From NCBI GenBank assembly GCA_036172665.1, contig CM069873.1:40642001-40706000 (forward strand): a stretch of DNA of 64,000 bases. The letters are read 5' to 3'. Source of the DNA: Prosopocoilus inquinatus. Lineage: Eukaryota > Arthropoda > Insecta > Coleoptera > Lucanidae. The notes below the pieces were generated by a model. It ran no database searches and was not told the DNA's origin. It saw nothing but the letters and a program-made list of their open reading frames with translations. The position numbers and the translations under genes are program-made. This document shows, in pieces, positions 1-64,000 of the stretch. The stretch's first letter is position 1. Every line of letters starts with the position of its first letter.

Positions 1-1740
1 CGCGATCGCGAAGGGAGGAAGAGACGTTCAGTTAATTGAGCAAATAAAAAACGCGGCGCTTTTGAATTTTGATTGTAACTCAAGAACGCGTTTGTCGATT
101 GTTTTTTTGCTAAAAGGCGTTGGAAAGTTGAGTAAATTACAAGTTCAAATTTAGTTCAAAAATTACAAGCCCCAAAAACAAATTTATTTGGTAAATGCAC
201 CCATTTCCCTTTTACAGTTGTTGCCTACCCGCAGTAAGTCATTACGAGCCGCCACTGCTGAGATATTGAATATGCATATAACCTATAACATTATGCGTGA
301 ACTCTATTTTTTCCAAAAAGCTTCAAAGTATTTTAGATATTTTTGGGCAATGTACAGGTTTTTTTTTTTTTAATTTTGCATCCTGTCTGGAGGGCTTTAT
401 TTTAGCAGCTAGAGAAAAACTTTAAATACAAAAGTTGTAAGGTTCTATGTCTATTATCTTTTGGAATTATCATAAAAACAAAAGCGCATCGCAAATTGGA
501 GAAAAAAATACAATTTTTTTTTTTTGATGGAACATGCTGTATTTTGTTAGCTAAGTTGAAAGACCCTTTTTTTCTGATTTGAAAAATATATAATGTATTG
601 ATATTTGGAACAGCCATTTGTGAAATATTTGAGGTTAGAATATCAATAAATTCATGTTTAAAATATTAAGGCGGCTTGGAATTTTGTTTTTTATTATCGA
701 TCCATTTCCAGTTTTTGAACAGCTATTTAGAACTTTTGTAACGACTAATTTCAAAAGGGATTAATTTAAGTTTTTGTTAATATCTCTCCTAAAAATAAAA
801 ATTTTCGGGTATGTCATACATCATTGAAAAGCTCCTTTTAAAGACTACCTAACTAATCAAAAACCTAATATGGGTGCCATATGAAAAGCAAAAGTTAGCC
901 CTAATAACTTGAAAACAAATGACAATCGCAGGTTACTGTTTGCATCAAAAACTTTGTCTTAAAAAAGTGTCTGAACAATGTAAAAGTTTAGAAGAGGTCA
1001 CATCAGGTGTTATCGAGTTATTGAGGAATATTGAAATCGTCAAATTTTGGTTTTCTTAAATTATCTTAAAATTAAAAAAAGTTATAGTGAATTTGAAATG
1101 AGATTTGTTACGAGCTTTGAATTCTGCAAAACATTTCCCATTTAACCGTTGCTCTATGTCTTCTAAAGCCGGCGATAAAAATTCATGTAAACATGTGTGT
1201 ATAAATTCATGAATTGTAATTCGCAATACACGTTTCATTTATATTAATAAAAAGAAGTTCCGCTAAATAGTAATTTAGAATGTTAATGTTGGTGAAAATG
1301 GTAACTCATTAATGCTTCTAACTTCAAGTTATTTTCTTGGAATAGCTGGGAATGTTGGATTATGTTATCAAAGGTATAATCCAAACAGAGAACACTTGGT
1401 TATCAATTATTAAACCATCTTGAAACTAAAATTATTTATAAACATGTACCCACATAAACTAGCAGAAGTCGTTATTCATTCATCTGAGTCAACAGCCAAC
1501 AGCAACAATCAAAGTCACTAGAATTTACTAAAATTTCACGTCAAAAACCTTGAGAAATAGAACTTGCTCTTTGTTGTCAATTTTACATGTATAAATTCAT
1601 GTAATTCTTTTTGCTCGCTATACACGTTGAAAAATAGGTTTTGTCATAAATTACATATAAATTTCATGCAATTTATGATCGTCTATTGCGGGCTTAATAA
1701 CCGAGATGCCAATGGTGGAAATGTGGACACAATGTATATA
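1..1740. other. AT-rich stretch with no recognised gene
   Basis: No open frame here has recognisable protein motifs, and no terminal repeats or tRNA-like structures were found. It contains homopolymer T and A runs and short ORFs of 60-80 codons of the kind expected by chance in AT-rich DNA. Its right limit is the TA in front of the foldback element. Confidence 0.6.
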
Positions 1741-2524
1741 CAGGATGGGCCAATAGTGCGTATTCGGTGGATAAAGCCTACATTAATGCAGATTTCGAAA
1801 ATCTGATTTCGCTATTACTTACCTGTGGTATAGATGCATGACTAAAATTAGTTACAATTATACTGGCTGTTCCATGTGGCTGTGCCAAACCAAAGTTGTG
1901 TTTTTTTTAAATGGAAGGTACTGTATATTATAATTTATTTCGATACGTCTTTAAGAGTAGATAAATTTATTATATGAATGTTATGTACCTAAACCTAATA
2001 GTTTTTGAGATACTGACATTTCAATGTAAGAAAAATGCTATTATTTGATGTTTTACAGATTAAATGTTTATTAAAATTACTTAAGTTTTACGGTAACGTT
2101 ACATAACCTCTATGGAACAGAAAAAAATTTCCATCTCGAACATATTCCTATTATTTTCAACAGGGTGAACACTCCGATGTTTATTTTACTCGGTTAGCTT
2201 AAATGGAACACCCTATATTTTGTTACTGAATTTAACAGGTCCTTGATTAAGCTTTACAATGATATAGGGTTCAGTGTGTGCTACACAACAAACCTACACA
2301 CAGTAAGATGTCAAAATAGCAGATTCATAAATCAGCAATTATTCCATCTTGAATCTTGGAATTGGAATGGAATTAGTCGATTTTAATTAAAAAATCTGTA
2401 TTGAGACTGTTTGTACTTTTAGTCTGTTAAAAATTTATATTTATTTCATCTGTAATATAAAAAACTGCATCCATACTTTTATTTAATACAACCCTAGCTC
2501 CAAGCTTTCTAGTTTGTCGCAGAG

Positions 2525-2775
2525 TGGTAATGGTTGGTAATTATGATCCCTAACTGTGACTGCGACCGTCTTACTATATGTTTACCTTCTTTGCCTTACA
2601 AACCAGGGAAATGCAGAAACACCAGTTCGAGGAAATTCCACCAAATAATAACCGACAAAAATTTCATCTCTCACATAGAACATGCACTGGCAGTGGGGAT
2701 CGAATCCACGCCTGAAGATGCCCCCCCCCCTCCAAGTGTCAGTTCCGCTGCCTGCGAAACTAATGCTTAACTTCT
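2525..2775 (-). mobile_element. Possible tRNA-derived SINE fragment
   Basis: On the minus strand, GGATTCGATCC (2697-2707) fits a pol III B box. About 45 bp before it, TAGTTTCGCAGG (2751-2762) is a weak A box. The order and spacing suit a tRNA-derived SINE head, with a body running toward 2525. A run of ten C/G bases at 2721-2730 interrupts the head. No tail or target duplication is clear, so this is tentative. Confidence 0.33.
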
Positions 2776-2911
2776 AAAATTTTAATTTTAATTTTATCAA
2801 CTTGTTTGATTGTTGTTGTTCTGATTATTTTAAATAAGCCAACACCCAACAAAAACAACAATATCAATAAAGATACCAATAAAGATAGCAATAAAAATAA
2901 CAGTAATAATA

Positions 2912-2919
2912 CAAATAAC
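2912..2919. repeat. Target-site duplication, left copy (CAAATAAC)
   Basis: Eight bases identical to 5184-5191, directly abutting the hAT terminal repeat. Confidence 0.92.
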
Positions 2920-3040
2920 TAAAGAGCGGATTCTATGCTAAATGCATATTGCATGCATATTTTGCATATTTGAGCATTTTGTTCAATTTTCGCATATTTC
3001 TTAAAAACGTGCATATATATGCATATTTGAAAGAATTTGT
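2920..3040. repeat. Left subterminal repeat cluster of the hAT
   Basis: Several copies of TGCATAT or GCATATTT in both orientations lie within 120 bp of the left end. The right end carries a matching cluster at about 5080-5170. hAT transposases bind short repeated subterminal motifs, so these are probable binding sites. Confidence 0.6.
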
Positions 3041-3308
3041 GTCGAAGTGAGTAAATTTTTTCCTGAATTCTTAATTCGTTAGAACATGTTGTTGCATTAA
3101 TTAGGGTCTAGTTTGCACCCTTCTTGGGCTTAAGCAGGCAGAATTTTCCAAGTAGTGAATTAGGGATTTCCAAGTACTTTCTTAACGATGCGGTGGGGCG
3201 TTCATGTTTGCAATATTGTTTCATCACTTCTTCACGGATTATTAGTCGGTTATTGCTGCGAACGTTTAGTTCTTCCGTAAAAGTATTTTTGTTTGTGAGA
3301 AGTGCAAT

Positions 3309-4892
3309 ATGCCGAAAGACAATTCGAGCCTGGTTAATTCCTGGATCAGAAGCTATCCCGAGCTTGTTTACATCAATGGAAGCGTATTCTGTAAAGCCTG
3401 TAGTAAAATGGTAAGTTTTAAGTTTGTTTTCTTCCTCCTTAGGTAAATATTTGCTTGGTTCTTGAATATTGAAAGTTCAGACAGTTTAAAAAAAATCAAG
3501 TTCTTGTTGTAGATACCAACCCAACGAAAATTTTCGGTCACACAACATGTCGGGACAGAACTACACAAGTCAAAATGCAAGAAGATGAATGAATCGAAAA
3601 CATTTCAATTACCCTTAGACAGTGGACCGTCGTTGATGACTTCATCTAATGAACAACAAGAATTTAATTCTGATTTATGCGAGGCGATGATTTGTGCAAA
3701 CATACCTTTGAAAAAACTGCAAAATTCTATTTTTAAAAGTTTTTTGGAAAAATATACCAAGAAAAATGTTCCCGATGAAAGTACGTTAAGAAAAAATTAC
3801 GTGCCTCGCATCTACAACGATACTCTAAAAGAAGTCAAGAAAATCGTAGAAAATCAATATATTTATTTTATTGTGGATGAAACTATTGATTCTTGTGGGC
3901 GTTACATTGTAAATTTGTTAATAGGGTCTTTGCGGGAAGATAAACCTAGTGAATCTTATTTAATAGCCTGTACACAGTTAGACAAAACTAATCATTTAAG
4001 TATTTTAAGATCTGTTAATGAATGTTTTATGAAATTTTTCTCACCTAATGTAGTTCCTACTGAAAAAATTTTACTTATGGTATCAGATGCTGCCCCTTAC
4101 ATGGTTAAAGCCGGGCAGCAATTTAAAATAATTTATAAAAATTTAGTTCACGTGAGTTGTTTAGCTCATGGATGTAACAGAGTAGCTGAACATATTAGAT
4201 GTGAATTTTCTGATGTAAATCTACTAATTAGTACCATTAAAAAAATATTTGTCAAAAGTCCCCTACGAGTTCAGTTGTACAGGGAAAAATTGCCGAATGT
4301 ACCTTTACCTCCCGAACCAGTGTTGACTAGGTGGGGAACTTGGTTGGAAGCGGCAATGTTTTATGCTGAACATTTTGTAGCAATTAAGGAATTGGTTGTA
4401 GAGTTTAATGCCCAAGATAGTGCTGCTATTGCAAAGGCACAAAATATTGTAACAAGAACTTCATTGGCAAATCAACTGAACTTCATCAAAATGCATTACA
4501 GTTTTGTAATACAAACTATAAACAATTTAGAAAAACCGAAAATGTCTTTAATAGAATCCGTTAAAATTGTTAAAGAATTTAAAGAGAATATTTCAAAAGT
4601 TCCAGGTAAAATCGGCAGTTCAGTAAATAAAAAATGTTTATCCGTTTTAGATAAAAATAGCGGCTTCAAAACCCTTGAGGAAATTTACGAAATTTTGAAT
4701 GGAAACTTTGAAATTGACTTAAGTGTAGAATTTTCAGCTAAGAGTCACTTTAAATATGCCCCAATTACCTCCGTGGATGTTGAAAGGAGTTTTTCAATTT
4801 ATAAAAATATTTTGTCAGATAAAAGGCAAAATTTCCTGGTAGAGAACTTGGAAAAACACATTGTTGTAAATTATAATCGAAGATTTTTTTAG
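3309..4892 (+). CDS. hAT transposase, two exons (3309-3410, 3513-4892)
   Basis: Predicted 493-residue transposase that would cut and paste the surrounding element. Exon 1 starts at MPKDNSS and ends at a GTAAGT donor (3411). A 102-bp intron ends in TTCTTGTTGTAG, and the reading frame joins in phase 0. The intron splits a BED-type zinc finger: the Cys pair (VFCKACSKM, about residues 28-31) is in exon 1, and the His partners (QHVGTELH, about 45-52) are in exon 2. Later come FIVDET (Asp about 156), LMVSDAAP (Asp about 226), CLAHGCN (Cys-x2-His, about 250), TRWGTW (about 306) and a C-terminal hAT dimerisation block around VDVERSFS (about 456). The finger and length resemble CGGBP1-like hAT relatives. 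There are no stops or frameshifts. At 493 residues it is shorter than many hAT transposases (600-700). Confidence 0.88.
3411..3512 (+). other. Intron of the hAT transposase gene
   Basis: 102 bp, GTAAGT donor, T-rich 3' part and a TTGTAG acceptor. Removing it restores the Cys-Cys/His-His finger in frame, which is the main evidence that it is real. Confidence 0.8.
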
Positions 4893-5079
4893 TCGTTATA
4901 ATATTTACTTAATAATGTACATACATAATATACATACTTCCTTCATATAAGCGTTTACAAATAAATGTAAATAAATTGTATAAAATATAATGTTTTTTAT
5001 TTGAATAAGAATGCCCATAAAACACAGTAGTAGACCAGTTATTGCATTATTTGAAGTGTTCGGCCTATCTTGCACATAT

Positions 5080-5183
5080 TTCGCCATTTTTAGTGCATAT
5101 ATATGTGCATATTTCATCATTTTTTTAGTGCATATATATGCGCATATTTCATCAAAATTACTCGCATATAAATCCGCTCTCTA
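5080..5183. repeat. Right subterminal repeat cluster of the hAT
   Basis: Repeats of GTGCATATATATG and CGCATATTTCATCA precede the right terminal repeat, mirroring the left end. Confidence 0.6.
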
Positions 5184-5191
5184 CAAATAAC
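5184..5191. repeat. Target-site duplication, right copy (CAAATAAC)
   Basis: Eight bases identical to 2912-2919, directly abutting the right hAT terminus. Confidence 0.92.
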
Positions 5192-5638
5192 TATAACGTG
5201 ATTTAAATGTGAATCAATTTCCTCGTCATAGAAAACAATTATGTGAAGAGGACCATGGTTATCATTTTGAAAATTTTCTATATTGTTATTAATGTTAAAT
5301 CAATTGTTATTATTATTATTATTATGGTTATAATTTTACAGAAATTTTCATTGCTATTGTTATTGTTGTTTATTGCGTTCCTTAGCGTTACTTAGTCTTA
5401 CTTAAAATAATCAGGCAATGTTGGTAAAATAAAATAAAAAAAAAAAATTAAGTATGTATTCCGTTTGTGATGTCATAAATCAAATGAGTGTCATTTTTAA
5501 CAGACTAGAAACTAGAAATAGACTCAATACAGATTTTCTGAATAAAATCAATGATATTACAGAGAGAATATTCCATTGGAAGACGGAATAACGTTGTTTT
5601 ATGAATTTACAAATTTGCCATCTTACTGTGTGTAGATA

Positions 5639-6034
5639 CACTGTGGTCGTAAATGATTGAGCGTCCTTGAGAAAGTAAATACCCAAAGGTGATCAAAACT
5701 ACTTTCCCCCTAGGGAATTTTCGCGTTTTTGAATGCTCCAGATCAGCTGGCAAGCAGTAGCGTTCGTGTATGGTTTGTTTATGTTTGAGTTTTCTACAAT
5801 TTGCAGTTTAAATCATTCGAAATCAGTAAATAAGTATTTTTGAATACTATTATTCAGTTGACTTTGTTTTTACAAGTAAGTAACGTTCTTTGCATCTCGA
5901 TTTATGATTAATGTTACACAATTTTTAGGTTAAAATTACATCCGCACGTCATTAAATTGGGTACATGATTTCTAGTAACTGGACCAAGAAATTTTTGTAT
6001 AAAGCGGCACGTTCAACCATTTACGATTGCAGTG
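5639..6034. mobile_element. TA-flanked MITE nested in the foldback right arm
   Basis: Ends CACTGTGGTCGTAAATGA and the reverse complement of TCATTTACG-type sequence (CCATTTACGATTGCAGTG at the right) form terminal inverted repeats of about 25 bp beside TA on both sides. The left arm of the host foldback lacks this segment and so shows the empty site. The interior (396 bp in total) has no coding capacity. TIR shape and TA target fit a Tc1-like MITE. Confidence 0.72.
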
Positions 6035-6535
6035 TATGTTGTGTAACACATACTGAACTCTATACCATTGTAAAGCCTAATCAAAGACCTATAAAATTCA
6101 GTAATAAAATATAGTAACCGAGTAAAATTAACATCAGAGTTATGAATCACCCTGTATAGAATAATAGGAATATGTTCGAGATGGAAATTGTTTTGTATTC
6201 CATAGAGGTTATGTAACGTTACCATAAAATGTAAATGCCGAATTTTAATAAACATCTGATCTGTAAAACATCAAATAATAGCATTTCTAAACATTGAAAT
6301 GTCAATATCTCAAAAACTATTCGATTTAGGTACATAACATCCTTATAATAAATTTATCTACTCTTAAAGACTAATCGAAATAAAACATAATATACAGTTG
6401 GTTCCAGTTAAAAAAGACAACTTTGGTCTGGCACAGCCAGCATCTGTACCATACGTATGTGATAGCGAAAACAGATTTTCAAAATCTGCATTAATATAGA
6501 CGCTATCCACCGAATACGACTATTGGCCCGCCCTG

Positions 6536-7068
6536 TATATATAAAGATACTATATTTTATTCTGCACGAAAATATTCAGACTTCTACCACTTTACAAGGA
6601 CATGGAATTTTCAACGAAAGTGAATTTACATGGGAAGGATAGTGAAGTTGGCTTGATAAACGATCAGATCAAGTTCTCTCATCTTAATTTCTTTGAATCT
6701 ATTAATTGGAAGAAATTTAAATAAATTGTGGGCCCTTACCTTTATCCATTTTCCCTTTTTAGATTGCATTAACTTTAACAATTTTAATTTGTCTTTTGTA
6801 CGTCACTTATACCTTTTTTTTAGCTTTGTTCCTATTACTATTTAATACCTTTTTGATTCTAAATTTGGTAATAATAATTAAGCCTTCAGCTTATTTCTAC
6901 AATATTTTTCAATATTTGTTGCTGTTTTACAAGTTCTATTTTTTGAGAACTCTTACTGTTCATGTAACTTAGGTTGGCATCATACCTTACTTTACTTTTA
7001 CTTTATGTTGTCATTCTGTTTCTTACCTTGCCCGCTTATAGCACTTTCGTTTGTTATGCTCTTTCTGC
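6536..7068. other. No recognised feature
   Basis: AT-rich DNA between two repeat elements. No coding motifs or terminal repeats were seen. Confidence 0.5.
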
Positions 7069-7131
7069 ACTGAGTGTATTTTCATCTCTTTTTAACCTCA
7101 GGGAATAAAATGAGATGAAGATACACTCAGT
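7069..7131. repeat. 20-bp inverted repeat (hairpin)
   Basis: ACTGAGTGTATTTTCATCTC (7069-7088) pairs with GAGATGAAGATACACTCAGT (7112-7131) with one mismatch and a 23-nt loop. Nothing ties it to a transposon or a terminator. Confidence 0.7.
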
Positions 7132-7140
7132 ATACATATA

Positions 7141-8126
7141 CCGGGTGGAAAGTTTCAAACCCGAACATAACAAAGTTCCATTGAGAACTACGTTTTTGCA
7201 GATTACTGCTCACCATTTAAAGGTACAAAACTGGTAATGGTATTAAATGAAAGATAAAATTAAGGCCAATGTTATCGTGTTAAAATGATTCCTATTGTGT
7301 TTATACTTTTGAAATAGAAATTAAATTTCTAAATTTCAAATGAAAAATGTAGTCGCCTTAGAATGTCAGATTTGAAGTTTGCAGTTCAACAACCAGAATT
7401 TTATACAATATGCTTCTTATTCAAAATAAAATTCCATTCATCTGTGTAGCAAGAACTGTTACGATTTATTTATTTGCACCTGCATAATTTCACAAAATAC
7501 TTTCTAGTTTTCTTGTTAATTTCAAAACAATGTTGATGGCAACTGAAGTTGTGAAATTGATGTGTTTTTTTTTAAATACTCTTTACAGTTGTGTGTCACT
7601 TGTTCTTGAACAGTGTGAAACTTATTTAATTCTTAGTACAATTGAATTTGAAATTGATTTAGTATCGACATGTGTCGGTATTGAATGCCCATGGCATCAT
7701 TTCAAGTTTATTGATAGTATCAAAAACAACAGTATTTTTGTATGCAATGACGTAGAATACAATTATCATTCTAATAAAGAAAGAATTGTTGTAACTTAAA
7801 CGACAAGAGTACCTACCTATTATTTGCTCTGAACAATAATTCATAATACTTTTTGACTGACGTATAAATTATTGTCCATTAATTGAAAGAACTGAAAGTT
7901 TCAAATCTGACATAGGCGACTAAATTTCGTTTAAAATTTGAAAATTTTATTTATATTCCGAAAGTATTAATATTTAGGAATAATTTTAACACCATAATAT
8001 TGTCAATAATTTTCTCTGTTATTTAATACCATTGCCATTTTTGTATCTTCAAATGGCGAGCAGCAATTCACAGAGACATAGTTTTCAATACAAGTTTGCT
8101 ATGTTCGGGTTTGAGACTTTCCACCC

Positions 8127-8128
<2 letters not shown>
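7141..8128. mobile_element. Long-TIR non-autonomous element, CCGGGTGGAAAG ends
   Basis: Arms of about 240 bp (7141-7385 and about 7890-8128) are inverted copies. Both begin CCGGGTGGAAAG and share TCAAACCCGAACATA near the tips. TA flanks both ends. The middle holds an 89-codon open frame without recognisable motifs, probably chance. The element would need a transposase from elsewhere. Confidence 0.78.

Positions 8129-8171
<43 letters not shown>
8129..8171. repeat. (TA)n microsatellite
   Basis: About 21 TA units directly at the right end of the preceding element, probably grown from its TA target site. Confidence 0.9.
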
Positions 8172-8329
8172 CCTGCAACCGGTTTTAAAAAAGGAATTTA
8201 CAAATTTGCAATTTGAATTTGTAGTTTAAGGATATCTTATTGGCCATCAATCCATCAAGTTCAGTTGAATATGCGTCAACTAATTTAGCCAATGCTTATT
8301 AATATACCGTGGCTATGATAAAAGAGGTT

Positions 8330-8840
8330 TAAAAAACGAAGAAAATTCTTATCTCATACCGCCAAACCATTCCTACGCGCTGGCCAACTTATTGGGATAA
8401 TATAATAGGCGATTCAGTGGTCTTCAATGACAAATTCAGATTTTATTTTGGGCTTTGTAATGGATGACAGAAGGCTAAACAACACATGAAGAACGATTTT
8501 ATAATCTTCTGTATACCAACATATAGTTGTGATGAGAGCGGATGTTATCAGCACAGGAAGTCCGACTCTCCTTCTAAGTTCATTCCGAACACCATAACCT
8601 TGAAGGTATCCCATATACTTTTCCGTATTTTAAGACATCGATGGATACTCTGTTCCAATGGACGGTGTTCATATACTGCTAGCTCAAAGAATAGAAGTTC
8701 GCAGGACCTAAAGAAGTCCTCACCTTCTACGCATTAAATTTCGGCTACGTCCCATTCGTTTTCAAAGAAAGCAGACCACGATCGAATTCATTATATTCAT
8801 TGACAGGCTTTTTTTGGTCAGACCATGTTGCATTTTAAGA
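8330..8840 (+). pseudogene. Decayed Tc1-like transposase fragment
   Basis: Read across frames, 8410-8460 gives VVFNDKFRFYFG, resembling the VLFSDESRFCL block around the first catalytic Asp of Tc1-like transposases. Later text loosely fits the following region. Multiple stops and frameshifts are present and no TIRs were located. The call rests on one short block, so confidence is low. Confidence 0.33.
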
Positions 8841-10550
8841 AACGTAAGAAAAAATTTTGATTGGTCGTTGGAAATGCGGTGTTTGGGGGTTTTTCCATTA
8901 GGAATGAGATTTTAATTCAAGAGAGAATAATAATTTTGTACGTTTCTGGTTACAACTTATTGTATCAGAACGTCTTTGATGTTTGGAAAAAAAGATTTTG
9001 ATTAATCAGAGGTACTAATATATTTATGACTGACGAATTAAATTGGGTGTGGATTAGCATTTAGCTAGTTGTCAATGTGGATGGGTTTCCAAATACAGTA
9101 CAGGGGAATGAGTTACTGAAGGTTTGTGATATAAAATTATCAAAGAAGGGAAGACAATTATTTTGCTCGATTTTGCAATCGTTATTAATATGGGCAAAAG
9201 ACAAATTATAAACAGTTTATAAGTACGAAAGTATAACTAAATTTAAGATTCAAGTAAAGTAAGCAAACGCCGGTGGTCTTATTTTAAATTTCCGATGATT
9301 TCTTGCGGAAAATATGTTCGGCGGGCCGTTATGCCTTAACGGAATTGGAATTTAAGCGCCGAAATATGGAACGGCAAGTCAATAACTCGTGCTCGAGAGT
9401 AAATCGCAGCATGAGAAGTGCATTTGCAACAAATCAAATCACGCCGGAGAAATAAAAAGTAAACGGAATAGTAGTGTGTTCCGAAGATATCTGCATTGTA
9501 ACATTTTATTTCATGCTCGCAGGAATACGAAGAGATATTGGCCATAAAGCGCTTACGGCGAGAGAATACCAGGATGACACATTTCTAATGAAGTTTCAAT
9601 AGTTTATTTTAGTCTTTGCATATTGTTTGAAAACAAACACGATTAGTTACATAGGCATATCAATGAGAGTAATCGTGTTGAAACAGGTGTTTGCTATTAA
9701 GTAAATACATTATTTTGGATCTGGGTGTTAATGAATAATAAAAAAAACTCGATTGGTTGCGTTATTAAAAAAAAAATTCTCACTTTCATTTTGTTTGACA
9801 TTTCCTTACAAACTTTACAAGAAGGTACAATTTATCATAAATTATGTATTTGCAGCTGCATGTTCCAACGCGATTCATTTTCTGCACGCGAAACTATGTT
9901 CTTGTTTCGCGACCACAAAATACTCAGAATATTATACGTACGTATTTCCTTTGCTGCATGCTATTCTCACATTTCAACACTACATTAACTAGTTTAATTA
10001 ACAGATAAACGCACTGTTTAATCTACAATTTCCGCCGTTTGATGCTTAAACGCAGCCTTTCTAAACTGGAAAATTCGTGATAATTACTTTTTTAATTTCG
10101 TTGAAACATCAAAAAAATCTGCGATGTGTTAAACATTATTTAAATTATGTTAATATTTAAATCTAAAATTTGTAAATCGTAAACTATTTTAATTAAGATT
10201 AATCTATACTGCTTTCTAAAATGATAAGACTTATGCTGCAGAGGCCCCACATTGGGCGTCAACTTTGTGCTCTGATGATGGAAATTAATGAAGTGTTGTT
10301 TTCACCCCGAGTTGGACGCTATTTATATAATGATGATTTATATAACGATGATTTGAATGGAGAGAGGCCAGTATGTAAAAATAAATGATATTTTTTAAAT
10401 GTCCAAAGGTTTCGGTGGCATTTCTACCAGCATTAAGAACAGTTGTCAGGTTTATAGAAAAAAAAAAAAACAATAACCAACAGTTGCTTTGGAATCGACA
10501 GTGTCTCGATGATTATCAAGAAGATTCAAATTTTCAACCCCTTTTACCCT
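8841..10550. other. No recognised gene
   Basis: Only short ORFs without motifs. Base composition rises slightly at about 9330-9560. A GGCCCCACATTGGGCGTCA stretch near 10240 recalls a retrovirus-like primer site on the minus strand but has no LTR beside it. Confidence 0.45.
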
Positions 10551-10782
10551 AGTAATACCACAGCAATCTACACCTTTTCAGTTTCAAATTGGGACTAAAC
10601 AGTTTCAAATTGGGATTAAATAATTTCAAATTGAAACTAAACACTTTCGAATTGGGTCTATTCGAAATTGTTTACTTCCAATTTGAAATTATTTAATCCC
10701 AATTTTAAACTGTTTAGTCCCAATTTGAAACTGTTTAGTCCCAATTTGAAACTGAAAAGGTGTAGATTGCTGTGGTATTACT
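10551..10782. repeat. Near-perfect palindrome built of 21-bp units
   Basis: The sequence reads inward from AGTAATACCACAGCAATC and is mirrored on the other strand up to 10782, with the centre at about 10666. Each arm contains about four copies of a 21-bp unit with core CAAATTGGGACTAAA (inverted in the right arm). The transcript or single strand would fold into one hairpin of about 115 bp. Short in-frame ORFs here (repeats of NLKLFSP) are by-products of the 21-bp period. Confidence 0.85.
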
Positions 10783-10789
10783 ACCATCC

Positions 10790-11470
10790 AAACAATATCA
10801 AATTGAGACTAAATAAATTCAAATTGGGAATAAACAAACTCAAATTGCTCTGTGTCTCAATGTTTTGAGAGAGGGCAAATTTACTAATAATCATTTGCTG
10901 AGATTTTTCCCGTACAGTCCAATGTTGAATCCAATTGAATTCAAGTGGTCCTGTCTAAATGCTGGTGATAAAGAGAGCAATCTATATGCCATAAATTTTA
11001 GTAGGTGAAGCCAATCATTGCGCAGATGGAATATCGTTTACAATATTAGAAAATATTGTGCGACAAAATATTATTAATAAAATTACATATAAGATTTGTT
11101 GCAAACATCCATAATGCGTTAAATATGGTTAATGTAAAATTTGATTTAGGCATATAATTATTAGTTAGGTGGTTACATTTCCTTTTGTTATTATTATCTA
11201 CCAGCTTGTATTATTTCTGAATTAAAACATTTTTTCCTATTTGAATTTGTTTAAACCCAATTTGAATTTGTTTGTTCCCAAATTGAATTTGTTTGTTCCC
11301 AAATTGAATTTGTTTAGTACCAATTTGAATTCGTTTATTCTCAATTTGAAATTGTTTGGTCCCAATTTGAATTTGTTTATTCCCAATTTAAATTTGTTTA
11401 TTCCCAATTTGAATTTGTTTAGTCCCAATTTGAAATTGAAAAGTTATAGTAGTATCACAGCAAAATATCT
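10790..11470. repeat. Second inverted 21-bp repeat pair with unique spacer
   Basis: About 60 bp of the same unit in one orientation (10795-10850) is followed, after a spacer of about 390 bp, by nine units in the other orientation (about 11241-11438; core TTTGTTTAGTCCCAA). The sequence after the right array (GAAAAG...TATCACAGCA, to 11470) matches the flank of the palindrome at 10551-10782. The two pieces therefore look like parts of one element whose terminal repeats are tandem arrays. Confidence 0.7.
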
Positions 11471-11809
11471 ATAATGATTGGCATAAAGTGAAGAGAAAAC
11501 AAGGAAATGATGAGTCTTGTTGAACACATTTTCTGCAGTTGGTTTCTGTTTTGCAATCAACAATGTTTCACCTTTTTTTTTCGTTGAAGTTAATATCATA
11601 AAGTTCCAAAAATAGGACAAATGGATCCTAAAAATAACACAGCAGTAACATAAAAGGGTTTTTTTTAACTACACGTTCACAATTCTTGGTAAAAATTTTC
11701 GCATTCTTTTTTTCTGTTCCTTAAGAGCTGCCAAAGTGTTCGATCCAGTATTACTTTCTTACGACGCCATTAAATAGAACAATTTAAAGCCTACACGCAA
11801 GAATGTGCG

Positions 11810-12135
11810 AACGGAAAAAAAAGGACGATAAACGACAGGAAGCGAGGAGAGTCGGAAGGAAACAAGTGACTATCTGTCCGTTCCCGGCAGCCACTTAGCG
11901 AGCCACCGTCTCGTTTACTCCATTCGAAGTTGAGTATGTTGTCTCACGGTCTATTACGGCCGTACTCACGCGGACAGCGGATTTCAGCCGTAATGAATCA
12001 TAGAAGGTCGGTCGGACCAATCTACGAGTACCGGAGCGGCCGACGTCAGTTCCCTCCAGACCTTACTGTATTGCCGAGTCCTTATTTAAAATGACAATGA
12101 TTTATGCGGACGAGCCTCCCGGCTCCCGCGTAATT
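11810..12135. other. GC-rich, CpG-containing unique island
   Basis: A 325-bp stretch far richer in C, G and CpG than its surroundings (for example GACGTCAGTTCCC and CGGCCGTACTCACGCGG). It has no long ORF or repeat structure. It could be a conserved regulatory element or an untranslated exon; the sequence alone does not decide. Confidence 0.3.
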
Positions 12136-12689
12136 AAATTCTTTATTTGGACTGAAATTCCAAAATAAAAAATCGAATTCTAATACAAGTGACAACTCCA
12201 CCTTCATCATGGCATATACTTTCAAATACACAGCGTGTTAGGGCAAATTGCAACTGTAGATTCAAGGTGTCAGGTGGAGTAAAAAAATTCCACAATATAC
12301 GTATACAATACTGATGCTGATGGGTATTTACCAAAGGAGTACTCATTGAAATAGATGTTCGAAATGCCCAAATGCGTGAATCAGCGCGATAATATAATAC
12401 TACACTGACTTCTCTTCCGACAAAACTTGATGCAAGACGTAAACATATTATGCCAATACATGCCAAGTAGTAAGTACTGTCAAGAGTAATATGGGCGTTT
12501 TCGACGGCCTATGTTAATTGAGTAAATCTTACCAACTTGGCAACCCTAATTCGACGAGTATCAGTCTGGGTCAAAGGAATTCACGACAAGTACAGTGGAG
12601 ACCTGGCAATTGGCATACGACGCGAGGTGCTACTACCAAAATGCAATTACGTTACTTTCTGATTGCTTAAGGAAAACGGTGACAATTTA

Positions 12690-12860
12690 GTTCTGAAAGT
12701 TTTTCAGCTGCCCCGAGCTAGTACTCAGATGGAGGAAGGGGTAGGTCAAATCAAATTCAAGGGCGCTAGGGTAAGACCCCCAGCTGCTTACTACGCCACT
12801 GTAGAACCGAACCCCAAGGTTAACAGCGTGCCCCAAAATTCGGAAAATTTTTAGGAGTAA
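12690..12860 (+). repeat. Dispersed repeat, copy A
   Basis: Homologous, inverted, to 23660-23820. Shared blocks include ACTCAGATGGA, TTCAAGGGCGC, CCCCCAGCTG and AAGGTT(A/C)ACAGCGTGC. The family is unknown; no tail or TIR was seen. Confidence 0.6.
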
Positions 12861-13355
12861 CTTTACATTCGCTTCAAAGCAGTAAATCGACGCAGCAAAA
12901 CAATACATTGTATTTAAAATTTATATACCGGGTGTCTCACAACGTACGGAGGAGATTAAAATGGCAGCTGTAGGACATCAAAATTAAGCTTTTTTCCTTA
13001 ATTCGCTTTTGACCATTAAAACTCTTTCCTTAATATATTTCTGGTAAGAAATCTATAATTAAAAAGTTCCAAGAGTTTAATATGAAATTAACAAGCAAAA
13101 GTTACTCCTTGTATTAATATTTTACATTTTAAATTCAAATTTGAGGCATTTATGAGTTAATTGAACACTGCTTTGCAATAAACAACTGTTTTAAAAATGT
13201 AGTCACGTTAAAGTTACGGCTATTTCATTTTTTCTTTTAATGCCCAAAAACAGGTTCTCATTACTAATTAAAAACAAAACTATGAAACAGATTAACATAG
13301 ACATTTTATGGATAGTGGTTTTGATAAATTTATCAATAATAATAATAATTTATTT

Positions 13356-13922
13356 AAAAAATTTGTGCAAATCGTTTTTGATTGCAGTGAAAACCTTGAG
13401 CAGCCTCTGTACAGCTGTTTCAGCCCTGCTTGAGGCTTCGTCAGCAAAGACTTAGTTCGACATTCCCACTGCAAACAAAAACGACTTGTCCAATTTATTC
13501 TCAATTGCGATGTAAGAGTGATGAACAGATAAAATAGCGACATCTTACGATCGCTTTGATCTGACATTGCAGTAGGATAAACAAATTGAAGCGGATCTGT
13601 TCCTAATAAGTCCCCCATGCAAGGCGGCCGTGCTTGCTGTCAAAGCATAACGAAAGTTTAAAAAAAAAAATTGTGCAAATCGTTTTTGATTGCAGTGAAG
13701 AAGCCCCAAGCAGGACTGAAACAGCTGTACAGAGGCTGCTGGATGTTTTCACTGCAATCAAAAACAATTTGCACAAAATTTTTTGAAAACTTTCATTATG
13801 CTTTGACAGCAAGCATGGCCGCCTTGCATGGGGGACTTATTAGGAGCAAATCCGTTTCAATTTGTCTATCCTACTGCAATGTCTGGTCAAAAAGCGATCG
13901 TAAGATGTCGCTTTTTTATCTA
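13356..13922. mobile_element. Hammerhead-ribozyme repeat, copy 1 (nested)
   Basis: Slightly more than one unit on the minus strand (period 308 nt, measured between GTGCAAATCG at 13365 and 13673) is followed near 13698 by part of the unit on the plus strand. It is flanked by copies of ATCAATAATAATTTA-type sequence (about 13332-13355 and 13923-13946), consistent with a target duplication in an AAT-rich site. The related element at 24553 shows the uninterrupted site. One hammerhead is on the minus strand. The plus-strand piece begins inside the core (CAGTGAAGAAG), so that copy is broken. Confidence 0.8.
13405..13449 (-). ncRNA. Hammerhead ribozyme motif
   Basis: Minus-strand order: stem I CTTTG, core CTGACGA, stem II AGCCT/GGGCT with loop CAAGCA, GAAA, palindromic stem III ACAGCTGT, cleavage base A (GUA triplet), and stem I partner CAGAG. 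All invariant core positions are present; position 7 is C. One G-T wobble occurs in each of stems I and II. Confidence 0.75.
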
Positions 13923-14436
13923 ATCAATAATAATTTAGTTTATTTAACAATAAAGTTGCATTTTGTGAAATAATTTTTATTAATTAAGAAGCTATAGGTG
14001 TTAATTAAAGAAGAAATTAAGAAATTTAAACTACTGTAACATTCTTATTCAATAATAAGAAAGTAACTTTTGCTTGTTAATTAATTTCACTTTAGTCTCT
14101 TGTAACTTTTTAAATATAGATTTTTTTGTAAAAACTTTATTAAAGAAAGAGCTTTAATTTGATCTCCCCTAGCTACACTTTTAATCTCCTCCGTAGGTTA
14201 CGAGACACCCAGTATATTTAATACCTGATACGAGATTTACGAAACAGCAAAATTGTGGCCAGTCGGCTAAAAATAATCTGGAGTAACAAAATTATCGGTG
14301 GTTATTATATATCTTACCCTTAAATAAATAAGCGTGGTTCAGATCTGGTACTAGTCTACACAAAATGTGAATAAAAAATTCGCTTAAATTAATTTATTCT
14401 CAACTTGAATGATACGTGAAAACACGCTTAACTTAA

Positions 14437-14759
14437 GTGTGGTTTATACAGTCACTAAAACTAATAACTAAACATTAATAACTATCAACTAAGAAATTAA
14501 AAGGCCGTATTGATACGAAGTGGTTTATACAACTTCACTAAAAATTAAGAATTCGTTTATTTCAATGTTTAGTGGAAAAGGCGGGATGACCGTAAATTTG
14601 ATTGTATTTTCTCTCCAGTTAGTATTCCCTCCACGGAATTTTCACAGCTGATTGTGCAACGAGCATGCGTATTTTTTGCTTGTATAAACGGAAACTTTTG
14701 CTTAATTTTAATTTTAGTTTTACTTAATTTTTAGTTTTAGTGACTGTATAAACCAAGCA
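14437..14759. mobile_element. TTAA-flanked MITE
   Basis: GGTTTATACAGTCACTAAAA near the left end is repeated inverted at the right end. TTAA occurs immediately outside both ends (14433-14436, 14760-14763). TTAA targeting is typical of piggyBac. The outermost four bases differ between ends, and no transposase is present. Confidence 0.6.
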
Positions 14760-14763
14760 TTAA

Positions 14764-16740
14764 TACACAGACTTGTACCAGTATATTTATGTTATCAGCG
14801 CACATACGATAATTAAATTAAATAATTCAGGTACGGTTTCGTGCAGAATTCGGATGAAGTTGTGGTTATTCAGCAGTCCATCGTAGACAAACGTCACCGA
14901 GCTGCACCGCCACTGGTAGAAAAGTCATACAGTTGTCAATGTTACTAACTGTCGTACTCTGCTGACCTTCGGAAAGCACGCTGATTCTAAAGGTTGTACA
15001 TACGCAATGGACTTCCGTTGCGTAATTCAAACTGTTTATGACCTCGACAGTAGGATTTTCGCCAAAGAAAACAGGATAAAAAGAAAAAGTAGCTGGAGAA
15101 GCAGGTTCCCGTTTGTCGACCCGTTTTTGATCTGGCTCGGCATTAGATTTTGGAAGGTGTAGGACGAATCCTCCGGGTCGTAGTCCATTTTAATTTTTTT
15201 GTCTGTCACAACTTCAAATTAGTTCTATATTTTTTTACTAAAAGTTCATATTAAAATTTATTACTTCTCAAGATCTTAAATATTATTGATAGTACCGTTT
15301 AAAATATCTTATATCTTATCTTATATATCTTACTCATTGTCAGTGTATTTCTTGTTATTTAAATTCGTAGATTTTATTTTACAACACTGTAATAGTACCT
15401 TATTATAGCATAAAAAAGAATAAGACATCAACAAATCACTTTCATGAAATATTTCTGTGATATTAATTATATAAACTGAAGTGAGCTCATGAAAGTATTA
15501 AATATTCACGTGATTTCTAAATGTTCTTTGTTAAATGTAATACATATTTATAAATATTTTCTTGTTTACCAAATTAGATTATTATTATTTTTTGAAGTAT
15601 ATTCTTCAGATTTATCAATCTCTATTAATTTAAATTTTATTTCAACTTTTTGTCTTATTTATTTCATTTACGTTTTACTCAGTGTTTCCAATTTCATCCT
15701 AAAGTTACATATTACGAAAAAATTCGGCGGCGCTCTATTTCTATTGTTTGAATTTTTCAATAATTTTGAAACTCATTTTTTTTACTTTTCCGTCATCTTG
15801 ATATTAAAAAAGGAACCCATGCTTATCGTTATTAGAACTCAGAGCCGTTTGCCTTATGTACTCCTTTTTTATCTTTACCTTTCTCGAGTCTCAACTTACG
15901 AAAATGTGGTCATAATGCTAGCATAAACGTCTAATTACCTTTTGTTCAAACACAAACGGGTTATCCCCTCGTTATAATTTACTTTCAGTCACTGAAAGCA
16001 TCGAAGGATTCCAGTACACAGAATTCTGCATTGAAATCATGCAACAATCCTCGAGATCACACATACAAGTGCACCTTGTAATGTCGAAACGCAAAGTTGT
16101 CACAATGTTACCACCTTACAACAGCAGATCTGTACCACACGTGGTTGCAGAAAGTAACCAAGAATTTACACGTAACAGGCGAGTTTAGTCGACTTCCGAC
16201 GCCTTGCCTGTAGCAGACATTTATTTACCCTCCATATCGAGCTCTACCCCTACACTAAGGCTCGAACATCGATCACATGGTTCATATTCGCTTGGTCAGC
16301 TCGATTGTTAGGACTGCAATAGCAAATGAATACCATTTCCACGTGGATGTGGAGATTTGCATGTAACAGCGGCAACTGGGCTTTCCATTTGGCTTTGTCA
16401 CTTGACTTGCTCTGACACAGTGTTAATGTGACTTTAAACACAATTGAACCACGTACGAGGCCAAGCAAATGATTACCCTCGTAACCTGCCCGTAAATGGA
16501 TATTGAACATATCGTCTACAAAGTGACACTCTGTAAGGGGATCCCTGTTGACCTAGGGAAGGATCCTAATGCTTTGTATCTCTATTGTTTGATAGAGGCT
16601 CTTTGGATGTAGCAAGAGTTGGTCCACCAGGCTTGCATGGAGCTTCATCTGGAAAATGAGGGTCAAACCATCACACACCAATGAAGTAAACCGGTATCGT
16701 GGGAACTGTTTACAAGGGGGGCTACCCTATACTCCCGCTG
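14764..16740. other. No recognised gene
   Basis: Unique sequence. A 145-codon open frame at 15489-15926 is Phe/Leu/Ile-rich with no motif and fits chance in AT-rich DNA. The 16000-16560 part is less AT-rich but shows no coding motif. Confidence 0.45.
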
Positions 16741-16749
16741 GAATGAGTT

Positions 16750-18090
16750 GGGGAGGTCTCCACCGGTCATCTGGGTTTGCTTTCACGAAGATAATGGTTC
16801 TTAGCCCTATGCTGGGCTAGCGATATTGTAATACCCGATTCCAATGGATGAAATGCAGCTCCGACACTACTCTATAAAACTGATCGAAATTTGAAAGGTG
16901 TCGCTGTACCAGACATAGGTTCGTGCAACCTCGAGTGGTCTCATAAGATGTCTGTCGAGGAGAGGTGCCTGCTGTTGAGGAAGAGGATCACGGAACACTG
17001 CGTCTCAGGTGATTTAAGTGTGAAGAACCTCGATCTGGGATAAAGCTATAAAATATCGACTTTACGAGCCGAGGTGTTAGCAAAGATCCATTCCCACCAG
17101 TCTCCAAATAGCTGAAGGAATGAAACGGTCTGCAAAGACGGACATTACAGAAAGACCTTCGTGAGGCAAGAGCTTTTCGAAGCATGGTAGGCCCGATGGG
17201 ATGATAACTACGACGGCTGGGTCAAGATTTTTTTTATAAAGAATTGGAGAAATGGTGTAACGACCTTGAATGGGAGGTGTATTATTATACTGTAACGCAG
17301 GCACTAACCGAACACGACAACTTCGGGAGGTACTTGAAGTAAATAAGTATGCGAAGAAGGTGTTGATTCTCCTCAATTTACGGTATTGACCTAGGTGGGA
17401 TGGGATGAGATGTGCATCAAGGCGGAAATTGAGGTTGGGTTCAAGATCAGTAAAGAAGCACATAGCGGAAATAATTAACAGAGATGGAAAATCGTGGACA
17501 ATTATTTTAATCACGCTTAGAACCATAATGGCTACAAAATTGAGAGATGAAAAACAATTAAGGGTTGCGCAACAGGGAGACTAGAAAAAGGGGATACAAT
17601 CGAAAAAAAAGAAGAGGAAATGAAGAAGAGAGAGGAGTGCAGAAGAGGATAAGATGAAATGAAGACCGATGACTGAGCCTTAACTGGAACAAGTTTACCT
17701 CAATGGCGTGATGCTGGAACTTTCACCCTCCAGATAAGGCTCAGTCTTCGTATTGTCATCTTATCCTTCTGTTCACTCCTCTGCTTTCCTCTTCACTGCT
17801 CTTCCCTTTTTCATCTTCTCTTCCTTTCTCTTCTTTCCGCTTCTTTCTTCTTCCATTGTAACCTCCTCTTCTAGTCCTTCTGCTACGCAGCTCTTAATTG
17901 TTTGGGGTCTCCATCGGTGAAGTGGAATGTACACAAATGGATCGTGGTTGTGGTTGTTACTCCACATGATGTAATATCCCATCAAAACGGATCAAATGCA
18001 GCTTCGTCACTATTCTGGACTGGATAGAAGACTTTAAATTGTTACCGCATTACCAGAGAGGCATGCAACCGAGACTAGACTGGTAGCGTG
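16750..18090 (+). mobile_element. R1-like non-LTR retrotransposon 3' region, decayed
   Basis: The centre (16980-17640) carries the decayed C-terminus of a reverse-transcriptase ORF. Two related non-coding blocks (about 16750-16950 and 17905-18090; shared GGTCTCCA, AAATGCAGCT and CACTA) bracket it and are probably 3' UTR copies. Between 17600 and 17870, two A/G-rich versus T/C-rich stretches are inverted copies, sharing GGATAAGATGA and ACTGAGCCTTA. This suggests two truncated insertions in tandem, one partly inverted. Confidence 0.6.
17080..17640 (+). pseudogene. C-terminal fragment of non-LTR ORF2 (R1-like)
   Basis: Frame-shifted translation gives RWDDNYDGW, then ELEKWCNDLEWEVYY, TQALTEHDNFGRYL (17240-17342) and later KSWTIILITLRTIMATK. 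These match the order of conserved text after the reverse transcriptase domain in R1-type elements (W...L..HG.F..YL, a degenerate Cys-His region, then a terminal helix). Several frameshifts and stops make it non-functional. Confidence 0.62.
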
Positions 18091-21000
18091 TAGCATGTAT
18101 ATTGATTGCGTTGGCGGGTAAAGGTGAAAGATGCAAACCTATTTACCACTTGTCAATTCCGTATAACTCTAACTCTCCAAAAGTGGATAAAGGAGTTGAA
18201 TCTGCACAAACATGTGCACACATTTTAAAATTATTGGAACACCATTGCTCTTCCTCGTTCCCCAGAACGGAAAAGAGAAAATAATGACAAAAAAAGTAAA
18301 GACATTTATGCAATTTCCTTTTCAATCAGTAGATTCTAACAGATTTTGAAAGTGTTCCTCCACAGTCATAATAATAAGTTTAATTGAATTTGCTCTAAAA
18401 TCATAATTCAACAACGATTTTGAGAATACGTAACTCCCATAAAACCCTAAATCAGAAAGCATCATATTTTAAGGACAGCGCAAAACTTCTTATTATGCTT
18501 AAAGTTCCGCGTCATTATATCAGCGCGATATCGACGGTGGAATGGTTTCCCCGCACCAACGTCGTCCCGGTGCTAAAATAAAGTTCGCCGTGCTAAAATA
18601 GATTCTATGTTCTGAATAGTTCTGTGTGAAAAGGAGTGCATATTTAACGCGTTGCTGCCGTGGACGCATGGCGCCAATATCTAGAGCATTGCCCGTCGTA
18701 AATACCGAGCAAATTCGAATTCGCGATAGAGGAGCCCCTCCTCGGCGCGCATTTATATTCGTAACCAAGTTGGAACATCCATACCAGACTTTATTACTCC
18801 AAGCTTCGGTTGGTTCCCCCATGAAACCCTAATAGAAAATCTCCATTCGTTTCCTGCTCTAGGTAACATTAATCTCCGATGAGGACATAATATATGTATG
18901 TATGTATCTAGACTTGTTTCCCCTGTGACATATCATAGCAGATTACAGACTTCTGTTTGCTCTCTAAAAAAGAGGAGAAAAAATGATCATAGTACGAAGC
19001 GAGATTCAATAATTGTCTGTCTAGTCGTGAAACAAAAGAGCTTTTCACATATCTGTGTCTGTGATCAAAAAAATTAATGTTTACAAACCAGTGGAAAATA
19101 ATTCTATGGTTTCTCGGTATTTCTGGAAAATGGATTTGAAGTTTTATGAAAACACCAAAACATGTTTAACACTGACCCTAACCCATCACGTACATATTGT
19201 TGTGTGGCTCAAAGAGTTTCTGAGTTTGGCCTTTCTTCCATATACAAATTCACTAAGAATACAGTTCGGCATTGGCCGCAGGCCCAAACATTGATATACT
19301 GACTTTGGTTCTCTTAGAACCAAGGCACGAAATTGATTTAAAGATAGAACATCGAAATGCAACAAAATGTTTTGACAAAGGAAGATAAAACATATATGAG
19401 GGTGTGAGGGCAATGTATAACCATGATTGTCCATTGACCAAGGAAAGCAATATTCCTAAAAACATCGATGAGTGAATGAGGGTAATGTATAACTATGATT
19501 ACCTATCATATTTCCAAGTCAAATTTTGATCAAAGCAGTTTCATTGGGGTAGAAAATTCTGGATTCAGACATTTGGGGCGCCATTGCGGCTTAAAAATTC
19601 GCATGATTCAGTTTTCCGTTATAAATAAGGTTTATTACAATTAAATATTAACATTAATTTCTGTACATAATAAAATCTCATTTAAGGTTTTAAAATTAAT
19701 TTCGGTTCGCTGTTGATACGTTGTTATCTGAATTCTTCGTCAAACTTCTTTTTGTTGTGGTCGTGCAGGTTCTTTTATCAGAGCGTCCATCCTCTTCGCA
19801 CTCTCGCTGGTAACGAGAAACTATCCTTATCCCTGCTTCGCGAATTTTCGTTCAGGTGAAAATAATAATTGATTATTCACTAAGTTTCCGCCTGAGAACG
19901 AGGTATTTTCTTCGTAAAATTTTACTTTATTCTGCAAGCTGGTCTGACGGTATTTTTGGTGAAATTACCGAAGTTTTGAACTATTCCGAGGAATTTAGGC
20001 TACCGTCTCACCGCCACAATTTTATTTTGATTTTTGAATAAAGAAAATTCTTCAGCACCTTCTGCATTTTGAGTGGGCTGGTGCGTCTTCTACGGAAGGT
20101 TTTAGAAGTTTTTCACTCGTCTCACGCGAAGAGAACGTTACATCAGGTATCTAAATTTATTTTATTTGTTTCTTTGTACATTTGGTCTTATATTCTGTTT
20201 TCATTTACTTCAGGTTCTTTTTTTTGTGTCTGGGAAAAGAAATTCTATAAGTTTGTTGAAAACTTTCTCCAATATTTTTTGGGCTACTTCTGGCAAGGTT
20301 AGTGGCACGAAAATTTGATCCACTCTGCCTACGGGGCCACGGAGCTCGCCGAATTATTGCCGCTCCCATTCGATCCCGTTAAGGAATCAAAAGGACTCTT
20401 CTTGGACCCATCCCGGATCGTCGATCCACCAGATAAGATTTTCCATTATTCCTGTTTTTTATTGCATTTAATTCTGAAAGTTATAATTGTTTAATTTAAT
20501 TCAATTTAATTCAATCATTCCTTTTTTTACATTAATTTAATCTTTTTTTTATTAATATTTTGGTAATTAACTTTTTTGACTTTCTTAATTTTACCGGCAA
20601 AATTTGTGAACCAATCAGATCTGAGCGGTAATTGCGACATTTTAGTCACTAATCAAAGTCACATAGCGCTAAATGTTGAACACTGGAGTTTGTTGTAATG
20701 ATTTCCATGTTTTTTGGGCTAATTAAAATTTATGTGCAATGATCCGATGTGTTTTCATGGTATGCGAAATAAAATAGGAGAGAAAAGGAAAAAAAACATA
20801 CTCACCTCCTTCTCGACTCGACTACCGGAGCAGTGTTGTTGTTATTTCAGCTACAACAACAACACTATAATTTTTTTTTTGTTAACGTGCGCGAAATTAC
20901 AAACTACCTCGTTTTGCCCGTAACAGGTTTTAATGAATTGTCAAAACTGTTTAATCATTTTGAATAGCAGAGTTCAGATTTTAAATCATTTTGAATGGCA

Positions 21001-21460
21001 GATTTAAAATTTTAAAATTCTATTATTTTCATTCAAATATCTTACTTTTCTGTTGTATTTAAAATATAACCACGTCATCTGAAAATCAATGTTATGTCAT
21101 TCGTGTCAAATTTCTGTCATTCATTCTGTTATGTCATTTCTGCACAAAAAAAAAATTCATAACAAAGGATTGTTATAAATTTTTTTTTCCACAAAACAAC
21201 TCCATTTTTCACAATCGGTCAAAATAACTGATCACAAAGAAGAACTCAAAACCCAACAACCGTGAGTGCAAGTGCGTGCAAAAACTGTTACGTTTTCGAT
21301 AGATTTAGTGCCTGTAGAACGAAAGAATTTTGGCGATATGAACGAAAAAAATGTCGCATTCATACATCAGAAGGTACGCTTGTTAAAAAAATCCACAGAA
21401 CATTCAACACAGTGTATACCTGTTGCATCATATAACGGGTCATTTTTAATTGGTGTAAGC
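18090..21460. other. Mostly unique DNA without a recognised gene
   Basis: Includes a GC-richer island (about 18510-18840), a short TATG tract (18895), an imperfect duplication at about 19395-19425 and 19470-19500 (GAGGG(C/T)AATGTATAAC), and GC-rich text at 20310-20440. None matches a known gene or RNA on inspection. Confidence 0.4.
20833..20865. repeat. Short GTT/AAC hairpin
   Basis: GTGTTGTTGTT and ACAACAACAACAC pair across a loop of about nine bases. No T run or gene end is attached. Confidence 0.6.
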
Positions 21461-21466
21461 TTTTAT

Positions 21467-22500
21467 TTTGATGAAGGTTGTTGGTAATTTTGATCAGAAC
21501 TGAAATTTTGATTTAATTCAAATTGAATTCATTAAGGCCTGGTTCATTCATAAAAGACTTTCTTTAACGTTGGTTTATAAAGTCACGGCTTACTCCAATT
21601 AAAAATTTAAATGACCTGTTAAGTTAGTGAAATAAAAATTATCATAGGCAATCATTGTTATGTTTTCATTTTCATTTGGTTACGGTGCCCTATTATCTTC
21701 GCGCCCTAGTGTTTTCACGCCTTAGTGTCACACGTCTAATCAGTCGCGCCCTATTATCCGTAATAGTAGAGAAGTCATTCAGAATGATCCAAGAGGTGAA
21801 AAGGCCTTAGAAGTTAGAAATGAAGAAAGGGTAAAAAAGGTTCGAGAATTTAACGATGAGGAACCGGCGTCTGAAAGTGTCGCCAAGTACTCCAGAAATT
21901 GAAATATCTAGTCCTTCATTTTCAAAAATATTTAGATTTCGGGCTTAGCAGAGTGTCTGCACGCTTGATGTAATCTGTTGATGCCAATACGAAATTTAGC
22001 CCCTTTAGAGGCGACTCAAATATTTTTACCTGACGATGAAACTTGGGTATATTTTTGGGACCCAGAGACAGAACCAGAATCTACGCAAGAGATGCGCAAA
22101 GGTTCCCCACCCCTGAACAAGACAAAAACACAAAGTTTCGCAGCAACACTGATGGCTATAATTTTTTGGAATAGCGGGGGTATCTTTCTAACTGAATACA
22201 TGGCAAAAGACTCAACAATTAATGCAGAGGGCTTACGGAACCAAACCATAAAAAGAGGTTGTTAAATGAGGACGACCTCTTAAACTAACGAGTCGTTTTT
22301 AAAATTTTTAATTGGAGTAAACCATGATTTTCTTAAAGGTTGTTGGCTATTCTGATAAGACAACTAAATTTTGATTTAAATCATCAGATTTTCAGGATAC
22401 TTTAAATTGAATTGGTTCATTCATTAAAAGCTTACTTTAACTGTTAGTTTATACAAGTCATGGCTTACTCCAATTAAAAATTTTTAAAATGATCCGTTAT
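21467..22500. repeat. Duplicated block around a mariner fragment
   Basis: About 150 bp at 21467-21620 recurs at about 22335-22490 (shared GGTTGTTGG, TGGTTCATTCAT, GGCTTACTCC). An inverted piece sits at 22296-22345. The duplicated text resembles terminal regions of a transposon, possibly related to the TTAA element at 14437. Confidence 0.5.
21930..22262 (+). pseudogene. Mariner transposase fragment
   Basis: Open for about 95 codons. DDETWVYFWDPE corresponds to the GDETWVY block holding the first catalytic Asp of mariner. It is followed by KTKTQS, MAIIFWNSGGIFLTEY (the VFWD.HGI.L..Y block) and MAKDSTINAE. The N-terminal DNA-binding region and the remaining catalytic Asps are missing. No matching TIRs were found. 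Confidence 0.75.
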
Positions 22501-23655
22501 TTAAAGAAAGCGTTACAGTTTAATTCCCTTGTTATTTTTAGCAATATCTGACAAGATTTAGTTGTTTACAGATGGCCACAATGCTGTTTCCGTTTGGGTA
22601 CCTGGATATCACGGTTTTTATTGGGTCCTAGAAATCAAGTTATTTATTACTATAGTCAGATTAGCCGACATCTTGTTCGTGAGAGCGTTTGTTTCCGGCA
22701 AGCTGACTCCAGCTTTATTCGGCATTTTGTTATACCTCACGACGTTCAAATGTTGTGAATATTTCTGGTGAATTTGTATATAGACCAAAATTCAAATTAG
22801 ATACAGTGTTTACTAGAATCATTTGTGCCTTGTGAATAATTTGACATGTTTTAGTAAGTTTTACTTAGCAGATTGTCCGTGTCTACGATAAATAGAAAAG
22901 TAACTAACGACACCATTAGAGAGTCCCGTGCTTATATTCGATTTCTTTGTTTCAACAAAGGAATCCGCTTCTCCTTTTACCTTTTATTTTCGCCCTCCGT
23001 TTCTTCTGTTCTTCAACATTTCATTCCCGATTGACGTCTACATGTTTCAACGGTTATTACGTTTCGAGTATTGAATGATAGCATCAGGTGCTTTCTTTCA
23101 GACATTATTTTCTTTGAATCTCTGTGTTTTTAAAACTTGTTTGAATTGAATTATGGTTACTTACAAATGAATTGTCAGTCAAAAATTCAAGTCAGGTGTT
23201 TTGTTGCAACAACTACGAAATTCAGGTCCAAACTATTCGAAACACAATTCAAACTTTTAAGCGGAAGAAACCACCTATCGTGTCCTTTTGGAGAATCAAT
23301 GACACAAGTGACGCACCGACAGCTCGATAAACCGTCACGAGGTGTCACCACGACGTTTGACGTTTGGACACAACTGACAGATGTATGTCAACAATCTTCA
23401 GTACAAGTGTAACGTATTGTTTTACTATCGTTATGTTATGTATGTGCATCAGACTTAAGTATCGCATAAGTAATTTAAGTTACATTTCATTAGAAAACAA
23501 AATAGTACCATTTGACATTTTGTAAAGTTTAATAAGTTTTATCGTAGTGAATTAGCATTTAAGAAACGAAGTCGCAGTGCTTAAAGTAAGCGTGCACACA
23601 TACGTATGGCTTATTTGAGTCAGACTTGTGAGCCGTTGCTATTAGGATTGTGTGA
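22501..23655. other. No recognised gene
   Basis: Unique sequence with short ORFs only. Around 23280-23400 it is richer in TGACG/TGACA-like words, without clear meaning. Confidence 0.45.
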
Positions 23656-23659
23656 ATTA

Positions 23660-23820
23660 ATATATGTTTTCTGAAATTTTGGCGCACGCTGTGAACCTTG
23701 GGAGGCGATTCTCCACTAGCATAACATCAGCTGGGGGTTATTTCTCTTTGGCGCCCTTGAATTCTGACCCCACTTTTGTCCATCTGAGTTTTAGTTCGGG
23801 ACAGCTAATTGTCTTCCTCA
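23660..23820 (-). repeat. Dispersed repeat, copy B
   Basis: Reverse-complement homologue of 12690-12860. The order of shared blocks is kept throughout. Confidence 0.6.
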
Positions 23821-24552
23821 GCGCTGACTTGCAACACTTTTCATAACTTTAACAGGCGATAACTTCGTAACTTCATATTCGGGTGGTAGCAAAATCTTCC
23901 TCTTGCAGGGCATGTGCAAGTGCGTATAGGGAAAGCAGTTAAGGAATTTATCGGTTTCATTGTACAGGACGATCCTTCATAGAGTCCAGATCTGAAAACC
24001 TTCAACTCTTACCTACTTCGACAACTTAACAGAAACCTTGCAGGAAAACGATTTTCTTCTGATACGGATCTAGAAGCAAACAATACTTTTTCAAAGCTTC
24101 TTCTTTCAAAAGAATCTTTTCAAGTGGGTTAGAAGCAGGTATGAGGAAAATGAGGCGCAAACGCATGGATTTAAATGGAGGATATAATAAAAAATAGAAG
24201 TCTCTGAATATTTCTCTTCTTCTCATGGTTAGATGGATAATGTTTTAATTTCACCTCACACCAAAACATTAATAAAACAGGCAAGCCTAATATACCGAAT
24301 CTTAAATAACTTGAGCTGAAACATGGAAATAAACAAACGAATTAAGACACAATGCTTTTTTGTAAATGTCCTCGAACACGAAAACAAAACAATTAAGGCT
24401 TAATTGGTATGGAAGTGAGGGTTCCGATCGATTGACGAAAACTTCGTCTAATCTAAATTTCCTTAAAAAGATCCACACGAATTATTTCCAGTCCAGAATA
24501 ATGTAAATATTTTTTGAATTGAGTGCAATTAAATGAAATTGATTAATAAATA

Positions 24553-25105
24553 CTGAGTGTCTTATAACGAAAGGAGGAGATTGAAAGGGCAGCTAGAGGA
24601 GATCAAATTAAAGCCTTTTTCTCAATAAAGTGTTTGTAAACAATCAATAACTAAAAAGTTACAAGACTTAAAAGTGAATATTTAAGAAACAAAAGTTACT
24701 ACCTGGAGTAATATTTTAACTTTTAAATTTAAATTTTGAGGTATTTAACAGTTAATTGAACACTGCTTTACATGAAATAACCATCTAAGAAAATGTAGTC
24801 ACATAAAAGTTGCGGCTACTTCATGTTTTCTTTTAATGCCCAAAAACGGATTTTCGTATTGCTGTGCACCGCCTACTAATTAAAACAAAACTAGATTCGC
24901 ATAGACATTTTATGAATGGTAGTTTCGATAAATTTAGAGGTTATTTAACAATAAAGTTGCAGTTTGCAAGCTGTTGGTGTAAATAAGAAAGAAATTCAGA
25001 AAGTTATAGAAATATTGGGTTTTGGTCAAAAGTGAATTAAGAAAAAAGGTTTATTTTGATTTCCTACAGCTGCCCTTTCAACCTCCTCCTTAATTTACTA
25101 GAACT
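24553..25105. mobile_element. CCGGGTGTCTC-type long-TIR element, diverged copy
   Basis: The left end CTGAGTGTCTTATAAC with GGAGGAGATTGAAAGGGC pairs with an inverted copy at about 25065-25105 (GCCCTTTCAACCTCCTCC). Internal text matches the 12928 element in order, including the empty site of its nested ribozyme repeat (AAATTTAGAGGTTATTTAAC at about 24930). Confidence 0.7.
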
Positions 25106-26030
25106 AGAATTAACACAGCATAACATCACTTAAAAAAATTAATAATTGTAGTTAATACAATACTTAATAAATATTTATCTCAGAATCCATTAATAAAAGA
25201 CTACCTGTTAATATAAACTTTTTGACTATTGTAATAACCCACTCGACACCCTTATGAAGAATTGAGCTTTCCTCCCGGAACACCCGGTAGATGATTGAAT
25301 ATTATTGGGGTGTGGTAATGCACCATCGCATCGGTTAGCATGAATGTCAGCTCCGCGTTTCGCAGCGGCAACGTATTTGGGCATGATGAAGTGACGCATT
25401 ATGTATAAGAGAATAAATTGAAATTGAGTTTGGGAACAATTTAGAAACAGTTTAACTGAAATTGCACTGAGCAAGTAATTTCATATGCTCGCGCACATAA
25501 GAGAAGCAGTGTTAATATTGAATTAACTGCGTTCAACTAATTATCCGTGCTTGATACGTATGCCACTTGAATTAGGTTATTAAGCGTGCTCATGTGCATA
25601 AATTATTAAATTACAAGGAAAGCAGACGTATGGGGACAATACACCATACTCTGCGTACGACCTTAATCAGGTATTTATAGTTTTCCCATATGTGGTTGGT
25701 TTGTGTTTGCTTTCTCGTTCCTTTGTGAATCGTCATACATAAAGAAATACCATTATTATAGTTCGCATACAAAAACTTAATGGAAAACTAAGTTCCGAGC
25801 AACTTCTGCTTTTTGTCATTTTTAATTTACAGAGAGTTTGCAAAATAAGTGCAAAATTTTTAACCACGGTACGCCGATAGCACAAACAAAAAAAATACAA
25901 AAGAAAATTCCTTTATCCGTCCCTTATTCGGCGCTCATGAAATAACAAAAAGAAACTTGCTTCTCTGATCGTAGACAGTAAACAACGTGAGAATGACTAA
26001 AACGCAAGACACATTCACCGAATGTCATCT
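25106..26030. other. No recognised gene
   Basis: Unique AT-rich DNA with short non-homologous ORFs. Confidence 0.45.
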
Positions 26031-26038
26031 GTGTGGAG

Positions 26039-27747
26039 TAGTGATGGGAAGTTTCATTACTCTTAAGTAATCGGCACTACTCGTTACTGCATAAATCGTT
26101 GTTTGGCACTCGTATTCATTCGATACTCGATTATACTGATGGGTATTTTGGTAACTGGTATTGGTAGTATTTGTTGTTTTAGTATTCGTTACTTGGTACT
26201 CGTACTCGTTCAATACTCGACACTTGTTCGATTCACGCGTTCGTGACTTGAACCCGGTAATCATTCGTTACTTTTACTAAAAGCAAACGGGTGGGTTACG
26301 AGTAAAATTACATAACTTTGAGGAAGTTAAAAATAATAGAAATGGTAAATTATATTAACATTTACCTTTTTTATAAAAAGATTTTTTTTGTAAATTGCAA
26401 CTTTAATCAATTCAAGAATTGAACAACGAATTTATTGTAAATTGAATTGCTGTATACATGTAAATTTAATATATACATTTTTTGACTAACACACTAAGAT
26501 GATAATATATTAAGATGAACAAAACAATCTGAGATTGTGATCTTAATTTATAAAGACATTACAAGAAATGTATTGTAATATGTATGTATACAGTGTGTCC
26601 CAGATTTTGTAGACTACCATGAGTAACTTTCTTATTTGTGAAGATAGAGATTTGGTTAAATGGACTAAATTTTGCAATTTTGCACTTTTACATGACATTG
26701 AGCTTTTTCTTTTGCAACTGTACTAAACTGCAACCACAAAACACTTCGTTTTTGAGTACTCATTTTCCCAGAATAATGAGGGAAGTTTTGTGATTCGCAC
26801 ACGGGTGCATAAACACAAAAATAAATAAAATGTAATTTGTTTTCAGAATATATAAGCATGTAAAAGTGTTATATGTAAGAGTGCCTTAACTCAATTACTT
26901 TAAAATCTTAATTTATACTTGCAGTTCTCAATAAAAAGTAATAAAATTTATTGAACATAAACGCTGTAACGCTTTGCACTGCACGTGCACGTGCGTTTAT
27001 AAATCCCAATACATTTTTGCCGACGGAGAATTACGTGTTTTACAACAATGACGATGGTAATTTCATGTTTTCATAATAGGACTATAGGAAAGTTTGGTTT
27101 AAACTCACTTTACAATAAAAAAAATATTTTACATTTTAAACTGTATATCTTGAAATTTTAAATTATATTGTTATTAAAGCGGCCTTAGTAATTTGATTTA
27201 ACAGTAAAAGAAACCAAAGCCACTTCATGTTCGATCTACTGATTCGAATATCTAGAATAAAAAAAAGAAAAGTCTGTTTAAGCAGTTGTAAAGGAACGTT
27301 TACATTTTTGTGGAAATAATTAAAATATATCAAGAACATAAGAATTCTGAAAAAGTAAAGAAAAATAAATAAAAAACGATCTGATGCAATATTAGCCTTT
27401 TCCATTATTTGATATATATGAAGATTCTAACGTTGTTTCGTTCATAATGTTTTACTATCGTTCATTTTAATCCGTCAGCAAAGAGTTATTCAGTACGTAA
27501 TTATAAAAATGAGTACCGCTTTATTTATACTAATTTAATTTATAATATTCATAGTTTTAAATTTAACAGTTTATAAAAATATCGTTTTAATGTAAAAAGT
27601 AATAATATTCAAATAATCTACCATTGCCAGTATTTTTTTTAATATTATACTAGTAGTCCACACATTTGTTTATAACGAAGTAATGAACAATTTCTGAAGT
27701 AACGAGTAGTACCGATTACTTAAAAGTAACGAAACTTCCCATCATTA
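26039..27747. mobile_element. Non-autonomous hAT element
   Basis: TAGTGATGGGAAGTTTC at the left and the inverse of GAAACTTCCCATCATTA at the right form terminal repeats that continue for about 50 bp (AAGTAATCGG(C/T)ACTACTCG). The 8-bp duplication GTGTGGAG (26031-26038 and 27748-27755) is perfect. Degenerate ACTCG/ATTCG words cluster at 26110-26270. The 1.7-kb body lacks transposase motifs. TACAGTGTGTCCCAG at about 26588 may start another, nested element. Confidence 0.85.
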
Positions 27748-27755
27748 GTGTGGAG

Positions 27756-29160
27756 GATTACTTTCAAACAAGCGTTCACTATTCACTATTAGACATTTAG
27801 ATATGTTTATAACAATTGTTCAACGAGGCGTCCATCATTAGTGACAAACAAGCGAGCTCGGAGAAAAAGTGATTCTTGTGTTCGTCTACAGTTACGATTA
27901 GCGCAAATACTGTCGACGACGATAAATACACTCCTCTAAAATGCTATTCTCTCGCCGTTCGTGACTTGGGGCATTTAAATAAGTAATAATACTATGTAGA
28001 TAGTAATCATATTTAGCTTTAACTCGTTCAGTCACTTTTAACAAACTAAACTGTTGATTCGAAAGAATATGGAGCAAAATATTGTGTGTCATAATAATAA
28101 AAAATGAAGCAAACTCTTTCCCATAGCTATAATATGACTTAGTGCGACGTTAAAAAACACGTGTATAGCTCTAGATTTCGGGAAAGGTGTTCGATAGCAC
28201 TTCTGTTTCTTGTGCCAGTAAAAATTCCATTCTTGATCTACCTCAAAGATATAGACGTACGATTATTTCCTGTTCGATTTTCAACTACGATTTTCTCGAA
28301 CTTTGTAACACTTTTGTTAAGGAAATATAAGTTCAATCGTTCCCATTTATGGTGATGTATTACAGGTTTAAATTTCTGCACTTACTTTACAAACATCCGG
28401 TATATTGAAGGATTTCAATTTCCTATCGATGCAAAGAAAAAAATATTTAATTTCATTTAATTTCTCAGCCGATGACAAAGCTTTCATTTAAAAATCGAAT
28501 CGCCGGTATATTTCTGCGAATATCGGATGTCGCGTGCCCTTCTAGAATCTTTATACATTAATCGATTACCCTGAATTTTAGAGACAATAAACAATGTTTT
28601 TTAGCTTAGTTCAACAAAACATTTCCTTCTGAGTACGTTGGTACCAAATACATCATCTTTTTTTATAAAGTTTGTTGAAAAGTCGTCCTGTTATGCAGCG
28701 CGAACGGAAACGAAAAGGATATAAACAATTGACATTTGAAATGCCCTTCAGTTTTTTTTAATGTATTCAACTCATCTCGATCCGGGTGATTCTTTCTTGA
28801 AATCAAGACTTAATTTCTTTTAATTAAATTCAGTAATTTTTCCCCAAGTTTTATTCTAACCAATGGAAGCAATTGGTTTTCACGGAGTGAAGTTTCGATC
28901 CAAAAATCAATCCGAAAATTTTCCATATTTTTAGTTACGTTATAAATCACTATGTTTCATTGAAAAAGTAAATAAACTACTGATGGTAAACGAATCAGAA
29001 CAGCTTGAAAGCTAATCACTGTAAATAACAGAAAAATCCTTGCCTCTCTGTATTTATATCATTATTTTTCTTTGTTTTCATCAATATACTTGTTACAATT
29101 AAAGTAAAGTCGGCATACATATATGGAATTTCCCTTCTTTGGGCTGTCATAAATTCTGAA
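27756..29160. other. No recognised gene
   Basis: AT-rich unique DNA; nothing supported. Confidence 0.45.
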
Positions 29161-29164
29161 TTAA

Positions 29165-29280
29165 GACACTAAAGGCCACTTTCATAATCAAACTTTAAGA
29201 AAGCTTTAATTATTTTTTTTGGTTAAAGGTTAAAGTAACTTTAAATTTAAAGTTCTATTATGAAATCGGCCCTAAGGTGT
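29165..29280. mobile_element. Small MITE of about 116 bp
   Basis: ACTAAAGGCCACTTTCATAA and its inverted partner (around TTATGAAATCGGCCCTAAG) form terminal repeats enclosing AT-rich DNA with TTTAA-rich inner arms. The target duplication is not clear. Confidence 0.55.
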
Positions 29281-29289
29281 AAGGGTATT

Positions 29290-29339
29290 CTGTAGCAAAA
29301 CCGTTAAATTTAAAGGGCTGTTAAATTTTGTTGCTACAG
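29290..29339. repeat. Hairpin, CTGTAGCAAAA arms
   Basis: CTGTAGCAAAA (29290) pairs with TTTTGTTGCTACAG (29326-29339), allowing a bulge. Origin unknown. Confidence 0.55.
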
Positions 29340-30046
29340 TAACAAACAATCATAGAACTCCATTTGAAATTTTAACGGTCTTTAAATACCTTAATTTACT
29401 TTATGTTGTTTTGCAGCGGGTGCATATAATAAATTTAAGAAATACATATTTTTTCCTGTTCACTCCTCTTCACCCCTCTTCCTTCCTTTGCACCCTTCTT
29501 CCTTGTTTATCTCCTATTCGCCTACTTTCAGTCTGTTATCGCCCTCTCGTCGCTGCATATTTGCTGCAAAATATTTCTTAGCATGTTAGTTATAATACTT
29601 AACACCTCTTTGTCTCTCAATATCATTCCTGCGATATTTCCTTTTGTTGAGTTTTCGTTCAGGGCTGTTTCTGCCCTCAAGCGGTACCCCCGGTGACAAT
29701 AAAAAATAGTGTGTTCTGGTGTATGAGGAGGAAGCTCATTGCAATTAATTACAATTAGAGTTTTGCCTACTCTTTATTTATTTCAAGTACTTTTCAAACA
29801 CCCCGTGTCTGGTAAGGCCAACCCTTTTTTATAGAGGTTGGCTCATGCCATGCGTCTACCAACTAAACCACTTTACTCTTTCCCCACTCGGGGTAGAGGA
29901 TACCGCCTCTCGGCATTTCTTCCTCTGCTTCTGGAGTTATCAATTCTTGTCCCTCTCTCCTCATTCCTTCGTCCTTTTCTTCTTCGTCCTCTTATTTCTT
30001 TCTTTGTTTCCTCTTCCTAACCTTTTCTGTCCTCTTCCTTTCCTCT

Positions 30047-30343
30047 CCTATCCTCTTCAATCGTTATCCTGTCCTCTTCTATCCTTTTCTCTCCCTCTTC
30101 AGTTCTCTTCCCTTGTCAGTTCTGTCAGTTCTATCGTTGCAATAATAACTTTTCGTATTTACATTTGTTTGATATTACATGCCTGAGCTAATCCTTTCCT
30201 ATCCTCTTCAATCCTTATCCTGTCCTCTTCTATCCTCTTCTCCCCATCTTCAGTCATCTTCTCTCGTCAGTTCAATCAGTTCTACCATTGCAATAATAAC
30301 TTTTCGTTTTTACATTTGTCTGATATTATATGCCTAAGCATGT
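30047..30343. repeat. Tandem duplication of about 148 bp
   Basis: Two direct copies (about 30047-30194 and 30195-30343) each run from TCCTATCCTCTTCAATC through CAATAATAACTTTTCGT to TACATGCCT/TATATGCCT. The upstream 29890-30045 is strongly pyrimidine-rich. Confidence 0.75.
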
Positions 30344-30463
30344 ATACAGGCCCCGAAAGAAGGTGCCAAAAAAATTTTGAGTCATTAGGAGAATCCAACA
30401 AGACCGAAAAACCTTTTCTAGTAGGTCAGAAACGATGGGGGTAAATTAACCCCTATCCATATA

Positions 30464-30640
30464 CTGGGTGTCTCATAATCTACGGAGGAGAAATAAATAA
30501 ATAAAGATTTTTCCTTATTTATTTTCTCTTTTGCTGAGAAAGCAATAACTAAAAAGTTACAAAAGTTTAAAGTGAAATTAATTAACAAGCAAAAGTTCCT
30601 CCCTGTAGTAAAATTTTACGTCTTAAATTCATCTTATCAA
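30464..30640 (+). mobile_element. CCGGGTGTCTC-type element, 5' fragment
   Basis: CTGGGTGTCTCATAATC after TA, then GGAGGAGA and the AGCAAAAGTT block, as in the 12928 element. Homology stops at about 30640, where a non-LTR endonuclease fragment begins. No right end was found. Confidence 0.65.
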
Positions 30641-31130
30641 ACCGTGAGAAACAATGATGAGATCAATGTGCGACCTTCCACGCGAGTTCACGAAAGTGGG
30701 GGCATTTCCTTCGTTTACAATTAACAAATCATTTGCTCCCACCCATTCTTCTAGAATCGTTCCTCTCTCATTTGCAAAATCATTCTGGTCGGATAGCATC
30801 TTGGCATTAAAATCACCAGCCAAGATACATTCTCTATTCATCCGTCTCATCGGTCCTCCAATGTTCCAAGATACTCTTTAAAGTCTTTCAGTGGCTTGTT
30901 AGGAGAGAAATAACAATTAAAGACAACATATATAAATAAATTTATAACAATAAAACAGTTTCCTCTATCACATTATTGTAGCCTTTGTCCAATAGGACAA
31001 AGGTATCACAGCTATTATCATAGTTCATGTTTCGATTTTTCATAGCCCTTCCAGGTTTCTGACCTAGGACAACATCTTCATTTGTAACAGAAGGTCCAGT
31101 GTTAAAAGTAAGGCCAAACCAACCCAACTT
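30640..31130 (-). pseudogene. Non-LTR retrotransposon endonuclease fragment
   Basis: The minus strand encodes parts of an apurinic-type endonuclease in two frames: CYFSPNKPLKDFKEYLG (about 30925-30870), then RECILAGDFNAK and NERGTILEEWVGANDLL, ending PTFVNSRGRSHIDLIIVS near 30660. GDFNAK and the S-x-IDL block are signature positions of the EEP fold in R1/Jockey-type elements. Frame changes and stops show decay, and no reverse transcriptase follows. Confidence 0.78.
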
Positions 31131-34100
31131 ATCTCAACCCAACTCCATTTAACACTCATTTATATTTAAAAATGCATTTTCTTGAGGGTGGTTCGCAGTG
31201 GAAACAACGTTGGGAACCGCTGCTCTATAAGAACTGATAAATGTCAGCTTATAAAGAATGCACTCTATTTGAGACGGTTCTCTAAATTCACGTGCATTTG
31301 TTTCTTTTATTATGGAAAGGGCGCCAGTTTCGCGTAAGGGCGCCACCGACTACCCTTTCTCCGGCCCTGATCACTCTAATAATTTAAAGATTAAAAAATA
31401 AATAAATATGAAAAATGAAGTTAAATTCACGGATTTAACTCTGACAGTTTTTTTCTTACTTTTAGAAATGCGATCCTCTCTCAACGAAATTGAAGCGCAT
31501 TTCGAAATAAATTTTATTTGCAGACGTTTGAATGGGTTATTCAATTTCGCCTGCAAGAGGCACTGCAAAATAATTCGCGATTTGGTAACAAGAGAACAAT
31601 TCGTCATTAAAGCGAAGCGTTAAAATGTAAGACATTTCTAGTCGAGTTAGAAATATGCAAATGACAAGCTGATATAATCAGACAGACAAGCGCGCTTCAT
31701 TTGGACACTGAAAGCGGCACATCTTCACACATTGTGCTAATTTTATCTGGGCGGAAATATGATATTTTCCTGTAATTTACTTTCCTATCTCACGAGCTCA
31801 TCTTACCCCGAGATACAGAAATGGAACCGTACACCTTGTAATATGTTTCGCGCGAAAATATTTTAATTGCAATTAAAACGTCACAGTGACTTTTAGAGAA
31901 GCCCCTGCAGATTTAAAATCTTCTACGAAATCATGGTTAACTCTTGAAGCAAAGCAAAATTAATTCGGATAATGTAAATTGCGAGCTTATTTTAATAAAT
32001 GCTAAGAACTGAAACTCGTTACTCTAATTAAAGTAATATGGAAATCAACCAAATATTTCGCTCTTATGCTGTATTCTATTTACACTAAATATAACGTGTG
32101 TTATCCTTTTTTGAAATAGAAATTTGTACGTAAACTTGTGGATAGCGTCACTTTGTTTAACGTAAATGGATACAGCATAAGGGCAATTATCATAACAATT
32201 AATATAGGAGTATTTTTTAAGTTACGGTTACATATTTTTCTCCATAATCCTTTTTTCGTTTTGTTTATAAATTACTCACAAAGAAACTTTCAAGGGATTG
32301 AGAAAAGAGATGGACAACTTGAACTAAATATTGCAAGCCTTAATGCACGGGGACGTTCCTTTACGTTCAGGTCAACATTCCAAATATTTAATGCTCTGGT
32401 CAACAGAAATTGGCAGGTGCTGTGCATTGAACCTCGATTAAGACCCCCTCGATACAGTCTGATCTCATAAATAAGGGAATTAGGGAATCAATGGTGCCTA
32501 ATTAGGAACGAACATTCCCCTAGAAATCGCAAAATCCAGAATTTTTTATTTGTTTGCGAAATGACTTGCTTGGGATTTCACTCACGAACGTTAGGACTTC
32601 AGCATCAACTGTCAATTAAATTTTATGTCAATTCTCATTTCTAAAAATGTACAAATATTTAAAACTCGGTGAAGAGGCATTGTACTATCTTGAAAGAAAT
32701 GCATAAATATAAAAATATAAAACGAAGAAAATTCTGACGCCACGTACTAAAAATAAGTATACAAGTTGGGTCATATAGCAAGAAGTGTGAGAGAGCATGC
32801 GTCTGTCTTCTTTCATATCATCATTTTAATGGCACCGGAAGGAACATATAATTATTCTTATTTTACATTTAGTTCTGTTCAATAAATGCGGGCAGTTCAC
32901 TTCTCCAAAATAATCTGCATTCAAATATATTTCTTCTAAAAAAAAAGAGGACTGCATTATGACTTTTCTTCACTTTCTTTTGTAATTTCAGAGCTTTCGA
33001 GCAATGGGGATTGCAATATCTGACACGTAGTTTAAAAACTGTCGAGTACACAAGTGGAGCTACTCAAGTTTAAACTTTATTATTGAACATATTGGATCGT
33101 TCGCCTTCACAATGTCCGAGCCTGTAAACGTGCGTTGTCGGAGTTACCCCAATAATCGTACTCACCCCAACAAAACCGAGACAAGTTTATTTTAATCGCT
33201 GATTAATTTCGGACCTCGTTAGCGCCCTGCGTTTCTTCTTGTTCTGCGCGAGTTTTCATCGCGGATTATTCCCGTTCCTTTGATTTTTGACGTTAAATTG
33301 TACTCGCAAATTAGCTGCATACAACACGAAATTTTACACTTTCCTCTGATAATATTGATTGCTTTACTGTAGTGTTAAAATCAAGCATTACTCTCACAAT
33401 AGTTAAGTTAAAATTGTTTTCTACATTACAGTTACCCTTGCATTAAAATTGCAATTACGTACCCACTAAATGTTTTTTGTGGAAATTCTTGCAGGCTTGG
33501 AATTGTGTACGTAAATATACTGCCTCAATATACCTTAATTTAAACAAAAGAACAAATATTAGTAACTAAGGTATATTACACCAGTCAAGTTGTTGTAATG
33601 TTGTAAGGATTCGAATTTCCTATCGGTACACAAGGCAAGAATCCAGATTTTTATTATTACTTTTATGCAATTCAGTACATTTTATTTAATTAAGTCGTTT
33701 TACTAAATTAGGAATCAGGTTGAAGTATGATTAATCTGAATTAGAAATCATATCGAAGAATGATTCATATGAAAATATAAAATTAATAGCCTGCAGTTTA
33801 AGCAACAGAAGCATTAGTCAGCATTAGTCACAGGGTATTACGTTAAAAACAAGAACAAGCTTGCATTGGACTGTTTGCAGAACGTGAATCAACGGTAACT
33901 CATTTTAGTTTTAGCTATCCATGTCAGCTGTAGATTTTGTAACAAATAGCACGAGAGAGAAGGTTCTTGGGAAGTCCCGCAAAGAGTTCCGAATATCATG
34001 CAGTCCGGGTGTGACACGCGTCTTAAAACTTCTTCGCCGTAAAGTTTTTAAAATTTAAAATTTGTTCCATCGTTCGATTTATCTGATTTTAGTTTAAATA

Positions 34101-34360
34101 AAGTGTAACTGAAGCAATCACGACCAGTAGGGTATGTTGGAATAAAGCATTGTTGTTAACAAAGTTATTTTAGAAGGAAATCGGTTTATGTAGATCTGCC
34201 CTTCTCTCTTTCATTTTCTAGTTTCAACTCTATGCTAATCGTTAAAAATTTGATTAACCTATTAATTTAATTAAATTTCCGATATTCTTTGTTTGCAGTT
34301 TCTTAGTTAATAATAATAATAATAATGTATTTATTAACACTGTAGGAAAGTAGGAAACTG
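31131..34360. other. No recognised gene
   Basis: Unique DNA. Possible transposon tips at 31206-31219 and 31360-31369 (minus-strand CAGCGGTTCCC and CAGGGCCGG) are unpaired. A GC-richer stretch lies at 33110-33300. No coding motifs were seen. Confidence 0.4.
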
Positions 34361-34364
34361 CTCT

Positions 34365-34690
34365 CCCAATTAAACCTGTTATTGTACTAAAATTTCTCTT
34401 ATAGTTGAATATATTTTGTTAATTAAAGATTCACATTTTGATTTGAATTACTGTAAGGAAGGACTGTGAAGGAAGTAATGCATTTTCGCAAATCCCAAAA
34501 ATATAAGTAAACTCCATTCGAGCAATTCGTGGAAAACTATTTGGAAATCGATTTCTGGTGTTCCATGCTAAAACCAGGGCGCTATTAACAAATCGATATT
34601 CAACATTGTACGGATTGTCAAAAGAATTGGGGATAAAAGTGGTTGAAAAGTGGATTCCAACCCCAGACTCGTCCGCATGTCTTACAACAA
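34365..34690 (-). repeat. Dispersed repeat family X, longest copy
   Basis: Reverse-complement match to 50910-51235 and, in its core, to 44455-44575, 45040-45160 and 61465-61600. The core includes CAATCCGTACAAAGTTGAA and a CTGGTTTTCGG...AAAACCAG hairpin. Coding capacity and class are unknown. Confidence 0.65.
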
Positions 34691-35393
34691 ATTAAATTAA
34701 TGCTTTTAATATTCCAGTTTGAGACAAAGTCTTCATTTAGATTTGCGACGCCAATTTACAAAAGCAACGCCTCATCATTACATAATACCCTTTTTGTTAA
34801 ATGTCATGTGAAGTGAAATATGAGCTGAGTTTCATGTCACAATGATTCAATTTGCTGCGTACTGCATTTTTACCTTGAGAAGGTAAGACTGCTGATTCTA
34901 GGAGTTCGAACTAAAATTTTCCATTGCAATATGCATCGGACCTTGAAAACAATGCAAATCTCCCGTTTGGTAAAACTGATGTTGCATCCAGCTGGTTGCA
35001 ATACGCGGCGGGAATTGACACACGACCGTAATTGATGTAAACCATTGACAGTTGAACAACTCTTTAGTTCCTTCGTGATTTTTAAAACTGAATGCCAAGC
35101 ACATGCCTACGAGGGTGGTTTGAAAAGTCCGTGCAAAGTCAGAGAAATGACATCACTGCTACGTATTGAGGTTATTTTCAATTAGTAGCATCTCTTAGAA
35201 GAACATACCCCATGTTTCAGTCAGATCGGACTATACCTAAGGCGTTCGTTGGAATCAAAGTAGTACAGTGATTTCCAGAAAATAGACGAAAGATAATTGT
35301 TTGTGTTGATCAAACCGCAGAAAATATTCAGAAAATCCGTGATATGGTGATGGATGAAAAAGTGAATTTCTGGAATGAATAGGTACAAAATAT

Positions 35394-36055
35394 TGTCACG
35401 ATTAAAAAAAAAAAAACATGTTTTAAATTAGTTTTACTTTTGGCTTTTACACAAAAATCAACACGCGTATTTTATTGTTTAGTTGCATTTCGCAGGTGCG
35501 GTTATTGACACGGGCTTGTGGATTGACCGATGCGTCGTTCGCTTACGTTGCAAATCTAGTGGCCTAGGTCAAGAAACTTACGGGAATTCCATTAGGAGAA
35601 TCCATGTCATTAAACCTTATTTCCGCGATTGTATTTTTATTAGAAAGTAATTAACGCGTTCGCTTTTTCACTGTGTTTTCACGAGACGCTGACTTTTTAA
35701 CATTCGTCAGTTGACCCAAACTATTAGAAAACGCACTTAGTAGCATCCAGCACGGGTGGTATGGGGGGAGGACTATATAAATCAGGGGGAAGTCAGCAGT
35801 TAGGATTCATTATTATTCATTCTTCGGTATTCAGTATTTAGAATTCAATATTCATTTTTTTATTCGTCATTATCATTGCTACTTATGACTTAATAAAACT
35901 GGTTGTAATCGTTTGTGAATTGTGTTTTGATAGTCGGAGATAGTCCAGGGAGGCGAGGCGACGTTGGGTCGCGTCGGGTGCAAGAATATAGAGAATATAT
36001 AGAAAACATTGTGACATAGTGGAGGCTAATCGATCTTGACCTGGATATCATAACA
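35394..36055 (+). mobile_element. Solo-LTR-like insertion in the mariner relic
   Basis: Interrupts the mariner frame between VQNI and NILQQR. It begins TGTCACGATT and ends ATAACA (TG...CA). AATAT/ATAT occurs on both sides, giving a 4-5 bp duplication. A TATA motif (CTATATAAATC, about 35773) and AATAAA (about 35890) fit an LTR promoter and polyadenylation signal. GTGACA at 36011-36016 could be the true LTR end with a short leader after it. Confidence 0.62.
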
Positions 36056-36265
36056 ATATTTTGCAACAACGTTTGGTCGTGAAAAAGCTATCAGCGAGTT
36101 GGGTGCCGCGATTGCTCACAGTCGACCAAAACCGAATACGTTTGAGGTGTTCTGAGGACGGATTGCAACTGTTACACCTGGACCCAGAAGAAAACTAAGC
36201 CGAATCGTCTCAGAGAAAAAATATCACCTCAAATTCCAGACGAAGAAAACGAAGATGATCTCAAA

Positions 36266-36450
36266 ATGTCAGAAAGTAAAAACGAACCAGCCAGAAACGA
36301 AGTCGTTAGGAGAGGTAGAGATGAACCAAATAAGCGGGATGAAGAAGATGAAGACAATGAAATCAAACATCATCAACTACGTGACCGTACTTCTATTCGT
36401 CGGCCGATAAGGTATGATATGAATATGGTAGAGATACATGAACCAAGGTT
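36266..36450 (+). pseudogene. Possible copia pol fragment
   Basis: The open frame reads LRDRTSIRRPIRYDMN, similar to the RDR..I..P.RY text that precedes the reverse transcriptase in copia polyproteins. It lies inside the mariner relic, and flanking sequence returns to mariner text. Only one short block supports it. Confidence 0.35.
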
Positions 36451-36990
36451 ATATGAAGCAAAGAAACCAAAGAACAGTTCAAACCATGAGTTGCTAGCGA
36501 GGAACAGTACCAAAGAAAGCGAAGACCATTCCGTCGGCCGGAAAGGTTATGATGACTGTCTTTTGGGATTGGCACAGAATAATTCTCATCGATTACATGA
36601 AAAAGGGTGTGTATTGTTCATAATTTTTGGATCGCTTAGAAACCGTACTGCGAGAGAAACATCGACGATTGGCTGATTGGTGACTTTTCCATCACAATAA
36701 TGCGCACCAATTCACTCATTTGGAGTTGTGGCAGCAAAATTGATGAAATTAAAATTCTAACTCGTTCCATGTTCCACATGTACTCCACATTTGACTCCCT
36801 CAGACTACTACTTGTTCCCTAATACGAGAAAATGCTAGCGGGAAAGAGATTTCATCCTAACGAGGTCATTATGGAAATGAATACCTATTCTACAATGCCT
36901 ATTGGACCCAATCCTATTATTTGGAAGGGATCAACAAACTAGAACATAGTTACACTAAATGTATAATCCTATAAGGAGACTACATTAAAA

Positions 36991-39900
36991 AAAATAATGC
37001 ACCCAGAAAAATTAAGTAGGTTTCGTTTTTACGTGGACTCAAATCATTCTCGTATCTCGTTGCCGGATCAATTATTCCTGAAATTAAGTAGTAATTTCCG
37101 TTAAATTAAAATCGGTAATATTTCCCCATATATTCGCGGAAGTAAACTAGTTTTTACCGTATGCTGTGGTTTATTTAAACCGATCCGAAAAATATTTCAT
37201 ATATTTTTTTTTCGTTGCATTTAAAGTCATTGTGTTCCAATAAAAATAGAGAATGGGAAGAATTAGACAAACTACGAGTATTGTCGGTAAGCGAATTAAA
37301 AAAGCTTGAAGTCTAACAACAGCAGAAATTATTTTGTACTGAAAAAAAATCCGTCCTTGTCTCTCGACGTATTGTACAGTTGTATTGTTTCTGTTAAAGT
37401 TTTTGCAATTGTAGAGTTGTATTTTGTAGAATTCCCATCAGAGATATTCTTTGTATCTGTAATAAAATACTTAAATAATGTAATAGTTCTAATAAAGATT
37501 GTTTGTTAAAATTGCCAATCTCTTTTATTTTTATTAATTTATTTTCTTTTTTAATTTACGTATTATCAATATCTTCATTAAGTTAATCGAGGAAATCCTC
37601 ATAAGGAGAGAAACTGTGAATGAGAAGAAGTTGACAATCTTTGTGATATAACGATTCTATCCTGGCTTTCGTGCGAAAACATTTTCCGCTGTAAATCTCA
37701 ATTTAGCTACCAAACAAGAAAATCATCTTCCAGGGGTGACTCGTTGGTTTAAAAGGATAGAACCTAGTCTACCTTTGTAAACCAACCAATCAGTAAACGG
37801 GAGTAGTTCCGTTGTCAGTCAAAGTAGAAAGAGTTTAGGGTAAGTACTAATTGTCCCTATATTGCGAGATAAACTTTTCATAATGTAATTACAATCAAAA
37901 CCTTATCTTGGGCAAGGGAGAACTCAACCGCAGAAATATCTAGGATCTTGAGCAACCGCACCTCCCAACCACATCACTCACAAGGTCAATTCACGCGACA
38001 TAATTAATTTGGCATTATGAAAAGGAAGAAAAAATATAATTACTTAAAATATTCACAGGGACTGAGAGAGAAAGAAACACGGTTGCAAGCTTGAAGAGCT
38101 TCAGACGAACGTTGAACCGTTTTTTCATCCTTTCAGATTTAAGGCGGCTTAGTTCTTAAGTCACATGAAAATGTTACCCAAAAGCCTTCGGAAGTTAGTG
38201 CTCCCTAGCGAGTCCCATTTTAACCCTTTTTACGAAAAGAAAAGCTTGTTGAAAACAAGAACTGTGTGCACAAAATTTCAGGTACTCCGCATTATTAAAT
38301 TAAGTGGATGTATAGTCACTAGTGTTTTTGGTCTAGCGCTTGGTAATTGCACAATAAAAATTTATTTTAAACCACGCTAAAAAGGAAAAAAGGAAATATT
38401 GAAATCATTTAATATTTAAACAAGGATAAATTTCTGGTCATGTCCATCTATTTTTTTAGTACAGCCCGTTCGATGACAGTCATTTTTCAAGTTTCTATGA
38501 AACGGACAGTGTATGACATCTAACTAGAATATGAATTTAAAGTTCATGTTTACGTTTTAGAATCTTTTATAACAGTGTAGCAAAAAAAAATTGAAAGAGT
38601 GAGGTAACTCGTCCCTGCAACGCATCAATCGACATAGGCCTGGATTATTAAACGGGATTTATTAATTTTACACGCCACCGCCTCGTTCTAATATCGTTTT
38701 ATTATGATTAAAAAAAATTTGCTCCCGTTGCAGTGTGAACGGCGGAAACGGAATTTGTAAATTGACGCACGCCTTCGTGGTTTCCTTTAATTAAAGCGAA
38801 ACTTCCTCCCCTTCACGAACGTTAACGTCTTAACGAAATAAATATGTGGATTACGTTTACTTTGAAAGCATACTTTTGTTTGCAGGAGAATTAATACGTA
38901 ATACCTCTTGATGTGTTACATACTTATAAAATGGTTATTTCACAATTTGCTGGATCTATTAGTCATTTCGAAAAAGTTTGATTGTCAAAGTGAACACTTT
39001 TATTAAGGGGGGAGGAATGTAAGCAAATTTTTATACAAAAACATTTCTGGACTTTAAAAAAATATGTTCATTTCTCAAAGAAGTCTTTCAAGGGATGATT
39101 TTTCCTCCCCTTGTATGTATAAAGAATTTTTATTTATGTTGTACATGGATTCTGAAACTTCATTCTATGAAACTTGTAGAGACTACATTTAAACATCTAA
39201 GCAGAAGGAATCGTAATTTTTCCATCAGTTGACCGGTCTAATAGCCTGAGCAATATAAAACTCTCCGTCAAGAGTAATTGTACCCAAGGGTGTGCCTTCC
39301 TGCCATGTAAACAAACCACCCCAATATTCCGCAGTCTTCCATAGTCAGATGGACGTTTATTATACATGTAAATGAAAAATTTATTAATACAGTTTTACCT
39401 CAACGTTAACAGTTAATTCAATTTTAAGCTATAAGGAGCTACATCTCACAATACACGAGTGTGTCATCTGTTACACTATATAAACAGCGAACGTCAAGTT
39501 CAAATTATTGTAAATAAAGATTGTTGTAAAAAGTAACGCACGTTCAAAATTAGTGTAATAGGATCTTAATTAATTAATTTGTCCCAAACGACAAAAATAT
39601 TTAAATGTCTCCACAATAGTAAACATTTAGCCTTAATTTCGGCTGGAGTTAAATAAATTTGACCAGTGAAGACAACTTTATGGAGTTCGGCGTTAAAATT
39701 TATGCAGGTTAATTGCAGTTGGACTGGCGATGAGCAAGGGGTTTCCCCGCCTGCACCCGCCAGCGTCCGTGCATGAACGCAATTAAGGTTCCTTCAACCG
39801 TTCTTATTCGCTGAATTTACAAGCGAATTAAGAAAATTACTGCGTCTGGCTGTGTTATTAACATTACTCCAGTGTACACTGCTAAAATAAATTAGCCGAA

Positions 39901-40205
39901 ATTTATTGTATCTATATGTTTCAAGCTAATTTCAAATATATGGAGTCGGCCCTTGGAAAAATACGTACTGCCTCGAAAGGTAGTTACAACTTGGCAAAGT
40001 TTCATTTTTTATTGACATTAAAGAAATTAAAAAAATTAAAAGATTTCGTACTATTTTGGTTTGTGTAAATAAAAAAGAAAATTATTCATACCGTTCTGCT
40101 TGACGTTTTAAAAGTATGCAAACTTTTCTGTTATGGTAGCAATTATGTGTGTATAAATTTAGAATATACAATAATTGAAGTTTGTTCTTGTCCGATGAAA
40201 GTAGT
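36991..40205. other. No recognised gene
   Basis: Unique AT-rich DNA. Two GC-richer, CpG-bearing stretches (38680-38840 and 39690-39850) stand out and include homeodomain-like TTAATTA words. No ORF has motifs. Confidence 0.4.
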
Positions 40206-40408
40206 AAGTACAAAGTTTTTTTAATCTCAAACCGGACAGAAAAATGAAGGGAATAGATTTATAGCTTCGTCAGGAGTGAAAAAAGTAAATAAAGTGTTTA
40301 TTTACTTTTTTTCACTCCTGACGAAGCTATAAATCTATAGCGAAACGTTGAGTGTGTTTCCCTTCATTTTTCTGTCCGGTTTGAGATTAAAAAAACTTTG
40401 TACTTATT
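40206..40408. repeat. Palindrome carrying a hammerhead-like motif (family 1)
   Basis: Arms mirror each other about 40295 from GTACAAAG through AATCTCAAACCGGACAG and GCTTCGTCAGGAGTG. The left arm lacks about 20 bp present in the right arm, namely the 3' half of the hammerhead-like motif. Confidence 0.85.
40313..40354 (+). ncRNA. Hammerhead-like motif, family 1
   Basis: Order: CACTC (stem I), CTGACGA (core), an extra A, GCTATA/TATAGC (stem II, loop AATC), GAAACGTT with self-complementary ACGT as stem III, cleavage base T, GAGTG (stem I). The extra base before stem II departs from the canonical core, and the very short stem III would need two molecules. Confidence 0.55.
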
Positions 40409-41005
40409 AGAATATACAGATAAAATATATTTTTTTAATTAAATACAGGAGAATTCTTCGATGTGTATCGTAAGCGTTCGCGATCTATCGAAAGTTGGCT
40501 CCCGTCTTCCACTCCCCCAATATCAATCATCGGCACTTCGTGACAAACCGTGGCCAAACACGTCCAACGCTTTCACATGTAATTATTTAAGCCGGCTTAA
40601 ATTTAAATGGTGTTTAATAATATGTTATTTGAAATTAGCAAATCATATTCAAAGGACACTCAAGTTAAGCTGGGTTTACTTCTATGAAAAAAAGAACCAA
40701 AAAGGCGAGTCCTAACGTCAAACTAAAATGTGCAGCAAAGAAAAGTCACCAAATGGGACCAATAGTGTGAGTCAATCCAAAAACCACCATAATTTGGTCA
40801 AAAGAAAGGCTGAAAAAGAGAAAGTCCATGAGGTAAAACCATTGCACATCAGAAATCACAAGAGAAAAGCTATATTGGAAGTCAAAGTCAAAGTTTTTAG
40901 TGTTATTGTGACTTTCTCCTGAATAATAGAAAGTCCGTGTGCATAACTATGGCAAGTTACAGAGAAATACTCTATTTCAAGTCAAAGGTCAAAGTTTTGC
41001 AGTGT
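40409..41005. other. No recognised gene
   Basis: Contains short direct repeats of TCAAAG(T/G)TCAAAGTTTT near 40880 and 40985 and short ORFs without motifs. Confidence 0.4.
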
Positions 41006-41007
41006 TA

Positions 41008-42278
41008 CGTGGGCTGCTGGAAAAGTTTCTGGAAACGGTATGAAAAAACGCATATGAAATTTGGTATACGGTATCATTGTTTTTTGAAGTATTCGCCTTT
41101 GACGTCAATACACTTTTGCAGTCGCTCGAACCAATTTCTAAAGCACGTTTTCCACTCTAAAGATAGTACCTCAGAAACCAGTGTCCGGAATGTTTCAACC
41201 GCTGCTTCAGCCGACGAAAATCGCTCACCACGCATTTTATTTTTGATATTTGGGAACAAAAAGAAATCATTAGGTGATAAATCAGGTGAATATGGACAAT
41301 GAGTCATTAATTCAACATTTTTGTTGGACAAAAAATCAACTGTTTGACGGGCTGAGTGAGAGCTGGCGTTGTCCTGATGAAGAATAATTCGTCGATTTCG
41401 ATTGTTTCTTCTTATTTGATCGATGACTTCCGGCAAACAAATTGTAGTATACCAATCAGCATTCACGGTTTTTAGATCCTCTAAAGCCACGGTTGCTACA
41501 TGTCAAGTTATACAAAAGAAACAAGCAATCATTTGCTTCGCGAACGGACAACTTTTGTTGGTTTTTGGTTCATTTTGAAGTACCCAAACGGTAGATTGTT
41601 GTTTACTTTATGGCTCCTACGAATAGATCCACGTTTCGTCACCAGTGACGATGTTATAAACTAAATTTGAACGATCTCCATTGAATTTCTAGAGCATTTC
41701 TTCGCACCATTTGACACGACCCTGCTTTTGCGCTTCTGTTAAATTGTGTGGGATTCAACGACTGCAAAGCTTGTGTACGTTCAAATGATCGTGCAAAATC
41801 TGGTGTATTGTTTTCATGTCAATGCGTAAGGATGCTTGAATCTCACGGTATGTCACATGTCGATCTCCCTCAAGCATTTCACGCACAGCATCTACATTAG
41901 TGGTAACAACAGATGTTGATGGACGACCTTCACGAAATTCGTCACTGAGAGAGGTACGTCCACGCTGGAATTCGGCAAAGTAATTATAAACACTGCTCTT
42001 TGATTGTGCTTCATCTCCAAAAGCCACATGAAGCCGATCGAGGCATTGTTTCGGCGTTAGATCACATTTAAAATCGTAAAAAATCATGGCACGAAAATTT
42101 TCACGCGAGATTTCCATGTTTACACAAAATTACTTTTTCTCAAATGCTGTACAAACAAAACTAGTTCACTTGGATAGGAACTGTCAATAGAATTATAGGC
42201 GAGAAACGTCAAATTTTTCAGATATGACAGTTGATAAACGTACCTACTAGATTCCAGAAAATTTTCCAGCAGCCCACG
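41008..42278 (-). mobile_element. Mariner element, 1.27 kb, TIRs present
   Basis: Terminal repeats of 27 bp (CGTGGGCTGCTGGAAAAG...) at 41008 and inverted at 42278 differ at one base and abut TA at both ends. The length is normal for mariner. The minus strand carries a disabled transposase. Confidence 0.93.
41074..42117 (-). pseudogene. Mariner transposase, DD34D, disabled
   Basis: The N-terminal part (42117-41755) starts MEISRENFRAM and holds the paired helix-turn-helix (FGDEAQSKSSVYNYFAEF, VTYREIQASL). The catalytic part continues with VTGDETWIYS (first Asp) and then stops. The next open part (41490-41074) has LHQDNASSH (second Asp) and YSPDLSPNDFFLFP (third Asp). There are exactly 34 residues between the last two Asps, the DD34D signature. 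In-frame stops follow VTGDETWIYS and the frame is lost between 41755 and 41490, so no full-length enzyme can be made. All three catalytic residues survive. Confidence 0.92.
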
Positions 42279-42863
42279 TATTGGATTTACGTGTCAGGTT
42301 CAAAGTGGTTAATTGCAATGGAAAATACAAAATTGTGAAACCGTGTCCAATATTTGGAATTATCAAAAAAAAAGCAGAGATTAAGTTCACAATTCGTGCT
42401 TCTCGGAGAAGAAGGCCTTTCAGTCTTATCCAAATGCCACCGACCAAAAATTAAAACTAGTGCGAAGCAGTTGATCACTGAAGGCTTTAGTTAAAGAAGA
42501 ATTCGAAAACTTCTTGGAAAGGAGGGATGCTGCAAGGTTGACCCACGAAGGCAATCCAGAAGTCTCAACGAAAATGGTAGTGATAAAATTCTCGTCAAGA
42601 TTGGTATTGCAAGCTCTTTTACTTTTTTGGCTTCGATAGTAGAAATAGCTGTAAAAGTTCGAATATTCAGTACGCGGAGATGCAATGTTCTTTTAAAAAC
42701 ATAAGTTGCGATTTAATTAAATTCATAATGAATTATAATGAGTACAAGATGAGAATGAAGTGAGTCGGCCTGGAACTGAGATGCGTACGGCAAGACTCCA
42801 ATCGGGAAGAACGAGATCGAGCTTACGGTAGATGCGATATTAATATACGACATAATTTCTGTA

Positions 42864-43220
42864 AAAATTTTGTGCAAATCGTTTTTGATTGCAGTGAAAA
42901 CCTCGAACAGCCTCTGTACAGCTGTTTCAGCCCTGCTTGGGGCTTCTTCAGCAAAGATGTAGCTCGACATTCCCACTGCAAACAAAAACAACTTGTCCAA
43001 TTTATTCGCAATTGCGATATAAGAGTGATGAACAGATAAAATAGCGACATCTTACTATCGTTTTTTGACCTGACATTGCAGTAGGATAGACAAATTGAAG
43101 CGGGATTTGGCCGCCTTGCATGGAGGACTTATTAGGAGCAAATCCCGCTTCAATTTGTTTATCCTACTGCAATGTCAGGTCAAAAAGTGATAGTAAGATG
43201 TCGCTATTTTATCTGTTCAT
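42864..43220. mobile_element. Hammerhead-ribozyme repeat, copy 2
   Basis: A 357-bp insertion flanked by the 13-bp duplication CATAATTTCTGTA (42851-42863, 43221-43233). The minus-strand unit runs from AAAATTTTGTGCAAATCG to about 43110, where it switches to the plus strand (GCCGCCTTGCATGG...) and ends ATCTGTTCAT. It belongs to the same family as 13356, 43997 and 49128. Confidence 0.88.
42912..42956 (-). ncRNA. Hammerhead ribozyme motif
   Basis: Minus-strand order: CTTTG, CTGAAGA, AGCCC/GGGCT closing loop CAAGCA, GAAA, stem III ACAGCTGT, cleavage base A (GUA), CAGAG. All invariant core positions are intact; stem I has one G-T pair. Confidence 0.8.
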
Positions 43221-43694
43221 CATAATTTCTGTATTCAATTAAGTATAATTTATGCGTAGCAAATGCAACGTCAATATTCCCCACTTGCGCAACAATCTGC
43301 AATCAATCAATCAATAATGCTTAAGTAATGCAGTAACGTAGAAGAAATAAGAAATTGATATTCTTACCCCTGATGTTGACCTAATTACGTGTCGTGTTCC
43401 TTGTTGAAAGGGTAGTTTTTTTTATAAATTTAATCATACAGTTTTTTTTATGAATTTAATTTAAATTCTGTTTCAAGAGAGTTAAAAAAAGTATTTAATA
43501 TTTCATCATTTCAATCGGTCTTAATTAATGGAAATTTGTACACATTAAAAAGAAAATTATTTTTTTCTGTAATTGCATTGTGAACTAAATTTCTCGTTTT
43601 GTTAACATATTTCTGTATCTATTAAAACTGAATTTCAGATTGATTCAGGATGATACAAAATAAGTGTCCGGTCCGTCGGTCACAGATAGTACAC

Positions 43695-43735
43695 AGAAAA
43701 TCTGTATACATACCCCCTATGTATACAGATTTTCT
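43695..43735. repeat. Perfect 18-bp hairpin
   Basis: AGAAAATCTGTATACATA, a CCCCC loop, then its exact complement. The following CATAGGGGGTAT repeats the loop region inverted, suggesting slippage or foldback copying. The sister copy at 47307 lacks it. Confidence 0.85.
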
Positions 43736-43996
43736 ACATACATAGGGGGTATAAGACACATAGTTTTTGATATAAAATACATTGAAGATTCAGATATAAA
43801 TTGGTTGATGGGCACTAATGCAGATGTACTGCGTCACAAGAGCAATGAACTCGCGTGAAATAGAATGAAATACTAGCGTTTACCTTGAAATGAAACTGTA
43901 AAACGTTTTTATTCATGGCTTTCTGTAAAAAAATGTATAATACGCAATTCTTTCATTCAAATTTCAGACTTGGGTATGTATACGTAAGAATCATCA

Positions 43997-44095
43997 ACAA
44001 TTAAAATAGCGACATCTTACGATCGCTTTTTGACCTGACATTGCAGAGGCTGCTCGAGGTTTTCACTGCATTCAAAAAGATTTGCACAAAATTTT
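43997..44095. mobile_element. Hammerhead-repeat family, truncated copy 3
   Basis: A 99-bp insertion with the 13-bp duplication GTAAGAATCATCA (43984-43996, 44096-44108). The sister element at 47563-47582 shows the empty site. It joins minus-strand text (AAAATAGCGACATC...ATTGCAG) to plus-strand text that starts CAGAGGCTGCTCGAGG, exactly at the ribozyme cleavage site. No ribozyme core is present. Confidence 0.88.
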
Positions 44096-44454
44096 GTAAG
44101 AATCATCATTTCCATTTTGGATTCAAAGGAGGTTGATTTCTGAAATGCCTCTGTTAGAATTATTTCTTACAATTTCATACTTGCAGGACCTTAGTGAAGC
44201 TAAGCTGAAGCTCCTAACGGGTCGGGCACTTATTCTGAATCACCCTGTATGTATTTTTGTATTTAAATTTTTCTAAACTGTACTGTAAACTAAATTTTAC
44301 GTTTTTCAAAAAAAATGGGCATTTTTATATGAAATATTCTTGAAAGAAAAGTTTTCATTCTGAAGGCCAAGGAGAAAAAAAAAACAGAATTAGAAAGAGC
44401 GTAGCATTTTCGACAATTCTGAAAATAGAAATAAAACTCATATTGGAAAATCTA

Positions 44455-44575
44455 TTCTGACTTTCTATCCGAAGACCAGGACGCTGCTAAAAAATCGAGA
44501 AACGAAGAAAATCGAGATTCAACTTTGTACGGATTGTTTAAAAGAATTACGTCATCGCTTAACCAAAACAAGAAG
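44455..44575 (-). repeat. Family X repeat, core copy
   Basis: The minus strand carries CAATCCGTACAAAGTTGAA and GCAGCGTCCTGGTCTTCGG, as in 34365-34690. Confidence 0.6.
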
Positions 44576-45039
44576 TCATCTACAGCTGTAATAATTTTTT
44601 TCAATTTCAACCTGCAATGCTGGAATCAAACTCAAACTCGCCGACTTCTGAGCACAGAAAGTATTTTTCAGAACTCGATAATGCTCGACTCCTTACTTTC
44701 ATGGATCGTCCAGGTTTTACACTTCACATTTGCAACATTCTCCAAGTACTTGCAAATGTTTAGAGAAGAAGATGAAAGAACAAAATACAGGAAATCAGCT
44801 CTCTGGAAGATGGGTCACGAGTGGCTTCACCCCCGCGATTAAATGAATTAAATTTATTTGAGTCTCCTTCGTACGTAGATAAATCTAAAAGTATTTATAT
44901 TTTCAAATGGTATCAGAAAGTCTGGCGAATAATTAAAGCATGTTTTTTTGCTAGTGTAAAAGTACAGACGGAGGTGGAAAAAGATAATAGATTAAAAGAG
45001 AAAGGGAATTCTTTTCCCAAGTGTCGATAATAAATAGAA

Positions 45040-45160
45040 AACCAAATAACCACTTTTCATCCCTTTTTGTCCCCAATTCTTCTTCGTATAAAATTAAACC
45101 TCGATTTTCTTTGTTAGTAGTGTCTGGTTTCCGAAAAGAAAGTTCGAAATCGATTTCTGC
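45040..45160 (+). repeat. Family X repeat, core copy
   Basis: CACTTTTCATCCCTTTTTG, CCAATTCTTC and TTTGTTAGTAGTGTCTGG follow the family order. Confidence 0.6.
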
Positions 45161-46369
45161 TTCATGATTAAAAATCAATTTTTGAACTGAAAATATCAAT
45201 TCAATTTTAAAATTACTAAAATTTCCAAAATTTAAAATCAACAGAAAAATCAGTACACTTTTAAAACCTTTGAAAAGAAATGTTTTATTTTTTTGGTACG
45301 CATTCAAAATTAAAATAAAGCTAAAAAATTGACTGTTGGAGAAAATTTAGAATATAGAAAATTTCTCAACGAGGAAAATTAAGATGCGATGTCGAATGAA
45401 CAAGATCACGTTCGGAACTAGCGAGAGCTTTTTCTGTTGTGATATTTATTCTCTTCCTATGGATAAGCTGGTTAGCTTAGCCTAGCACGGATTTCTTGGA
45501 AGTCGTTCGCGTTGGAAGGTGTGTTATGAAAACGCATTTAGCTTTCCTATGATACACCGCTGATTCAATGAGATTTTATTCTGTAAATTTGATGCATTTT
45601 ATTACTATACACTATGCAAGATTTTTCTTTTTTTAAAAATACTTTCTTGATATTTTTTAAGCTAACTTCATTATATAAGTCCGCAGCTGAACGTTTTCAT
45701 TTTGTATTTTCAAATGAGTCATATTCCGACTTGATTTCTAATTTATAATTCATTTCAATTAAATTAAGTATTCCAATAATAATAATAATAATAATAATAA
45801 TCTGGAATTTTACACTATTATAAAGCTCGTAGTAAGTCAGATCCACGGTGAACGATATATTAGGTGACGCCACAAGAACACTCGGCCGTGTGTCGATATG
45901 TCGAGATCAATTGCGAGAGCTACAATTGGAAGAGGGGTTCAAATATCAATGCGCGAAAAAACTGTGTTTAATCCTTCAGCAAGAGATAACATTAAAATAT
46001 TTCTCGCAGTTGCATGCATGTTCCGAACGCCCGCGATGCTACCTATAGATTCTTTACTGTGATCAGATCAGATTGCACAGTACAAGGTCAAACCCCTGGC
46101 TGCCTGAGTGCGTGCTTTAAGCTGTAATCCTCCAGTAGTTTTCACTTTCTCTTATGTTTATAAAAAAATAGAGCTTTAAGAGAAAGCGAAAGGATTAAGT
46201 TTCAGTCATTTTATATAGAAAGTAAGTTGGCCTAATTATCAAAGAGCAAAGTGAAGCAGGTCCTGAAATAGGTTTTCGCGAAATGTCATTTTATGTGATG
46301 TCCTGTTTAAATTCCTGATTCGCGTATCTCGACTTTTTTCTACTGCCGACGTTTTGTTCTCCATTGCAG
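45161..46369. other. No recognised gene
   Basis: Includes an (AAT)n tract at about 45775-45801 and a 66-codon ORF (45848-46048) without known motifs. Confidence 0.4.
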
Positions 46370-46424
46370 AAGAACTTCCTTAGGACTGCTGCTGCTGGTG
46401 GTCGTGCTGCTGCTGCTGCTTCCT
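46370..46424 (+). other. Candidate exon with signal-peptide-like coding
   Basis: A pyrimidine-rich tract and TTCTCCATTGCAG precede the segment, and a perfect GTAAGT donor follows it. One of its frames reads TSLGLLLLVVVLLLLLP, resembling a signal-peptide core encoded by CTG-rich codons. There is no in-frame ATG, so the start would lie in an upstream exon. The CTG repeats alone could produce this frame by chance. No partner exon was found in the window. Confidence 0.28.
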
Positions 46425-47304
46425 GTAAGTCGTTGAGACGTCAACCATGGAGGACGAAAAAGCTAGAAAACTGCAATTAATATTAGACAACTGTCATTTG
46501 TAAAATAACCTTGACATTTAGAAAAGTCAGGCCGCGTCTTCTTTTATCAAAAAGTAGATTCACTTTAATTATAAAAAGCAGCAAGCAGTTAAATTTAAAA
46601 AGATGAAGAAAAGTTTTTCGGGATTTAGATGAGTACCTAAGCAGGTAACCATCAGACGTGTTTGTCAAAAAGAATTTATTTACGTACTATAATGGTTTGT
46701 TAAAAATAAAAATTTTATCTTTTATCACATACGATAAGGACTCCAAAATTTGATGAGAACTGAAAATAAAAAATTCTACTCATTTTCTTTCATCACATAA
46801 CATAAATTAATTACATTACCTCAAAATCAGAAGGAATAATGAGTTCTGTTAAATAAAATAATAAAAAAAAAGAAAACACGTTAGTTTTCTTCAACTCCGC
46901 TCCGTTTTGTTGTAATTAATGTGAACGCAATGTATAATAATCCTTACAGTAAAATGTAATTCTGGGATAGGGCGTTTTCTGCAGAGAGTAATGAAATTAC
47001 TCTCTAAGTGGTCTCTAAAATGGTACAAGGAAAGTTGAGAATAGAAAGCAAACTTACTGAAATTGGAGGAAAGAAATAGCTTAAACCAGAATGAAAACCC
47101 ACTATGCAGAACAAAGTTACCATCTAACTCAACCAAAGAAACATAAATTTGAAACAATGTCAGAAGATGTGAGAAGAGGAGATGTAAAACAGAGCACTTT
47201 TAAAGACAAAAATCCAAACCAGAAGAAGCAATCGAATAGGTTGAATACACGTAATGACAATTTTATTTACCCAAATAATTTGCCTTTTCTTAAGGGGTCC
47301 TACG
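46425..47304. other. No recognised gene
   Basis: AT-rich unique DNA with short ORFs. Confidence 0.4.
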
Positions 47305-47306
47305 TA

Positions 47307-47708
47307 CCGGGTGATTCAAAATAAGTGTCCGGTTCGTCAACCATAAGTAGTGTCCAGAAAAAAAAATGCATTGAAGATTCAGATATAAATTGATCGCATT
47401 AACACAACTGTATTGCGTCACAAGAGCAATTAGAATGAAATACTACGCTAGTATTTTGTTCTATTCCACGCGGCAGTTGTAAGACGTTTTCATTTGTGGC
47501 TTTCTGCAGAAAAATGTATAAAATGCAATTCATTTATTTGAATTTCGGACTGGTGTATATATACATAAGAATCGTAATTTCCATTTTGGACTCAAAGGAG
47601 GTTGATTTTTGAAATGTCTCTAATAGATTTATTTCTTGCAATTTCGTATTTGCATGACCTTAGTGAATGCGCTTCTAATGGGTCGAACACTTATTCTGAA
47701 TCACCTTG
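47307..47708. mobile_element. TIR element, GGTGATTCA family, copy 2
   Basis: 402 bp from CCGGGTGATTCAAAATAAG to the inverted CTTATTCTGAATCACCTTG, TA at both sides. It lacks the hairpin and the ribozyme insertion of copy 1, and so serves as the empty-site reference. Confidence 0.85.
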
Positions 47709-47710
47709 TA

Positions 47711-49115
47711 TAGACGCAGAAATCTTTCAGAACTCTCCTCATTCCAATCAGAAAACAATGTTGCCTAAAATCTGGCGCCCGAATGTGGGGTTAATATAAA
47801 ATAAAACGTTGGAGCGCTTAATTGTAATAATTTATGTTGTTGTTAATTGTTATATTAAATATTAAACAGCTGTAATCCAACAAACGCTTCATTGTGAAGG
47901 TAGGCTATAACATATATAAAGTGGTTAACGAATTCATTGTAAAGTGATGTTTATTCTCGTCTATTAATGTACTACTAGCTGAGTGTAAAGTTAGAACTTA
48001 ATGAATTAAGTGTTCAAAGGTATGCAAAACCGCGTCTCTCGACGCTGTAAGTTGCTTCAAGATTGTGAAATATGTTGCGCTGCGCGCGTTAAAATATGCG
48101 AATTTGCATCTTATCTATTTCTGCATGCTCGTTCTAATATAAATGTGCAAGAGCTTAAGCATGTGAACGCGACTCCGCTTGCTCATTTTTCTAATTTAAA
48201 CTTAACACTGCCTCGACGTTATAAATTTACGATTTCTCGTGTGTATTAAACTAGATCAAACAATTTTTAATGTTTAGGTATCGTTAAAAAAATATTTTGC
48301 TTCGCACATACGAGTGAAACTAGTAAAAGTCTTATCACAAGAAAGAAGTTAAAGAGATATATTTTATTAGGTCTTGTGCCGACTATTTTCTCTAATGGAT
48401 TTCGGGCCCTGGCAATGTGTTGTATTGTGAAGTCAGAAAATGCTGTTAGGGATCCCTCGTGTCTTTGCTCAAACCACCTGAGTCTTTCTCCTGCTGGAAG
48501 AATTTCAACCGCGAGAATTGCGCCCTTCCAGAGATTATTTTGTCACGTTGGAAACGACGTTAACCGATCCGTGATTGAAACGTGGAATTATACAGAGGAG
48601 GAACTTGAGAATTTCAATGTTTGGCAGTTTGCTCGTCCCTAGCAGATGGAGAAATCTGGAAAATCATTAAATAAGAAAAATTCATGGGCCATCTCAGTTA
48701 TATTTTTGTAAAATAAATTTATTATTCGGCTCTAAAAATTGTTGGAAACCTAAGAGAATGCAAGTGTAGTGCGCAGTAAATTAAGTTATATTTATTTTTT
48801 TAGTAAAGTAAAAAAGTAAATTCATTCTCAGCAAATCATGTAACTAGCGAGACAGACAAGTAAACTCTTAATTTTATGTTTAATAGATAATATACATAAC
48901 TCAATTTTAGGCACCTAATAAATAACGTACATAATTAGCTTACAGCAATATACAGATGAAACCAGTCCAAGTAGGTCTCAAAATTTAAATTGGCATACAT
49001 CGCATCATACTTACGCTCACCCTGTAAGACTGCCTCGTGAGCGCTTGGTTTGCCTATTTAATATAGTGGAATCGGTATACATTCGTTTCAAAAATTATAT
49101 TCTTTCAATTTGAAT
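47711..49115. other. No recognised gene
   Basis: Two short ORFs (48010-48249, 48376-48642) have somewhat more balanced composition but no motif. Confidence 0.4.
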
Positions 49116-49316
49116 TATGTCTTCTACAGATAAAATAGCGACAACTTACTATCGCTTTTTGACCTGACATTGCAGTAGGATAGACAAATTGAAGCGGGAT
49201 TTGCTCCTAAAAAGTCCCCCATGCAAGGCGGCCATGCTTGCTGTCAAAGCATAATGAAAGTTTTTAGAAAAAATTTGTGCAAATCGTTTTTGATTGCAGT
49301 GAAAACCTCGAGCAGC

Positions 49317-49361
49317 CTCTGGACAGCTGTTTCAGCCCTGCTTGGGGCTTCTTCAGCAGAG
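49317..49361 (-). ncRNA. Hammerhead ribozyme motif
   Basis: Minus-strand mirror of 49535-49579 with identical core, stem II, palindromic stem III and GTC cleavage triplet. Confidence 0.85.
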
Positions 49362-49534
49362 ACGTAGCTCGACATTCCCACTGCAGACCAAAAAAACGAT
49401 TTGCCCAATTTATTCGCAATTGCGATGTAAGAATGATGAACAGATAAAATAGCGACATCGGGCCCAATTTATTCGCAATTGCGAATAAATTGGGCAAGTC
49501 GTTTTTGGTCTGCAGTGGGAATGTCGAGCTACGT

Positions 49535-49579
49535 CTCTGCTGAAGAAGCCCCAAGCAGGGCTGAAACAGCTGTCCAGAG
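49535..49579 (+). ncRNA. Hammerhead ribozyme motif, all core positions intact
   Basis: CTCTG (49535-49539), CTGAAGA (49540-49546), stem II AGCCC/GGGCT with loop CAAGCA, GAA, stem III ACAG/CTGT without a loop, C17 at 49574 (GTC triplet), CAGAG (49575-49579). Stem I extends outward: GT/GC pairs, then TCGAGC with GCTCGA, TGCAGTG with CACTGCA, and TCGTTTTTG with CAAAAACGA, reaching about 49499-49612. Predicted role: self-cleavage of the repeat transcript between 49574 and 49575. The loopless stem III favours a dimeric fold. Confidence 0.87.
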
Positions 49580-49657
49580 GCTGCTCGAGGTTTTCACTGC
49601 AATCAAAAACGATTTGCACAAATTTTTTCTATGTCTTCTACGTTTACGTGTATAATA

Positions 49658-49790
49658 TAGGACGATTCATAATAAGTCTCCGAACCATTAGGGCCGTATT
49701 TACTAAGTTCATGCAAGTACTTAATTGTAAAGAACAAATTTATTAGAGACATTTCGAAAACCAACCTCTTTTGAGTGCCAGATGGAAACC
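49658..49790 (-). mobile_element. TIR element, GGTGATTCA family, truncated copy
   Basis: AGGACGATTCATAATAAGTC and inner text (CATGCAAGTACTTAATTG, GAGACATTTCGAAAACC) match the right ends of the 43646 and 47307 elements in reverse complement. The other end is missing. Confidence 0.6.
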
Positions 49791-49967
49791 GTTTGAATAG
49801 CACTGATGACTATTAGAATGTGATGCGTAACGTGTTTTTAATCGGGTTACCTAATTGTTTATGATTTAGAAACTATGTCACTGTGTCAACAAAATTAAAA
49901 TGTATTGGAGACTGTGATTTGTAGTACAAAGAAATTGAATTTAACCTCCTGACCACAAAAAAAAAAT

Positions 49968-50006
49968 GGATACGTATTTCGGCATCTATGCTGCTATCTT
50001 CAGTAG
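49968..50006 (-). ncRNA. Degenerate hammerhead-like motif, family 3
   Basis: Minus strand: CTA, CTGAAGA, an imperfect stem II around GCAGCATAGATGC, GAAATACGTATC. Stem I no longer pairs. Confidence 0.4.
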
Positions 50007-50047
50007 ATACCTTCTTCTTGATCACAAGAGAAGTGTTTTTCTGGCAC

Positions 50048-50088
50048 CTACTGAAGATGACAGCATAGCTGCTGAAATACGTATCTAG
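50048..50088 (+). ncRNA. Hammerhead-like motif, family 3
   Basis: CTA (stem I), CTGAAGA, stem II with CAGC/GCTG around ATA, GAA, palindromic stem III ATAC/GTAT, cleavage base C, TAG (stem I). Stem I is only three pairs and the base of stem II is imperfect, so this is probably a decayed relative. Confidence 0.5.
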
Positions 50089-50141
50089 TTTAAAAAAAAA
50101 AACTTTTTGTGGTTAAGAGGTTAAATCGAATTTCTTTGTGT

Positions 50142-50909
50142 AAACAACAAGTAAATGTTGTGTGATATAACTTATAGTTTTTGTAACAGATGTTTGATGC
50201 GACCTTCTTGTAGCCACATGATTGATGAATACATACGCCATACAAAAAGCATATTATTCGGCCAAATTTAATTTATTAAAACTTCAGTTACCCCCAGATG
50301 CACGTTATGATTCGCTTACTTGGAGTGCAAGATTTTTCTTCTGTGCACGAGCAAGTTTGCGTGCCAAGTCTGTTACAAGCCAAAAACGTTCGAAAGTTCT
50401 GTGTGAATGTCGGCCTTATGAATCACGTACGCGGGGCATTGATTTGCATAGTTTTGATTTTTCTTTCTCCTGCAAACGCAATTTGAAGTTTTTCGACCAT
50501 GTTAATTGGGTCTTCTTTAACTGCATTTTTCATTTGTCATGTTTGATTAAACATAAGACTCTCTTTCACTTTAATTCGATTAATTATCTCGCACATGAAA
50601 CAATTTTTCGAAATTTAGTTCAAAGTAAATGTTTGTGTTTTGTGGTTTTGTTGTTTGAAAATATATTGTGCAAATTTTTTACAAATTATTTTTTACTTAT
50701 TGACAGTTGTTACAACATTAGACAATTGCTTATTTATTCACAACATAATCATGCTATCGCCTATTATAGCAACCGAGAACCTAAACTCGTACTACATTTA
50801 AAATATCTTAAAATAACAGGTTTTGTAAAACATGCACATGGGTGAAGAAATGTGACAGAATAAGAGAAGACGAGAAGTCTTTCCCCATGCTTCAATTAGA
50901 CCTAGAAAA
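50142..50909. other. No recognised gene
   Basis: A 207-codon open frame (50222-50845) covers most of this stretch. It is Phe/Leu/Cys-rich with no family motif, no clear splice context and no duplicated or conserved copy in the window. Confidence 0.35.
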
Positions 50910-51235
50910 GCAAATAACCAATTTTCAAAACCTTTTCGTTTTCAATTCCTTTAGCAGTCCGTACAACGTTGAATTTCGAATTCCTTTGTTAGTAGCGACC
51001 TGGTTTTCGGATGGAAAACCAGGAAATCAGTCAACCAAGTCGTTTTCCACAGATTGCTCGAATGGCATTTACTTATATTTTCAAAGTTGTAGAAATTGGT
51101 CCACTCGTTATCTCTTTCTCAAATTACTTAATAGTCCTTCCTTATAATAGTTCAAATAAAAATCCGAATCTTTAATTAACAAAATGTATACAACTATAAG
51201 AGAAATGTTCGTACAATAACAAAGAGATTACAAAC
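50910..51235 (+). repeat. Family X repeat, long copy
   Basis: Matches 34365-34690 in reverse: CAATTCCTTTAGCAGTCCGT, TTAGTAGCGACCTGG, TCTTTAATTAACAAAATG and ACTATAAGAGAAATGTTC. Confidence 0.65.
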
Positions 51236-51285
51236 AAAATAATATGTGAATTAAATTTATTTAATCAATTAATTAAATTTTATTA

Positions 51286-52781
51286 CACTGCTCCAATAAA
51301 TTAACGCCGCATGCAATAAAATAAGAACTTTTCGATTTTTTATTCAAAATCTATAGTAACTGGCAATCCTATGAAACAGCTAAGCATACGAGGTTCATTT
51401 TCCAACATTTATTTACATTTGATTGTCACTTAAGGGTGATTCCATAAAATTAAGTCATATGCGAATTCAATAACCAAGAAACTAATTTCAATTTGAATGT
51501 TTAAAATTCGGTTTTATTCTTAAAGTGACTTTGTTGTTTTTTTGTTTTTGTGTTTCTTTGTCATTATGCTACAAGAATTTCGAAATTTGACCATAGAAAA
51601 ATGCACTCAAGTAGTGGTTATTGTTAGAGTAACACTGAAGCTATCGTCGAATAGGAGGAAGATCCGAATCTTCCTCTCCTGTCCCAAATCTCGGTGTGCG
51701 AATGATGCGAAGGTATAGAGAGGCCTAGGAAAGGAAAGGCAGACGTAATGAAACAACCCGTGTTCAGACCATTTTTCGACACTTTTTGCTTTAGAAGGTT
51801 TAGAGGTTCGTTACAAGCATAAATATCCAATTTGAAGTGAGGGAGGTGCATAGGGTTCCAATAAGCATCGAAACTGTTTTGGGGAAGCTAATTTCACTTG
51901 TCATATGTTTGTCCAAGGTCCTTAATTGTCTGCAGAACATCACAGATCACTTGGAATTTGTCGGATTTTATGTGATTTTTTTACAGAACGATTGGAGTCG
52001 AGTTCTCTTCAGAGACCAGTCTAGATTTTGTTTTTACAAGTGTGATAGATATATTCGTATATATCAAGGATCAAATGAGCGGTACGCTCACTGCAACATT
52101 TGAATTTGGTGGAAGCTTTTTTATGGCGTGAGTAGAAATTTCTTTGACAGCGCGCACGGACGTAGTAATGTTAAATAGTGGAAAACTTATTACCTTTTGG
52201 TATACAATGGACATCCTACATGATCATGTTCTGCCATTTGTGCCCTATATCGGATGCATTTTTTTAATAAAACAAGATAATGTTCAACGCCAACGTATTC
52301 GGAAAGTTCAAAATTGCTTAGAGGAGATTGAAATCGATGCCATGGTTTCAGACCTCAGTCCCGTTGAGCATATCTGGGACACACTTGATAGGCGTGAAAG
52401 CACTCAGAGATTATCCGAATCAAGTTAATAACTTGGAAGAAGTGGGGCGTTGGCATTTGAAAATATGGAAGGTAATGGAGCAAAATGACATAACTTTGCT
52501 TATTTTGTTTGTAGATCGTCGATAACAGGCTGTTGTTCCCAATAGAGGTGAAAATATTCGACATTGGTGTGATTTATTCAAAAATTTTGTTTCTTAAATT
52601 TTTCGACTTTTGATTTTATTGGTTCTTATTTTTTATTTTTTACTTGTAAGTGATGATATTATAACACATTAAACAGTTGTTACTAAATTGTTTCAAATCA
52701 ACGTCAACCGGTTCAAATTTTAAATAAAGAAAACGAAAAATCTTATTTAACTGAGTGGTGCGTTAATTTCTTGGAGTAGTG
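51286..52781 (+). mobile_element. Tc1-like element, 1.5 kb, TIRs present
   Basis: The left end CACTGCTCCAATAAATTAAC and right end (inverse of GTTAATTTCTTGGAGTAGTG) are terminal repeats beside TA. Length and enclosed transposase text are typical for Tc1-like elements. Confidence 0.85.
51566..52520 (+). pseudogene. Tc1-like transposase, DD34E type, disabled
   Basis: Begins near MLQEFRNLTIEKCTQ (51568). After frameshifts come MMRRYRE (DNA-binding part), NDWSRVLFRDQSRFCF (first catalytic Asp region, here RDQ in place of SDE), ERYAHCNI, DILHDHVLPF, LIKQDNVQ (second Asp) and SDLSPVEHIWDTL (catalytic Glu). Only 29 residues separate the last two catalytic residues instead of 34, because text before the SPDL block is lost. 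Stops and frameshifts disable it. Confidence 0.85.
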
Positions 52782-52999
52782 TAGTTGCTATAAACATACT
52801 TTCTAAGAGTAGTATAGGAGCAATATTAACATGACTGCCCATTGCTTTATAGTTGTTTTTAATAAATATGTAGATTTCTAATACTTCCTGAAACATTTAT
52901 GCAGCAAAAAAATAGTGCTGACATTATTTTATAAGCTGCTTTATAAACACTTCTATATCTTTATTTTGCTTTATTACTTTTGTTCATTTAAGTGCTTTA

Positions 53000-54584
<1,585 letters not shown>

Positions 54585-54672
54585 AGCTCCAACAGATGCG
54601 AAGTCAGTGGTATGGCTCATGGCATTCTACGAGGCCCGCGGGCCCGCTGTTCTAATCTTGGTCTAAGTAGAT
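54585..54672 (+). mobile_element. Possible tRNA-derived SINE head
   Basis: AGTGGTATGGCTCATGG resembles a D-arm/A box. CTGTTCTAATCTTGG, about 40 bp later, resembles a T-arm/B box. No cloverleaf closes fully and no tail was found. Confidence 0.33.
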
Positions 54673-56845
54673 ACCGGTCATTATCTCACGTTAATGCACC
54701 ACTAAATTATCTAACTAATGACCTACCCGAATACTTGTTTTTACCCCAACGCAAATGATACTGCAACTTGTGTGAAATTTGTCTGCAAACTGTTGATATT
54801 AGCCCCAACTTTTTAATTGATGATTCAATGTGTACGCTGTAAATGTTTATTAAAAGTTTTAAGTTCGGACTGCGGCTGCAAGCTTTTGGCTTCGTTAAAT
54901 AGCACGTTCCGGGGAAAATATATTTTCGTTCTGTTTAGAGCGTTTCTTCTTTTTATTGTTTGTTCAATTTGTGTTTCGCTTCCGTTAATGCAATTTGCAT
55001 AATTGCAACTGCTTTACAATCATAAAAGTATATTTTTAAATATAATTTACGGAAAATGTTAAGCTTTTAACTAGAAATTTATATACAGGGCGCATCTACT
55101 TGAATAGATTCTGTTTCTCACGTCGAGAGATTGTGTACATAATATAACAAGGCGGCTCTTGCCTGCGTACACTGGATTTCCTGGTGATGAATTGTTGTCG
55201 TCAGGAATGAACACGGTTTGATACCAGCGGCAGCTCAAAAGGTTTCGGAGAGGTGGTCGTGGAGGAAAAAAAGAAGAAATTCACAAAAGTAGTAGGAGTA
55301 TATTTAAAATAAAGTACCGGTAGGCGCCAACTGAAGTATAAATACCCTCGATAACGGCTATATCCGACCATGAATTAAAGTGTACGCGCACAGCAAAAGG
55401 CACAAGGCAAAATTGTCACGAAAGCGTTAACGTTAAAGTTTGATTTGGTTTAAATTCAAAATTCAAAAATGTCTTTAAACATTTCAATTAAGAAATTTCC
55501 CTTTGTCTCACATTGATCAATAACAGATAAACAAAAAATTATACAAATTGACTCAAACGTTAACAAAATAATCAAAATTAGCAATAACTAACGGTAGCAT
55601 TAAAATTAATTGAATTTAAGATGAATTAAACATCACTAAAGTTAAATTAAATCGAATTAATGTGTCCAAAGCAAAATATAACGAAATTACTTAACCAAGA
55701 ATGTGCAGACGTGCACTGAATTATTGAAATCCAAAAGGGAATGTGTGTGCGCGACGTTCATCCAAGACGAAAGGTGGAAAAGAGAAAAAGTTTAAATCGT
55801 GACGCAGATGCCTACGGTGTGCAAAAATACCACCAAATCGTGTTTCGGAATCCCCTTCGACAATCGACAACAGTCCGTCGAGAAAGGCAACGTGACCAGC
55901 AAAATGGTGGCAGAAATTCGAGCTTCGATTAGCATAAATCTTGTCTAGTCAAACACTTGACACCAGTTCGAACTCTAAAAGCAGAATGGTACGACAAAAG
56001 CTGGCCGTAAATGGCACCGTGGTAAAACTTATTTACAAGGGGAAAAGAATTCTAAATAAAACTTCAAAAGGGAAGAGAAGAACTCACTCAAGTCAGTACA
56101 ACGAAAAGAAAAACCAACAAAGATTCAAAATGGCGGAAATGACTGACCTTGGCACATGACAGGTGCTCAAGCTTGCGAAGGAAAATAAGGTTTCGCACTT
56201 GGTTTCGACATTGTCAGCAAAATTAGGTTAGGAAAACCTTCCAGCTCAATCAGCTGATCCCAGCGATCTCAAGACATGCGGTCCCTTCTACTTTAGATGG
56301 AAGATGAAAACGGAACATGGTACAAAAAAAATTGCAAAGATGTTTAAGCCGAAATCTCGAAGAAGCGGTTGCATTGGAGAGAGTAACACGCTCAGCAGAA
56401 ACAGTAAATAAGTTAGAAACTGACCTAAATAACCAGGAAGCGAACGGTCTCCAAAAAAGAAAAAAATTCTCCATAGCATTAGGACAAAAACTATCGGACA
56501 ATAGGCCGGTTTTAGGTGACACAGCAGGCAGATAATGAGCAGATTGAAAAATGCATCTAAGTCAGACTGGACCCGTAACAATACTTAACTATTAATTATA
56601 TCTTGCACAAAAGTTAATGCCAAGTTAATAAGTTCTGTATTAGTAAGTTTTGAGAACTTTATGAAAAGCGAAAGAGCAAGTAACTGCGTCGTTATATTTT
56701 TGCACGATTTTAAATTAATATTTGTAATCACTAAATAAATTTGAAGAAAAACAAATCAGCTTACAGTAGGTTTCACAAAAAAATTGTTAATCAGCGATTA
56801 ATTTTATTATCTGATTAAGGAATGTCATTGTACGAAGATAACAAT
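54673..56845. other. No recognised gene
   Basis: Includes a possible element tip at 55087 (CAGGGCGCATCTACTTG beside TA) and lysine/arginine-rich short ORFs at 55741-56159 and 56317-56535 without recognisable domains. Confidence 0.38.
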
Positions 56846-56848
56846 ATA

Positions 56849-58659
56849 CAGGGAGATTCAGGCAACCCTTTCATTAAAAGTTTACGGACTTCTGATTTGA
56901 ATTTCTGTTTCATATTTTGCAGTTATAAGTTAACGATATGGATCTATCAAAATATAATATTTTCAAATTTCGCACACTTCCGCTTATACCGGAAGTTGTT
57001 GTCAACTTTCTTATTTTAAATGGATTACCCCAATTTTTAATGCATTCTTGAAATACTCATAAAAATCTAAAAATATTTTGTGCAACATATCATACAAGAA
57101 AAATTAACCGTTTTGATATTTTAATTTTTAAAAAAAAAACTCAGACTTGCATAACCTTGGTTATGATACTGCCATCTTTGTGCAACAAAAACCATGATGC
57201 CCATTTTTGGCCTGTAGTAGGCTACAGTAACATTCTTTCAGATCATGTCTTGTTTTGCACTTGATTACTTACAGGCTGGTTGAAAAGTAACTTCTATTCG
57301 AACTAATTTCAACTGTCGAAAAGTCATGTTTTTTAAATGGAACGCCTAGTATATTTTTATACCATTATACCATGTGACTCAGGATTAAATATTCTTTCGT
57401 CCTGTATTAGCATTACCTATACCTATCTCTTATAGTTCACTCGTTATCGATGATTTCTTTTTAACACGTATTTTTTTCCATTTTTCGGTATTATTTTTAA
57501 ATAGTGGGCTATGAAAACTAGAGAAATTATAATTTTTAAATCATCCGTCTAGTAGGAATTAAAAAAAAAAAAACAATTTCATCGCTGCGAAGAACCAAAA
57601 AATGAATAATCAAACACAGACACGTTAAAGATATTTAATGAGATAATCGACAATTCAAGAAGTTAATAAAAAAAAGTTGTTATATCGAGAAAAATGCGTT
57701 ATTACTTAGATACAGTAGAACGTTATTACTAATAAATAATAGCCGAGGACAACTTAGAGCCAATATTATGACCAACAATTTGTGTATTATTTTTAATATT
57801 TTTGATTTATTTATTAGTTTTCATAAAATTGTGTATTGTAAGTGTAAATTTCTCCTTGTAAATGTGTAAATAGTCATACCATGAATTCTAATACATGCGG
57901 CATATGTAAACAAAAAGTTCAGATGATAGATGTGTATTTAAATAATTGTCGGTTTTTAAAATGAAATTAATTTAAAAAACCTCAGTTTGTTAAATTTCCA
58001 TAGCACACCATTCAGGAATAATACTGAAAAGTGAAAAAATTGATGTGTCAAAGAGAAAATCATGAATAGAAAGAGAAAGGTAAGAGATGGGTATAGGGAA
58101 TGATAATAAAGTTCGAAAGAACATTTAATTCTGATTCTTATAGTATAAAAATATACTGGGCGTTCTACTTAAAAAACATGACTTTTCGATAGTTGAAATC
58201 AGTTCGAATAGAAGTTACTTTTCAACCAGCCCGTAAACGATTTTGTGTAAAATTAGGTATGACCTGAAAGCTTATGAGCATACCCTACTACAGGCCAAAA
58301 ATTGAAATTATGGCTTTTTGCTACACAAAGATGGCAGCATCATAAACAAGGTACTACAACTTTGAACTTTTTTTAAACAATGGAAATATCTCTAAAACGG
58401 CTAATTTTTCTTGTATCACATGTTATACAAAATCTTTTTAGAATTTCATGAAAATTTCAGAAATGTAGTAAAAAATGAGGTATTCTATTTAAAATAAGAA
58501 AGTTGACAGCAACTTCCGGTACAAGCGGAAGTGTCCGAAAGTTGGAAATATTATATTTTAATAGATCATTATCGCTAACTTATAACCGCAAAATATGAAA
58601 TAGAAATTCAAAGAGGAAGTCCGTAAACTTCTAATGAATGGGTTGCCTGATTCTCCCTG
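56849..58659. mobile_element. Paired inverted elements of about 500 bp
   Basis: 56849-57349 and 58156-58659 are inverted copies. Outer ends read CAGGGAGATTCAGGCAAC and inner ends CTAGGCGTTCCATTT / CTGGGCGTTCTACTT. Each copy is flanked by TA at both its ends, so they can be read as two oppositely oriented MITEs 0.8 kb apart or as one foldback element. No transposase is present. Confidence 0.78.
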
Positions 58660-60849
58660 TATTTACAGCAACCAATTATATTGTTTCATCCAACCAATCA
58701 CAGGCCTTAATCACGCTGTTAAATTAATCAGTAATTAAATAATTTTTGTGAAATTGGGTGTTAATGAAATAAACTGTTTAACATATTAGGAGATACTTTG
58801 CATAAGTGAAAATATTTAGAAATTAATTCTGAAACTCTCAAGAAATAATATCCTTGCAGTGTACCAATGAATTTGGTTTTCGTAAGTTATTGTGTTCGCC
58901 TGCAACTAAACAAGAAAAAAATTCAACGACCTGTAATAAATAGCGAAGAAACAACACGAACTTAACGTGCAAGCATCTCATGTGTTACGGATAATCGATG
59001 GCTGTAACTCCAGGCTCCGGTGATTAAGACGGTTCAGTCCAGGATGCCCGGAAATGATCCCGAGGCGGCTGACGCTTTACGATCCCCCGGATTTATTCTT
59101 CGCCGTTTAATTAAAATAAACAAATTAAGTCGAAATTAAAACCATCCAGTAGTAGTAAAAACTAGGCGGAGTGAATTCTTGGCACGACGAAAATTAAATT
59201 AGTCTCGACCTAAAAAACAGACTCATCACATGCGAAAACATAGGAGTATAATTTAGTTCCAAAAATGATGAAACCTTAAGAATTTAAGGCTGAGTACATA
59301 GTCACAATTAGAAATTCTTCTTTTTCTTTCTGTGTAAGTTCATTACTTAAACACATGTTCTGCCTAAATTTCATTCATCAAATTTATCCAACTCGTAACG
59401 AATTACGTTTATCTTAATTCGCGTGTCCAGCAAGTATTTGCATGTCTGTATTATTTAACGACGGACATAAATTTAACGAATAGTAAACGTTATCTTTAAG
59501 AGAAGCCGTACGTTTTAAATTAACTTCAAAATCGCTACAAAACGAAAGCGTTATTTCTTAGAACAAAGGGCGCGAAGGAGAGAACGGTTTCCTCCTTCGT
59601 TACATTGGCAGCTCTGGTTACAATAACTTAGTGCAGTTCTCGAGCTCCCTTGAGGACGCCCGTATTTATAAAACCCCATTGTGTTACAAGTTCAATAGGT
59701 ATTGTTGCACGCACCACTTTATACGTCTAATTTACCACCTCCACAAATCTTTTCGATACTTAAGATTCTCCCTTTTGCTTGAAACACAAATTGGAAGCAA
59801 CCAGGTCAAGGTTGTAACAATTAGCCAAGCTGCATGGCTGCTAATTTCCGAAATTCTAACCAAGATAAATGAATGAACGGCGCTAATAAATTTATGATCC
59901 CGCAAATGCAGTACTGTGTAAATTACTAAATACATTCATTTACTTCTAATTTATTTCCTCTATATTTCATAGACTGCATAAAATTTCAGAGCTTCAACAA
60001 ATTAAATTAGAATTTTTCCTTGAAAATCAAGTCGAAATAACTGTTTAATATCAAGAGTGGCGAATCTTCAAATTTTAGAAGACAAGACACGTTACATTTC
60101 GAATTTTTTTTTCAAACTATATTATTAGAGAAAAATAAGGGGTAACTATGGTTGAAACAACAACAAAACGAAAAGGTAAATATAAGAATAAAAAGAGGAG
60201 TCATGACCTTATGACTCATGCAAGCAGAAACATCACCAAACAGCCTCGTCCTCATTACAAGAAGTATTTATCCAACATCTTATTAACGATCCGTCACGCA
60301 GACCAATCCCCGCCCACCGTTCCACCGATTACTGGAAAACCACGACAACGGATATACCTTGTTAGTCTCAACGACTAACGAGATGCAACAGCAACAGTAA
60401 CCGGAAGCCAAAAATTCAACCAGTTGTCAGTATGATATGAATCATCAGGATTTTTCTAACATATAAAGAAAAGCCCATCACCCCTTCTTCGTTACCTATC
60501 CATCCTTGTTATCTATTCATGTAACCTTCTATCTTTACCTCTACTATTCATAACAAGCGCTCAGAAATCCTATCTTCTTATAGTTTAGCCAAAAACTTAG
60601 GTCTATATAAACAACCCAACAAACATGAAATAGGAGTAATTTTTACTTCTTTTCATACTAATTGTGGCAATATCGTTAGTGGTTTAGAAGAGTTAGAAGG
60701 ATAGACGGGATGGATCAGATGAGATGACTAGATAGATGAGACCGATGAATAGATGAGATAGATGGATAGAAAAGATATATGGCAGTCGAAAATAGACTGT
60801 CACATGTATAGCGTTTTAGACGAAAAGATTTGAACACTTATCTTACGTC
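58660..60849. other. No recognised gene
   Basis: A GC-richer block at 58920-59160 (with CCCGAGGCGGCTGACG) contrasts with AT-rich surroundings. GATG/ATAGATGA-type simple sequence lies at 60700-60780. Confidence 0.4.
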
Positions 60850-61310
60850 TTGACGATGTATTGTAACAAAAAGATGCGCAATAACTCATCCACACATTAG
60901 CAAAAAGTGATTACGCAATATCGGCTCCAGAAAATTATGACACATTTGCACTATTGGAAAATCCCAACCATACTCTGACCTAGATCTCGAGATCCGACGC
61001 TTTTCCCGGATCGTACACCTAGTGTTACGTAATCTTAAGCGAACATCTGGATATTTCATAATTATATCCAATAAGATTAGGTCAGAAGAGAGTGGAACTA
61101 GCATGTAACAGGAATGACGGAAGACTGATTAGCCAAGACAGCCAAAAACAATAAACCACATGGCAAGACGACCCGTTGGAAAACCACCAAGAACATGAAA
61201 GGACAGCTGGCAATCTACCTCACAGGAACAAGAATGATATCGAATCCAGTACTAAACAGGCACTGTACCTAACAAAAGAGGAAGAAGAAGAAGAAATTAG
61301 GTCACCCAAA
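60850..61310 (+). pseudogene. Possible non-LTR retrotransposon 3' remnant
   Basis: The plus strand near 61155-61215 reads RRPVGKPPRT then KDSWQ, resembling the basic RRP.GRPR..W motif at the C-terminus of several non-LTR ORF2 proteins. It ends in a GAA-rich tail (about 61275-61298), as some such elements do. No reverse transcriptase domain remains. Confidence 0.35.
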
Positions 61311-61464
61311 TCATGGAAATAGCTTCATGTAAATTTCGAAACTTGGAAATAGTTCGGCAAGAGTAGAGTTCGACAACAGTTGACAAAGATCCGACAGTTT
61401 GAACTAGTGCTAGTACGCAAAACTTCATGACTGACTAGAAGTGCAACCCTTTTTGTCATGTAAT

Positions 61465-61600
61465 AAATAATAATCCCCTTTTCATCCTTTCTGTTCCCAA
61501 TTCTTTTAGAAATCTGTACAAAGTTAAACTTCTATTTTCTTAGTAGCGCCTGGTTTTCGAAATGAAAGCCAGAAATTGATTTCCGCTTCGTTTCGCTCTT
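61465..61600 (+). repeat. Family X repeat, core copy
   Basis: CCTTTTCATCCTTTCTG, CCAATTCTTTTAGAAATC, TAGTAGCGCCTGGTTTTCG and GAAAGCCAGAAATTGATTTC follow the family order. Confidence 0.62.
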
Positions 61601-61778
61601 TTTCTCTCTTCCTTAGTTTTAGTTTTTTGCTTCCAAAAAGATACTTTACGTATGAAAATATTTCAAACAAAGATACCAAGTCTTTAAATGTGAAATTTAC
61701 ACTAATAAAAGGGATTTTTTTTTTAATTCTAATATAATCAAATTTTCTTAGTCTAGCTAGGACAAACTGAAATACAAT

Positions 61779-62112
61779 GTCATATTGTGGCGCGCCAACC
61801 GGCTTAGCGCAAGGCGTCAAGAAGTCGGTTCGCTGTTATGTGTCATCGGCCGTCACGCCACCGGGGCCTACATCGAACAGACTGGAATCTTCAAGCGTAG
61901 AGAGTTCCAGACGGCGACGAATGATATAAAATCGCCCGGAGTTGACTCACCAGTCAGTCGAATTCGAACAACGATCGTCGAAGTTAGATTTTAGTGTGTA
62001 AATAAATTGTTACAAATAAATTAGTTTGTAAGCGTTATTAAATTACGATTAAGTTTTTACCGAGTGTTTTATTCGTTTAAATAAATAAACATAAACCCTA
62101 GAAACGTAATAG
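61779..62112 (+). mobile_element. Probable 5' LTR of a gypsy-type element (edges uncertain)
   Basis: GC-richer DNA starting TGTCATATTGTGGCGCGCC with no TATA box, an initiator-like CAGTCAGTCG region (about 61950), AATAAA signals (62003, 62017) and an AT-rich 3' part. It lies just before a TGGTGTCAGGTGTGGGG stretch (62114) that may be the primer binding site. The 3' LTR is outside the window, so the edges cannot be verified. Confidence 0.55.
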
Positions 62113-62210
62113 TGGTGTCAGGTGTGGGGTTTGTGCAAATAAATAAACAATTTAAAGTAAATTAAATTTAATCAGATTATTAAATAAATACAGTATCGAA
62201 AAAAAAAACA

Positions 62211-63653
62211 ATGGCTACGAGAAAAGTGTTGTTGAAAGACTTAAACGTGGCCGAATTAAAAACCGAATTGGAAGAACGAGAGTTAGAAACCTGTGGTTTG
62301 AAAGGCGCACTTCAACAGCGTCTCCGATCCGATTTGTTGACAGCTGGCGAAGATCCAGAGACCTTCCTTTTCGAAATTTCGTGTGGTCCCGCCGATTTTA
62401 ATAAAATCCTGAAAGATGAACTTCGAGAACAATCCAGAAATTTAGAGCAAAAGCTTCTAGAACAATCTGGAAATTTCAAGGACGAACTTCGAGAACAATC
62501 TGGAAATTTCAAGGACGAACTTCGAGAACAATCTAGAAATTTAGAGGAGAAGCTTCTAGAACAATCTGGAAATTTCGATAAATTACAGAATAAATTGTTG
62601 GAACAATCTAGAGACTTAGACGAAAAATTTCTAGAGCAATCCAGAAATTTCGACGAGAAACTTCTAGAACAGTCCGGAAATTTGAAGGGTGAATTTCTAG
62701 AACAGACGAAAGGACTCGAAGATAAACTAGTGGTAAAAATATCGGAAGAAACAAGAAACCTGCAAGAAAATGTGGAAGAAATAATATTCCAGCATGATAA
62801 CAAAATCAAAAATCTGGAACAAATCATGGCGGGGTTGCGAGTGTTCGAGGATCAGCCACCAGTAGAAGTACTAGAAAATAATGAAACCCGAATTGTGGAA
62901 GGACCAGCAGAAAATTCGAAATTAAAAATAAAACCACCAACGTTCGATGGAAAGTCTTCTTGGCCCAACTACTTCAAACAGTTCGAAGCAGCAGCAAAGG
63001 CGAACAGATGGACGGCCAGCGAAAAAGCCACTTCGTTAATTGTGGCCTTGAGAGGGGACGCTATCGATGTGCTACAGACGATGCCGCCAGAGGAACAAGA
63101 AGACTTCGACAAGCTGGTGAATAGGATGGAAATGCGTTACGGACAGGCCCATCTGACCGAGGTATACCATGCGCAGTTGAGGAATCGCTGTCAGAAATCC
63201 GGAAATCTTCAGGAATTCGAAGCAGACGTTGCGCGTCTAGCCCAGTTGGCATATCCCACAGCTCCTGTTGAATTCCTCAAATGTTTGACGATGCAGACCT
63301 TCATAGATGGAATCCGTGACACAGACAACCAGCAGGCATTGAGAATGACCCATCCGAAGACATCCAAGAACGCATTGGCTTATGCCTTGGAATTTGAAGC
63401 GGCGAGACGAGTTTCAAGAGGGCATGTGCGGCTATGGACTTCCAAGAGGAAGAAGAAGAAGAGTCCGCCAACGCCAAGGTGGGATCTGCTAATAAGGGGC
63501 AATCCAAGGAATATGCCACCGCCGAGGATGTTTGCCGCATTGTGGAACAGGTCTTCAAGCAGAAGAAGCCGCTGGTGTGGCCAGGAGGAAGGACATGTTC
63601 GCAGGCGATGTCCAAAGCCCAGACAGGATCCAAGAAAGCCACAGTTAAACTAA
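62211..63653 (+). CDS. gag: Gypsy-type gag, with frame disruptions near its end
   Basis: The 480-codon frame encodes the structural protein that forms the retrotransposon particle. Residues 8-42 (LNVAELKTELEERELET) look like a SAP-type helix pair. Residues about 65-190 are successive 11-residue repeats of the type NFKDELREQSG, a hendecad coiled coil. Residues about 245-400 form a retrotransposon gag core (PPTFDGKSSWPNYFKQF, MRYGQAHLTEVY). From about 63418 the gag-like text (MDFQEEEEEESAN, EDVCRIVEQVF) moves to the -1 frame. A degenerate zinc knuckle (RWCGQEEGHVRRRCPK) is back in the original frame. The first Cys is missing from the knuckle. This copy is probably damaged at two sites. Confidence 0.85.
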   Translation: MATRKVLLKDLNVAELKTELEERELETCGLKGALQQRLRSDLLTAGEDPETFLFEISCGPADFNKILKDELREQSRNLEQKLLEQSGNFKDELREQSGNFKDELREQSRNLEEKLLEQSGNFDKLQNKLLEQSRDLDEKFLEQSRNFDEKLLEQSGNLKGEFLEQTKGLEDKLVVKISEETRNLQENVEEIIFQHDNKIKNLEQIMAGLRVFEDQPPVEVLENNETRIVEGPAENSKLKIKPPTFDGKSSWPNYFKQFEAAAKANRWTASEKATSLIVALRGDAIDVLQTMPPEEQEDFDKLVNRMEMRYGQAHLTEVYHAQLRNRCQKSGNLQEFEADVARLAQLAYPTAPVEFLKCLTMQTFIDGIRDTDNQQALRMTHPKTSKNALAYALEFEAARRVSRGHVRLWTSKRKKKKSPPTPRWDLLIRGNPRNMPPPRMFAALWNRSSSRRSRWCGQEEGHVRRRCPKPRQDPRKPQLN

Positions 63654-64000
63654 GCCGGGTCGGTGCAGAGGGACAACTGTCGATCCATATTCAAAGGCCC
63701 CCAAAGACGAAAGCCAACCAAGTAATATCCCTACGGAAGTTAACCAGCAGTGTCTTCGTGGATGTTACCATTGATGACATTCCTCACACCATGTTGTTGG
63801 ATACGGGTGCGACGAAGACCATCCTAAGACCCGACGTCATTAAGTCATCTGGACGCACTGAGCCGACCAAGTGGAGACTGAAAACTGCAACTGGAACTCC
63901 AATAAAGCACCGTGCACTGGTAGCGGACATAGAGGACGAGGCAATTTTGGGCATGGACATCATGTGTGCCCACGGGTTTCAATTGGACTTAAAGCGTGGC
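63422..64000 (+). CDS. pol: Gypsy-type pol start with aspartic protease (cut by window end)
   Basis: The -1 frame relative to gag stays open to the window end. It contains the retropepsin core MLLDTGATKTILR (catalytic Asp at about 63800, in D-T-G) and EAILGMDIM near 63950, matching the second conserved protease block (ILG.D). Reverse transcriptase, RNase H and integrase would follow outside the window. The gag-pol overlap in the -1 frame is consistent with programmed frameshifting in this class, but no slippery site was identified. Confidence 0.82.

Follow-up and report, generated by a model that had tools for sequence, protein, structure and literature searches.

Features of the locus

The window is the whole 64,000-nucleotide stretch of Prosopocoilus inquinatus contig CM069873.1 (positions 40,642,001 to 40,706,000) that we analysed. 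Between 49128 and 49629 it carries an insertion of about 500 bases, flanked by perfect 12-bp target duplications, TATGTCTTCTAC, that are read directly from the sequence at 49116..49127 on the left and 49630..49641 on the right. Positions within the element are numbered along one natural 312-nt unit that served as reference, with u1 being the base following the hammerhead cleavage site. Decomposition with a hidden Markov model (HMM) divides the insertion into a left arm on the minus strand (49126..49461), which is antisense cDNA, starts at a site that we call B (u196), runs to u175 and has a length of one lap plus 22 nt; a 23-nt antisense piece from u233 to u211 (49462..49484, minus strand); and a sense right arm on the plus strand (49485..49631), with a second site, A (u57), at its end. 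The left arm at its start and the right arm at its end each share 2 nt with the target duplication. The inverted arms are 100% complementary over 130 nt, and the copy contains an 18-nt direct repeat at a spacing of 314 nt. The initial annotation had given the period as 314 nt, which is correct for this copy but not for the family, where the unit is 312 nt in a perfect array at another locus, L016.

Each strand of the insertion contains CTGAAGA, a stem II of AGCCC/GGGCT, GAAA and a short stem III, together with a TGTC^C site and a paired stem I. We take CUGANGA, stem II and GAAA to be the hammerhead core. The earlier claim of a core, stems I and II and a cleavage site on both strands is borne out: motif scanning places type I hammerheads, open at stem I, at 49315..49363 on the minus strand, with core, three stems and predicted cleavage at 49322|49321, and at 49533..49581 on the plus strand, where the predicted cleavage at 49574|49575 is the same position that had been proposed. 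Scanning the window for a core with three stems returned four places (five rows, two of which overlap), the other two being 42911-42957 and 13402-13452, both on the minus strand, and all four are copies of the retrozyme family. Chance hammerheads are ruled out, as 100 Markov-1 random windows gave 0 motifs in the same scan. A covariance-model search had been recommended as a check and came out negative at threshold, with nothing in the window at the Rfam gathering score; Hammerhead_HH9 matched the minus-strand copy weakly (16.6 bits against a gathering score of 52, E 0.59) and gave 16.6 bits, likewise under 52, on locus L016. Because the Rfam matches lie below the gathering score, recognition of the hammerhead rests on core, stems and conservation. 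Across 11 core positions, 2 of 903 cells are variant, against about 24 expected from the rate in the rest of the unit, the cells being non-independent observations, and the random decay of the core that had been offered as grounds for rejecting the reading is not seen. The base at the cleavage site does vary, C being missing in 18 of 83 copies, 17 of which have A. Judged from the motif, the transcripts would cleave themselves. A 22-nt hammerhead string was absent from the viral contigs of the sequence collection searched. A 23-nt exact match to the stem II/III side of the hammerhead occurs in alphaproteobacterial contig WLWY01000017.1 (L086:7528-7550), but it lacks CUGANGA and the rest of the core and is probably due to chance rather than a bacterial relative.

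Three further copies of the family lie in the window, as resolved by HMM decomposition. An older copy at 13356..13921 has a minus arm followed by a plus arm, ends A/B and the duplication ATCAATAATAAT; a second, at 42863..43223, also has ends A/B, with duplication CATAATTTCTGTA; and a small copy of 112 bp at 43984..44095 has ends B/A and duplication GTAAGAATCATCA. This last retrozyme breaks a repeat, and another copy of that repeat in the window is without it, providing a paralogous empty site in which the related, diverged target occurs once (47564..47577).

Several other features share the window. A 459-codon open frame at 3513-4892 matches DUF659 and, weakly, a hAT dimerisation domain, and resembles a transposase gene. 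On the minus strand, two open frames at 41074-42129 resemble a broken mariner transposase (DDE_3, HTH_48). Frames at 62184-64000 that continue past the window end resemble a retrotransposon gag (weakly, with SAP) and an aspartyl protease, and a 223-nt run of the dinucleotide AG occupies 53003-53225. The statement that the element has no coding partner here stands insofar as no reverse transcriptase was found among the 10 of 24 long window frames that were scanned, but an intact Penelope-like element (PLE) is present elsewhere in the genome.

The retrozyme family in the genome

We ran three DNA searches of the 650-Mb genome, scoring 40 candidates in each. The best 40 of 513 candidates gave at least 130 matches, the best 40 of 129 at least 42, and the best 40 of 2928 at least 56, counts that are lower bounds for copy number. 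Seventy loci (L009-L078) and three stretches of the window were decomposed with a circular two-strand HMM; 12 of the 37 loci listed by the third search (40 of 2928 scored) were taken into this sample, which is biased to copies near the query sequence. After clusters of fewer than 60 aligned bases were excluded, 87 were kept, 83 of them uncut by a locus end.

At L016, five successive identical 312-nt units lie between six hammerheads, and one more hammerhead is present in the opposite orientation. Another array, at L055:2575-6143, is single-armed, comprises about 11 units (3568 nt), starts at site A and has no scored duplication, and 0 of 20 variants are common to all of its laps. The unit has a GC content of 43.6%, its longest stop-to-stop frame when repeated is 103 aa, and a frame check of the repeated unit found no open reading frame for reverse transcriptase and GIY-YIG. 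The initial reading of a retrozyme-like tandem hammerhead unit copied back into the genome with a duplication is upheld.

As far as the accessible text of the account of metazoan non-LTR retrozymes goes (PMC7229834), these have type I hammerheads, units of 170-400 nt in tandem repeats, GC below 45%, duplications of more than 4 bp and a strongly self-paired predicted circle, and the 312-nt unit agrees on each point. The same text describes direct tandem repeats, with no mention in that part of head-to-head arms or a fixed pair of ends. Plant LTR retrozymes, as described there (PMC7229834), are alike in having a hammerhead-bearing non-coding unit for which movement via circular RNA is supposed, but they have type III hammerheads, LTRs, 4-bp duplications and circles of 600-800 nt, whereas the hammerhead here is type I and the duplications are 11-19 bp. 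By the sequence features tested, 49128-49629 is a retrozyme and not a Penelope element, though it is inserted like one.

Outer ends and target duplications

The head-to-head strand switch that had been singled out as an oddity is the usual layout of the family: 66 of the 83 uncut clusters have a simple minus-then-plus arrangement, 14 are single-armed and 3 are of other form. A scored target duplication flanks 51 of the 83, compared with 4 of 400 mismatched flank pairs, a difference that rules out inverted-repeat or satellite DNA arising without insertion. The duplications of these 51 copies are 11-19 bp in size, with 12 or 13 bp in 39 of the 50 classified.

Nor are the ends arbitrary, as had been supposed. 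In the duplication-flanked copies, 100 of 102 outer ends fall within u51-66 or u185-201 (windows of 16-17 nt), corresponding to site A near u57 and site B near u195. Furthermore, 50 of the 51 copies have one A and one B end, arranged minus-then-plus with the RNA 3' ends outward, either A-left/B-right (32) or B-left/A-right (18); were each end decided by the toss of a coin, the probability of such a result would be P 5e-14. The exception, L058:535, has one B end and one end that was unclassified. Two insertions were each sampled twice (L021/L022 and L019/L034), and leaving out L022 and L034 gives 48 of 49. The 32 clusters without a scored duplication comprise seven A/B, three A/A (L025, L029 and L052:1547), no B/B and 22 partial, such that A/A ends account for 3 of the 60 two-armed copies in which each end could be classified. 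In the 12 uncut clusters sampled from the third search, eight were A/B, four partial and none A/A or B/B.

The retrozyme cuts prefer ^GTT, found at 21 of 102 against 1.8% in the control (P 2e-16), the cut positions being uncertain by at least one base where target and element have bases in common. Separately, L009 and L051 lie on different contigs in almost identical target sequence. The two insertions face opposite ways and their arms differ; their duplication, TAAGCTTAATGC, lies between AAC and GTT or ATT.

Agreement between arms and inner joints

A further question is whether both arms derive from one template. One alternative supposes two separate RNAs, with 3' ends at A and at B respectively, that became linked at a double-strand break; the two sites would then simply be RNA ends rather than internal starts. 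The finding that 138 of 162 rare variants are not shared between the arms is in keeping with it. However, in 32 of the 50 copies with one end of each kind, an arm is longer than 312 nt, passing the other site and then its own site again, more than one full lap, and the 24 rare variants that are found again in the other arm are twelvefold above the 1.9 expected. A PLE also starts internally in vitro, according to the accessible part of PMC11167929. We regard two separate RNAs as unlikely.

Agreement between arms is higher within than between insertions in 49 of 53 cases (means 0.981 and 0.963). The recurrence of rare variants comes from 12 of the 42 insertions having any rare variants, and gene conversion between arms could contribute to it. 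Private variants are repeated per lap in some copies (8 of 8 at L042, 7 of 7 at L047 and 9 of 10 at L065) and rarely in others (0 of 20 at L055 and 1 of 23 at L041). For some copies such comparisons support one RNA per insertion; for the others we infer it.

The inner joints are of a different character from the outer ends. All but one of 66 lack added bases, the exception being L014 with 13. Overlap at the 65 gap-free joints averages 2.55, where random joints would give 0.71, and 18 of the joints have none. Moreover, 62 of the 66 are distinct, a number that rules out a fold-back DNA element of fixed form, and along the unit their distribution is not different from a uniform one (KS P 0.22 and 0.30). 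Outer ends are fixed in the retrozyme insertions, and inner joints are free.

A second alternative is self-priming, in which a single cDNA, begun at a single nick, would fold on itself at a palindrome and serve as its own template, yielding head-to-head arms, as proposed for inverted junctions in rotifer Penelopes in the available portion of PMC3846280. Overlaps of 10 nt or more occur at two of the 65 gap-free joints, in the window copy (12) and L012 (10), and both joints sit at the 12-bp palindrome of the unit, as self-priming would predict; in addition, L025 resembles the fold-back of an A-started cDNA, having no B end. The 34-bp palindrome reported at the strand switch is indeed present in the window copy, where it consists of the antisense piece at 49462..49484 and the adjoining 11 nt and includes the 12-bp palindrome TCGCAATTGCGA at 49473-49484, but such overlap is not general. 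Fold-back should give two ends of one kind, yet 50 of 51 copies have two kinds, and overlap is below 10 in 63 of the 65 joints. Self-priming may have operated in single copies, but as the general route it is quite improbable.

A Penelope-like element of the same genome

Searching with the GIY-YIG profile (PF01541) gave at least 150 hits among 2232 candidates. Where neighbouring hits were no more than 6 kb apart, 46 of 47 pairs were minus-then-plus and one minus-minus. We read seven PLE copies (L079-L085), a non-random choice of six compact pairs plus L085, which was picked for its open frame. L085 has an intact frame of 788 aa with RVT_1 (54.5 bits) and GIY-YIG (29.4 bits), minimal hammerheads within its repeats, and an inverted arm. 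All seven copies are head-to-head and flanked by duplications of 11-15 bp, and in each a 35-40-nt tail is present at one end and absent from the other. The sequence ^GTT occurs at 4 of 14 PLE cuts, taken at computed boundaries, against 2.1% background (P 2e-4), a rate not different from that at retrozyme cuts (Fisher P 0.50).

The retrozyme and PLEs have in common head-to-head arms with 3' ends outward and two alternative ends, one per side, and with the PLE of this genome the retrozyme also shares the ^GTT preference and the size of the duplications (11-15 bp in the PLE). It differs in lacking an open reading frame, in the spacing of the two ends (about 138 nt on the unit compared with 35-40 nt in the PLE) and in having a hammerhead with stem III, in contrast to the minimal type; sequence comparison of the two revealed no likeness. 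Site B and the PLE end that lacks the tail were also compared, and their resemblance was rejected as not significant (P 0.28). The mobilising PLE may perhaps belong to another family than the one examined.

About 300 bp past the window copy, at 49926-50139, two inverted arms (49926-50006 and 50048-50139) lie head to head, each with a PLE-type minimal hammerhead (CTGAAGA...GAAATACGTATC). We read the pair as the aged remnant of a different element built on the same head-to-head plan.

In L1 biology, twin priming is the priming of a second strand internally at chance homology. LINE-type twin priming of this kind, with strand one starting at a fixed site, would likewise yield head-to-head arms and a target duplication, but it should leave one end variable, yet both retrozyme ends are fixed, and duplication size and cut preference fit the PLE of the same genome (the element with which the comparison was made), making it a very improbable source of these insertions.

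Discussion

Which enzyme moves metazoan retrozymes has been left open between LINEs and PLEs in the accessible text of PMC7229834, and the part of PMC7761336 at hand describes retrozyme repeats as having no motif that tells the mobilising enzyme. PLE machinery, an RNA circle and paired priming at A and B are, in our judgement, likely to be the best explanation of the insertions described here. The retrozyme would be a non-coding, non-autonomous element whose unit measures 312 nt and contains a type I hammerhead; its transcripts would cut themselves and presumably close to a circle. Reverse transcriptase/GIY-YIG machinery, presumably that of a PLE, would nick an AT-rich target on both strands, at positions some 12-13 bp from each other and with ^GTT preferred. 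Both nicked 3' ends would then prime internally on the retrozyme RNA, one at A (u about 57) and the other at B (u about 195), and the cDNAs would travel round the RNA to differing extents, often beyond a full lap, before being joined head to head at short microhomologies. Because the one-of-each end rule suggests it, a single RNA may bridge the two halves of a dimeric enzyme.

The family, its paired ends, duplications, joints and cut preference, and the intact PLE in the genome are observed directly; self-cleavage, circularity of the RNA, its mobilisation by a PLE, the use of one RNA per insertion and the bridging of a dimer are the parts of this scheme that we infer. The predicted circular fold has an energy of -111.7 kcal/mol, compared with -71.8 (sd 5.5) for 100 mononucleotide shuffles. 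It leaves site A unpaired and places site B at the edge of A's multibranch loop, a nearness that 28 of 312 offset pairs equal.

Partial texts on PLEs provide two points of reference. A lizard PLE in vitro cuts and extends both strands and has two internal start sites; no difference in start site was seen between the strands, a point against our scheme (PMC11167929). For Penelopes, inverted pLTRs are reported together with 8-10-bp duplications, and one of the inverted pLTRs may bear a tail (PMC3846280). Our literature search, with most subscription journals outside it, found no paper on retrozymes together with twin priming or inverted target-primed insertion, nor on Penelope-like elements together with head-to-head structure and target-primed reverse transcription.

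A more specific version of paired A/B priming, which we advance tentatively and with slightly less than even confidence, is that one circular RNA templates both target strands simultaneously from dedicated, non-interchangeable starts, one for each half of a Penelope-type dimer, and that two reverse transcriptases circle it, each displacing what the other has made, up to the point where the cDNAs are joined head to head. If true, the dual-start rule would also account for the tail that Penelope elements have on one end only. In its fixed and paired ends, the size of its duplications, its cut preference and its head-to-head joints, the retrozyme leaves a footprint similar to that of the genome's own PLE, a likeness that would indicate which enzyme moves animal retrozymes, while the inverted structure of Penelope elements becomes a testable rule: a single start site for each target strand.
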